From: Methanosaeta sp. PtaB.Bin039
GTDB taxonomy: Archaea; Halobacteriota; Methanosarcinia; Methanotrichales; Methanotrichaceae
Direction of reading: 5' to 3'
Length of the DNA stretch: 47,579 nucleotides
NCBI GenBank assembly: GCA_002067795.1
Contig: MVQI01000048.1
Location: 1-47,579 of the forward strand
Shown: piece after piece, positions 1 through 47,579 of the stretch
Layout: the number at the start of each line of letters is the position of its first letter
Numbering within the stretch: the first letter of the stretch is position 1
Translations under genes and position numbers: made by a program
The notes under the pieces: model-generated
The model's input: the letters and a program-made list of their open reading frames with translations, nothing else
Told to the model about the DNA's origin: nothing
Databases searched by the model: none

Positions 1-59
1 AACTTGAGAAATGCCCTGTCTGAGGCCTTGACCAATCTGATGGACCTGCCGACAATCCC

Positions 60-165
60 CTGATCCATTATGTTGTGACATGTCCCTCATGCTGCCCGGT
101 CTGCTGTAAGCCCTGGCTCGGGAAGTATTCCTGATCCATTATGTTGTGATATGTCCCTCATGCTG
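60..165. repeat. Two-copy 35-bp direct repeat, 36 bp apart
   Basis: Copies at 60-94 and 131-165 start CTGATCCATTATGTTGTGA and end TGTCCCTCATGCTG; they differ at one base (C in the first copy, T in the second). The 36-bp gap gives CRISPR-like geometry, but no third copy lies one period upstream or downstream, the repeat lacks the usual GTT...GAAAC ends, and no cas gene is in view. It could equally be a local duplication or an intergenic repeat family. Confidence 0.75.
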
Positions 166-339
166 GGCTCGGACGGTGACCATCACTGGATATCATATTT
201 GGACAACGACTTTTCTAAAAAGGAAGCATGCGGTTGCTTCATATGATCTCCTGCACTGCACATTGTTCGGTTGGATCCTGCGGCAGTCTGCATAGTCTCT
301 GACGCTTCTTAGCGCTTTGCATTGCTGGGGCATTTTATT

Positions 340-406
340 TAGTAAGCTTTAAATCTAATAACTTGTTACCCTAAACTTACTATATAGAAAAAAGTTGTGA
401 TCTATC
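340..406 (+). promoter_or_regulatory. Promoter and possible operator of the ABC-transporter operon
   Basis: A TATA-like element (ACTATATAG, around 379-387) lies about 25 bases before the ATG at 407, so the transcript would be leaderless or nearly so. A second AT-rich element (CTTTAAATC) lies near 347. A 7-bp inverted repeat, TAGTAAG at 340-346 and CTTACTA at 376-382, overlaps the TATA element and could bind a regulator. The stretch 166-339 shows nothing else recognisable. Confidence 0.45.
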
Positions 407-1951
407 ATGTCAAAACTCCATAGAGCCGTTGTGGATTTATCTTTGGTCCTCGTAGGGCTATTGCTGATCGTCGGGCCTGGGTCGTCAAGCGGGACATTGA
501 ACGCCGCCCTGATCTTCGGTCCAGACGACAACCTGGACCCTGCCTACAAATATACCGGCTGGTATCTGCGGGAAGCAGGTATCTATGAGACGCTATTCGC
601 ATACGATACTGACATGAACCTGGTGCCTGAGCTGGCCAAGGGCTTTGATCAGATAAGCGATACCGAGTATCGGATCGCGCTTAAGGACGGAGTACATTTC
701 CACGACGGCTCGCTCCTCGATGCCGATGCAGTGGTATTCTCTCTTAAGAGGGCATTGGATCCGTCCAACGCCAGGAGCATGGAATACGATTTCATAGACT
801 CAATCGCCAAGTATGACCAGGGCAGCATAACCATCACCACAAAGGTTCCCTATGCCCCTCTCATCGCCAGCCTCACCGACCCTCTCCTCTCCATCGTGCC
901 GCTGTCCAACTCCCAGATCGACAGAGTTCCTATAGGAACCGGGCCTTTCAGGTTCGACTCGTATAAGAGCGGAGTCCGCCTAGACGTCGTCAGAAACGAT
1001 GGCTACTGGGGTCAGAAGGCGGACCTCGATGGGGCACGACTGAACTTCGTCTCAGATCCAATAACCAGGTCTCTTCAGCTTCAGGGCGGCGACGTCGACA
1101 TAGCCAGAGGCATTCCCCAGACCGAGGTAGGCGCGCTCAGGTCATCCGGGCTGGGCGTTCAGCAGAAGATGACTCTGCGGACCTACTTCATGTATGTCAA
1201 TATGAGAAAGGCACCCTTTGACGATATCAGGGTCAGGCATGCTCTCAATTACGCCATTAACCGGCAGGAGCTGGTTGATACTGCGCTTGAGGGCCTGGGT
1301 GGCGTTGCTGCTACTGGCGTCTTTTCCTCGGTCCTGCCATGGTCTGTCAATGACCAGTTGAAGGGATATCCCTTCGATCCGGATAGAGCAAGGGATCTGT
1401 TCGAGCAGGCAGGCATATCGGATACGGACGGCGACGGCTGGCTGGAGCATCAGGGAGAGCCATTCCATTTGACCATAAAGACGTATACAAAGCGCCCGGA
1501 ACTAAAGCCCTCTGCAGAGGTGGTGGCTGCTCAGCTGCGCTCAGCGGGGGTCAGAGCTGATGTGGAGATCCTTGAGAGCGGGGCTCTCAGCGCCGACCTG
1601 AAGGACGGCAATTACGATCTGTCTCTCTATGCATGGAACACTGCGCCTACCGGGGATCCTGATTACTTCTTATCCAAGCATTTCGAGTCCACAGGAACCG
1701 AGGCTGGTTACACCGGATACTCAAATACGGACGTCGATGCCTGGATAGCCGAGGGCAGAACTGCGTTCGACCAGCAAGAGCGGCGCAAGCATTACGCGAA
1801 GGTTCAGGAGCAGGTGCTGGCAGACTCCCCGGAAATATTCCTGTTCTACTTGAATGAGCTGGTGGGGCTTGGCAAGGATGTGCATGGGTATGAGATCTAT
1901 CCGAACGAGGTCACGTTCCTTACAAGTGGCGTGAACCTCGGGTCCTCCTAG
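407..1951 (+). CDS. ABC transporter substrate-binding protein, family 5 (peptide/nickel type)
   Basis: Extracytoplasmic binding protein that delivers an oligopeptide, nickel or metal-chelate ligand to the permeases encoded at 2803-4573. The 514-residue product starts with a hydrophobic signal segment (about residues 7-28, ending GPGSSSG) and then shows the family-5 pattern: YETLF near residue 60, VPELAKGF, the DGVHFHDG block and DADAVVFSLKRALDP near residues 100-120, and RVRHALNYAINRQELVD in the C-terminal lobe. Length is normal for DppA/OppA/NikA. It heads an operon with a methyltransferase and two permeases. The ligand cannot be read from sequence; nickel or a nickel chelate is an inference from methanogen physiology. 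Confidence 0.88.
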   Translation: MSKLHRAVVDLSLVLVGLLLIVGPGSSSGTLNAALIFGPDDNLDPAYKYTGWYLREAGIYETLFAYDTDMNLVPELAKGFDQISDTEYRIALKDGVHFHDGSLLDADAVVFSLKRALDPSNARSMEYDFIDSIAKYDQGSITITTKVPYAPLIASLTDPLLSIVPLSNSQIDRVPIGTGPFRFDSYKSGVRLDVVRNDGYWGQKADLDGARLNFVSDPITRSLQLQGGDVDIARGIPQTEVGALRSSGLGVQQKMTLRTYFMYVNMRKAPFDDIRVRHALNYAINRQELVDTALEGLGGVAATGVFSSVLPWSVNDQLKGYPFDPDRARDLFEQAGISDTDGDGWLEHQGEPFHLTIKTYTKRPELKPSAEVVAAQLRSAGVRADVEILESGALSADLKDGNYDLSLYAWNTAPTGDPDYFLSKHFESTGTEAGYTGYSNTDVDAWIAEGRTAFDQQERRKHYAKVQEQVLADSPEIFLFYLNELVGLGKDVHGYEIYPNEVTFLTSGVNLGSS

Positions 1952-2011
1952 GCCAGGGCATGATACTCAGGGGTCGGAAAAGAAGGGCTTTTTAGGACCT
2001 GGGGGCCATGT

Positions 2012-2794
2012 ATGGGAGAGCCGATTACAGGGGATCATGTGCATTTTGGCGGCCAGGAAACTCGCATCAAGAAGGGCATATCGTATTACTGGGATCTGCG
2101 CAGTCCGAGCTACTTCTCCTTGGCAAGCGATGAAGAACGTCGTGCCTGGAGGGATTGCCTAAGAGCCCTACACGATGGGGCCGGGCTGCGGGTCCTGGAC
2201 GTTGGAACAGGTCGCGGCTTTCTGGCCTCCCTCCTGGCTGAGGATGGACATTGGGTGACAGGGCTGGACCTATCCAGCGGCATGCTGAGCCTTGCTGCCG
2301 CGAGCCGCCAGGATGCGCTTAATCTCGCATTTTGCCGGGGAGACGCAGAGAGATTGCCCTTTCGTGGAGCGAGCTTCGACCTTCTGGTAAGCAGGCATCT
2401 GCTGTGGACCCTGCCAGATCCGGCCCAGGCGGTTGCGGAGTGGTCTCGAGTCTTAAGGAGCGGTGGGAGGCTGGCTGCAGTCGATGGGATGTGGTTCGAT
2501 GACGCGCCTGTCATGCAACTGCGCCGTTTGATATCCTCCATTTTGACGTCCATCAAGGAGCGCCGGGACCCTCGCATCTTCGATAGGCATTATCGGAACA
2601 TAAGAGGCCACCTCCCGCTCTACAACCACGATAATCCGGAGAGGGTCGTCGACCTCTTCAGGGGAGCAGGCCTTCAAAACGTCCGTCTGAGCGACCTGGA
2701 AGAAATCGACAGGGCGCAGAGGAGGCAAGGCGGCCTTCGCTATCGTCTGTCCAACAAAAGGCCGGTCTTCCTGGTGACCGGCGACAAGCTCTAG
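2012..2794 (+). CDS. Class I SAM-dependent methyltransferase inside the transporter operon
   Basis: Predicted small-molecule methyltransferase of 260 residues. Motif I reads VLDVGTGRGF (around residues 60-69), the acidic loop after it is TGLDLSSGML, and the post-I region RGDAERLPF and the HLLWTLPDP segment follow the UbiE/Methyltransf_11 pattern. No membrane segment is seen. It sits 60 bases after the binding-protein gene and 8 bases before the first permease, so it is almost certainly co-transcribed with a metal/peptide importer. That position suggests it modifies the transported ligand or a chelator, which is inference; the substrate is unknown. Confidence 0.85.
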   Translation: MGEPITGDHVHFGGQETRIKKGISYYWDLRSPSYFSLASDEERRAWRDCLRALHDGAGLRVLDVGTGRGFLASLLAEDGHWVTGLDLSSGMLSLAAASRQDALNLAFCRGDAERLPFRGASFDLLVSRHLLWTLPDPAQAVAEWSRVLRSGGRLAAVDGMWFDDAPVMQLRRLISSILTSIKERRDPRIFDRHYRNIRGHLPLYNHDNPERVVDLFRGAGLQNVRLSDLEEIDRAQRRQGGLRYRLSNKRPVFLVTGDKL

Positions 2795-2802
2795 GGGCGG
2801 CT

Positions 2803-3747
2803 TTGAAGATATTTCTGCTCCGCCGGGCACTGGTCTTGTTGCCGGTCATGCTGCTGGTATCCCTGTTCAGCTTCGCTTTGATACACATGGCACCTGGTGA
2901 TCCTGCGGAGATCCTCCTGACCAGCCCTGCCGGCGGTGCGGATAGAGCAGCTGTAGAGGATTTCCGGACGAAGATGGGCTTTGATCAGCCGCTGCCCGTC
3001 CAGTACCTCCGCTGGCTGGGAAGGGCCATCCAGGGTGATCTGGGGTATTCTTATATGACCGGGCAGCCGGTTTGCTCCGCCATACTGGCCAGCTTCGAAT
3101 CGACCTTGAGGCTGTCTCTTCTAAGCATGGTCCTCTCGCTACTCGCGTCCATTCCGTTGGGCATCTGGTCTGCCATGAGGCCTGGTTCATTTCCGGATCA
3201 CATAGGCCGCTGGCTCGCCCTCCTCGGTGTCTCAGTTCCCAACTTCTGGCTTGCCTATCTTCTGATCCTGATGTTCGCCATCCACCTCAAGTGGTTTCCT
3301 GTGGCCGGCTACGGGAATGGGGGAGACCTCATGCATATGGTCCTGCCTGCCATAGCCCTTGGCGCGGCCTCTGCATCGGTTACCATCAGGCTGATGCGCT
3401 CGAGCATGCTGGACGTGCTGCAGCAGGATTACATCATCGCTGCCAGGGCAAAGGGCTTGGGGGGGTGGCAGGTAGCACTGGGACACGCCATGAAGAATGC
3501 CCTGATACCTGTGGCCACCATAAGCGGATTGAACTTCGGCTATATGCTGAACGGCTCGGTGGTGGTAGAGACGATCTTCGCCTGGCCGGGCATCGGGGGC
3601 CTGGTTGTCTCCTCGATATACCAGAGGGACTATCCCATGATTCAGGGGGTAACGCTCTTCGTGGCCCTCCTCTTCCTCTCCATCAATCTGCTCGTCGATC
3701 TGTTTTACGCCGTCTTGAATCCCGGGATACGCTATGAGAGAGAATAA
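2803..3747 (+). CDS. ABC transporter permease, DppB/NikB type
   Basis: First integral-membrane subunit of the family-5 importer, 314 residues. It shows the N-terminal membrane segment (about 8-28) followed by the conserved HMAPGDPAE block, then further membrane segments and the EAA coupling loop at about residues 210-240 (AARAKGLGGWQVALGHAMKN). The tail carries VVVETIFAWPGIGGL, typical of the family. The start is a TTG at 2803, 8 bases after the methyltransferase stop, with a GGGGCGG sequence just upstream. It overlaps the next permease gene by 14 bases, implying translational coupling. Confidence 0.9.
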   Translation: MKIFLLRRALVLLPVMLLVSLFSFALIHMAPGDPAEILLTSPAGGADRAAVEDFRTKMGFDQPLPVQYLRWLGRAIQGDLGYSYMTGQPVCSAILASFESTLRLSLLSMVLSLLASIPLGIWSAMRPGSFPDHIGRWLALLGVSVPNFWLAYLLILMFAIHLKWFPVAGYGNGGDLMHMVLPAIALGAASASVTIRLMRSSMLDVLQQDYIIAARAKGLGGWQVALGHAMKNALIPVATISGLNFGYMLNGSVVVETIFAWPGIGGLVVSSIYQRDYPMIQGVTLFVALLFLSINLLVDLFYAVLNPGIRYERE

Positions 3748-4573
3748 CAGCCGCAGGCAGATGCTCCTGGGCTTCATGATCCTGTCTGCCATCGCCCTTG
3801 TTGCCTTCTTCGCAGGGATGATAGCACCTCATGAGCCAAATCAGACCAACCTTGGGGAGAGGCTCAGTCCGCCCTCGTGGCAATATCCCTTCGGAAACGA
3901 TAATCTGGGGCGCTGTATCTTGAGCAGAATTATCTTTGCAGCCCGGATCTCCCTCTATATAGGCGTGGTTGTTGTGTCGCTATCTTTGCTGATCGGCGTG
4001 GCCTTGGGTTCGATAGCAGGATACTTTGGCGGGTTGTTGGACGAGCTGATCATGCGCTTTGTCGACGCTTTTCTGGCCTTTCCCAGCATGTTTCTGGCCC
4101 TTGCCGTTATCGGTCTGATGGGGCCGGGGCTGTCCAATCTTATCCTGGCCCTTGTGGTCGTGGAGTGGACCGGCTATGCCAGAATGGTCAGAGGTGAGGT
4201 GATATCATTGAAGGGCAAGGAATTCTTGGAGGCTGCAAGATCGTTGGGAGCTAAAGATTCCTATATACTCGTCCGTCATGTCCTTCCCAATGTCCTGGCC
4301 CCCGTTCTGGTCATGTCTGCGCTGGGAATAGGCTTTACAATACTTGCTGCTTCTGGTCTCAGCTTCCTGGGCTTAGGAGTGCAGCCGGGAATCCCTGAGT
4401 GGGGATCGATGCTCGACGATGGCCGGCTCTATCTGCGGGTGGCTCCCCACCTGATGATCTTTCCAGGCCTGGCCATAACCATAACAGTCCTGGCGTTCAA
4501 CCTTCTGGGCGAGGGTCTCCGAGACGAGCTGAATCCAAGGCTTGGGAGCAGTATCCACGAAGATGCAGCCTGA
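3734..4573 (+). CDS. ABC transporter permease, DppC/NikC type
   Basis: Second membrane subunit, 279 residues, expected to pair with the permease at 2803-3747. It shows the N-terminal membrane helix (about 10-30), the PFGNDNLGR-type motif at residues 52-60, and the EAA loop near 164-190 (LEAARSLGAKDSYILVRHVLPN). The SFLGLGVQPGIPEWG segment is characteristic of DppC/NikC proteins. The ATG start overlaps the upstream permease by 14 bases. The ATPase gene follows only after a 148-base gap that seems to hold its own promoter. Confidence 0.9.
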   Translation: MRENNSRRQMLLGFMILSAIALVAFFAGMIAPHEPNQTNLGERLSPPSWQYPFGNDNLGRCILSRIIFAARISLYIGVVVVSLSLLIGVALGSIAGYFGGLLDELIMRFVDAFLAFPSMFLALAVIGLMGPGLSNLILALVVVEWTGYARMVRGEVISLKGKEFLEAARSLGAKDSYILVRHVLPNVLAPVLVMSALGIGFTILAASGLSFLGLGVQPGIPEWGSMLDDGRLYLRVAPHLMIFPGLAITITVLAFNLLGEGLRDELNPRLGSSIHEDAA

Positions 4574-4721
4574 TCGGCGAAGCCCAATTGGCCCAGCTAG
4601 TCAGGCGAGCTTCTCTTTTGTATAGGTCCTCCACAATCTCTACGGATATAGTAGCAAGTTTTAATACTAATACAATAAGTGTATCTTCCAATGATCCCTA
4701 GCTGGAAGGCGGTGATCTGAG
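4574..4721 (+). promoter_or_regulatory. Gap with probable promoter for the transporter ATPase
   Basis: This AT-rich spacer inside an otherwise tight cluster contains a TATA-like GTTTTAATA at about 4658-4666, roughly 55 bases before the GTG start at 4722. A purine-rich GGAAGGCGGTGA is just upstream of that start. The usual first ATPase gene (DppD/NikD) would be expected here and is absent. Confidence 0.4.
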
Positions 4722-5480
4722 GTGTCCTCTGCCAACCTGATCGAGGTCCGGGGCCTCTCCAAGGTGTTCGTCAGCGGGCTTTTAAATCGGCATGAGGTTC
4801 GCGTCCTCGACGACGTATCATTCGATATCCGTAGGGGAGAGACCCTTGGGCTGGTTGGGGAGAGCGGCTGCGGCAAGTCTACTCTCGGAAGGTCGCTTCT
4901 CCGGCTCATCGAACCCACTTCCGGAAGCATAACTTTCGATGGCACCGATATCACCAGGCTGGGCCGCGGGGAGCTGAGGCGGATGAGGCACAGGATGCAG
5001 ATGATCTTTCAGGACCCCGAGTCCTCTCTCAATCCCAGGATGAAGATCGGGGATAGCGTTTCAGAGCCTCTGCGTCTGGGCCTTTGTGGAAAGATGGGCC
5101 GCAAGGAGATCTTGGAGAGGGTTTACGAGCTGATGGAGGTTGTCGGCCTAAATCCGGAGCATTATGGACGTTATCCATACCAGTTGAGCGGGGGACAGAA
5201 CCAGCGTGTGGTCCTGGCCAGAATCCTGGCCATCAATCCGGAGTTCATCGTCGCGGATGAGCCGACAGCATCTCTGGATGTCTCGGTTCAGGCACAGATA
5301 CTGCGTCTGATGATGGACCTGAAGAGCGCATACGGCCTGACCATGCTCTTCATATCTCACGACCTGGAGGTTGTGAGGCATATGAGCGACAGGATCGCCG
5401 TCATGAAATGCGGGCGGATCGAGCAGGTCTATCGCAATGAAGCTTCATCATCTTCCGCACCAAGTCTCCATCTCGGTTGA
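4722..5480 (+). CDS. ABC transporter ATP-binding protein, DppF/NikE type
   Basis: Cytoplasmic ATPase powering the importer, 252 residues. Walker [10 protein letters not shown] is at 46-54, the Q-loop region [13 protein letters not shown] near 95-107, signature LSGGQ at 155-159, Walker B FIVADEP at 175-181, and the H-loop histidine is in ISHD near 213. GTG start. The C-terminal tail after the GRIEQ segment is short, serine-rich and lacks the usual HPYT motif, so the last 20 or so residues may be altered by a frameshift. Only this one ATPase gene is present, although the family normally uses a DppD-DppF pair; it may homodimerise or recruit a partner encoded elsewhere. Confidence 0.87.
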
Positions 5481-5770
5481 TGTCAGTGCCTGCAGCAAAT
5501 GAATGCGGAGATATTCTGGTCAGTTCTATATCCGGTACTGAGATCTGGCCCGCATCCCTGTGGCTGGGTTCTCTCGACGAAGGATCGATCTCCGGTTGAT
5601 TGGCGGCTCCGATGGCCGAGATGTCCCACGGCCCGGCTGCGACCGCTCCTCAGTCTTGCAGCTCCCGGTCTCCTTATCCGTTATGATCGATCGGGTATTT
5701 GCGATTGCTGCGTTATGGCGACGATGATCCTCCGAGATATCAAGACTCCAGAAGCCATCACTTGAGTTCC
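5481..5770. other. Intergenic stretch, no gene recognised
   Basis: This lies between the convergent ATPase and TiaS genes. An open frame of 88 codons starts at 5499, but its composition is unlike the neighbouring proteins and no family motif is visible, so I do not call it. Confidence 0.4.
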
Positions 5771-7015
5771 TCAGCGGCTTGGGTGGGCCCGAGGGTCGTC
5801 AAGGCGGATCAGGGGCTTGGCGAGATGGCGGCGGGCAGACGGCGGGACCTCATAGAGCCCTGGCTGTAGTGCGCGGGCAATTTGCCTGGTCAAAGCTGCA
5901 GCCCTTGTTCCACATCGTCGGCATCGGTAGCCCTGCCCCCTTCCCGCCGACTTCATCCGCCGAAGGCATACCGGGCAGCAGGGCGCCTCCTTGACGGTGA
6001 CTGAGGCCACATCCAGCACGTCCAGCTTCTCCATGTTCAGAGTTTTGCCGCGTACCGCTCCGCATACTGCGACCCGGTCACCAGGGCGAAGGGCGCGCAC
6101 CACATCTCGAAACCTCTTTGTCGGCTCAAAGGCCGCGCACGAAAGCGGCCTGCCATCATATACCATCTGAACGAATACGTGGCCCCCCTCGATCTCCCAT
6201 GGCAGGCCGGCAACAGTGACCTCAAGATAAAAGCTCTGGTCTTCCCCGATCTCCGTGCTTGGGCCAGGAAGGAGATGGGAGTCTGTACCCTGATTTGTCA
6301 GATACAGGACTGCCCTCTCCGGCTCCTCAGACCAAATCATTCGCAGCGCCTTCCAAATATAGCCCGGGTCGTCGCCTCTGATGCCGAATAGCACCGGATC
6401 TGGAGAGTGGGGCGAGAATACTATCCGCCGCTGGGCATAGTCCACGCTATCCCAGGTGTGCGGGTAGGTGGCGGCGTCGGCTGCCCAGACCGACTCCTCC
6501 TTCATAGCGCGTCGGCTGCCCCAGCGGTCTCGCCTTCGGTACGTAACCAGCTCGTAGGTATGGTCAGGAAAGACCGCCCCGGCTGCTGCAAGTGCGCCAA
6601 TCAGACCTCGACCCTTCTTCAGCCCACGGTACCAGATCCCCTCCTCCTCTAAGAGATCCACAGCATCCTGTATCTCCACGATCTCGGTCAGGGCACGACG
6701 GTAGAAGTCGTGCATGGCTGGAGTCGCTCTATTTGCTGCCACCAGTCCCGGGTTGGTATTCTCCCCCGAGAGATCGGAGAGCTCGAGGAGGGTTTGCAGG
6801 GCGATCTCACGGACATCATCCGGCCGGCTGGTGTTCAGGAGGATAGCCACAGCTGCGTTTCCACGTGTCTTGAACCTGGCACAGGGATTGAGCCGGACCA
6901 GGCGGGGCAGGCCAACCAGCTCTGCAAGGGGCCTGATCCTCTCGATCAGGACAGCTGCCAGATAGGTGGTGCACAGACCCTTATCCGAGTCTGTGTCATC
7001 CATCGATATCGTCAA
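5771..7015 (-). CDS. tiaS: tRNA(Ile2) 2-agmatinylcytidine synthetase TiaS
   Basis: Forms agmatidine at the wobble cytidine of the AUA-reading tRNA(Ile), using ATP and agmatine; an archaeal essential function. The protein (414 residues from the TTG at 7015) opens with the family signature MDDTDSDKGLCTTYLAA at residues 5-21, whose acidic residues act in the kinase-like step. GNTNPGL-like and GLIGALAAAGA blocks follow, then an OB-fold region and a C-terminal zinc ribbon with cysteines near 347, 350, 365 and 368. Start is uncertain: TTG 7015 places the signature where it normally sits, GTG 7024 and ATG 7003 are alternatives, and the longer frame to 7186 is rejected. Confidence 0.9.
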   Translation of the reverse strand: MTISMDDTDSDKGLCTTYLAAVLIERIRPLAELVGLPRLVRLNPCARFKTRGNAAVAILLNTSRPDDVREIALQTLLELSDLSGENTNPGLVAANRATPAMHDFYRRALTEIVEIQDAVDLLEEEGIWYRGLKKGRGLIGALAAAGAVFPDHTYELVTYRRRDRWGSRRAMKEESVWAADAATYPHTWDSVDYAQRRIVFSPHSPDPVLFGIRGDDPGYIWKALRMIWSEEPERAVLYLTNQGTDSHLLPGPSTEIGEDQSFYLEVTVAGLPWEIEGGHVFVQMVYDGRPLSCAAFEPTKRFRDVVRALRPGDRVAVCGAVRGKTLNMEKLDVLDVASVTVKEAPCCPVCLRRMKSAGRGQGYRCRRCGTRAAALTRQIARALQPGLYEVPPSARRHLAKPLIRLDDPRAHPSR

Positions 7016-7185
7016 TTGAGGCACAGATATCCTCAGCTTTGAGCTTTTCCAGATATAAATCTGACATACCGGCAGCAAATGCGTCTTGCTTGAATGCCTC
7101 ATACGATGGTCTTTTTGTCTCGATCTGCCAAGGCAATATCCAAGCTGGCAAAAAAAGGGCGCAAGGGCGCACAATGCCTCCATCA

Positions 7186-7222
7186 TCCTTATAAATGTGG
7201 AGATTGTTCATAAATCAAGATA
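7186..7222 (+). promoter_or_regulatory. Candidate promoter of the HTH regulator gene
   Basis: CTTATAAATG at 7189-7198 matches the archaeal TATA consensus. Transcription from about 7222 would give a leader of roughly 145 bases before the ATG at 7366. The leader shows no structure I can name. Confidence 0.4.
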
Positions 7223-7365
7223 AAAGATGGGCAAATCTTCCGAGCCGATCTCCCGTCAGTGGATCTTGGTCCAGAGTTGCCAATGCGGGCAGGTGTCAGG
7301 TCGCACCCAGGGATTCTTTTCGCTTCCAGCGTCGAAAGCCGATCTAACGGTGGGGGATTTGAGGG

Positions 7366-8328
7366 ATGGATAAGGAGCTTCTGACCGGCAGCGTCATAAA
7401 AGTACTGCAGGAGGCAGGCTTCACAGTGTCCGCGCTTTGCGATATCCGTCCCCGAAGCTTCGACCTCATCGCCAGGCGAGGCGAGCTGCTGATGCTAATG
7501 AAAATCCTCTCCAATATAGATGGCCTTAACGAGAGGACGGCTGTGGAGATGACACGGCTGGCCAGCCATCTGGGCGGCCAGGTCCTCATGGTCGGTGAGA
7601 AGACCAGAGACCAGTGGCTGGAGCGGGGCGCTGTGTATTTCCGTTACGATGTGCCGACAGTCAGCCTGGATACCCTCGCCGACCACCTGCTGGAAGGCAC
7701 GCCGCCGCTGGTCTACGCAGCCCACGGCGGCCTTTATGTCAGAATAGATGGAGAGCTTCTTCGCAGCCTGCGCACAAACCTGGGGATCTCGCTGGGCGAC
7801 CTTGCCTCCCGTCTTGGGGTCTCCAGGCGCACAGTCAGCAAGTACGAGAGCGAGGCGATGGACACCTCCATCGACGTCGCCTTGAAGCTTGAGGAGATCT
7901 TCGATCGGGAGCTTATCCAGGCAGTCAACATATTCCGATCCCTCGCGAGAGCGGAGAAGCCTGGGCTGCTCGAGGATATGGTGCTGCAGCAGCTGGCACA
8001 GATCGGTCTGGATGTATTTCCAATCGGTCAGGCCCCTTTCAATGCCGTAGCCAAAGACGACGATATGGTTGTCCTGACCGGTATCAGCAAGGTCTCGACC
8101 TCCATGGTCAAGAAGGCCAGGCTCATGAGCAGCCTCTCGGCTGTGGCCATGACGCATTCAGCGGTGATCGTGGACGGTGAGGTTCGGGTGGAGCGGATCG
8201 AGGAGACTGCCCTCATAGAGAAGCGAGAGCTGGCGTCCCTGGACTCCAGCGCCGACTTCGCCGACCTCGTCATCGAGAAACGGGGCGTGGAGGCGGATCG
8301 TGAGCGTCTGCACGCTTCTGAGCGCTAG
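7366..8328 (+). CDS. Archaeal HTH-type transcriptional regulator (conserved family)
   Basis: Predicted DNA-binding regulator of 320 residues, a family widespread in methanogens and other Euryarchaeota. Residues 1-110 form a domain that could be a nuclease-like fold (RPRSFDLIARRGELLMLMK has the D-x(n)-ExK-like spacing of a restriction-like core, although function is unknown). Residues about 131-185 are a Cro/C1-type helix-turn-helix (LGDLASRLGVSRRTVSKYES). The C-terminal 130 residues are a conserved effector-like region without a known ligand. It lies between tiaS and phosphoribulokinase with its own promoter; a regulatory link to either is not shown. Confidence 0.85.
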   Translation: MDKELLTGSVIKVLQEAGFTVSALCDIRPRSFDLIARRGELLMLMKILSNIDGLNERTAVEMTRLASHLGGQVLMVGEKTRDQWLERGAVYFRYDVPTVSLDTLADHLLEGTPPLVYAAHGGLYVRIDGELLRSLRTNLGISLGDLASRLGVSRRTVSKYESEAMDTSIDVALKLEEIFDRELIQAVNIFRSLARAEKPGLLEDMVLQQLAQIGLDVFPIGQAPFNAVAKDDDMVVLTGISKVSTSMVKKARLMSSLSAVAMTHSAVIVDGEVRVERIEETALIEKRELASLDSSADFADLVIEKRGVEADRERLHASER

Positions 8329-8445
8329 CAGGATACGACCTTATCGGCAGGCATGGAAAGGCATTTCCGTTATGATGGTATAAAGACGCCTTCCGAAATG
8401 GCTTTATCTTGCCTTGATAAAACCCAAATCGGTGACGTGGATTCG

Positions 8446-9399
8446 ATGAATCTTTTAGAGCGTATTCGCAAATCCAATAGGGTTTTCATCGTAGCGGTGG
8501 CAGGGGACAGCGGGTCGGGCAAGACCACATTCTCAAGCGCAATTCGGCGGATGCTGGGCGTAACAATGGTCTCCACCTTCTCGCTCGACGATTATCATTG
8601 TCTGGACAGAGCGGCCCGCAAAGAACAGGGGATTACTCCGCTTCACCCAGATGCCAACCAGTTCGAGCTATTGGCAGAGCATCTGTCTGCCTTGCGCCGT
8701 GGAGAGACCGTTGACAAGCCGGTCTATGACCATCAGAGCGGCGAGATCCGTGGCACTGAGCCCTTTTCAGCCTCTCCTGTGATCATAATCGAGGGGCTTC
8801 ATCCCTTCTACACGCCGCAGCTGCGCGAGCTGACCGACTTCAAGGTATTCGTGGACCCCTCGCGTGGAGTCAAACGCCGGTGGAAGCTGCGGCGGGATGT
8901 TGGGGAGCGAGGGTACGATCCCGAGGAGGTCATGAAGGAGATACTGCAGCGCGAGCCTGATTACAAGCTGTACGTTGACGTCCAGAAGATCTACGCCGAG
9001 ATGGTGATCAAGATTCAGGAGTCGCGCTTTCCGCCTCCCTGGCATGGTGCGGCTCCCGAGAGGTACTCGGTCCGCCTCATACAGCAGATGCTGGATGTGC
9101 CGATGGACGAGGTTGAGCTGACCATCGATCTGAGCAAGCTGATGCGTCTGTCTGAGCAGGAGTTCTCAATCGAGTTTCAGCGGGACGACTATTACGGAAA
9201 GCGGGTCGGCGTAATGACAATCGACGGCGAGCTTCACCGCGCCATGATCGAAGAGCTGGAGATGAAGCTGTGCCAGATCCTTGGGACATCCGCCCCTGCC
9301 GGCGAGCTGTCAGATCCATATGTGAACGCCACCAAGATGGCCCAACTGATGCTGATGTGGCGATTTTTGGAGAAGGTCAATTACCTGACGCGGGATTGA
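8446..9399 (+). CDS. prk: Archaeal phosphoribulokinase (uridine kinase-like fold)
   Basis: ATP-dependent kinase of 317 residues. In methanogens such as Methanospirillum and Methanothrix this family makes ribulose 1,5-bisphosphate for the reductive hexulose-phosphate pathway, together with form III RuBisCO. Walker A GDSGSGKTT is at 20-28, then SLDDYHCLDR, the TPLHPDANQFELL block, KPVYDHQSGEI, and the IIIEGLHPFY and DPSRGVKRRWKLRRD segments that match the PRK pattern. A start at 8353 is possible, but 8446 (MNLLERIRKSNRVF) fits the family's N-terminus. No RuBisCO gene is in the window. Uridine kinase is the main alternative; the 317-residue length and the C-terminal region favour PRK. Confidence 0.82.
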   Translation: MNLLERIRKSNRVFIVAVAGDSGSGKTTFSSAIRRMLGVTMVSTFSLDDYHCLDRAARKEQGITPLHPDANQFELLAEHLSALRRGETVDKPVYDHQSGEIRGTEPFSASPVIIIEGLHPFYTPQLRELTDFKVFVDPSRGVKRRWKLRRDVGERGYDPEEVMKEILQREPDYKLYVDVQKIYAEMVIKIQESRFPPPWHGAAPERYSVRLIQQMLDVPMDEVELTIDLSKLMRLSEQEFSIEFQRDDYYGKRVGVMTIDGELHRAMIEELEMKLCQILGTSAPAGELSDPYVNATKMAQLMLMWRFLEKVNYLTRD

Positions 9400-9483
9400 T
9401 CCCTGAAATAAATGGCCGATTATTGCAGGCAATTGATCGGCCAGCTGCTATCTGGGAGTATCCCAGTCGCGCTCTTTTCGAGA

Positions 9484-9516
9484 CCTAAGGAGGCATATCT
9501 CCTATAATGCCTCAGG
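9484..9516 (+). terminator. Stem-loop downstream of prk
   Basis: GAGGCAT at 9490-9496 pairs with ATGCCTC at 9507-9513 across a 10-base loop, and an outer CCT/AGG pair flanks a small bulge. It has no strong T-tract, so a role in 3'-end formation is only suggested by its position about 85 bases after the prk stop. Confidence 0.35.
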
Positions 9517-9694
9517 CGGACTTCGGGATTTGCGCTGTCTGGCCATCAGATGAGCATTAGCGGCTGACTGAGGTCGTGGGGGCTTGCCAGCTTTCTGCAG
9601 TATTTTTGGGCGGGCGTCTGGCAAAAGCCCCCACAGATCTCTGCCTTCTCCAAAGTCCCGGCCAGTCGCCCCTGCGATCCGCAATGGGCTTTCT

Positions 9695-10185
9695 TCAATC
9701 CTGGCCCCACATCTCGTGGGATACTATTTCGTGCAGCTCCTTTCGGCTGGCATGGCTGGCCGCTCCTGTGGATAGCCAAGCGACAGCAGCGCAACAACCT
9801 GAATTCCCTCCGGAATTCGCGGCATCTCTTTGACCTCTTGCTGATAAAGTGCCCCCGTCCAGCAGCACACCAGCCCCTCTGCGACGGCAGCCAGAGTCAT
9901 GTGGTCAACGGCGATGGCCACATCGATGCTTTACGCTGCCTGGACGCAGTTCATGATGCAATCGGTCTATTGTGTCGCAGGCGGCTATGATCGCCGGGGC
10001 TTGGGCCAAGAAGGACTGGCCTTTGGCAGCGCCAGCTTATTTCTGGTCTGCGCGTCTGCAGCAATCCACGAAATGGCAGTTCTGCACATTTCGGGCGGAG
10101 GGTGACAGGCAAAGCCGCCTCCAAGACTCGCTCCAGCTTCTCATCTTGAGCTGGCCTATCCTGGTAGGCGAGGGTGCTGCGGCTA
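9695..10185 (-). pseudogene. Decayed nitroreductase-family gene
   Basis: Fragments of one nitroreductase can be read in order on the minus strand but in different frames. First comes YQDRPAQDEKLERVLEAA (about 10165-10110), then AQAPAIIAACDT (about 10000-9970). The long piece SIDVAIAVDHMTLAAVAEGL...GIQVVALLSLGYPQERPAMP runs about 9925-9740, and the ending HEIVSHEMWGQD stops at 9695-9697. Stops and at least three frameshifts separate them. The family reduces nitro or flavin-type substrates with FMN. The N-terminal RRS motif and the dimer core are damaged, so no active enzyme is expected. Confidence 0.8.
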
Positions 10186-10199
10186 CTCTGTATCGCTTT

Positions 10200-10442
10200 T
10201 TAGGTGCGCCTCTTCATCTCCTTCTCAAGCTCCAGCCCCTCTGCGGTCAGGGACCAGCTGCCGTCGCTCTCGGCGATGAGCCCTCTGGATGCCAGATCCT
10301 CCAGCACTTTTCGGGCGGCTGGAGGAGTGAGCCTCTCAAGCTTGGCTATCTTCTCGGCAGGCATGGCGCCCTTTGATCCCAGCACTTTCATTACCCTTTC
10401 TCGATGCTGGTTTCCTAAAACGAAGCCCATTAAGTCCTTCAT
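10200..10442 (-). CDS. Small winged-helix protein
   Basis: An 80-residue, probably DNA-binding protein. Residues 12-75 read as a winged helix: VMKVLGSKGAMPAEKIAKLERLTPPAARKVLEDLASRGLIAESDGSWSLT (shown only to locate the helix-turn-helix and the wing) followed by EGLELEKEMKRRT. The family is common in methanogens as short stand-alone proteins of unknown target. The ATG at 10442 is divergent from the SRP RNA gene, whose 5' end is only about 50 bases away, so their promoters must overlap. Confidence 0.75.
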   Translation of the reverse strand: MKDLMGFVLGNQHRERVMKVLGSKGAMPAEKIAKLERLTPPAARKVLEDLASRGLIAESDGSWSLTAEGLELEKEMKRRT

Positions 10443-10462
10443 GATCTCAAAACCTCTCGCGT

Positions 10463-10494
10463 TAGCTTTATTGCCACCATTCTCTTAATAGCTT
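10463..10494 (+). promoter_or_regulatory. Promoter of the SRP RNA gene
   Basis: GCTTTATTG at about 10465-10473 is a TATA-like element centred roughly 27 bases before the predicted RNA 5' end at 10495. The same short interval must also serve the winged-helix gene running the other way. Confidence 0.45.
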
Positions 10495-10813
10495 GCGGCG
10501 GGCAAGTCCGGGTGGTTCGGCGTCACCTGTAACCTGAAATCCGTCGATAGCAGGGGACGAAGCTGGCGGACGACTCTATGCGCCGCACGATTCAGTCCAG
10601 TTGCCCACAATGATTCTCCGTCCTGTAGGGCCAGCATTGGCTCGAGGGCCTGCCGGAGGGCAGGTCAGCGGGTCTCAATCGCGGGGACCGGTTCAGGCCC
10701 GGAAGGGAGCAGACCTACCGCGGGTAACTGTCGCTTACAGGATGGCGGGGAGGAGAAAGCTCCTGGATCAACTGACGTGGGGCGTTCCTGGCAACCGCCG
10801 GCACACCCGCCGC
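10495..10813 (+). ncRNA. ffs: Signal recognition particle 7S RNA
   Basis: RNA scaffold of the archaeal SRP, binding SRP19 and SRP54 for co-translational targeting. The diagnostic helix 8 is GGCCCGGAAGGGAGCAG at about 10697-10713, with the conserved GGAAGG-type symmetric loop and AGCAG asymmetric loop. The ends pair as archaeal helix 1: GCGGCGGG at 10495-10502 with CCCGCCGC at 10806-10813. The roughly 319-base length is right for archaeal 7S RNA. Ends are set from that pairing and could shift by a few bases. Confidence 0.93.
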
Positions 10814-11231
10814 TTAACGATTCTCGGCAAAGCAGTTCTACAGCCGTCCAGCCTCATGAATTCCTCGATCAGCCTGCCCCATCCTCGCAACTGGGTGAAA
10901 TAGTGGCAGCCTTTCACCAGACCTCTATCATCCCCTGGATGGGTGTCTGGCATGCAAGTGGTCGATTGTTGCGATCGCGCCGTCAGAGCCAATGTTTGTC
11001 ATTCTCTGCAAAGCCCGCGTTTTTGTTATTCTTTGCAGGCTCCTCATCCCGTTTGGTCCGGGAATAATGTCTTATGATTATGAGTCATCGAGTCGCAGCC
11101 CTTGGATCAGGGCAGCGAAATCGGCAAAGCCAATCTTCAAAACAAATTATATCTGCAATACACTATTCTGATGTGCAGCCTGGAAAAAAATATGCTGGGG
11201 CGTCTGAGCTGCTGCAAAAGTCGCCCCGATT
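10814..11231. other. Intergenic stretch with a short imperfect direct repeat
   Basis: No confident gene. TTTGTCATTCTCTGCA at 10995-11010 recurs with two changes at 11022-11037. A minus-strand open frame (10992 down to 10768) reads like protein in places (DDRGLVKGCHYFTQL, GRLIEEFMRLDG) but runs into the SRP RNA 3' end and matches no family I know; it may be a relic. Confidence 0.35.
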
Positions 11232-11819
11232 TCAATCGATCTTGACCTCTTTGCCCTTCCTCTTCTCCATCTTGTCCAGAGTCAGGGTGAGCACGCCGTT
11301 GTTGTAGGTGGCCTTGGCGCTGTCCGGGTCCACGCTCTTCTCCAGCTGGATCATCTTGTAGAACTTGCGTTCGTCATCGGTCTTGATCTGGACGCTGTCC
11401 TCTGCCACATCCAGCTTTACCTTGGACTTGTCCACTCCCGGCAGCTCGGCGAATATCTTGAATCCATCCTTCTCCTCCATTATGTCCACCATCGGCTCCC
11501 GTCCGGAGGAGGGCTCTATGCCACGATAGGACGGCTTGATGTTTCCGAATTCCCGGAACACAGGCTCCTTGCCCGGCTCAGCCGTATAGCTGAAGCCGTA
11601 TACGAATGGGCCGTAGCGCCGAACTTTGCCGGCCTCGGTCTCCTCTTCCCGCATCAGCTCTCTGTACTCCTTGGGCAGGTCTTCCTCGAAGCGCTTCACC
11701 ATATCCTCAAAGGGCATTCGGAACCACTCGTCCTCGTCCCGCTCCTTGTGCTCGAAAGGAAAACCCCTGGCGAAGCTCTCGAATATATCGAATATAGACG
11801 GATATCTTCTTCCCCACAT
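11232..11819 (-). CDS. hsp20: Small heat-shock protein, Hsp20/alpha-crystallin family
   Basis: ATP-independent chaperone that binds unfolding proteins as large oligomers. The 195-residue protein has an acidic, aromatic-rich N-terminal arm (1-105) and an alpha-crystallin domain at about 108-188, with KIFAELPGVDKSKVKLDV and the hallmark NNGVLTLTLDK near 173-183. The C-terminal IXI motif is weak or missing (ends KGKEVKID, with VKI only). The N-terminal arm is longer than in typical 150-residue family members. A strong TATA box and an AGAGGTGAT ribosome-binding site lie upstream. Confidence 0.92.
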   Translation of the reverse strand: MWGRRYPSIFDIFESFARGFPFEHKERDEDEWFRMPFEDMVKRFEEDLPKEYRELMREEETEAGKVRRYGPFVYGFSYTAEPGKEPVFREFGNIKPSYRGIEPSSGREPMVDIMEEKDGFKIFAELPGVDKSKVKLDVAEDSVQIKTDDERKFYKMIQLEKSVDPDSAKATYNNGVLTLTLDKMEKRKGKEVKID

Positions 11820-11826
11820 TCTCCAT

Positions 11827-11880
11827 CACCTCTGATACTTATGTACACAACTATAGGTTTGCAGATCTATATAAATGTTT
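11827..11880 (-). promoter_or_regulatory. hsp20 promoter and ribosome-binding site
   Basis: Reading the minus strand, TTTATATA (11875-11868) is a perfect archaeal TATA box, placing the start of transcription near 11845. AGAGGTGAT then lies about 6 bases before the ATG at 11819. This is the strongest-looking promoter in the window. Confidence 0.7.
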
Positions 11881-12158
11881 TGTAGACATCCGTTACAGAT
11901 CAGGCAAAAACCATGATGAGCCGATCTCCATCCTTCAGGGCCTCACTTCCCGGCGCCTGGATCAGGGCGCAGGCTCATCATTCGGTCCAACAGGCTCCCG
12001 TGCGGTTGAGTTTCATGATCTTCCACGACTTCTTCGGCAAGGCGCCTAACGGTCTCATCTGTCGGCCTTGGTGGAAGTAGGCAGGAGGACGATGTCATGG
12101 TGCTGGCCAGGACCTCCCGGGCCAGCGTCGAGGCCATCAGTTGTCGTATCTGGCATCT
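11881..12158. other. Intergenic stretch downstream of nreA
   Basis: A 64-codon minus-strand frame (12137-11943) starts 22 bases after the nreA stop. Its first half is low in family character, and its end (DETVRRLAEEVVEDHE) looks helical. I cannot support a gene; it may be a short relic. Confidence 0.3.
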
Positions 12159-13331
12159 TCACAAAAAGAAGCCTGACAGGGTGGCCTGAGCTGGCCTCGA
12201 TAGCGAGGATAGGCGCCGCCAGCTATCTGCTGGGGTGCGCATGCGCATGTGCATTTCGGAGATGGCTTCCTCAAGCGTCTCCAATCTGCTTGGCGGGTGG
12301 CTGGCTGCCTTTCTGGCCGCCTCACGCACGACCCAGACCCCCAGAGGCGCCCAGTACTGCTCATTTATCTCTCTTAGTGCCAGTACCGAGGCCTGCCGTC
12401 CAAGCCTGCTGAGAATCTCCAGGGATGCCAGGCGGGCCGCATAATACCCACCGGCAAGGGTGCTGTATCCCCTGCGATCGCCAGGTCCCTCGCGGTCAGC
12501 CCCAATCCAGGCCTGCTCCTCCATCCAGGCCGAATGGGGCAGCCATATCTCGATCAGCTCGAATGCGAAGGATCTTGGCATAAGGAGTATCTCGAAATGG
12601 TTGCCAAGCAGCTCCCCGCTGAACAGCAGGTGCTCTTCTAGGACCGGCATGTTCAGCACCTCTCTTTTCAGCGCTCTTCCCACCATGTCGTCTGATGCTG
12701 TAATGGACCAGCGGGTGGGAACCAGCTTTCTCCTCTTTCCCAAGAGCCCTACAGACAGGAGGCGAGATATCTGGTCCACATCCACCCGGGATAAGAACAG
12801 CTCTTCTGCTGCCTGCGACGCCGAGATGTCGGTATCCGCCACAAGGGCGTCCACGCGGCGAGGGACGCTTGGGCTTGATGTCAGCTCTACCTCCCTCATC
12901 TCTCCGCTTGGGCCGGATGGAGACAAGACCCCGTCGAAGCTGAGATTTCCAGCTGGCGGCCTTACAAACGAGACCTCAAGCGAGACGGGACGGCTCGACA
13001 TAGCGATCTCCTGGGCGGTCTCCAGCAGCCGAGACGGTCGCATGGCCTGATGCACTCCAATCGAGGTCTCCGAGCGGACCAGCCGGGATCGCATGGCGAT
13101 GTAGTCCCCAACGTCCCTGCCAGCCACCTCTGGAAGCGTCCCGCATGCCGGGAGAAGCGGGCCGGCCTTTACAAGGGGATAACCCTGCCTGCCGACGAAG
13201 ACCTCCGGTGGAGAGTCGCCACAAATCGTGGTGCCCAGCGGCGGCAGGGCTGATATCACCTCCAACCTCCTCAGAACCGGGCAGACCGCCCGTCCGCAAA
13301 GCCCCTTACCCTTGCAGCTCACGCACCTCAT
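12159..13331 (-). CDS. nreA: DNA repair protein NreA with C-terminal PCNA-binding box
   Basis: Archaeal Nre-family protein (DUF650/DUF651), reported in Haloferax to act in repair of mitomycin-type damage with PCNA and UvrABC. The 390-residue product begins with a zinc-binding cysteine set (C3, C6, C12, C17) and has the family core [18 protein letters not shown]. The last residues read [10 protein letters not shown]382 to F389, a clean PIP box (Q-x-x-hydrophobic-x-x-F-F) for docking on the sliding clamp. The ATG at 13331 is preferred to the GTG at 13340 because it directly precedes the first cysteine pair. It is divergent from hisI across a 91-base gap. Confidence 0.9.
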
Positions 13332-13385
13332 GAAGACCACACCGAAAACCGGGCAAAAAAACTCAAGGCCAAGTACTCTTCAGCT

Positions 13386-13400
13386 AATACTTTATAGGAT
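13386..13400. promoter_or_regulatory. Shared TATA element between nreA and hisI
   Basis: ACTTTATAGG near 13388-13397 reads as a TATA-like element in both directions (CTTTATAG forward, CTATAAAG reverse). Forward it lies about 27 bases before the hisI ATG, which would make hisI leaderless. Reverse it would start nreA transcription near 13365. Confidence 0.4.
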
Positions 13401-13422
13401 ATATCGGCTATCCAGTGAGTGC

Positions 13423-13788
13423 ATGACCGCGCCGGAACTGAAGCTTTCGGAAAGCAGCCTTATACCGGCCATCGCCCAGGACTGGCAGACCGGGCAGGTG
13501 CTGATGCTGGCCTATATGAACCGGGAGGCCCTGGAAAAGACCAGGGAGACCGGGGTGGCCCATTACTGGTCCAGATCGAGGAACAGGCTCTGGCGGAAGG
13601 GCGAGTCCTCAGGAAACGAGCAGAGGGTGCACGACATCCGTGTGGATTGCGATGGGGATTGCCTCTTACTGCTTGTGGAACAGATCGGCGGAGCCTGCCA
13701 TACCGGATACCGGTCCTGTTTTTACAGGGATCTCTTTGGCCAGGTTGTGGTAGACAGGATCTTCGATCCAGAGGAGGTCTACCGATAA
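13423..13788 (+). CDS. hisI: Phosphoribosyl-AMP cyclohydrolase HisI
   Basis: Opens the adenine ring of phosphoribosyl-AMP in histidine synthesis, a zinc- and magnesium-dependent cytosolic enzyme. The 121-residue product carries [13 protein letters not shown] near 23-36, [12 protein letters not shown]-like [19 protein letters not shown] at 45-63, and the metal-site block [20 protein letters not shown] (about 73-92) with C and D ligands. Stand-alone, without the HisE fusion. The ATG at 13423 gives the normal length; the longer frame from 13228 is rejected. The next gene begins at or just after its stop. Confidence 0.95.
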
Positions 13789-13844
13789 CATCTCCGGTCT
13801 TCACGCTTCATAAGAGCCCCCTTCTTCATGCGGAGGCCTCCCTC

Positions 13845-14885
13845 GTGGACGGCCGGATATCAGTGCGCGCGTCCGGCCTTCTCTCTCATCTTCCATCTGC
13901 CAAGAGCTCCCTGAAGATGCTCGACTGCCAGGTCCCGGCGCATGTGGGTGAGCAGCTCTACCTCTCCACCTGGCTGCCTCCGGTCCCGAGCCGGGCCTTT
14001 GACCGGCTGGCAGCCAGCCGTATGCGCGCGGGGCTGGGGTGGCGCACTCCTGATCAGATCACCATATCCATCCTTGAGGACTGTCCCAACCGCTGCCTGC
14101 ACTGCGCTCTGCCCGACAGCGGTCGAGGCCTGCGCCTTTCCCCAACCCAGGTCCAAGTCATCGTGGACCAGGCCCTGGATATGGGCACAACTCTGGTGAT
14201 ATTCGACGGAGGGGAGCCATCTCTATATGATGATCTGCCAACTCTCGTGCGGGGCGTCGGCGACCGGGCGATCTCAACCATGTTCACCTCTGGAGCTGGT
14301 TTCTCTCTTGAGCTTGCCTGCCGGCTAAAGGAGGCCGGCCTTCAGGCGGTCAATGTGAGCCTCGACAGCCCGATCCCGCAGGAGCACGACGCCATGCGCG
14401 GTCGCAAAGGCGCCTTTGCCGATGCGATGTCTGCAGCTGAAAGCGCCATATCTGCCGGGCTGCTGCTGGACATCTACGTTGTTGTACGAAGGGAGAACCT
14501 CCGCCATCTGGCTGCCTTCCATGCGCTGGCGGCCAGGCAGGGGGCTCATGAGTTGACATTCTTCGAGGTAGTCCCGACAGGACGGTTTTACGGAGCTGTG
14601 GACGAGGTGCTACAGCCAGAGGACCACGACGAACTGCATCGTTTCGTGGCCGGCGCAGGAGCGCCCCGCATCTTCTCGGTTCCTGAAGCCTACCGGCACT
14701 TCGGCTGCTTCGCCGGTCGGACCTGGCTTCATGTAGCTCCGGACGGCGATGTGTATCCCTGCGCATGTCTTCCCAACAGTTTTGGAAATGTATTTTACGA
14801 GCCACTTGCCGATATATGGAAGCGGATGGGCAGGGTGGGCGGTGGGATCTGTCCTGGCCGAAAAGCTCCAGATTCTTCGTTCTGA
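13845..14885 (+). CDS. Radical SAM protein with SPASM-like C-terminal cluster
   Basis: Predicted radical SAM enzyme of unknown substrate, about 346 residues. The 4Fe-4S site is CPNRCLHC (C80, C84, C87), followed by the SAM-binding FDGGEPSLYDDL (GGEP motif) and NVSLDS. C288, C306, C308 and C336 in the C-terminal CFAGRT, VYPCACLP and GGICPG segments could ligate an auxiliary SPASM or twitch cluster. About 70 residues precede the radical SAM core. No ATG lies near the open frame's proper beginning: GTG 13845 is the best start, ATG 13917 is possible, and the frame is open to the hisI stop at 13788. Co-transcription with hisI is likely; a histidine-pathway role is not implied. Confidence 0.8.
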   Translation: MDGRISVRASGLLSHLPSAKSSLKMLDCQVPAHVGEQLYLSTWLPPVPSRAFDRLAASRMRAGLGWRTPDQITISILEDCPNRCLHCALPDSGRGLRLSPTQVQVIVDQALDMGTTLVIFDGGEPSLYDDLPTLVRGVGDRAISTMFTSGAGFSLELACRLKEAGLQAVNVSLDSPIPQEHDAMRGRKGAFADAMSAAESAISAGLLLDIYVVVRRENLRHLAAFHALAARQGAHELTFFEVVPTGRFYGAVDEVLQPEDHDELHRFVAGAGAPRIFSVPEAYRHFGCFAGRTWLHVAPDGDVYPCACLPNSFGNVFYEPLADIWKRMGRVGGGICPGRKAPDSSF

Positions 14886-14909
14886 TCAATAACTCTAAAT
14901 AGGAAATTA

Positions 14910-15800
14910 ATGATGACAATTAGTGATGCATATATGGATCTAACACCTGTTCAACGAGATATACTAACGGCACTGATCAACATCCATCGCCGAGAAGGAA
15001 GGGCGGTTAAGGGTGAAGAGATCGCGGAGCTGATCGATCGGAACCCCGGCACCATCCGCAACCAGATGCAGTCCCTGAAGGCTCTGAACTTGGTTGAAGG
15101 AGTGCCTGGGCCCAAGGGCGGCTATCGGGCCACCGGAACGGCTTACGAGGTGCTGTGCATAGATCACGCAGGCGACGTCGTCGAGGTTCCTGTAATCAAG
15201 AACGGAGTTCGCGTAGATGGTGCGACAGCCAACGAGATAATCTTCAACAAGGTAATGCGGCACGATAGCTGCGACGGCGTTGTGCGCATAACCGGAAACG
15301 TTCGGGATTTCAATATCGGCGACGAGATAGAGATAGGCCCCACCCCGGTAAACAGGCTCTATATCAAGGGCGAGATCACCGGCCGGGACGACACGATGTC
15401 AAGGCTGATATTCCGCGTCAAGGAGATGATCTCGGTGCCAAGGGTGCCGGTGCGGAGGATTGCCCGTCGGGCGGTTCGGATCAGCCCCACCACCAGCCTG
15501 CAGGAGGCCTCAAGACTGCTGATCCATAACGGAGTCGGCGAGGCCCTTGTGGAGGACAGCTCGCCAGGTCTGATCAACCTTTCAGATCTCGCCCGGGCCA
15601 TAGCCGAGGGCAGAGACAAAGTGGAGGTCAGGGAGATAATGACGAGGGGGTTTTTGACGATCGATGCCGATGACCTGATCTTCGAGGCGATCAAGATGCT
15701 GGGCAAGACCGGTTCCAGCCAGATCGTGGTTCTGGAAGGCGGCATTCCATGGGGATTTGTGGGCCCATCCGACCTGATGAAGTCATTGACTCCCGCATGA
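14910..15800 (+). CDS. Winged-helix regulator with CBS domain pair
   Basis: Predicted nucleotide-sensing regulator, 296 residues. A winged-helix DNA-binding domain lies at about 10-75 (GEEIAELIDRNPGTIRNQMQSLKALNLVEG), a middle beta-rich domain at 80-170, and two CBS motifs at 185-295, the second reading VREIMTRGFLTIDADDLIFEAIKMLGKTGSSQIVVLE. CBS pairs bind AMP, ATP or SAM. Methanogen relatives are often labelled IMP dehydrogenase-related, but no dehydrogenase core is present. ATG 14910 is directly followed by a second ATG; an AATAGGAAATTA segment precedes it. Separated from the radical SAM gene by only 24 bases. Confidence 0.83.
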   Translation: MMTISDAYMDLTPVQRDILTALINIHRREGRAVKGEEIAELIDRNPGTIRNQMQSLKALNLVEGVPGPKGGYRATGTAYEVLCIDHAGDVVEVPVIKNGVRVDGATANEIIFNKVMRHDSCDGVVRITGNVRDFNIGDEIEIGPTPVNRLYIKGEITGRDDTMSRLIFRVKEMISVPRVPVRRIARRAVRISPTTSLQEASRLLIHNGVGEALVEDSSPGLINLSDLARAIAEGRDKVEVREIMTRGFLTIDADDLIFEAIKMLGKTGSSQIVVLEGGIPWGFVGPSDLMKSLTPA

Positions 15801-15820
15801 CTATCCGATCGAGCGGAGAT

Positions 15821-15875
15821 CTTGGTCCCTGCGTTGGGGCCAAGGATCCCCCTCTCTGGATTTCCATTTTTTGGC
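15821..15875 (+). terminator. Terminator after the CBS regulator
   Basis: CTTGGTCCC (15821-15829) pairs with GGGGCCAAG (15836-15844) around TGCGTT, nine pairs including one wobble. A T6 tract follows at about 15868-15873. Position 21 bases after the stop fits termination. The rest of the gap to 16001 shows nothing else. Confidence 0.5.
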
Positions 15876-16001
15876 CGCTCCAATATGCTTTCTCCGGGAC
15901 GGTTCGAAGGCCGACGAACGCATCCCCAATTGATGAGAGCGCGGATCTCGGCGAGGGGACCAAGACACTGCTAAGGCGCCTCTCGAAATGTGTCTTATGC
16001 G

Positions 16002-16673
16002 CTACTTGAGTGCGATTTCCGTGCCCTGATGGTCGCCAAAGATCGCTTTTCTCAGGTTCGCGATGTCCGAGCCATTGACTATGGCCGTGGGAATTGAGCT
16101 TCGTTCGATTATCTTTGCAGCCAGCGGATCTATTGCGGACTTGGAGCCTGCCTTCATCTCGGTCATCATCGAGATCTCCACCAGCTTTCCGGGGGTCATC
16201 CTGTCGAATTTTTCGGCAGAGCTATCCACTTTGGGATCGGCGGTGTAGACGCCGTCGACGTTGGTGGCCACTATCAGACGGTCAGCTCTCACCAGCTCTG
16301 CCAGCAATGCAGAGACCGCATCGGTGGTCTGGCCTGGAGCGACGCCCCCCATCACCACGACCTTTCCAGGGGCGCTCTCTTTTGCAGCCTGGAGATAATC
16401 CTCAGGCACCGCAGCAGTATCCTCGCCCAAAGCGGCCATTAGAAGCATTGCATTCACCTTGGAGATGTTGATGCCTATCATATCGCAGAAGGTCTCGCTG
16501 GTTCCCAGGGCACGGGCCTTCTCGATGTAGGTGCGAGCGTATCTCCCTCCACCGACCACGACATATACGCTGTGCTCCTTGGCGAGCTTTCTCAGCTCTT
16601 CAGCATACCTTCGGAGTCCGTCTGAATCCTGCTCTGCCAGAAGGGAGCCGCCCAATGAATATACAATTATCAT
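16002..16673 (-). CDS. pyrH: Uridylate (UMP) kinase, archaeal type
   Basis: Phosphorylates UMP to UDP in pyrimidine synthesis. 223 residues of the amino-acid-kinase fold: SLGGSLL near the start for ATP, VVVGGGRYAR at 39-48, MGGVAPGQTTDA near 110 and VATNVDGVYTADPKVD near 135-152, then AIDPLAAKIIE. Length is typical of archaeal PyrH and shorter than bacterial forms. A TATA-like CTTTTTATTTC lies near 16697-16707 on the minus strand, about 30 bases before the ATG at 16673. It stands alone, with an AT-rich island upstream. Confidence 0.95.
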   Translation of the reverse strand: MIIVYSLGGSLLAEQDSDGLRRYAEELRKLAKEHSVYVVVGGGRYARTYIEKARALGTSETFCDMIGINISKVNAMLLMAALGEDTAAVPEDYLQAAKESAPGKVVVMGGVAPGQTTDAVSALLAELVRADRLIVATNVDGVYTADPKVDSSAEKFDRMTPGKLVEISMMTEMKAGSKSAIDPLAAKIIERSSIPTAIVNGSDIANLRKAIFGDHQGTEIALK

Positions 16674-16825
16674 GGGGCGATGAAAATGCTGTATGAAATA
16701 AAAAGCTTACCTAGCGATATCAGTCTGGTGCACGGATGCACGGTTCGCATGTGGTGATCGCAAGAGTTTCATCGTCAAATACAGCTGCCCTAACACGAGG
16801 TCTGCAGAGCTATTTATCAACAAAT

Positions 16826-16968
16826 TATTATTATTAATAATAATAGTAATAATAATAATAATAAAATAATAATTAAAATAATACTTGAAATAATGATTAA
16901 AATAATAACTAAGATAATAATTAAAATAATAACTAAAATAATAATTAAAATTAACTAAAATAATAGTA
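16826..16968. repeat. AT-rich island: TAA microsatellite plus 12-bp tandem repeat
   Basis: A 20-bp perfect palindrome of alternating TTA/TAA triplets (16826-16845) leads into a TAA run. Then come nine near-tandem units of consensus AAAATAATAAYT: exact 12-mers at 16863, 16875, 16887, 16899, 16911, 16923 and 16935 with 0-3 changes each, a 10-base unit at 16947 and a variant at 16957. One strand is nearly free of G and C. The rest of the 16680-17137 gap is AT-rich non-coding sequence. Confidence 0.85.
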
Positions 16969-17019
16969 AAAACATATTCATTAGACGATTTCTGCTAACC
17001 TCAGATTTCGGGTTTAGCT

Positions 17020-17106
17020 TTAAAAGAGTATATATGCAGACTGGATTTGTCCGGGCGTTCTTAGAATCTCTATTGGTCACAGGGCCCTCCCCGATATATG
17101 CGGGGA
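17020..17106 (+). promoter_or_regulatory. Orphan TATA element and downstream hairpin
   Basis: AGTATATATG at about 17028-17037 faces right, but no gene follows in that direction before the convergent adk. TCCCCG (17088-17093) pairs with CGGGGA (17101-17106) over ATATATG. Together these could mark a short RNA of about 50 bases, but that is weak. Confidence 0.25.
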
Positions 17107-17107
17107 T

Positions 17108-17137
17108 ATTATACATTAAAATAAAAAAAATTAGGTT
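17108..17137 (-). terminator. T-tract terminator of adk
   Basis: Immediately after the adk stop the minus strand reads eight T in a row (17130-17123) and then ATTTTAATG, the usual poly-T form of archaeal termination. Confidence 0.6.
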
Positions 17138-17782
17138 CTAAATTTTATCCAGAACCTTTGCAATCTCGCCGAAAATGGCCTTGATGTCGCCAACGCCAAG
17201 GACGGTTGCGACGAGCTTCCTCTTGTTGTAGTAGTCGATCAGAGGCTGCGTCTGGGCGTGATATGCCTCTAGCCTCTGCTTGACCGTCTCCTCTGTGTCG
17301 TCCTGCCTCTGATACAGGTCAGCGCCACAGGCGTCGCACTTGCCGGCGGTCTTGGGCGGATTGAATGTGACGTGGTAGGTGGTTCCGCACTTGCACATCC
17401 TGCGGCCGGTTACCCGCTTGATAAGCTCAGCGTCGGGAACATCGATGTTCAAGACCACGTCGATCTTCTGGCCCAGCGACGGAAGGATCTTGTCCAGTGC
17501 CTCGGCCTGGGGGATTGTGCGGGGGTAGCCGTCCAGCATCCATCCGCCCTTGACGTCGTCCTTTGCCAGTCGATCCTTGATGATATCGATCAGCAGGGAA
17601 TCGGGGACAAGCTTTCCGGCGTCCATGAACTTCTTGGCCTCAACTCCTAGCGGAGTGCCGTTCCTCACGTTCTCCCTGAGTATATCCCCTGTGGAGATGT
17701 GTTTCACCCTGTACTTGTCAGCGATCATCTTGGCCTGGGTGCCCTTGCCGGACCCGGGCGGACCGAGCAGAATAATGTCCAT
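17138..17782 (-). CDS. adk: Adenylate kinase, bacterial-type with cysteine LID
   Basis: Interconverts ATP + AMP and 2 ADP. 214 residues: P-loop GPPGSGKGT at 7-15, AMP-binding STGDILRE at 30-37 and DGYPRT at 84-89. The LID at 126-160 holds cysteines 130, 132, 149 and 152, a zinc site, with the first pair spaced C-x-C rather than the common C-x-x-C. The sequence is the bacterial/short archaeal Adk class, not the trimeric archaeal AdkA. GGAGGAATGAG just before the ATG at 17782 is a strong ribosome-binding site. Confidence 0.96.
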   Translation of the reverse strand: MDIILLGPPGSGKGTQAKMIADKYRVKHISTGDILRENVRNGTPLGVEAKKFMDAGKLVPDSLLIDIIKDRLAKDDVKGGWMLDGYPRTIPQAEALDKILPSLGQKIDVVLNIDVPDAELIKRVTGRRMCKCGTTYHVTFNPPKTAGKCDACGADLYQRQDDTEETVKQRLEAYHAQTQPLIDYYNKRKLVATVLGVGDIKAIFGEIAKVLDKI

Positions 17783-17874
17783 CTCATTCCTCCTAAACCG
17801 TGGGTGGTCTTCTCGAAGCGACGCGCCCCTAAAGGATCGGCCCTGCCGGTCGGAGCGGGCTGCCGCTGCACCTT

Positions 17875-17920
17875 CCCAGGGGAGCTAACATCCCTGGGTG
17901 TTAAAAAAACTTTCGCGAAG
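17875..17920 (-). terminator. Terminator after the glyS-SEC59 genes, plus a hairpin in the adk leader
   Basis: On the minus strand the palindrome TTCGCGAA (17919-17912) is followed by seven T (17909-17903), fitting an end for the glyS/SEC59 transcript. Just beyond, CCCAGGG and CCCTGGG (17898-17892 and 17881-17875) form a hairpin, about 90 bases before adk. It could be a structured adk leader. The rest of 17783-17991 is unremarkable. Confidence 0.4.
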
Positions 17921-17991
17921 AGGGCCAGATCTCTCGCGGGCGCAATTTCGACTGGATCATCCCTACCGTTTAATCAGCCCTCAAATCCCGG

Positions 17992-18615
17992 TCAGGCCAG
18001 GGCTGCTGCGGTCATGCACAGCCCTGAGAGAACGGGGATGGTGAAGTTATCGTCCAACGGCCTGCCCCGCATGAAGAGCGGTATGGAATCCGCCAGCGTG
18101 GCCCCAATCGCTCCCGCCAGGTAGACCGAGGGAGCAAGATGGGTCAGCCCCGATGTTGCGTAGCCGATCAGGCTGCATGCTGCCAGCATCCCGGCTGAGA
18201 TGGTCAGAGGCTTGCGTCGACGCCTGGGTCCGTTGTCATCCCTGACATTTGATCCAAGGAGGACGGACCCGATGATCCCCGAGGCTGCATCACCCAGACA
18301 GAGCATCAGCATTGAGGCCACTGCAACCATGGGCTTGAACAGGACTACGGTCAAAAGGCTTCCCATTATGAAGAATACGTAGCTGGCAATCCTACCCTGC
18401 TCGCCAGCCCTAACCTCCGGAAGCCGTATGCGGCCGGACAGCCTCAGCCATTCCAGCACGGCGGAGACCGCCAGCGCAGTTCCAACAAAGGCTGTGGCAG
18501 CAAGCTGTCCAGCCACCATCAGGACGAGTGGGACGGACAGGCCGGTCAGATGGATTGCCTTTCTGCGCAGTTCCCTAATCAGGAGGGCCTGCCAGCCCGG
18601 TGCAACTTCTGCCAG
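17992..18615 (-). CDS. SEC59/dolichol kinase-like CTP-dependent membrane kinase
   Basis: Predicted integral-membrane kinase of the SEC59/DGK1/VTE5 family that phosphorylates a polyprenol or similar lipid alcohol. At least five membrane segments are visible. Family marks are RELRRKAIHLTGL near the N-terminus, GDAASGIIGSVLLG in the middle and GATLADSIPLF near the end. The first ATG in frame (18519) would cut off the conserved REL-RRK-IH start. The frame is open back to the glyS stop, and a perfect AAGGAGG stands 9-10 bases before a CTG at 18615, so I place the start there (207 residues); ATC 18618 is another candidate. Overlaps no other gene; 24 bases separate it from glyS. Confidence 0.8.
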   Translation of the reverse strand: MAEVAPGWQALLIRELRRKAIHLTGLSVPLVLMVAGQLAATAFVGTALAVSAVLEWLRLSGRIRLPEVRAGEQGRIASYVFFIMGSLLTVVLFKPMVAVASMLMLCLGDAASGIIGSVLLGSNVRDDNGPRRRRKPLTISAGMLAACSLIGYATSGLTHLAPSVYLAGAIGATLADSIPLFMRGRPLDDNFTIPVLSGLCMTAAALA

Positions 18616-18639
18616 GATATTCGCCCTCCTTCCCTTATC

Positions 18640-20385
18640 CTAGCTGCCCTGGGAAAGGGCAGCACTCGCCTCGTCGAGGGTCATCCGCTTCCCAATCAGT
18701 GCGGAGATAGTCTCTCCAAGCGCCTGCACCCCGACCCTGATCTGCTTCATGGAGTCACGGTCGCGGATGGTAACGGTGCCTTCTTCGAGGGTCTCGTAGT
18801 CCACGGTGACGCAGAATGGGGTTCCCACCTCGTCGTTGCGGCGGTAGCGGCGGCCGATCGACCCGGATGTGTCGTAGTCCACGATCATGCCCATGCGGCG
18901 AAACTCGTCCACAATCTGGCACGCTGGCCCGGTCAGCTCCTCCCTGTCCATGAGGGGCAGGACTGCAACGTCCACAGGGGCAATTCCTGGCAGCAGGCCC
19001 AGAACTATGCGGCTCTCCTCATCCACCATCTCTTCGCGGTAGGCGTGCTCCAGCACCGAGTAGATGATCCGGTCTATTCCGAAGGAGGGCTCTATCACGT
19101 GAGGCACTATCTCCTCTCCCCGGACCTCCTCTTCAACCTCCTCCACTGCGATGAGATTGGCCTCGATGAACAGTTTCTGGCCGTCCACATGAACCGTGAC
19201 AGATTCGCCGCTCTCTTTCAGATCGGCTGGGTCCATAGCCTGAAGGGCCTGCGCCACAGCCTTGGCCTGGCCCTTGAAGCGGGGACCAAGGGCTTTCATG
19301 TCCGGCTTGATCCGGACGACGCGCCTTCTCTCTGGCTGCTTGTAGTTGACGAAGACCTTCAGGTTGGCCTGGCTCTGGGCCATATGGGACCGCAGGTCGT
19401 AGTCGGTGCGATCAGCGACGCCCACGACCTCTATCCAGCCAAGGCGATCCAGCAGTACCTCGGCATCCCAGCAATCTGCTGCATAATGGGCCATCTCGTC
19501 TGCCTTGTGCTGCCGGAAACGCAGCCTATCCTCTGCCACGCCGGCTGCCCTCAGGAACTGGTAGGTCCTGGCAACATAGTAGGCTAGCATCTGATGAGCG
19601 ATTATGCCCTTATCTACGGCTTCGCCGATAGTCATCCGTTCTGTTTGGCCCATCTCCTGGCCCTGCCTGGAGTATAATGTGAGGATCAGCTCCTCCACTT
19701 CGCAGAACCGGGGGTGGGTCTTGTCCCTGGGATCGATGAATACCTCTGCCTCAGCCTGGGTAAACTCCCGCAGCCTGATCACTCCCTGCCTTGGCGAGAT
19801 CTCGTTTCTATACGATCTGCCTATCTGCACCGCTCCAAAGGGCAGTGCGTCCCGGTGGTAGCGCAGAAGCCTCTGGAAATTAATGAACATGCCCTGGGCA
19901 GTCTCCGGGCGCAGGTAGCCCGGATACTTGTTCCCCGGACCGATCGCGGTTCGAAACATCAGGTTGAACTCATAGACCTCGGAGAGGCGGCCGCCGCACT
20001 CCGGGCATCCCACGTCGTTATCCTGTATGACCCTGTAGATCTCCTGATCGGAGAGCGCATCAGGCACTTCTATTATGTGTTTGATCAAGTGGTCGGCCCG
20101 GTAGATCTCCTTGCATTCTTTGCACTCGGTCAGCGGATCGGAAAAGCCGCTCAAATGGCCGGAGGCCTTGAAGATCTCCTCCACCCCTATCGTGGGGCAG
20201 TCGATCTCCGAGAACCCTTCTCTCACAACGAAGAAGGACCTCCAGGTATCCTCTATCCTTCTCTTCAGGCGTGCCCCAAGCGGGCCGTAATCATAAAAAC
20301 CGGCTGCGCCACCATAGAGCTCGAAGGCCGGCCACATGTAGCCCCTCCTCCTGGCAAGCTCGGTCACCTGTTCATACCTATCCAT
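18640..20385 (-). CDS. glyS: Glycyl-tRNA synthetase, archaeal/eukaryotic dimeric type
   Basis: Charges tRNA(Gly) with glycine. 581 residues, class II. Motif 2 is FRNEISPRQGVIRLREFTQAE-like (RSYRNEISPRQGVIRLREF near 188-206), with YGPLGARLKRR near 34 and motif 3 EPSFGIDRIIYSVLEHA near 440, and a C-terminal anticodon-binding domain (APVDVAVLPLMDR onward). CKECKEIYRADH and CPECGG cysteines suggest a zinc site in the insertion. A CTTTAAATG TATA element lies near 20417-20425 on the minus strand, about 35 bases before the ATG. Probably co-transcribed with the SEC59-like gene. Confidence 0.96.
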   Translation of the reverse strand: MDRYEQVTELARRRGYMWPAFELYGGAAGFYDYGPLGARLKRRIEDTWRSFFVVREGFSEIDCPTIGVEEIFKASGHLSGFSDPLTECKECKEIYRADHLIKHIIEVPDALSDQEIYRVIQDNDVGCPECGGRLSEVYEFNLMFRTAIGPGNKYPGYLRPETAQGMFINFQRLLRYHRDALPFGAVQIGRSYRNEISPRQGVIRLREFTQAEAEVFIDPRDKTHPRFCEVEELILTLYSRQGQEMGQTERMTIGEAVDKGIIAHQMLAYYVARTYQFLRAAGVAEDRLRFRQHKADEMAHYAADCWDAEVLLDRLGWIEVVGVADRTDYDLRSHMAQSQANLKVFVNYKQPERRRVVRIKPDMKALGPRFKGQAKAVAQALQAMDPADLKESGESVTVHVDGQKLFIEANLIAVEEVEEEVRGEEIVPHVIEPSFGIDRIIYSVLEHAYREEMVDEESRIVLGLLPGIAPVDVAVLPLMDREELTGPACQIVDEFRRMGMIVDYDTSGSIGRRYRRNDEVGTPFCVTVDYETLEEGTVTIRDRDSMKQIRVGVQALGETISALIGKRMTLDEASAALSQGS

Positions 20386-20544
20386 GCCAATCCTCGCCTG
20401 TTAGAGACCAGAGGATCATTTAAAGCTTTGTCAGCGGCCAGAGGCGCGGGCCTAGGATCGCGAAGGTGCTGCGCATATAGGCCCTGATGCAGTCTTTAAG
20501 TTCGCCCATTGCCAGTTCGGCCCCTCATCGGCGACCTCAGAGCC

Positions 20545-20946
20545 TCAGAGGTTGTCCTGGCTGTTGCCGAGAACCGCCGTCCACCACCACCTCGCCATAT
20601 CCACCAGGTCTTTGCTGAATGCGCCCGAGAGGCGATACTCCCCACCCCGGGTGACTATCAGGCCAGATCCCAGCAGCTTGTTGCGCATGGCATAAAATGC
20701 GGAGCGGCTCACCTGCAGCTCATCCAGGACGTCTTGCCATTCCCGGATCTTCAGAGGGGACCCCGAGTTCTGTCGCTCCTCCACCATGGTCAGGAAACGC
20801 CTGCCACGATTGGCTGTGGTCTCATCCTGAAACAGCCGAAGCATCAGCTCCATGTAAGGGTCCCGTGAGCGGGTTATCATGTGTTCGGCCTTGGACCGGA
20901 CCTTCAGCGTGGTGGCTGTGCGAGGAGCGTCTTTCACGTTGGTCAT
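20545..20946 (-). CDS. Small HTH-type protein of unknown function
   Basis: 133 residues. The segment WQDVLDELQVSRSAFYAMRNKLLGSGLI (about 67-94) reads as a winged-helix DNA-binding motif, followed by TRGGEYRLS as a wing. The C-terminal MARWWWTAVLG is tryptophan-rich. Preceded by basic, Lys/Arg-rich sequence. It lies 27 bases after the DUF2551-like gene, so both probably share one transcript. No named family recognised. Confidence 0.65.
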   Translation of the reverse strand: MTNVKDAPRTATTLKVRSKAEHMITRSRDPYMELMLRLFQDETTANRGRRFLTMVEERQNSGSPLKIREWQDVLDELQVSRSAFYAMRNKLLGSGLIVTRGGEYRLSGAFSKDLVDMARWWWTAVLGNSQDNL

Positions 20947-20973
20947 GGTGGCAGCTGGACCCGGTCTCCCCTC

Positions 20974-21300
20974 CTATCCGGCCCCGGCCTGGGCAGTGGC
21001 ATCCAGGGCAGAGCGAGCCATCTCAAGGTACTGCTCCTTCAATACATATATCGTGGGCTGGCGGTATGACGGCTTATTCACATGCAAGAGACCCAGCCTG
21101 GAACAAATGTAGCCTATCATCGAGGCTATCACACGGCGGCTGACCGACAGATGGCGACATACCGCCTGGTGCAGATCGCCCACGGTAAACTCCAGGCAAT
21201 CTACTATCGAGCGCATGACCAGCCTCCTGAGGCCGTCTTTATCCAGATCCAGGAAATGGATCAGGCGGTCCCATATCTCGGGCCGCGGCTTCTTCGACAT
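20974..21300 (-). CDS. DUF2551-like methanogen protein, probable winged helix
   Basis: About 108 residues from the ATG at 21300. DRLIHFLDLDKDGLRRLVMRSIVDCLEFTVGDLHQAV followed by SVSRRVIASMIGYICSRLGLLHV gives two helix-turn-helix-like stretches, as in the DUF2551 family known from methanogens. The function of that family is unknown. The ATG at 21333 is less likely: a TATA-like AAATATAAA on the minus strand (about 21345-21337) would start transcription near 21316, and GGGGGT sits just before the ATG at 21300. Confidence 0.65.
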   Translation of the reverse strand: MSKKPRPEIWDRLIHFLDLDKDGLRRLVMRSIVDCLEFTVGDLHQAVCRHLSVSRRVIASMIGYICSRLGLLHVNKPSYRQPTIYVLKEQYLEMARSALDATAQAGAG

Positions 21301-21473
21301 TGCTACCCCCATCTTACTGATGCATCTTTTCAATTTATATTTTACTATTATCAGGGCTCGACCTGCATAGGTATATCTCTTGGGCGGTGGATGGGGTGAA
21401 ATGGACTCTCTGAGGTGGTGGCATCAAAAGCAGCGGAAGCGACAGGATCGCACTTGAGAGGGATGTTTACGGG
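21301..21473. promoter_or_regulatory. Divergent region between the DUF2551-like and TPR genes
   Basis: Leftward, the TATA-like element near 21337-21345 serves the DUF2551-like gene. Rightward, GGTATATCTC near 21370 is a possible TATA element for the TPR gene, whose ATG is at 21474. Confidence 0.35.
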
Positions 21474-22124
21474 ATGTCGGATGAACAGGCCGATGTTCTC
21501 GATCCGGAGTCGTGGATAGAGGAAGGCGTTGTCATGCGGCGGCTGGGCAGGTATGCCGATGCGCTGCAGGCCCTGGACCGCGCAATTGAGCTGGACCCGG
21601 GAATCGCCAAGGCCTGGCGGAACCGGGCGGTGATCGAGAACAACATGGGGCGCTATGAGGATGCTTTCAAGTCGGTTGAAAGGGCGCTGCAACTCGACAT
21701 GGCCAGTCCTCGCAACTGGATCGTTCGGGGTTTTTCCCTTCACAACCTGAAACGATTTGAGGAGGCTGTAAAGAGCTATGCCAGGGCCATCGAGCTGAGT
21801 CCAATGGGCCAGGACGGACGCCGGGCCTGGAACAACCGGGGGGCTGCCCTGGATAATCTTGGTCGCCACGAGGACGCTCTGGAGTCCTACAGCGAGGCGC
21901 TGATGATCGATCCATACGACGTCTACGCCTGGAACAACCAGGGGGTGGCACTATCTTCCCTCGGGCGCGAGGAGGATGCCTTGAAGAGCTTCGAGCGGGC
22001 AATTGGGATAGAGCCTTCATACTGGACTGCCTGGCTCAACCGCTCCCACGTCCTCGCCTCCCTGGGGCGGGATGAGGAGGCGGCAGAGTCACTGGCCCAG
22101 GCAAAAGCCCTGGGAATGAAGTGA
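21474..22124 (+). CDS. Tetratricopeptide-repeat protein
   Basis: A 216-residue protein built almost entirely of TPR units (about five to six, 34 residues each). They end in patterns such as ALDRAIELDPG, SVERALQLDMA, SYARAIELSPM, SYSEALMIDPY and SFERAIGIEPS, each followed by W-x-N/R-x-G. It has no signal peptide or membrane segment, so it is a cytosolic protein-binding scaffold. Such stand-alone TPR proteins are abundant in methanogens. The partner is unknown; the neighbouring wHTH genes run the other way. Confidence 0.9.
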   Translation: MSDEQADVLDPESWIEEGVVMRRLGRYADALQALDRAIELDPGIAKAWRNRAVIENNMGRYEDAFKSVERALQLDMASPRNWIVRGFSLHNLKRFEEAVKSYARAIELSPMGQDGRRAWNNRGAALDNLGRHEDALESYSEALMIDPYDVYAWNNQGVALSSLGREEDALKSFERAIGIEPSYWTAWLNRSHVLASLGRDEEAAESLAQAKALGMK

Positions 22125-22641
22125 TGATCGGCTCTCTTTTCCTGCAGAGCCGGTGTCTATCCCGGCTGAGCCGGTTCTTGCCCTGAAATAGGGGGGCATG
22201 CTGTCCCCATAGAAGGGCGATGTTATTCGGATTGCGGCTATTGGCAGAGGTCGGCTGCCTGCAAGCCAAAATCCTTCCTATAGTTGCCGGCATCAGTATT
22301 GGAGATACATCGGATCTTGTGTGTTGAGCGGGTCATCTTCTTTGCTCTGCAAACGGCCCGTCTTCGGCCGGACCTCCGGATTTTGGGCATACTCCAAGCG
22401 CCCGTCATTCGGAGAAATATAAAATATATACATAAATATTTCAAATATAATCGTTCCATGGCTGACAGGCACTGTGATGCCAGCCACCTTTCGGGATTCG
22501 ATTATACGGTGACCCGTTATGAAACACTGGGCTTTTCAGGACAATTAAATCAGAGAATATCTCATGCTGAAATATCTCCAAAATACATATCTTAAATAAA
22601 ATTTATATACTAACAGCCTAACTCTTCCTATATCAAATCCA
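22125..22641. other. Long intergenic region with promoter for the secreted protease
   Basis: AATTTATATAC at about 22597-22607 is a good TATA box some 35-45 bases before the ATG at 22642. A more AT-rich segment at 22418-22450 has TATA-like pieces in both directions. TGGCTG (22458-22463) and CAGCCA (22480-22485) form an imperfect hairpin. No gene is recognised. Confidence 0.5.
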
Positions 22642-25542
22642 ATGGTGGTCAAGATGGGTGGGCTTGCTTTAAAATTCTCGACCCGGTGCCTGGCTCTGAT
22701 GCTCTTCTCAGCCCTGCTACTGGGATTTATCGCTTCGGCGGAGGATGCTGCTTCAAGTGCAGGTTTTCTGTCCGTAAACGGCACAAAGTTCCTGGATATC
22801 GATGGCGATGGAGCCCGAGATTCCGATGAGGCAGTCTTGTCAGGGTGGAAGATCTTGCTGCAGAGAGACGGTCTGGAGATCTCCAACACCACGACGGACC
22901 AGGATGGCGGGTATCGGTTCTCCGATCTTGCCCCAGGCAACTATACGATATCGGAGGAGGCCCAGGCCGGTTGGAACATCACCGTTCCGGGCGGCGGATC
23001 CTATCAGGTCACTCTGACCGACCAAAGCTCACATGGTCTTGATTTCGGAAACCGGCGCGCCGAGCCCGCTGTTTATTCACCGCAGGAGAGCGACTATCCG
23101 GTGATGCGGCCGACCGAGGAGGAGATGAAACGCTGGCTGAGCCGATTCAACGCCACGCCCAAGATGGCAGCGGTCTCCTCCCAGCAGATCGCGGCCATGA
23201 TCTCGACCATGCCCGCTTCATACAGCCTTCTGAAGTACCTGGAGTACACTCCGTCTGAGAGAAATCAGGGGAGCTGCGGCAACTGCTGGGCCTGGGCAGG
23301 GACAGGTGTCCTTGAGGTTGACATGGCCTCTAAGAAGGGTCTCGTGGACCGGCTCTCCCTCCAGTACCTATCCTCAAACTATCAGAGCGGTTTTGGCAAG
23401 AACTGGGCCTGCTGCGGCGGCTGGCTGGCAGACCTGGCGGATTTCTACTCCACCCAGAAGATGGCAATCCCCTGGTCCAACTCAAATGCCCAGTGGCAGG
23501 ACGGACGCAAGATATGCGAATCGTCCACCTCAGTCTCTCCAAATCTGATCTCAACCAATCCGCGCTACTCACTGAGCTCGGTTACGGTTGAGACAATACC
23601 CACCCAGCAGGTTGGCTCCGAGGCGGCGATTGCCAACATCAAGAACGTCCTGCTGAGCGATCGGGCCATCTGGTTCGCGTACTTCCTGCCCACCGACTCG
23701 GCCTGGAGCGATTTCAAGTACTTCTGGGGATCTGAGCCCGAGTCCTCTGTCTGGCGGCCGGATTATTGCGGCGAGTACTTCGTGTTTGGGCCATGCCCCA
23801 ATGCAGGAGGTGGCCATGCCGTCCTATGCGTGGGCTATGACGAGACCGACCCGAACGATCGCAGCTGGCTGATGCTGAACAGCTGGGGCTCCTCTGGCCT
23901 GCGGCCAGGCGGCCTGTTCCGTTTGAGCATGGACATGGACTACAGCTGCAGCTATCCAAACGTCGGATATGCATACTACTGGCAGACTCTCAAGGTATCA
24001 TATCCCAGCAACACCGCTCCTTCCCGTCCAGTGCTCCCACAGGGCGCCACCAGGTGTTACCAGAACGATGGGCACTCCTACACCACGCTGGCCTTCGATC
24101 CGGAGGGAGACCAGATCCGCTTCACATTCGACTGGGGCGACAGGTCTGCCCAAAATACGACCGGACCTGTGGATTCCGGTAGCTACTGCTCTTCTTGGCA
24201 TGTATGGAAGACCGCTGGCAACTACACCGTCAAGGTCAGGGCCACGGACAGCAAGGGCCTCAATTCGGAGTGGTCTGAGGGTCTTGCAGTGATGGTAACC
24301 GATGCTGGGATCAACCTGCCTCCGGACAGGCCAATCACGCCGTCCGGTCCCTCCAGCGGGGGGGTTGGCATGGAGTATCGGTTCAGCTCTGCAGCCGTGG
24401 ATCCTGAGAATGAGCCGCTGACGCTGACGTTCGACTGGGGCGACAACTCCAGCAACTCAACCCAAGAGGTATCCTCCGGGACCCAGGTGCAGGCCTCTCA
24501 CATCTGGTCGTCTCCTGCCACCTATCCGGTACGCGTTAGGGCCACCGACCGCCGGGGTGCAGTCTCAGAATGGTCCGCCACCAAGAATTTCACCGTCTCG
24601 GCCAATAAGAATCCAATGGCACCGACCGTCCCATTCGGGCCGACCGCTGGATTTACCGATGCGACGCTGACGTTCAACTCATCTGCCAGCGACCCGGACG
24701 GCGATACGGTGAAGATAATATTCTTCTGGGGCGACGGCCAGTCTACGGAGACAGGGATGGTCCCTTCCGGATACAGGGTGCAGGCATCGCACATCTGGAC
24801 CTCTCCTGGCTCCTATCAGATTCGGGCCCAGGCAGTAGACTCCAGGGGCGGATACTCCGGCCTGTCCCGGACGAAGACGATCAAGATCAACCGCAATAGC
24901 TCTCCTGCCACTCCAAGGGTGCTTGAGGGATCGGGCCAGGCCTTCGTCAACGCCACTGCGAGCTTTGCAGTCACCACGAAAGATCCGGAGCGAGACCGTG
25001 TGCGATACTCCATCCGCTGGGGTGATGGCAACACATCCACAACGCATCTGGCCACCTCAGGCAGCCGGGTGGTTGTCCATCACCGCTGGAAGGAAGCCGG
25101 CACATATGCGGTGCAGGTGCGGGCTACCGACATAAAAGGGGCGGCTTCCGACTGGTCTGTCCCCATCTCGGTGGTGGTGACTTCAGGCGCCCAACAGTAT
25201 CAGAATGGCAGCCAGCAGTCCAAGAGCGCCAGCATTCACGTGGTGCTGGGCAACCAGACCGACCTCAATGAGACAATCGACGAGGCCTGGGAAAACCAGA
25301 CCACAGCAAACCGGACCTTTGCAGACCAGGCGCCTGCCAATCGGACCCAGCCAGAAAGCCCTATCGGCAGATCTCCGGTCCAGGTCGGTGGCAACGACAC
25401 CGACGTTATCGTCGATCCCTCGATATCGGCCATCGGTCAGACCGGCGGGGCACCTGCAGGGGAGGTCAGCGGCAGCAGGACGACGGGGGTGGGCGAGCAA
25501 GAGCAATCCGTGCATTACCTCAAGGTGTCCATGGGGAGGTGA
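22642..25542 (+). CDS. Secreted papain-family (C1A) protease with SdrD-B-like and PKD domains
   Basis: A 966-residue exported protein. Signal peptide about 1-33 (ends ASAEDA), a CnaB/SdrD-B-like beta domain at 43-138 (SGWKILLQRDG, DGGYRFSDLAPGNYTISEE), and a C1A peptidase at about 195-455. The peptidase has oxyanion Gln209, catalytic Cys215 in QGSCGNCWAW, His392 in GGHAVLCVGYD, and Asn413 in MLNSWGSSG, so all key residues are present. Four PKD repeats follow (about 460-552, 556-652, 656-750, 754-846), with DWGD, FWGDG and RWGDG cores, then a low-complexity Asn/Gln/Thr-rich tail. There is no C-terminal membrane anchor. Likely surface or sheath protein processing or scavenging; this is inference. 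Confidence 0.92.
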   Translation: MVVKMGGLALKFSTRCLALMLFSALLLGFIASAEDAASSAGFLSVNGTKFLDIDGDGARDSDEAVLSGWKILLQRDGLEISNTTTDQDGGYRFSDLAPGNYTISEEAQAGWNITVPGGGSYQVTLTDQSSHGLDFGNRRAEPAVYSPQESDYPVMRPTEEEMKRWLSRFNATPKMAAVSSQQIAAMISTMPASYSLLKYLEYTPSERNQGSCGNCWAWAGTGVLEVDMASKKGLVDRLSLQYLSSNYQSGFGKNWACCGGWLADLADFYSTQKMAIPWSNSNAQWQDGRKICESSTSVSPNLISTNPRYSLSSVTVETIPTQQVGSEAAIANIKNVLLSDRAIWFAYFLPTDSAWSDFKYFWGSEPESSVWRPDYCGEYFVFGPCPNAGGGHAVLCVGYDETDPNDRSWLMLNSWGSSGLRPGGLFRLSMDMDYSCSYPNVGYAYYWQTLKVSYPSNTAPSRPVLPQGATRCYQNDGHSYTTLAFDPEGDQIRFTFDWGDRSAQNTTGPVDSGSYCSSWHVWKTAGNYTVKVRATDSKGLNSEWSEGLAVMVTDAGINLPPDRPITPSGPSSGGVGMEYRFSSAAVDPENEPLTLTFDWGDNSSNSTQEVSSGTQVQASHIWSSPATYPVRVRATDRRGAVSEWSATKNFTVSANKNPMAPTVPFGPTAGFTDATLTFNSSASDPDGDTVKIIFFWGDGQSTETGMVPSGYRVQASHIWTSPGSYQIRAQAVDSRGGYSGLSRTKTIKINRNSSPATPRVLEGSGQAFVNATASFAVTTKDPERDRVRYSIRWGDGNTSTTHLATSGSRVVVHHRWKEAGTYAVQVRATDIKGAASDWSVPISVVVTSGAQQYQNGSQQSKSASIHVVLGNQTDLNETIDEAWENQTTANRTFADQAPANRTQPESPIGRSPVQVGGNDTDVIVDPSISAIGQTGGAPAGEVSGSRTTGVGEQEQSVHYLKVSMGR

Positions 25543-25687
25543 GGCCCCCCTCCCTTCTTCCTCCTATTCATGCTTTTTTGTAGGACCTTTATGCAATTGC
25601 CTTTTTCATAGGTTGCTCTGCAGACTTCAGTAATCTTCGGAAACGTATATCTTCCTCCTCACCCATAGCTTCCGGCGGTGTCATCCA

Positions 25688-27703
25688 TTGTCCTCAGATA
25701 GCGTTCCTACCCTGGTGACCTGCGGCCTGCCCTATGCCAATGGTCCTGCTCACATCGGTCACCTTCGCACCTACGTCCCGGCAGACATCTTCGTTCGGGG
25801 ATTGCGGAAAATGGGTCGGGACGTTCTTTTTCTATGCGGATCCGATGCACATGGGACTCCGATCGTGGTGAATGCCGAGTCGCAGGGCCTCTCCCCACAG
25901 GAGCTGGTAAACCGGTATCACCAGCACTTCGACTCCGTGTTCCGTGGCATGAACGTGATCTTCGACTACTTCGGCTCAACCGATGCCCCCTCCAACCATA
26001 TCCGGACTCAGGAGATCGTCCGGTCCCTGATGGATGGTGGCCATGTATACCCCCAGGAGATCGAGCTGGCCTTCTGCCCGAAATGCCAGCGTTTCCTGCC
26101 TGATCGGTATGTGGAGGGGATATGTCCTTACTGCGGTGTGCCGTCCCGTGGCGATGAGTGCGATCAGGGCTGTGGCAGGCATCTTGAGCCTGGAGAGATC
26201 AAGGAGGCCGTCTGCAAGGTGTGCGGATCACGCGCCGAGTACAGAAAGCAGGTGCATTACTTCTTCCGCCTCTCTGCTTTCAGGGACTTCCTGCTCGAAC
26301 ATCTGAAGTCGCTGGGCGGCACAGCCAGCGCCCGCAACTACGCGGCCGAGTGGGTCAGACAGGAGCTCAAGGATTGGTGCATCACGCGCAACATGTCCTG
26401 GGGGGTCAAGTTCCCTGGAGACGACCGCCTGGTGGTCTACGTCTGGGTGGACGCGCCAATCGGTTACATTTCCTTCACCGAGGAGTGGGCCCGAGCCCAT
26501 GGCGAAGACTGGGAGCGTTACTGGAAAGCCCCCTCCGATATCATACATTTCATCGGCGGCGACATAATCTATCATCATTGCATATTCTGGCCAGCCATGC
26601 TGAAGGGTGCCGGCTACACCAGGCCCTCTGCTGTGGTGGCCAGCGGCATGCTGAAGGTTGACGAGAAGAAGTTCTCCAAGTCTCGCGGCTATGTGGTCTG
26701 GGTCAAGGACGACTACCTGGACCAGGGGCTGGAGCCTGACTATCTGAGGTACTACCTGGCCAGCTACACATCACATACCAAAGACGTGAACTTTGCCTGG
26801 AAGATCTTCCAGGAGAAGCTCAATTCCGAGCTTGTGGGGGCGTTTGGAAATTTCCTGAACCGTGCCATCACATTCTCTGTCAAGAACTTCGACGGCAAGG
26901 TGCCAAAAGGCGATATCGATCCCGAGGTGCAAGAGCGGATCGGTGCAGCAGTGAGTGATGCCATCTCTGCCCTGCATGAGTATGAGTTCAAGAAGATGGC
27001 CGATGGGATCATGTCTCTGGCCGACTTCGCCAATACATACTTCCAGAGCCGTGAGCCGTGGAAGCTCGTCCGCTCGGACAGGCAGGCGGCCGCATCCGCT
27101 GTCAGGTCCTGTCTGCAGATGGCCAAGGCCCTGGTCATACTCATGCAGCCCATAATGCCGTCCAAGATGGAGGCGGCCTGGCAGCAGCTGGGCCTGGATG
27201 GCTCGGCGAACCTGGCCCTCTTCAGCGATGCCGCCGTCCCCATGGCCCAGGGCCAGCTGCTGGGTGTGCCAAAGATACTGTTTACCAAGATGGAGGACTC
27301 CTCAGTAGAGCGGCTGGACGGCATATTCAAGTCCCGAATCGAGGCTGCCGCTGGACGGGAGGAGAAGGCGGCAGTCAAGGCGCTGATATCCTTCGATCAG
27401 TTCAAGGCCATTCAGCTGCGTGTCGGCTGCGTAGTGGAGGCAGAGGGCATCAAGGGCTCCAGCAAGCTGCTGCGTCTGGTGGTCGACTTAGGCGAGGAGC
27501 GTCGCCAGGTGGTGGCCGGCATAGCCCAGGCCTATCCGCCCCAGTCACTGATCGGGCGTCAGGTGGTGGCGGTTGTCAACCTGGAGCCGGCAAAGCTCTT
27601 TGGGGTGGAGTCGCAGGCCATGCTGCTGGCGGCAGATGTGGATGGCCAAGCGGTTTTGCTGCGCCCAGATCAGGAGGTTCCGGCGGGAACGATGGTGCGT
27701 TAA
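25688..27703 (+). CDS. metG: Methionyl-tRNA synthetase with C-terminal tRNA-binding domain
   Basis: Charges initiator and elongator tRNA(Met). 671 residues, class I: PAHIGHLRTY (HIGH) near 20, KKFSKSRG (KMSKS) near 323, and a double zinc-knuckle of C-x-x-C pairs between about 125 and 180. An OB-fold tRNA-binding domain follows at about 575-671 (LRVGCVVEAEGIKGSSKLLRLVVDLG). The fused C-terminal domain is the dimerising tRBD seen in many MetRS. The start is TTG at 25688, since no ATG fits the beginning SSDSVPTLVTCGLPYANG. Confidence 0.96.
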   Translation: MSSDSVPTLVTCGLPYANGPAHIGHLRTYVPADIFVRGLRKMGRDVLFLCGSDAHGTPIVVNAESQGLSPQELVNRYHQHFDSVFRGMNVIFDYFGSTDAPSNHIRTQEIVRSLMDGGHVYPQEIELAFCPKCQRFLPDRYVEGICPYCGVPSRGDECDQGCGRHLEPGEIKEAVCKVCGSRAEYRKQVHYFFRLSAFRDFLLEHLKSLGGTASARNYAAEWVRQELKDWCITRNMSWGVKFPGDDRLVVYVWVDAPIGYISFTEEWARAHGEDWERYWKAPSDIIHFIGGDIIYHHCIFWPAMLKGAGYTRPSAVVASGMLKVDEKKFSKSRGYVVWVKDDYLDQGLEPDYLRYYLASYTSHTKDVNFAWKIFQEKLNSELVGAFGNFLNRAITFSVKNFDGKVPKGDIDPEVQERIGAAVSDAISALHEYEFKKMADGIMSLADFANTYFQSREPWKLVRSDRQAAASAVRSCLQMAKALVILMQPIMPSKMEAAWQQLGLDGSANLALFSDAAVPMAQGQLLGVPKILFTKMEDSSVERLDGIFKSRIEAAAGREEKAAVKALISFDQFKAIQLRVGCVVEAEGIKGSSKLLRLVVDLGEERRQVVAGIAQAYPPQSLIGRQVVAVVNLEPAKLFGVESQAMLLAADVDGQAVLLRPDQEVPAGTMVR

Positions 27704-27764
27704 GATGTTTTCGTGTTGTCATTTGAGAATTGAGATCCATGAGGGATACTAGAGGTGAATTGTC

Positions 27765-29471
27765 TTGCTTAGTGTGGAAGGCCTGGAGAAATCGTATCAG
27801 GTGATGGACCGGTCTGTGCCAGCTCTGCGTGGGGTGAGCTTCTCGGTAAACGAGGGGGAGATTCTGGGAATCCTCGGCAAAAGCGGCAGCGGAAAGAGCA
27901 CTCTTATGAGGATACTGCGGGGGATCGAGCCGTTTGACTCAGGGCGCATAGTCTGCGACGGTATAGAGATAACCCCTGACTCGCCCCAGGACGTCTTGGA
28001 CAAGCAGATCGGCATAACTGCAATTCATATGCAGCGGGAGTTCGGACTCTGGACTGAGTCGGCGCTGAAGAACGTAGTCCGTCGAGTGTACTCCCGGGTC
28101 ACCGGCTACGAGGCCTTGCCAATTGAGGAGGATCCCGATTATCAGAAGTACTACGATGAGGCTCGCTACTACCTGGGCCTGGTCGGGCTGGAGAAAAAGG
28201 CCAACCACCTGGGCACAATTCTCAGCGGTGGAGAGAAGCAGCGGTTGATGATCGCCAGGCAGCTTGCCAAGAAGCCACGGCTTCTGTTGCTGGACGAGCC
28301 TGCCACCATGGCCTGCCCGGCCACAAAGCAGGAAATGCTGGACACGATCCTAAAGGTAAACCGGGATCTGGGGCTGACAACCCTGGTAGTCTCCCACCTG
28401 CCTGAGGTCCATCGGTATCTTGCCTCGCGGATGATCTGGCTGGAGGACGGGCAGATCCGATCCGTCGGCGGCACCAAGGAGATCCTGGATCAGTTCCTGT
28501 CCGGCATGGGTCCTCTGGCACCGCTTCCTGCTAGGCCAGCACCACATCCGGTAATCCGCGTCACCGGCCTTTGCAAGAGGAACTATCTGGTTGGATGCGG
28601 CGAGGTCATGAACATCTCCAACCTGAACCTGGACATCAATATGGGCGAGACCACGGCCCTAATCGGCTCAAGCGGGGCTGGCAAGACCACCCTCCTCATG
28701 ATAATACAGGGTCTGCGCCTCCCGAAAGAAGGGAGCATAAGCTATCGCCTGGATGATCGCTGGGTGGATATAACCCAGTTCTCGCCGGAGCGCATGGACG
28801 TCCGCCGCAATATCGGGATCATGTTCCAGGAGTTCGCACTCATGCCCAATGAGACCATTCAAGAGCAGATCGGTTACAGGTTGGGTGTCAAGGGTCCGGA
28901 CGTGCTGGACCACGCCAGGGCGGTGGCAAGAGAGGGCGGTGTCAGCGACCTGGTCCTCGATGCGCTTTACACAATCGCCGATATGACCGAGGATGACGCC
29001 CGGGCCTCCCTTGAGAAGCTCGGCCTGTCCAGGGATGTCCTGCGAGAGTTCTTCCCCAGCCTGCCGGGCGAGGACGCCGCACGGTTTGCCAGGCCGATAT
29101 TCGAACTGTTGGGGCTGGACCCGTCGGTCTTGGGCAAGCTTCCCGAGCAGCTCAGCGGCGGTGAGCGGGTGAGGGCCTCTTTGGCCATACTTCTGGCAGC
29201 CAATCCGCAGATACTGATCCTTGACGAGCCTTTTGGGGATATAGATCCCATAACTCTGCGGGAGGTGGCCAATGCCATGAAGAAGGTCCAGGAGACGTAC
29301 GGGACCACCATCCTGCTGGTTAGCCACCATGTAGGCCTGGTGCAGGAGGTGGCCCATCGGGCACTTCTTCTTGAGGGAGGCCAGATCGTGGAGGACGGCG
29401 ATCCTGCAGAGGTTTGCAGGCGTTTCCTCTCCCGCTGCGATGCCAGATACCTGCAGAGCGAGGCGCCGTGA
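27765..29471 (+). CDS. atwA: Methyl-coenzyme M reductase activation ATPase AtwA (component A2)
   Basis: ATP-binding factor required to reduce the nickel of F430 and activate Mcr, the terminal methanogenic enzyme. 568 residues with two ABC ATPase modules. Module 1: GKSGSGKST near 40, LSGGEKQR, and LLLLDEPATMACPATKQE. Module 2: GSSGAGKTT near 305, LSGGERVRASLAI, and ILILDEPFGDIDP. No membrane segments. TTG start at 27765, with AGAGGTGAA about 8 bases upstream. It follows metG by 61 bases and may be co-transcribed. Confidence 0.94.
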   Translation: MLSVEGLEKSYQVMDRSVPALRGVSFSVNEGEILGILGKSGSGKSTLMRILRGIEPFDSGRIVCDGIEITPDSPQDVLDKQIGITAIHMQREFGLWTESALKNVVRRVYSRVTGYEALPIEEDPDYQKYYDEARYYLGLVGLEKKANHLGTILSGGEKQRLMIARQLAKKPRLLLLDEPATMACPATKQEMLDTILKVNRDLGLTTLVVSHLPEVHRYLASRMIWLEDGQIRSVGGTKEILDQFLSGMGPLAPLPARPAPHPVIRVTGLCKRNYLVGCGEVMNISNLNLDINMGETTALIGSSGAGKTTLLMIIQGLRLPKEGSISYRLDDRWVDITQFSPERMDVRRNIGIMFQEFALMPNETIQEQIGYRLGVKGPDVLDHARAVAREGGVSDLVLDALYTIADMTEDDARASLEKLGLSRDVLREFFPSLPGEDAARFARPIFELLGLDPSVLGKLPEQLSGGERVRASLAILLAANPQILILDEPFGDIDPITLREVANAMKKVQETYGTTILLVSHHVGLVQEVAHRALLLEGGQIVEDGDPAEVCRRFLSRCDARYLQSEAP

Positions 29472-29570
29472 GGTTGGCATAAGCTGCATGGCTATGATCC
29501 GGGCTGCACCAATGCGTACGCAAGCCAAGCATTACCGTGCTTGAGAAAAATAACAGTGGATTTGAGGTTT

Positions 29571-30686
29571 ATGGATCAGGATCTGGGGGAGATTTACCGG
29601 CGGATGGAGGGCAGGATCAGCCAGGAGGATTTCCTTTCCAGGGTGGATGAGAAGGTCTCCCTGATGGGGGGTCTCTGCGATCCGCACACAGCCGCGCTCC
29701 TCGTTGCCAGGGAGCTGGGGGTGGGCGATGTCCAGGTCAAGATCAGGGATATCCGGCCGGAGTCAGGCATGGTTGGATTCGTCGGCCGGGTGGTGTCCTC
29801 CTCTCAAGTGCGGGAATTTCGGCGTTCGGATGGCAGCTCCGGAAAGGTTGCCAGCCTGATCCTCGGAGACGAGACCGGGATTGTGCGGGTGGTACTCTGG
29901 GACGAGGGAGCCGAGCTGGTTCGCTCCGGTGACCTGCACGCCGATCAGGTTCTGCAGGTGCGAGGCTTTGCCAGGGAGGGACGGGACGGGACCGAGGTAT
30001 CTATCGGTAGGGGCTGCACTTTGCAGGAGGTTGATCAGGATATCAGGGTGCGTGTTGAGCCCTTCAAGATTGGGGAGATCTCAGCGGACCAAAGCGACCT
30101 CAACATAGTGGCAAGGGTGATTGAGGTCGGGGAGGTCCGGCAGTTCCAGCGAAAGGACGGCACTGCAGGCCGTCTGCGCAGCATAGTCCTGGGGGACGAG
30201 ACCGGCAAGATCCGAATGACCTTATGGGATCAGGCTGTCGATATGGATATCGCAGAAGGACAGGTCCTCGAAGTGATCAATGCCTCTTCGCGGGAGCGCT
30301 ACGGCCAGGTGGAGGTGCAGACCGGGCGCTATACAGTTATTCGCCAAAGTGCTGCCGAGGTGGAATACCAGGAGAGCCTGGTTCCAATTCGGGACCTGGA
30401 GGTAGGAGCGGTCTGCAGCATCAGCGGATTTGTGAGCGGCATCGGCGAGGTCAGGGAGTTTCAGCGAGGGGACGGTGCAGTCGGTCGGGTGGCGAATATT
30501 CACGTCTCCGATGCCACCGGTCGTGTTAAGGTGGCTCTGTGGGGTGATCTGGTAGAGCTTCTTAATGGTGTGGACCTGGGCTTCCGAGCCGAGATTCACG
30601 ACTGCCAGATAAAGAGCGGCTGGAATGACGAGCTTGAGGCCAGCTGTGGGTGGCGCAGCCGGATTACTTTCGCCCCGCCTGAATAA
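29571..30686 (+). CDS. rpa: Replication protein A-like single-strand DNA-binding protein
   Basis: Binds ssDNA in replication, repair and recombination. About 371 residues: an N-terminal helical region (MDQDLGEIYRRMEGRISQEDF) and three OB folds at roughly 60-155, 165-260 and 275-360. Each carries the motif GRVxxxxxVREFxRxDGSxGKVxxLxLGDETGxxRVxLWD, here seen as VREFRRSDGSSGKVASLILG, VRQFQRKDGTAGRLRSIVLG and VREFQRGDGAVGRVANIHVS. No zinc finger. The open frame extends to TTG 29541; ATG 29571 fits family starts, with GAGG just upstream. It immediately precedes radA, a functional pairing. Confidence 0.9.
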   Translation: MDQDLGEIYRRMEGRISQEDFLSRVDEKVSLMGGLCDPHTAALLVARELGVGDVQVKIRDIRPESGMVGFVGRVVSSSQVREFRRSDGSSGKVASLILGDETGIVRVVLWDEGAELVRSGDLHADQVLQVRGFAREGRDGTEVSIGRGCTLQEVDQDIRVRVEPFKIGEISADQSDLNIVARVIEVGEVRQFQRKDGTAGRLRSIVLGDETGKIRMTLWDQAVDMDIAEGQVLEVINASSRERYGQVEVQTGRYTVIRQSAAEVEYQESLVPIRDLEVGAVCSISGFVSGIGEVREFQRGDGAVGRVANIHVSDATGRVKVALWGDLVELLNGVDLGFRAEIHDCQIKSGWNDELEASCGWRSRITFAPPE

Positions 30687-30689
30687 GCC

Positions 30690-30739
30690 AGTTATAATTA
30701 AGCAACGTATGCATGGAAACGTCACTGAGGTCAGGTAGG
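30690..30739 (+). promoter_or_regulatory. radA promoter
   Basis: TTATAATT at 30692-30699 is a TATA-like element that predicts transcription near 30720. That lies downstream of the ATG at 30713, which supports translation from the ATG at 30740 with CAGGTAGG just before it. Confidence 0.45.
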
Positions 30740-31708
30740 ATGATGCTTTTAGAGGATCTGCCAGGGGTGGGGCCAGCCACCGCAGAGAAGCTGCGAGAGG
30801 CCGGGTACAATAGCGTGGAGGCCATTGCCGTGGCCTCGCCAGGAGAGCTGGTGGGAGCGGCAGAGGTGGGCGAGAGCACTGCGGCAAAGATCATAGCCGC
30901 AGCCAGACAGGCCGCGGATATCGGCGGCTTTGAGACCGGAGATCAGGTCTTGGAGCGGCGCAAGCTGGTGGGAAAGGTAACAACCTCAAGCAAGAGCTTC
31001 AACGAGCTGCTCGGCGGGGGTATGGAGACCCAGTCCATCGTCGAGGTGTACGGAGAGTTCGGCTCCGGAAAGACCCAGGTGGCCCACCAGCTGGCGGTCA
31101 ACGTCCAGCTTCCATCAGAGCTTGGGGGCCTTAGCGGCTCTGCGGTCATAATCGATACGGAGAACACGTTTCGGCCGGAGAGGATCGCCCAGATGGTAAA
31201 CGGCCTGAAGCCCTACGGCGATGCCGTTTGGGATTCGTCGGAGTTCCTGAAAAATATCCACGTAGCCCGTGCCTATAACTCCAACCACCAGATGCTTCTG
31301 GTGGAGTCGGCCATGGAACTGGCTGAGAAGCTGCGGGAGGCCGAGAAGCCTGTCCGGCTCATGATTGTGGACTCGGTAACCGCCCACTTTCGGGCCGAGT
31401 ACGTCGGCCGCGGCACTCTCGCCGACCGGCAGCAGAAGCTCAACAAGCACCTGCACGACCTGGTGCGTTTCGCCGACCTCAACAACGCCCTGGTCTTGGT
31501 AACCAACCAGGTGATGGCCAAGCCTGATACGTTCTTCGGGGACCCCACCAAGCCTGTGGGCGGCCACGTCCTGGGCCATACAGCCACCTTTCGGCTATAC
31601 CTGCGCAAGTCCAAGGGCGAGAAGAGGATCGCCCGGCTGGTGGACTCCCCCAATCTTCCCGACGGTGAGGCGGTCTTTTCGGTGACAACGGAGGGACTGC
31701 GGGATTGA
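30740..31708 (+). CDS. radA: DNA repair and recombination protein RadA
   Basis: Archaeal RecA/Rad51 strand-exchange ATPase. About 322 residues: helix-hairpin-helix DNA-binding domain at 1-55 ([19 protein letters not shown]), the polymerisation [11 protein letters not shown] segment, Walker [10 protein letters not shown] at 105-113, Walker [16 protein letters not shown], and the [15 protein letters not shown]2 region. No intein interrupts it. The alternative ATG at 30713 adds nine residues but lies upstream of the predicted transcript start. Its TGA overlaps the TTG of the phosphatase gene. Confidence 0.96.
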
Positions 31709-32403
31709 TCCGGGCGGTTGCGGCTGATATAGACGGCACGCTCACCGATATGCAGCGGGTTCTCAACTCGGCGTCGGTTGATACCATGCGCCAGCTGCAT
31801 GCGCTCGGGATCGTCGTGGTGCTGGTCACCGGAAACACCCACTGCTTTACCCGGGCGGCGGCGGTGATGCTGGGATGCAGCCATTTCGTGGCAGAAAACG
31901 GAGGTGTGACGTCCTGGGACGACCATATCGAGGTGCTTGCGGACCGTCAGGCCTGCGACCAGGCTTACCTGATGTTGCACGAGTCACTCGGGGTCAAGAA
32001 GTTCGACTCGCGTTACCGTCTGACAGATCTCGTGCTGCTGAGGGGCTTTGATGTAAAGGCAGCCGGACAGCTTATAAGGGACTCCGGGCTGCCGGTTGAG
32101 CTGGTGGATACCGGGTTTGCAGTCCACATCAAGAACATCGGACTATCCAAAGGCACCGGCCTCGAGCATCTGGCAGATGCCCTGAGGATACCCCTCTCAG
32201 AGTTTGCAGCTGTGGGCGACAGCGAGAGCGATCTCTCCATGTTCGAGCTGGCCGGATTTTCGGCAGCTGTGGCAAATGCCGACCCTGCGGTCAAAGAGGC
32301 GGCAGACTACGTCTCTGCGGAGCCCTTCGGTATGGGCTTCGCTGAGGTGATCCGCCATCTCAGTCAGAACGGGATGATGGGCCCGGCCAAAACCTGGTCA
32401 TAA
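31705..32403 (+). CDS. pgp: Phosphoglycolate phosphatase, archaeal HAD type
   Basis: Dephosphorylates 2-phosphoglycolate, a by-product of DNA repair or of RuBisCO oxygenation. 232 residues, HAD superfamily IIB: motif [11 protein letters not shown] at 6-15 with nucleophile D8, motif II VTGNTH, and the late motif [23 protein letters not shown] near 172-194. Family TA0175-like by length and cap type. TTG start overlaps the radA stop (TTGA), showing tight coupling. Linkage to radA fits clearance of phosphoglycolate from DNA strand ends, but that is inference. Confidence 0.9.
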
Positions 32404-32440
32404 TGCCGGATCATCTCGCCAGATCATATAGGCAGGGCAG

Positions 32441-32989
32441 TCAGATCCTGCCACGGGCTACGATTCTCTGCAGGATCTCCGCCCAGTGAGCCTCGCAGAT
32501 CGCCCACCAGCCAAGGGTTTGCTTGGCAAGCTCCCGGGCGGCCGGGCAGAATGCATCGACCGCAAGGTGGTAGGGCATCTCCGGCAAAGGCGGATGCAGC
32601 GGGTATTTCCTGCAGGTGAGGGGGCGCACGGGGTATATGCGACAGCCCCTGTCCCTGCTAAAAAAAGGGCATGGCTGCTTAAGTATCCAGGTTTGGCTCT
32701 GATCGTCCCGCCGGCATAGCGATCGAAGCTTCTTTTTGGAGCCGATGAGGCGGGCGATCCGGTCGAAGTCTCCCTCCTCCAGGACGAGGCCAGCCCCGGG
32801 CGTGAAGCAACACCTTCCGCAGCGCTGGCAGCGAAATATCTCCCAAAACAGCTCGGTGCCCTCTGCAGTCTCGGCAAATCCGCTATCCTTGGCCGGCAGC
32901 GGGATCGCCATGTCGAATGGGACCTTCTGGCCGAGGTCGATTTGGCTGTGCTGCTCCTCCATCCTTTGCACCGACCAGTGTGGTCGCAT
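32441..32989 (-). CDS. YkgJ-family cysteine-rich metal-cluster protein
   Basis: UPF0153/YkgJ family, predicted zinc- or iron-sulfur-binding protein of unknown role. About 182 residues from the ATG at 32989. The marks are FRCQRCGRCCFTPG, PCPFF, GCRIYPVRPLTCRKYPLHP, and the late FCPAA cysteine. The frame stays open back to 33169, overlapping the next gene, but that N-terminal part (many Cys and Arg) does not resemble the family. ATG 32962 is an alternative. Convergent with the phosphatase gene. Confidence 0.75.
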   Translation of the reverse strand: MRPHWSVQRMEEQHSQIDLGQKVPFDMAIPLPAKDSGFAETAEGTELFWEIFRCQRCGRCCFTPGAGLVLEEGDFDRIARLIGSKKKLRSLCRRDDQSQTWILKQPCPFFSRDRGCRIYPVRPLTCRKYPLHPPLPEMPYHLAVDAFCPAARELAKQTLGWWAICEAHWAEILQRIVARGRI

Positions 32990-33137
32990 GGAGAGCAGAG
33001 GCGTATGCTCTCCCCGACGCTTCTCTCCCGGGCAGACGGTGCCGCAGAACCTGTGGCACAGGGCTTTGACCTGGTCCAGGCTCTGGGAGCGGCAGTCCCG
33101 GTCGGAGAATGGCAGCGACTTCGTTTGCGTCCCTCTC

Positions 33138-33506
33138 TTACCAGGGCACGATGTACACCATCTGCCCAACTTTCTTTCCTTTCAGCAGCTGACAGTGACG
33201 CAGCAAAGCAAACTGGTTCTCCGTCTCGCGGGCCGAAATTTCCAGCTCACTTGCCAGATCCTCTCTCGTGATCTCCCCGCGCTGCTTCACTATCTCATAC
33301 ATCTGCTTCTGAAGGTCGGTCAGCCCGTCGGTCCCTTTGAGCCCCTGGCTCTCCCGAAATATCAGCTTGGACCTCTCAGCCCAGGGGTCGCAGATCCTGA
33401 TTCTCTGGCTTCTCTCAATATAGCAATCCTCGCAGAAGGTCTGGCCCAGATGGGTGAAGCAGTCATCCTCTATGAGTTCCTTCTCACAACCCTGGCATTT
33501 CAGCAT
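33138..33506 (-). CDS. Small zinc-ribbon/winged-helix protein
   Basis: About 122 residues. The N-terminus is a LIM-like double zinc motif (MLKCQGCEKELI...GQTFCEDCYIERSQRIRICD), and residues about 60-115 are a winged helix (LTDLQKQMYEIVKQRGEITREDLASELEISARETENQFALLRHC). ATG 33506 is chosen: GGAG lies 8 bases before it, while the ATG at 33512 would be too close. A probable regulator that senses metal or redox state is only inference. Followed downstream by the YkgJ gene. Confidence 0.72.
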   Translation of the reverse strand: MLKCQGCEKELIEDDCFTHLGQTFCEDCYIERSQRIRICDPWAERSKLIFRESQGLKGTDGLTDLQKQMYEIVKQRGEITREDLASELEISARETENQFALLRHCQLLKGKKVGQMVYIVPW

Positions 33507-33654
33507 TTGCATCTCTCCTCTGAAATATTCAAGAGCAGCTTTTCCCGAGGATCTCGGGATCGCAAACATCGGTCAGCAGATCTGCATATGATACAGATCT
33601 CTCACACTTTTCCATCGGCTGCACCATCGTTTTGCCGCATCATCCAGAACCAAA

Positions 33655-34275
33655 TCATATAGCGGTCGGACCCCATCGGTATCGGTATGTGCAGACGGCC
33701 TTTCCTCCAGGTCCCCTGGCAGTGAACACAAGGGACAGGCTCTCCCCGTTGCTGCCCGCAGGCACAGCCCATGATAGCCTTCTCGAACCCCGAACAGCTC
33801 TTCCTTCCGAGGCCCATCCCTGGACGAAGGGCCAGCCACCGATGATGCCGCCGCTTTGCCCGGCTCGATAGCTGGCGGATAGTGCGGCATCGAATGACTT
33901 GGACCCGCAGCTCTGACTGGCCCTCATCTGAAAGCTGCCGTTTAGGGATAGCGTTGAGCCTGCCAGGAGGACTTGCGGCGGCTCCTCCCAGCTCAGATCA
34001 GCCATGACCTTGCCTTTGCAGCTGCCGCCTGCGCACGAGTCGTCCCAGGATGCAGAGGTGCTGGCCACGCTCCTGTTGAGGCTGACCAGGTGAGCAGGCC
34101 AGCAGGCGGAGTTGCCCTGGGCTACAGTCTCGTTGTCCACGCTTTGCAGGAGCCATCCCGGCAACGGGTGGCTGATCAGGTCCTGGGCAGTTGCCGGTGC
34201 AGAGCAGATAATCATGGCCAGAAGCATTGCCGCAGGCAGAGCCGCTCTTCGGCATGTCATATGCATATCTTTCAT
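33655..34275 (-). CDS. Secreted cysteine-containing hypothetical protein
   Basis: 206 residues. The N-terminal positive-then-hydrophobic segment (TCRRAALPAAMLLAMIICSAPATAQ) reads as a signal peptide cut near residue 32. The mature part is beta-rich with N-glycosylation-type sites (NET, NRS, NGS) and several cysteines (including DDSCAGGSCKGK, QSCGSK and a late C), likely disulfide-bonded. No recognised domain. The frame is open from a TTG at 34281; ATG 34275 is the preferred start. It lies just downstream of scpB on the same strand. Confidence 0.7.
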   Translation of the reverse strand: MKDMHMTCRRAALPAAMLLAMIICSAPATAQDLISHPLPGWLLQSVDNETVAQGNSACWPAHLVSLNRSVASTSASWDDSCAGGSCKGKVMADLSWEEPPQVLLAGSTLSLNGSFQMRASQSCGSKSFDAALSASYRAGQSGGIIGGWPFVQGWASEGRAVRGSRRLSWAVPAGSNGESLSLVFTARGPGGKAVCTYRYRWGPTAI

Positions 34276-34316
34276 CGTCAATTTGGGCTATTATGGGTTA
34301 TCTCATATCTTCCCCT

Positions 34317-35357
34317 TTACTTCTTCAGCAGGCCTTCGAGCAGGGCATCGCACCTCTGTCTGACCCTCTCCAGGATATCCATGGAGTAGTCCTGATGAGT
34401 TGGGATCTGGATCTCTGCCTCCGTGCCACGATAGTCTGGAGCTGCCGGGATACCCTCATCCGACACCGGTATGCGCAGATCCTCAGCAAGCTCCTGAACC
34501 AGGGCGCTTCGGGGCTGGACTGGCGGGCAGTCAGCCGCCATCTCGCGATAGTGAAGGAGCAGCGAGTCGACGTGTTCCAGGAATCCCTCAAGGTTGCCGC
34601 CCCGGCGGGCTGAGATCAGCTCTGCGCTCTCCTTGAGCTGGGACAGCGTGCCGGTCCTGGCCTCCAGCACCTCCCCCCGGTAGCTGGCCTTCACCAGCTC
34701 GGAATAGCCGGGGGAGACCACAAGAAGGTCGATCTCCATCATGCGATCCACGTCTTCAGGCTGGGGCCGGTAGGGGTTGACCACCAGATAGTCAAGGCCA
34801 AGGCGCAAGGCCAGGCTCTCGAACATGGGTGTGACCCCCAGGCCCCTGCGACCCTGGCCGATGGCCTGGCGGATCGCCTCTGGGCTCTCCGATTCCAGGC
34901 CGAAGTACTCGGCGAAGCCCCGCGTGGTGCAGAGCTCCCGGGTGCGCCCTTTCCTGGGCGCACTTATCAGCCCCATCCTCTCCAGCTCCCGGACGTGGTC
35001 GTATGCCTTGTTACCCCTCAGCCTGATAAGCTCGCTCTGGGGCAGGGGCTGGCGGTAGGCTATTACTGCCAGGGTGCGGATCAATGGGGCTTCAAGCTCC
35101 CGGGGAGCCACCGGTGCTACCAGAGGCGCCAGATCGGGACGTACCTGCATGACGAAACTGTCCTGAAAGGACCTGATCTCAAGCCCGCTGCACCGGTCAG
35201 ACCATCGGGCTGCCAGGGATGTGGCGGCGGACCTTGCTTCCTCCTCGGATAGGCCAGATAGATCGGCGAGCTCTCTTGCCGTCAGTGCCCGGCCTGCGGC
35301 GAAGAGGGCAGCCTCAACCAGAGCTCCGGCTTGCACTGACCGCTCCTTTAGATTCAT
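34317..35357 (-). CDS. scpB: Segregation and condensation protein B with long C-terminal extension
   Basis: Non-SMC kleisin-associated subunit of the SMC complex that organises chromosomes. 346 residues, whereas bacterial ScpB is about 190. Residues 1-185 carry the two winged-helix domains (EAALFAAGRALTARELADLSGLSEEEA, then TLAVIAYRQPLPQSELIRLRGNKAYDHVRELERMGLI), closing with TTRGFAEYFGLES. The extra 160 residues have no motif I recognise, with a hydrophobic EIDLLVVSPGYSELVKASYRGE stretch and helical rest. scpA and smc lie about 1.2-2 kb away on the same strand. Confidence 0.9.
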   Translation of the reverse strand: MNLKERSVQAGALVEAALFAAGRALTARELADLSGLSEEEARSAATSLAARWSDRCSGLEIRSFQDSFVMQVRPDLAPLVAPVAPRELEAPLIRTLAVIAYRQPLPQSELIRLRGNKAYDHVRELERMGLISAPRKGRTRELCTTRGFAEYFGLESESPEAIRQAIGQGRRGLGVTPMFESLALRLGLDYLVVNPYRPQPEDVDRMMEIDLLVVSPGYSELVKASYRGEVLEARTGTLSQLKESAELISARRGGNLEGFLEHVDSLLLHYREMAADCPPVQPRSALVQELAEDLRIPVSDEGIPAAPDYRGTEAEIQIPTHQDYSMDILERVRQRCDALLEGLLKK

Positions 35358-35374
35358 CTATTTAAGGATGAACA

Positions 35375-35458
35375 GTCCGGATCTAATAACTTGCCATCTG
35401 CTGCCCTGAAGTCTGGGCCAGCTCTTTTATCTTCGCGCTGCGAAATTAGGCAGAATTG
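35375..35458. promoter_or_regulatory. Divergent promoters of scpB and the membrane-protein gene
   Basis: Rightward, CTTTTATC near 35423-35430 predicts a start close to the ATG at 35459. Leftward, AGTTATTAG near 35390-35382 predicts scpB transcription near 35362. Confidence 0.35.
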
Positions 35459-35968
35459 ATGAGCTGCGAATTGCGGCAAGATCGTGCAGGAAGCGCTGGC
35501 CGGTCAGGGCTTGCCAGCCTGAGCGGCTTTCTGGCCAGCCCCGCCTTCTCCGCCCTGACCGTTGGCGTCCCATTCGCGGTGTTCAAGATGCTCCTTGGCT
35601 TGCTATGCTTGCGGATGGCAGCGGAAAATGCCTCCGACTTCCAGGCTGCCTTGGGCTGGCTGGCAATTGCCTGGGCGGCGGCTGATCTGATGATGAACCT
35701 CGTCCGGGCCGCTTTCTCCCTGGCCGGGAAAGACTCCCCGATAGAGTTCTGTCTCATCGCTCAGGCAGGGCGGCTTGCAGGCAGGCCGCGCTTATTCCTG
35801 GCTCTGGACACGGCGGTCTCTTTTGGCATAATATGCCTGGTGCTCTGGTCTGGCTGGATCAGGCGGCTGGAGGGTGCAGAGGTGTACCTGTGGTATGCCG
35901 CCACAACAGTCAACCTGATGGGGTTTGCCCTGCTGAACCTGGTCCTGGAGCTGATGCGGCGGGAGTGA
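35459..35968 (+). CDS. Integral membrane protein of unknown function
   Basis: 169 residues with four probable membrane segments: about 30-52 (FSALTVGVPFAVFKMLLGLLCLRM), 64-86, 112-132 (AVSFGIICLVLWSGW) and 145-165. No named family. ATG 35459 directly follows a TTG. It is the only gene between scpB and the DJ-1 gene and runs in the opposite direction to scpB, scpA and smc. Confidence 0.7.
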   Translation: MSCELRQDRAGSAGRSGLASLSGFLASPAFSALTVGVPFAVFKMLLGLLCLRMAAENASDFQAALGWLAIAWAAADLMMNLVRAAFSLAGKDSPIEFCLIAQAGRLAGRPRLFLALDTAVSFGIICLVLWSGWIRRLEGAEVYLWYAATTVNLMGFALLNLVLELMRRE

Positions 35969-36043
35969 TGCGATATCGAGTCCTATCTTCGGCTGGAAAA
36001 GTTCATTTAAATCGATTAGCTTTGTCTATATGGTGGGATTGGA

Positions 36044-36592
36044 ATGAAGGTGCTGATACCTCTGGCAGAGGGGTTCGAGGAGGTGGAGTTCGTGACGGTG
36101 CTGGACATCTTGCGCCGGGCGGAGATTGAGGTGGTTACAGCAGCGCTGATAAAAAGCCCTGTGGAAGGGGCCCATAAGCTGAAGGTGATGGCCGACACTA
36201 CACTGGATCAGGTGCATGCGGCCGATTTCGATGCCCTGGTGCTTCCGGGAGGCTTTCCAGGGTTCGTCAACCTGGGCAATGACAGGAGGGTCGTCTCCCT
36301 GGTGAAGGAGATGGACCGTGCCGGCAAGTGGATTGCAGCCATCTGCGGCGCTCCATCAGTGCTGGTGCTGGCAGGGGTGCTGAAAGGCCGGACCGCCACG
36401 GTCAATCCGGCTGGAATAGAACAGGTCTCGTCATGCGCCACATACTCCCCTCAACGGGTCGTAGTGGACGGCAGGCTGGTCACCAGCCAGGCAGTGGGAA
36501 CCGCACTTGAGTTTGCTCTCAGGCTGGTCGAGCTGTGGGCAGGCAGGGAGAGGGCCAAGAAGATTCAGGCTGCTGTCCTGGCCAGGGTCTGA
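36044..36592 (+). CDS. DJ-1/PfpI family protein
   Basis: 182 residues of the DJ-1/PfpI fold. The nucleophile C101 sits in the elbow AAICGAPSVL; a glutamate (E15 in FEEVEF) and the LPGGFPG loop complete the conserved pocket. Relatives act as glyoxalase/deglycase, chaperone or, in other subgroups, protease; a deglycase/glyoxalase III-like role is most likely but unproven. A TTTAAATC element near 36006 gives a short leader. Convergent with scpA, whose stop is 10 bases away. Confidence 0.9.
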   Translation: MKVLIPLAEGFEEVEFVTVLDILRRAEIEVVTAALIKSPVEGAHKLKVMADTTLDQVHAADFDALVLPGGFPGFVNLGNDRRVVSLVKEMDRAGKWIAAICGAPSVLVLAGVLKGRTATVNPAGIEQVSSCATYSPQRVVVDGRLVTSQAVGTALEFALRLVELWAGRERAKKIQAAVLARV

Positions 36593-36602
36593 AAAGAGAT
36601 CC

Positions 36603-37301
36603 CTATCTGTCCTCTTCGCCTTTTCCGTTTGGCCTGGTTATGAAGAGGTCTCCAAAAATCTCTTCCTGGTCCAGCCAGACCCTGTGCCGGTGAGCCATGA
36701 ACAGGAGCGAGACGTAGTTCATCACCAAGTCGCCCTCAACCTCTTCGAGACCGACCCTCTCACGCCCTTCGAGGAGCTCCTCTATCATGGGGATCAGGGA
36801 TTGGATGCGTTCCTCCACCCCTTCCTCGTGAGAGAGGTCCACGATCTCGTCCTCCGGCTCCGGCCAGCTCTTGCGCACCAGCCGGCGGCGGCCAACCATC
36901 TCCGCTTTCTTGAGCTCTGTTATCAGCTCGTCAAGGGTCACCGGTCGCTTTGTGCGGCGCCGCACCGGCGGCCTGGGCAGGGCATATGCGCGCTCGTCAG
37001 GCTCTTCCTCCATGATCGGTTCGGGTTCCGGCTCCTCTGGCCCGGCCTCCTTCTCCTCCAGGGAGTCGGATTTCATGCGGAGCAGGATGGCTGCGTAGAG
37101 GAGGGTTCGGGCCGGGACCCGCAAGTCCTGCCGCTCCAGTGTGTCGATGTAAGCCAAAAAGCGGTCTGTGGTGATCACTATGTCGATATCCCAGGGATCG
37201 ACCTCCCCTCGCCTGGCCAGCTCCACCAAGACCTCCGCCGGGTCGCTCTGATCCAGGCCGGCCAGGTCGCTCTCGATCCTGTTGAGGCGCTCGTCTGTCA
37301 T
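36603..37301 (-). CDS. scpA: Segregation and condensation protein A (kleisin)
   Basis: Kleisin subunit that bridges SMC heads. 232 residues: the N-terminal helical domain holds RRGEVDPWDIDIVITTDRFLAYID and the LRVPARTLLYAAILLRMKSD core. A middle acidic/proline-rich linker (about 80-130, EEKEAGPEEPEPEPIMEEEPDE) follows, and a C-terminal winged helix ends in YVSLLFMAHRHRVWLDQEEIFGDLFI. It is 61 bases downstream of smc on the same strand, so smc-scpA form an operon. Confidence 0.92.
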   Translation of the reverse strand: MTDERLNRIESDLAGLDQSDPAEVLVELARRGEVDPWDIDIVITTDRFLAYIDTLERQDLRVPARTLLYAAILLRMKSDSLEEKEAGPEEPEPEPIMEEEPDERAYALPRPPVRRRTKRPVTLDELITELKKAEMVGRRRLVRKSWPEPEDEIVDLSHEEGVEERIQSLIPMIEELLEGRERVGLEEVEGDLVMNYVSLLFMAHRHRVWLDQEEIFGDLFITRPNGKGEEDR

Positions 37302-37362
37302 CTCCTGCCCCCAGGTCCGATCCGGACGCCTCGATCCCGGTTCCTAATAGCTGGATCCCTTC

Positions 37363-40300
37363 TCATGGAGTCACCTGGCATATCTCCTGGCCAGCTCGAG
37401 CCGTCTCATCCCGGCTGCTGCGAGGGTCCCGGTAGATTCCTGTGATGCTGCTGATATTCTTCTCCTGCATCGCCACGCCGACCGTATATCGGGCCTGCAT
37501 GATCATTGGGCGTCGCAGGGAGACCACGATGAACTGGGCCTGCTCGGATATCCGGTGGATCAGCCTGGCTACCTTGTCGGCGTTGGACCCGTCAAGGAAC
37601 ATGTCGATCTCGTCCATGGCGTAGAACGGGGCTGGACGATGGCGTTGAATAGCGAATATGAAGCTGAGGGCAGTCAGGCTCTTCTCGCCTCCTGACATGG
37701 CTTCCAGACGGTGGAATACCTTTCCTGCCGGGCGGGCCTTTATTGTCATCCCCCCGCTCAGGGGATCCTCCCTGCTCTCTAAGATGAGCTCGCCGTCGCC
37801 ACCTGACAGATCCCTGAAGATCTGCTGGAAATTGCCGTTGATGCTCTCGAAGCTGGCCAGGAAAGCCTCCTTCTTCATCAGGTCGTAACGCTCGAGCTTC
37901 TCTATGATCGTGTCCCGTTCCCTGTTGAGGGTGCTGCGGCGCTCGTCCAGCACCCGGAACCTGGTGTCGACCCGATCGTACTCCTCTATGGCCAGCATGT
38001 TTATGGGCTCCAGATCCTGCATCGCCTGCTCAAGCGCACGGATCTTGTGGGCAACGGTCTCGCTCCTGGGCGGCTCCTCATCCAGGGAGACACCGGCAGC
38101 CGATATCTCCTGCCTGAGCTGTTCCACCTGGCTCCTGGTCTCCGAGGCCGCTCCGCTAGCAGCCGCCGACCGGGCCTCGAGGCGGTCCAGATCTCTCTCA
38201 ACCTGATCGATCTCCCTCTCGAGGGCCAGCATTCTCTCCACGAGCTCGCCCTTCTCTCCCTTCAGGCCCTTCAGCTCCTTCTCCAGGGCCCGCTCCTTCT
38301 CTCCGATCTCCAGCAGCGAGCCGCGCAGCTCGCCTATCCTGGAGACCGCCGCCCGGCGCAGCTCGGTTGCCTCAAGCCTCTGCGCCTCCAGCCCGTCCCT
38401 GCGGGCCGACGCCTCATCCAGCCTGGCAGCAGTCCCCTCCTCCCGCAGCCTTTCCCTCACCAGCTCTGCCTCGATCTGTGCTGCCCTGGACTCCTGGCGG
38501 CGGGCTTCAGCCTCGTCGCTCTCCGCCTCTGCGGTCAGCTCCGGTATGCGAGAGCCGGCCATCTCCCTCTCGAGCCCTGCCTGCTCGTCCGAGAGACGTG
38601 ATATCTGGGCCTGCAGGGCATCTATCTCCTCCTCCTGGGCATCCAGACGTCCTCGCATATCAGCAGCTGCCTTTTCCATCTCCTCGAGCCTCTCCCTTTT
38701 TTCGGCAAGCGCCCTCTCCAGTCTGGGCCGCACTGCCTGGCATTCCTCACGGCGCACGGTCTTGGATGCCATCTCCCTGGAAATATCCTCGGATTGGCGT
38801 TTGAGCGCGGAGAGCCGTCCCTCTATCCCGTCCATCCGGTCCAGGAGCTCTCCTCTGAGGTGATCGGATGAGGAGATCCTCTCGGTGATCTCCAGGAGGC
38901 GCTGGTTCTCGTCTGCGGCGAACTTGAGCCGGGACTTGTAATGTCCTCCTGTCATGGCCCCGCTTCTCTCCACCAGCTCCCCATCCAGGGTGACCATGCG
39001 GTAGCGGCCCATCAGCTGCCTGGCAACGGCCAGGCTCTCTACGACAAGCGTGTCTCTGAAAACGTACCAGAAGGCCGGATAGAACTTCTTGTCGAACTTC
39101 ACCAGGTTGAGGGCGTACTCCACCACTCCGGGCCGCGACGGCAGGGACGGCAGTGATCCGCGCTCCATTTTATTCAGCGGCAAGAAGGTGGCACGCCCGA
39201 TCTGAGACCTCTTCAGGTAGTCTATGGCCATCGAGGCGTCCTCGTCGCTCTCTGCCACCAGGCTCTGCATCCTGGCCCCTGCAGCTATCTCGAGAGCGGC
39301 TGAGTACTGCGGGTCAACCTCTCCGAGGTCGGCTATTGTCCCATGCAGACCTTTGAGGATATCGCGCTGCATCGCCGAGCGGGCAGCCTCCACCGCCTTG
39401 CTGTATCCGGCCCTCTCCTCCACAGCTCGCATCTGGGCCTCCACACGGGCGTACTCGGTCTGAAGGCGCTGCATGGAACGCTCAGTCTCAGAGACTTCCC
39501 TCTTGAGGCGCAGTCTGGAAGACTCAAGATCGCTCCTCTCCTTCTCCACCTCCAGCATGCTTCGCCCCAGACCTTCCAGGTCTGCCTCAAGCTGGGCAGA
39601 CTCCTGCTCAGCTGTGGCGATGCTCTCATTGGCCTCCTCGGTTGCCCGGCCCAGCTCCTCCCTCTCAAGCGACATGCGACGCAGAGTATCCAAGAGACGG
39701 TCCTGTTCCCGTATCAAGTCGGCCTTGCTGGACTTGGCCGCCTCCTTCTCCTGAAGGAGCGCGGCCAGCCGGTCTCGCCGTCCGGCGTGCTGGCAATCGG
39801 CCTGGGCCAGGATCTGGCGGGCCGATTCTGCCTTCTGGGCCCAGTCCTCCTTCTCGCCACGGACGCTGGCCAAGCGTATCTCCGTCATCCTGAGGTTCTC
39901 GGAGATGGTCAAAAGCTCGCCTTGCAGCCTGCTGATCTCCAGGTAGCAGGCGCTGCGGGATTTCTCAATCCCGGACAGGTCCCGGTCCAGGCTCTCTATC
40001 CTGGCCTCCTGGCGGGCGATCTCTCCTTTGACCTCCTCGCCGGAGCGCTTCGCCTCGAGCAGCTGGTCCTCTCCGGTGTCGCTGATTTTGGTGTTGATGG
40101 CTGCCAGCCCCATCTCAGCCTGGAGCAGGCTTTGCCGTTTCTGGGCCAGGCTGGCTGCCAGCTCCTCCCTCTCTGCTCCCAGGGCAGCCGACTCCTCCTC
40201 CAGGCCTCTTAAGTCCGACTCCGACTCCTTCAGCCTTGCCAGGAGCAGGAAGGCCTCCTGCCTGCGGCGTTCTTCCCGATGTGCCCGGTAGGACAGTGCC

Positions 40301-40938
40301 CTGTCCCGTTCGGTCTTCAGCCTTCCGAGCTGGGACCCCACCTCCTCCAGGATGACATCCACCCTGCCTATGCGCTCCCTGACCACGTCCAGTTCATCCA
40401 TGGCCTTGCGCTTCTTCTCCTCGAACTCGGCAACCCCGGCTATCTCGTCGATTATGCGCCTTCGCTCCACAGGCGTCATCTCGATGATACGTGTGACGTC
40501 TCCCTGCATCACGACGTTGTAGCCTTCAGGAGTGATGCCGGCCCGTGCCAGGTGGTCTGATAGCTCGGTCTGGGTTACCTGCTTTCCATTGAAGTAATAT
40601 GCTGCGTGGTACTTTTCGCCGTTGACCTTGATCTTGCGGGAGATCTCGATCTCGTCCATATCGATGGGCATGGTGCGTGAGGTGTTGTCCAGGCGGACAG
40701 TTACCTGGGCAAAATCCGGGTTCTTGCCGTCGGCACTCTTGTAGATGAGATCCGGCAGCCGCTCTGCTCGCATTGCCCGGGAGCTGCTCAGGCAGAGGGC
40801 AAACAGGAGGGCGTCCACGATATTGGACTTGCCGCTGCCGTTGGGGCCGGTCACCACGATGAAGTCCTTCTTCAGCGGTATGATGGCCCTCTTGCCAAAG
40901 GATTTGAAGTTCTTAAGCTCGATCTCCTTGACGTGCAA
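37363..40938 (-). CDS. smc: Chromosome segregation protein SMC
   Basis: ATPase that compacts and segregates chromosomes. 1191 residues in the canonical order: head with P-loop GPNGSGKSN at 31-39, a long coiled coil, the hinge near 500-680 (GLHGTIADLGEVDPQYSAALEIAAGARMQ and the GGHYKS end), the second coiled coil, and the ABC signature MSGGEKSLTALSFIFA with Walker B FYAMDEID near 1105-1115. Normal length, no interruption. The ATG at 40938 is the only sensible start. It leads the smc-scpA pair. Confidence 0.96.
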   Translation of the reverse strand: MHVKEIELKNFKSFGKRAIIPLKKDFIVVTGPNGSGKSNIVDALLFALCLSSSRAMRAERLPDLIYKSADGKNPDFAQVTVRLDNTSRTMPIDMDEIEISRKIKVNGEKYHAAYYFNGKQVTQTELSDHLARAGITPEGYNVVMQGDVTRIIEMTPVERRRIIDEIAGVAEFEEKKRKAMDELDVVRERIGRVDVILEEVGSQLGRLKTERDRALSYRAHREERRRQEAFLLLARLKESESDLRGLEEESAALGAEREELAASLAQKRQSLLQAEMGLAAINTKISDTGEDQLLEAKRSGEEVKGEIARQEARIESLDRDLSGIEKSRSACYLEISRLQGELLTISENLRMTEIRLASVRGEKEDWAQKAESARQILAQADCQHAGRRDRLAALLQEKEAAKSSKADLIREQDRLLDTLRRMSLEREELGRATEEANESIATAEQESAQLEADLEGLGRSMLEVEKERSDLESSRLRLKREVSETERSMQRLQTEYARVEAQMRAVEERAGYSKAVEAARSAMQRDILKGLHGTIADLGEVDPQYSAALEIAAGARMQSLVAESDEDASMAIDYLKRSQIGRATFLPLNKMERGSLPSLPSRPGVVEYALNLVKFDKKFYPAFWYVFRDTLVVESLAVARQLMGRYRMVTLDGELVERSGAMTGGHYKSRLKFAADENQRLLEITERISSSDHLRGELLDRMDGIEGRLSALKRQSEDISREMASKTVRREECQAVRPRLERALAEKRERLEEMEKAAADMRGRLDAQEEEIDALQAQISRLSDEQAGLEREMAGSRIPELTAEAESDEAEARRQESRAAQIEAELVRERLREEGTAARLDEASARRDGLEAQRLEATELRRAAVSRIGELRGSLLEIGEKERALEKELKGLKGEKGELVERMLALEREIDQVERDLDRLEARSAAASGAASETRSQVEQLRQEISAAGVSLDEEPPRSETVAHKIRALEQAMQDLEPINMLAIEEYDRVDTRFRVLDERRSTLNRERDTIIEKLERYDLMKKEAFLASFESINGNFQQIFRDLSGGDGELILESREDPLSGGMTIKARPAGKVFHRLEAMSGGEKSLTALSFIFAIQRHRPAPFYAMDEIDMFLDGSNADKVARLIHRISEQAQFIVVSLRRPMIMQARYTVGVAMQEKNISSITGIYRDPRSSRDETARAGQEICQVTP

Positions 40939-41399
40939 GCCTACTCCTCAGATACCTGTATCCGGCCTGATGCCGGCGATCTCCAAAGCCCCATCCCAAG
41001 TCCCCGCAGAAAGCTCTCCCGCGACGATGCCATGATCGCGGCCGGATTTCAAACTTTGATCTATTCGGCACCAGATATACCTATTCATAAGAGCATCCCG
41101 TGCAGCATTGCCATGTCGGTCTGCTGACCGGCATGCCCAACCATTAGCTACTCCTCCTTTCTCATTCCTTTTTCAAGATATTAAGATTTTCTGCTATGCC
41201 GAGCAGGCACGGCCAGGATACGCCTCAGGAGCCCCAGGCCCCGGGATGTCTCGCATCAGCCGGCGATTTCTACCTAGACAGGGTCGCGCACTCGTGCATG
41301 GGGGTATTTGGCTGGGAAAGAAAGGCTGTCGCAAGAATGAGGATGGTGGTGACTTTCTGGGAGGATTATTTAATTCATGGATCTACACTCTATTCCCTG
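40939..41399. other. Intergenic region upstream of smc and of the antiporter gene
   Basis: Facing right, GATTATTTAATTC at about 41361-41373 predicts an antiporter transcript starting near 41395. Leftward promoter candidates for smc (such as GGTATATC near 41085) are weak. No gene is supported; the open frame from 41196 is explained under the antiporter. Confidence 0.35.
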
Positions 41400-42326
41400 A
41401 TGGGACTTCTTTTGGAGATGCTGGTGTTCTTGATCAGCCTGGGTGTCCTGACCCTGGGCGCCCAGATGATCACAAAAGGAGCTGTTCATATAGCCAGGGC
41501 TGCCAGGGTATCGGAGTTCCTGATAGGGGCGACCGTCGTGGCTTTTGGCACATCGCTTCCGGAGCTGGCATCATCTCTTACTGCAATGTTGACTGGGGGC
41601 GGCCACCCAGGCATAGTCATTGGAAACGTGGTGGGATCAAATCTGGTGAATCTGGGGCTTGGAGTAGGGATTGGCGCTGCCGTCTTCGGTTTCATGCTTC
41701 GTCGAGACGTCATAAACATCGATCTGCCCTTCGTGATAGCAACCGGGCTTGCCCTTTACGCCTCAGCCCAGGATGGATCGATCTCGCCTCTTGAGGGACT
41801 GCTGCTGCTCAGCCTCTATCCGGCATATCTTCTGGCAGATATGCGCAGCTCTGGTAATGGTGAGAGCTCGAGTGAGGAGTCGTTTCGACTGGCACGCGTG
41901 GTGCAGCTCCTGGCCGGATCAGCCATGGTATGGATCAGCTCGACATATCTCATATCCTCATTGATCACCATCTCGGAGGCCACCGGGTATGCGGAGTCAC
42001 TGGTGTCTTTCCTGTTGCTGGCTGTGGGAACATCGCTTCCGGAGATTGTGACTGCCACCTCTGCAATTCGGTCCGGCCGGGCGGATATGGCCATGGGAAA
42101 CCTCCTGGGGTCCTGCGGATTCAACGTCTCAGTAATAGTCGGGCTCTCCTCTATGCTTGGCAACCTCTCCGTACATCTGGATTTCATGTCCTTTCCCATG
42201 CTGGCGCTGGTTCTTCAGAGCATACTCTTTTGCTTCATGTCCCTAAACGGGCGGATATCCCGTTTCGAAGGGCTGGTGATGATCATCACCTACCTGCTGA
42301 TAGTCGTGAACCTCACCTGGGCGTGA
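41400..42326 (+). CDS. Calcium/sodium:cation antiporter, CaCA (YrbG-like) family
   Basis: Membrane antiporter of about 308 residues with two inverted halves. Each half carries the alpha-repeat motif: VAFGTSLPELASSL near 41-54 and AVGTSLPEIVTAT near 210-222, the glutamates being the ion ligands. GNVVGSNLVNLGLG and GNLLGSCGFNVSVI follow the repeats, as expected. About ten membrane segments. The frame opens at 41196, but its first 68 codons are not family-like; ATG 41400 follows a TATA-like element and fits a near-leaderless message. ATG 41418 is an alternative. Confidence 0.87.
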   Translation: MGLLLEMLVFLISLGVLTLGAQMITKGAVHIARAARVSEFLIGATVVAFGTSLPELASSLTAMLTGGGHPGIVIGNVVGSNLVNLGLGVGIGAAVFGFMLRRDVINIDLPFVIATGLALYASAQDGSISPLEGLLLLSLYPAYLLADMRSSGNGESSSEESFRLARVVQLLAGSAMVWISSTYLISSLITISEATGYAESLVSFLLLAVGTSLPEIVTATSAIRSGRADMAMGNLLGSCGFNVSVIVGLSSMLGNLSVHLDFMSFPMLALVLQSILFCFMSLNGRISRFEGLVMIITYLLIVVNLTWA

Positions 42327-42464
42327 GGCTGTCTTTGTCCCGATCCCTGATTGGCCCCAGGAGCCGTCTGAGGAGGATGCTGCTCTGTAGTTCGATGGCC
42401 GAAATTCATCCAAAAGCCTTTTTGCCGCCTGAGAAGAAGCGAACGACCCAAGCGAGGACTTGGA

Positions 42465-43688
42465 ATGGTTGTGGAGACTTTAGCCGACGTGGGCGGCCGG
42501 CCGGGGCTGGACTGCAACGGCTTTTGCAGCTACTGTTATTTCAGGGGAGTCCGCAAGGTCGCTCCCTTCGGGTGCAAGAACTGCATGCCGTTTTCAAAAG
42601 GATGCGATTACTGCACCCGGGCAATAGCAGAGGGCTATCCGGGATTCAAGCCAATGAATATGGTGGCTTTCGAGGTGGCCCAGGCCAGCTTCGGGGTCCG
42701 GCCTGACAAGGTGACGATAAGCGGAGGAGGAGATCTTAGCTGCTATCCGGACCTGCTGCCGCTCTCGCAGCTTGTGGGAAAGAGCGGCGTCCCCATCCAC
42801 CTGGGCTATACCAGCGGCAAGGGTTTTCGGCGGGGCGATGAGGCAGAGGCCCTGATAAGGGCCGGGGTTAGAGAGGTTTCATTTACGGTCTTTTCAACCG
42901 ATCCGGATCTGCGAAGACGCTGGATGAACGATAAGAATGCCATTCCTGCGCTGTCCAATCTGAGGACGTTTTGCCAGAGCTGTGACGTATACGCGGCGGC
43001 CGTCATGCTAAAAGGCGTCAACGATGGGCCTGCCCTTGAAAAGACCTGCGCCGACCTGGAGGAGATGGGGGCAAGAGGCCTCATACTGATGCGTTTTGCC
43101 AACAGCCGGGAGCAGGGCCTCATCCTTGGAAACGCCCCGATCATCCCGGATCAGCAGGTCCACGGGGTTGAGGAGTTCCGGGACCTCGTTGCCGATATCA
43201 ATAATAGCTACCATTTCCGGGTGACCGGCACCCCTCTATGGGATCCAGAGACCGGGGCGCCATTTGCCCTGGCAAGACGGAAGGATATGCTGCCAAGGCT
43301 GCCGGAGATCAGGCGTTCGGCTACCGTGATCACGAGCCTTGTGGCCGCGCCCCTGCTAAGGGAGATTTTCTCGTCCCTGACCGACCGGGTCAATGTGCTT
43401 GCGACAGGCAAGGACGTGGGCTGTCTGATGACCATTGAGGACCTGCAGGGCCTGGACCTATCTTCGGTCAAGAGGACTGCGATTGTCCCAGGAAGGATGC
43501 TTGCCCACGACCGGGAGATCAGGCAGGCGTTATCCAGGGACGGAGTGGACCGGATGGTCATCCGCGGGCCAGAGCGCCTCTCTGTGGATGGGGAGATGTC
43601 GATATCCATGACCGAGGGCGAGGTGCTTGAGCTGGAGATCGAGGCGTTTTCCGAGCTCATCGAGGATATAAACGCGCTGGGCGTCTGA
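42465..43688 (+). CDS. mmp10: Mmp10, McrA-arginine C-methyltransferase (B12-dependent radical SAM)
   Basis: Methanogenesis marker protein 10 installs 5-C-(S)-methylarginine in the Mcr alpha subunit, using a radical SAM cluster and cobalamin. 407 residues. The cluster site is CNGFCSYC (C17, C21, C24), and the CYFRGV and KVAPFGCKNCMPFSKGCDYC segments match the family's cysteine-rich N-terminus. SGGGDLSCYPDL and the VSFTVFSTDPDLR core follow. It lies downstream of the antiporter with a 138-base gap and is convergent with the GIY-YIG gene. Mcr itself is not in the window. Confidence 0.94.
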   Translation: MVVETLADVGGRPGLDCNGFCSYCYFRGVRKVAPFGCKNCMPFSKGCDYCTRAIAEGYPGFKPMNMVAFEVAQASFGVRPDKVTISGGGDLSCYPDLLPLSQLVGKSGVPIHLGYTSGKGFRRGDEAEALIRAGVREVSFTVFSTDPDLRRRWMNDKNAIPALSNLRTFCQSCDVYAAAVMLKGVNDGPALEKTCADLEEMGARGLILMRFANSREQGLILGNAPIIPDQQVHGVEEFRDLVADINNSYHFRVTGTPLWDPETGAPFALARRKDMLPRLPEIRRSATVITSLVAAPLLREIFSSLTDRVNVLATGKDVGCLMTIEDLQGLDLSSVKRTAIVPGRMLAHDREIRQALSRDGVDRMVIRGPERLSVDGEMSISMTEGEVLELEIEAFSELIEDINALGV

Positions 43689-43721
43689 TCCAGGCGGGCA
43701 GTGGATCAATTATCCACGCAT

Positions 43722-44201
43722 TCATCTCTCTGAAATCGTTCTTTTGGCTGATCTGCCTGCTCGAAGGTGGGCCAGGCAGACTGCCTCCTTTAGATCTCCC
43801 AGGTCTTCGGAGTAGTGCAGGTGGCTATTGCACCGGCAGTCTGAGCAGCCGAAGCGTATGTAGGGTCGGCAGGCCAGCCCGATCATATCTGCTATCGAGC
43901 ACTCGAGGTCTTCAGTGGTGCTTGTGGCCACAAGCCCTTCCAGGGTGGTGTGGGGCAGGAGGTAGTCTATATGCCAGCGCCGGGCTGTGCGGATGCCGTC
44001 GATTATCTCGATGTGGCGGGCGATGCGCCTCCACCCGGAGCTGGAGCGGGCGGAGCCGGTGTATGCATAGTAGCCTTCGTGGAAGCGGGTCCGGCCCAAA
44101 GCCCCAATCCCTATCTCCTTCGTGGCGTCCAGTCGCAGCAAGAGGGTGTAGATGCCTCCGGGCATGTCAGGCCTTTGGCTTTTTCCTGGATAAATCATCA
44201 C
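43722..44201 (-). CDS. DUF123 GIY-YIG-like protein
   Basis: 159 residues, DUF123 family, related to the GIY-YIG nuclease fold and in some archaea fused to endonuclease III. The pattern GGIYTLLLRLD ... GYYAYTGSARSSSGWRRIARHI ... HIDYLL ... GCSDCRCNSHLHYSED is clear. The C-terminal Cys/His-rich part may bind zinc. ATG 44201 is used; MPGGIY at 44165 is an alternative. It follows modC on the same strand after a hairpin, and its function here is unknown. Confidence 0.78.
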   Translation of the reverse strand: MMIYPGKSQRPDMPGGIYTLLLRLDATKEIGIGALGRTRFHEGYYAYTGSARSSSGWRRIARHIEIIDGIRTARRWHIDYLLPHTTLEGLVATSTTEDLECSIADMIGLACRPYIRFGCSDCRCNSHLHYSEDLGDLKEAVCLAHLRAGRSAKRTISER

Positions 44202-44204
44202 GTA

Positions 44205-44226
44205 TTGCCTCTATTGGCAGAGGCGA
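44205..44226 (-). terminator. Hairpin between modC and the DUF123 gene
   Basis: GCCTCT (44207-44212) pairs with AGAGGC (44219-44224) around a six-base loop, extended by one wobble and one further pair. It falls between the modC stop and the next ATG, so it may end the modABC transcript or shape the next leader. Confidence 0.35.
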
Positions 44227-44235
44227 TCTTATGAT

Positions 44236-44932
44236 CTAAACGTCGGGTGGCTGCACGTCTGCTTTGGCGAGCATTTGAGAGAACTCCTCTCTATTGCCAG
44301 TGAGCCTGATCAGGCCTTGTCGCATCAGGCAGATCCTGTCACCAAGCCTGGATAGGTCGCCCCAGTCGTGGGTCACCATCACTGCCGGGACGTCCATCTC
44401 ATCGATGATGCAGTGCAGATTCTTTCGCGCCTCCTCGCGGTGAGAGGCGTCCAGCGCAGAAAACGGCTCATCGAGCAGCAGCAGCGCCGGCTCTATTGCA
44501 AGGGCACGCGCCAGGGCAGCTCTCTGCTTCTGCCCGCCGGAGATGCGATCGGCCCGGGCCAACCTCAGCTCCCAGAGACCTGCAGCCTCGAGATGTCTTC
44601 TGACCCTCGACTTCACATCGGAGCTGGGGAGATGGCGGGCACGCAAACCAAAGGCCACGTTGTCATGGACGCTCAAGTGCGGGAAGAGGGCGTAGTTCTG
44701 AAAGACGTATCCTATATTTCGGGATTCGGGACATAGGTCTATGCCTAGGCGTGAGTCGAATAGGATATCGCCGTCCAGGGCTATCCGGCCGCTGTCAGGC
44801 CGAAGCAATCCTGCCAACAGATGCAGCACAGTGGACTTGCCGCATCCGTTCTCCCCAACCAGGGCCAGCACCTCACCATGGGCTACATCAAACCTGACCT
44901 GGAGCGGGAAATCTCGCAGCTGCTTCTCCACA

Positions 44933-44952
<20 letters not shown>
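44236..44952 (-). CDS. modC: Molybdate/tungstate ABC transporter ATPase
   Basis: ATPase of the oxyanion importer, 238 residues: Walker A GENGCGKST near 33, Q-loop GYVFQNYALFPHLSV, signature ISGGQKQR near 138, and Walker B LLLLDEPFSALD. It is short and lacks the C-terminal MOP domain that many ModC have, so it probably does not bind oxyanion for feedback. The ATG overlaps modB by 20 bases. Confidence 0.88.
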
Positions 44953-45784
<832 letters not shown>

Positions 45785-45895
45785 CTCGAATCCCCACGTA
45801 TGCCCTTGATGGCGAGCTTCTTTGCCTTTGGCCTGCAAAAGCGGCAACATCCTGCCCAAAAGGCAGTCGTCGGGCTATCGGCCTCTTGGCATATC

Positions 45896-46777
45896 CTAGG
45901 CTGCTGCCCCGGCGGTTTCAGCTGCCCTGGTGAGAATGTCTGCCTGGCTGCCCGGGGCTGACTGGATGAGGTTTGAGCTGCCTATGGGCGAGAACCCATG
46001 TCTCTTTAGCACCGACTGGCCCTGCTCTGAGAGGACCAGCTCGATGAACTGCCATGCTTGCTCCGGCAGTCTGGACCCTTGCAGGACTCCGATGTAGTAC
46101 TCGGCAACTATGTTGTATCGGTCTGGTATTGGAAGCGTCGAGATCTGGCCGGTCATCTTCGGCGAGACGTCGGAGATGTAGGCAAGCCCGGCATCGGCTT
46201 CTCCAAGGGCTACTTTTGAGACGACGAGGTTCACGTTTGTCTCTTCAGACATCACATTGGCCAAGACCCGGTCCCGGTACTCGGGGCCAAAGTCTGGATC
46301 CTCCGCCATCTTGTCAAGGATCTGCCTGGAGTACTGGCCTACCGGGACCTGGGAGTTGCCGATCACCAGCCGCAGGCCTGGCCTGGCCAGGTCTGAGAGG
46401 TTGTGGATCCGGCCTGGGTTGTCCTTGGGCAGCAGGACTGCAAGGCTGTTCTTCAGGAAGGGGCGAACCGTGCTGTTATCGATGAACCCGCCTGCCTGCA
46501 GTGCCTCCATATGTTTTTTATTAGCAGAGGCAAATACATCTGCGTATGCCCCTTGCTCGATTTGGGTGCGCAGCATCTGCGATCCGTCGAAGTTCATGAT
46601 TGCGCGGTAAGTGCTATTACTCTTATACAGCTGTCCCATCTCCTCAAATGCCACGCTTAAGGAGGCGGCTGCAAAGACGGTCAGCTCCTGATCCTGGTCA
46701 GCGGCGACAGCCGAACTCAAGAGGGCTGCAACGAGGAGGGCGGCGATCAACGGCTTTCTATCAATCATCTCAATCAC
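45896..46777 (-). CDS. modA: Molybdate/tungstate-binding protein
   Basis: Secreted oxyanion receptor, 293 residues. Signal segment about 7-27 (PLIAALLVAALLSSAVAA), then the ModA pattern: LTVFAAASLSVAFEEMG, MNFDGSQMLRTQIEQGAYADVFASAN, NSLAVLLPKDNP and a GQYSRQILDKM segment. The late YNIVAEYYIGVLQGSRLPEQAWQFIELVLSEQGQ is also typical. Mo or W cannot be distinguished from sequence; both feed molybdopterin enzymes such as formylmethanofuran dehydrogenase. First gene of modABC. ATG 46768 is an alternative start. Confidence 0.9.
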   Translation of the reverse strand: MIEMIDRKPLIAALLVAALLSSAVAADQDQELTVFAAASLSVAFEEMGQLYKSNSTYRAIMNFDGSQMLRTQIEQGAYADVFASANKKHMEALQAGGFIDNSTVRPFLKNSLAVLLPKDNPGRIHNLSDLARPGLRLVIGNSQVPVGQYSRQILDKMAEDPDFGPEYRDRVLANVMSEETNVNLVVSKVALGEADAGLAYISDVSPKMTGQISTLPIPDRYNIVAEYYIGVLQGSRLPEQAWQFIELVLSEQGQSVLKRHGFSPIGSSNLIQSAPGSQADILTRAAETAGAAA

Positions 46778-46789
46778 TTTTTTTTCGGC

Positions 46790-46830
46790 ACTCTTTAAAC
46801 GATAGCGCTTAACAAACGCCTATAAATTAA
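46790..46830 (-). promoter_or_regulatory. modA promoter with possible operator
   Basis: AATTTATAGG (46828-46819, minus strand) is a TATA box predicting transcription near 46797. TTAAACG (46795-46801) and CGCTTAA (46806-46812) form an imperfect inverted repeat over that point, a plausible site for an oxyanion-responsive repressor. The adjacent stretch to 46960 shows nothing else. Confidence 0.45.
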
Positions 46831-46959
46831 GCTATTACGTTTAAATTTAACCCTTTCGGTAGAATCAGCTCGGGGCAGGGCCCAGAGACTCGTTGCAGCT
46901 GGTGGGGTTGCCGGGCGAATGGCGTGGCACTAGACTGCGGGGGGGCTTTGCATGTCTAC

Positions 46960-47350
46960 AGGCCTGATTGGTGTGGATCTGCTGCTACAGCTAGGCCTCT
47001 TGGCAAGTGGGTTGAGGGTGGTGCGCAGCTTTTGCGTTTGCGAGTGGCAGAAGGTGGCGCTGGCCCGGGGCTTTTTTTCAGAGATGCCGAGATAATCATC
47101 GTGGGCGAGCCCACGAGCTCTCTGGAACCCAAAGGCGGAGGCCGAGGTCTTCGAGATGTTCGGGCGTCTGGAAAGAGGAAAGACCGCCATAGTCATAGGC
47201 CACAGGCTTTCGACGGTTCGGACGGCTGATTGTATCTACCTATTGAGGGCAGGGCGCGTCGCCGAGGCTGCCCAAGCACGAGGGAGACGCTGGCCCAAGG
47301 CGGCGAGTACGCCCTGGCTGTTCGAGATCCAGGCAGCGAGCTGCAGGTGA
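46960..47350 (+). pseudogene. Decayed ABC exporter ATPase domain
   Basis: Pieces of one ABC exporter nucleotide-binding domain follow in order but change frame. They are LGKWVEGGAQL, then EWQKVALARGFF (after the signature), then DAEIIIVGEPTSSLEPK (Walker B, with the usual D of DEPTSS read as G). Then come EAEVFEMFGRLERGKTAIVIGHRLSTVRTADCIYLLRAGRVAE (shown as separate segments: FEMFGRLERGK, GHRLSTVRTADC) and an end near FEIQAASCR. At least three frameshifts separate them. The transmembrane domain and Walker A are missing, so this is an inactive 3' remnant. Confidence 0.75.
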
Positions 47351-47579
47351 GTGGTTCTGTGGTACGTCTGATAAAATGCAGGGGCCGATGGAAAATCCAT
47401 TGACTGGTCATGGATTTGAGCTGGGAATACCACCTGCATTTCCAGTGCAAGATTCAAAATTCAAAAATCAAAATGCGCTTTCAGATAGTGATTTTGGATG
47501 TTTGATTTTGATTTTAGTTTTATGATGTTCCAATTTTGTGAACAAAAATGTAAGATATATATCTTACTAAGTTCAAGTA
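47351..47579. other. AT-rich right edge with inverted repeats
   Basis: AAAATCAAAAT (47464-47474) is repeated inverted as ATTTTGATTTT (47505-47515). GTAAGATATATATCTTAC at 47550-47567 is a perfect 18-bp palindrome. No gene; the sequence may lead to a gene just beyond the window. Confidence 0.6.

Follow-up and report, generated by a model that had tools for sequence, protein, structure and literature searches.

The contig MVQI01000048.1 of Methanosaeta sp. PtaB.Bin039, whose 47,579 nucleotides are referred to here as the window, raises the question of why a gene for a class I SAM-dependent methyltransferase (MT) is located inside an operon predicted to encode an ABC importer, between the solute-binding protein (SBP) and the first permease. 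The features of the operon are the following:

335..406, + strand: likely operon promoter region, AT-rich, with a BRE/TATA-like AGTAAGCTTTAAATC, as read from the sequence
407..1951, + strand: SBP_bac_5 solute-binding protein, NikA/Opp-like, first gene of the operon (Pfam 4.7e-83)
2012..2794, + strand: class I SAM-dependent MT of the importer-linked family (Methyltransf_11, signature residues, linkage)
2803..3747, + strand: ABC permease, NikB/Opp2B-like, TTG start (BPD_transp_1; Opp2B 363 of 350 bits)
3734..4573, + strand: ABC permease, NikC/Opp2C-like (BPD_transp_1; Opp2C 312 of 300 bits)
4722..5480, + strand: single ABC ATPase, NikE/DppF-like, GTG start (ABC_tran 1.7e-35; TIGR02769 243 of 333 bits)

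The gene order in the window is thus SBP5, MT, permease, permease, ATPase. The MT open reading frame starts with ATG, encodes 260 amino acids and matches Pfam Methyltransf_11 with 9.8e-25, while the only ATPase gene of the operon lies 148 bases 3' of the second permease gene. Two near-identical copies of CTGATCCATTATGTTGTGAYATGTCCCTCATGCTG were noticed by eye 5' of the operon (positions 58-95 and 131-164), and the window also encodes an archaeal signal recognition particle RNA (10496-10812, 194 bits).

Relatives of the MT were detected in 17 of the 50 genomes of the window's family (Methanotrichaceae), a patchy distribution, and the order SBP5-MT-PermB-PermC is found in most of these 17. Paralogues in the same genomes adjoin other SBP5 genes or Peripla_BP_2 (FecB-like) genes, sometimes together with FecCD and an ATPase. 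Among the 50 Methanotrichaceae genomes, each of those that carry the orthologue of the window SBP also carries the MT (14 of 14, p=7e-10). Extending the search to 392 genomes of the phylum, with family membership defined by E <= 1e-45, revealed a member in 91 of them. The neighbourhoods of 152 family genes from 83 archaeal genomes were evaluated using longest-ORF gene calls and labels from profiles built in this analysis; 131 have a family-5 or FecB-type importer no more than three genes away, counts that do not represent independent events because many of the Methanosarcina are close relatives. Within this distance, 86 MT genes have an SBP5-type partner, 36 a FecB-type partner, nine both and seven an ATPase only. 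The remaining 14 copies have no importer nearby according to the profile labels, and not all of these are linked to nicotianamine synthase (NAS). An importer gene is directly adjoined by 116 of the 152, in 113 cases on the same strand. The families f1 and f2 are presumably the Methanotrichaceae and Methanosarcinaceae.

As a control, 30 Methyltransf_11 loci from five of these 83 genomes were compared, in which an importer adjoins 14 of 16 MTs of the family and none of the 14 others (p=8e-7). The genome of the window itself contains six SBP5 and 31 Peripla_BP_2 matches in 2.45 Mb, so that chance adjacency is estimated at only a few percent. The linkage between MT and importer is not due to chance. 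The first-pass annotation had placed the MT 60 and 8 bases from its neighbours and considered it part of the transporter operon rather than a passenger. Both spacings are exact (the SBP gene ends at 1951 and the permease TTG is at 2803), and the operon membership is borne out by them and by the recurrence of the arrangement in orthologues and paralogues over the phylum. The neighbourhood search it had recommended finds the linkage conserved in related genomes, as given by the 131 of 152 genes. A description of an MT in importer operons of this kind was not found in the open-licence literature searched.

Several further observations concern the surroundings of these operons. Some Peripla_BP_2 proteins of the window's own genome (e.g. 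L039:5192-6592 and L040:6727-8022) carry an N-terminal dockerin/EF-hand-like stretch (NANMDE..DANFDGKIDESD). A Fer4_16 4Fe-4S protein is encoded next to the MT operon at L120:5400-6188 and L145:11139-11867, and genes of similar size occupy the matching position in L121 and L141. A second class I MT family (MT2, starting MIDW..W), for which BLAST gave only a SAM-motif match to the first, occupies the slots of the first MT at L303:8572-9381 (- strand), L301:3576-4412 (+ strand) and L302:2096-2920 (+ strand), and in the own genome on contigs C5 and C24, where it adjoins Peripla_BP_2 genes. In G017 the order SBP5-MT2-PermB-PermC-MFS-ATP-ATP was observed. In the own genome, G000:C4:441-2434 comprises decayed, partly repeated MT2 copies with several stop codons on one contig.

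In a FastTree phylogeny of 170 sequences the MT family is separated from the control MTs with a local support of 96. The tree requires about 14 changes of partner between SBP5 and FecB, at least ten of which are forced by supported branches. Since the MT follows two unrelated importer classes, it more likely acts on a cargo common to both than on a transporter protein.

The protein itself shows a Methyltransf_11 core that includes a canonical SAM motif. The residues W27, W46, R/K128, W132, T133, P137, W144 and D158-G159-W161 are common to the SBP5-linked, FecB-linked, NAS-linked and bacterial members, W161 being less strict in the latter. These residues are largely missing in the control MTs, save W27 and W46 in some, and the R/K128-W132-W144-DGW signature sets the family apart from those tested. 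The window MT shows both the signature residues and the importer linkage by which the importer-linked family is defined. Used as a single query in a contig scan it retrieved two weak loci. Its predicted structure (pLDDT 87.6) resembles LahSB, AtmM, RebM, MitM and a phosphoethanolamine MT with TM values of about 0.55-0.65. RebM, MitM, AtmM and the phosphoethanolamine MT, which rank among the closest solved structures, share the fold and the SAM motif with the window MT at roughly 15-25% identity, and this predicted resemblance to small-molecule MTs does not name a substrate. The earlier statement that this type of enzyme has no known substrate stands, because the MT stays under the cut-off of every NCBIfam equivalog (best score 73.9 of 155 bits). 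An assignment as UbiE/MenG, BioC, CpaM or DVU_1556 was rejected since every score was under the curated cut-off, ArsM was rejected for want of an invariant cysteine in the family alignment and with a profile score of 54 of 510 bits, and a nicotianamine synthase was rejected as the Pfam scan of the MT gave no PF03059 match.

The importer resembles nickel transporters of the NikABCDE type in its SBP fold, in permeases that score above the “nickel permease” cut-offs Opp2B (363/350) and Opp2C (312/300), in its NikE-like ATPase, and in the NikR-like palindromes that precede many of its relatives. However, both permeases are under the cut-offs of TIGR02789 NikB (314/447) and TIGR02790 NikC (342/358), and the window SBP remains below those of the NikA equivalogs (NF045468, 296 of 600; TIGR02294, 182 of 393). 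In a remote pairwise alignment, His416, a metal contact of E. coli NikA, corresponds to Thr in the window SBP, with a His four columns earlier. Furthermore, the MT lies between the NikA and NikB positions, one ATPase gene is present instead of two (several relatives of the window operon do have two), and the window promoter lacks a NikR-like site. The predicted SBP structure (pLDDT 93.6) is closest to 5u4o, AppA, S. aureus NikA and E. coli NikA, the structure of S. aureus NikA near the model having bound Ni-(L-His)(2-methyl-thiazolidine dicarboxylate). The peptide-binding AppA is as close as NikA; the predicted fold by itself does not separate metal chelates from peptides.

The staphylopine/opine system (CntKLM, importer CntABCDF, exporter CntE) likewise combines an SBP_bac_5 importer of Ni/Co chelates with a SAM-using enzyme, and has further parallels in the CntL-related NAS beside some MT copies and in the co-occurrence of an MFS protein with the MT. 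In the window, by contrast, the SAM enzyme belongs to Methyltransf_11 rather than to CntL/NAS, the genome is without NAS, and the SBP reaches 100 of 800 bits against CntA, under the cut-off. Membership of the window system in NikABCDE or Cnt was rejected on the features tested (SBP scores, His416, ATPase count, NikR site, NAS). An MFS protein is encoded in or beside several MT operons, and in the 50 Methanotrichaceae genomes 12 of the 13 that carry the MFS also carry the MT (p=6e-7), with the two genes unlinked in many. The own-genome copy (G000:C24) is unlinked to the window, and none of the NCBIfam exporter names was reached by the MFS family.

Copies of the MT without an SBP partner provide a connection to chelator synthesis. 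NAS (PF03059) is encoded beside or close to such copies in L117, L122, L126, L140, L142, L171/L313, L174 and L175, which represent eight genomes of two families (Methanosarcinaceae and f9). Most of these loci also carry CbiQ and CbiO, CbiQ scoring above the cobalt ECF cut-off of NCBIfam wherever it was tested, and those of f9 carry in addition the cobyric acid synthase CobQ. CbiQ/CbiO lie near the MT in L125 without NAS, and other unlinked copies (e.g. L118, L136, L138, L152, L154) have neither neighbour. NAS was found in 34 of the 392 genomes. The MT is present in 26 of these 34, a correlation confounded by Methanosarcina phylogeny. Such confounding does not readily account for the closeness of NAS and MT in eight genomes from two families. 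NAS yields aminobutyrate-based metallophores (PMC10248798). Archaeal NAS clusters of the MtNAS type with CbiQ/CbiO are related to the window through the same-family MTs that adjoin NAS in Methanosarcinaceae and f9, but differ in that the window operon has an SBP importer and its genome (96% complete) contains no PF03059 nicotianamine synthase. Its chelator skeleton would consequently be some other one or would be scavenged. DUF4198 proteins are encoded near SBP5 or NAS at L158:6668-7294, L169:4763-5446 (under the Pfam cut-off), L173:4478-5212 and L313:8304-9230.

Near-full-length relatives were also detected outside the archaea. A tblastn search against plasmids gave alphaproteobacterial proteins of about 34% identity at about 90% cover, encoded beside annotated FecBCD operons at eleven loci. 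A cobalamin riboswitch of 107-120 bits lies 5' of the importer operon at the S. meliloti loci L235 and L237 (the latter on pSymB of strain 1021, with the MT at about 69.5-70.4 kb), in the Shinella-type loci L234, L242 and L250 and in Roseomonas (L240); none was found in L233, L236, L243-L245, L247 and L248. In published work, cobalamin riboswitches served to tell which Ni/Co importers are specific for cobalt (PMC2667541). In the rhizobial operons (BtuFCD/EitABC-like) the MT of this family is the last gene or a divergent neighbour; compared with the window they are bacterial and use another importer class, and in the archaeal MT loci scanned with Rfam, the window among them, no riboswitch was revealed. 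No outer-membrane BtuB-type gene is annotated in the bacterial loci read, and for S. meliloti SMb20056 the literature yielded just the intergenic region as a repeat/sRNA candidate. A pseudoazurin gene lies within the bacterial FecBCD-MT cluster at L240:8780-9211 and L250:6561-7010. The haloarchaeal relative in L238 is divergent from an SBP5/nikBC set, and the weaker plasmid relatives in L239 and L241 have no adjoining importer.

For the archaeal SBP5-MT promoters we scanned a delta-proteobacterial NikR consensus fixed beforehand (GTGTTAC-N13/14-GTAACAC, PMC545781), with up to three mismatches and spacers of 13-15, a range that goes one base beyond the consensus. It was found in 8 of 66 SBP5-MT promoters, compared with 6 of the 407 remaining promoters at these loci (p=1.5e-4). 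For a degenerate form, picked once the matches had been seen, the figures are 24 of 66 versus 24 of 407, and 22 versus 4.2 expected from dinucleotide shuffles, which allow for the difference in AT content between SBP5-MT promoters (0.69) and others (0.60). Many of the sites are located about 50-65 bases 5' of the start with a 14-base spacing. The E. coli-type NikR operator was rejected as weak (four loci at up to two mismatches versus 0.4 by shuffle; the window has none). The presence of a NikR gene is uninformative as a predictor because 388 of the 392 genomes have one; among the MT loci retrieved, just three have it, within about 5 kb. Two NikR-like genes in L187 (6932-7159 and 7478-7900) are about 5 kb or less from an SBP5-MT-PermB set, and the NikR-like palindrome in the promoter of this set is among the best.

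As to whether NikR sites follow the MT, an enrichment of NikR-like palindromes is seen for archaeal SBP5-MT operons as a group but no such site at the window promoter, where the best candidate has five mismatches to GTGTTAC-N13/15-GTAACAC. The first-pass annotation had furthermore associated the MT with a metal chelator and with the nickel demand for F430. The former association gained independent evidence from the NAS neighbours, CbiQ/O, the cobalamin riboswitches and the NikR-like palindromes. The specific one to nickel and F430 could not be upheld: the bacterial regulatory evidence is strongest for cobalt/cobalamin, members of the family are found in bacteria and haloarchaea as well, a NikR-like site is missing from the window promoter, and the SBP falls short in the NikA tests.

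Because of the partner switching, the NAS and CbiQ/CbiO neighbours, the riboswitches and the NikR-like palindromes, the element common to these systems is probably a small Ni/Co chelate and not one transporter protein. With relatives encoded beside nickel-, cobalt- or B12-type importers or chelator genes, the MT probably modifies a small metal-carrying molecule. We propose, with middling confidence and on genomic grounds, that within a system for acquiring Ni/Co chelates it would be the enzyme that modifies the ligand, by methylating this chelator; the parts of this explanation that we infer are the ligand as substrate, the identity of the metal, the direction and also the chemistry. The MT would use SAM to methylate a small organic chelator, the transfer of another SAM-derived group being less likely, and this chelator would be handled by the adjoining SBP5 importer in the window and by FecBCD or NAS/CbiQO sets elsewhere. 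Preferably, the MT would form or tailor the ligand in a step of its biosynthesis, and the ligand would then be exported by the co-occurring MFS and re-imported as metal complex.

Alternatively, the MT may methylate the imported ligand or complex, leading to metal release, ligand trapping or detoxification, with ligands scavenged from the community and no biosynthesis. The usual co-directionality of MT and importer genes agrees with this, as does the finding that neither in the own genome nor at the alphaproteobacterial loci can a gene for chelator synthesis be recognised close by. The NAS-adjacent copies and the co-occurrence of the MFS, however, fit synthesis and export better, and modification after import appears possible but doubtful. 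We lean towards biosynthetic tailoring, the missing NAS in the own genome being the main gap in such a reading. It is a somewhat more doubtful possibility that the MT constitutes a one-enzyme metallophore pathway, making a secreted Ni/Co chelator from a common metabolite, with MFS export and SBP5 re-import and without NAS, in which case recruitment of the family to SBP5, FecBCD and NAS/CbiQO sets would have happened repeatedly in both archaea and bacteria.

A corrinoid, or a precursor of one, as cargo, with the MT acting in cobamide salvage or remodelling, would explain the cobalamin riboswitches before the bacterial FecBCD-MT operons and the CobQ and CbiQ/CbiO neighbours in archaea. Yet it seems unlikely, considering that NAS neighbours and SBP5/Nik-type importers are not features of corrinoid systems, that the NikR-like palindromes suggest nickel and that a BtuB-type gene is not annotated in the bacterial loci. 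The generic fold and the lack of an assigned substrate would also be compatible with a housekeeping or regulatory MT (for quinone, lipid, RNA or transporter-protein methylation) merely carried along in the operon, which is made very improbable by the control comparison (14/16 versus 0/14), the repeated partner switching and the patchy distribution in 17 of the 50 family genomes. Methylation of metalloids by methanogens is known, and a detoxifying MT acting on a metal or metalloid would be in line with it; given the absence of invariant cysteines, the low ArsM score (54 of 510 bits) and partners that are importers rather than exporters, we regard this as the most remote of the readings. The safest statement is that the window MT comes from a widespread family, nameless in the libraries searched, that belongs to Ni/Co metal-chelate acquisition.

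Methanogens have large nickel proteomes, with Methanosarcina having the largest for both nickel and cobalt (PMC2667541), and little is known of nickel uptake in methanogens (PMC10617489). In M. barkeri, binding proteins of the Opp/nickel type differ by a factor of more than 130 between cultures with cysteine and with pyrite, which was interpreted as cell-cell recognition (PMC10846266); the MT-importer link suggests another reading of this proteome if these binding proteins are the MT-linked ones. The linkage would also help to name many “peptide” or “iron” transporters, and an MT family following metal-chelate importers across two domains and joining NAS in Methanosarcinaceae would give a testable handle on archaeal metallophores.
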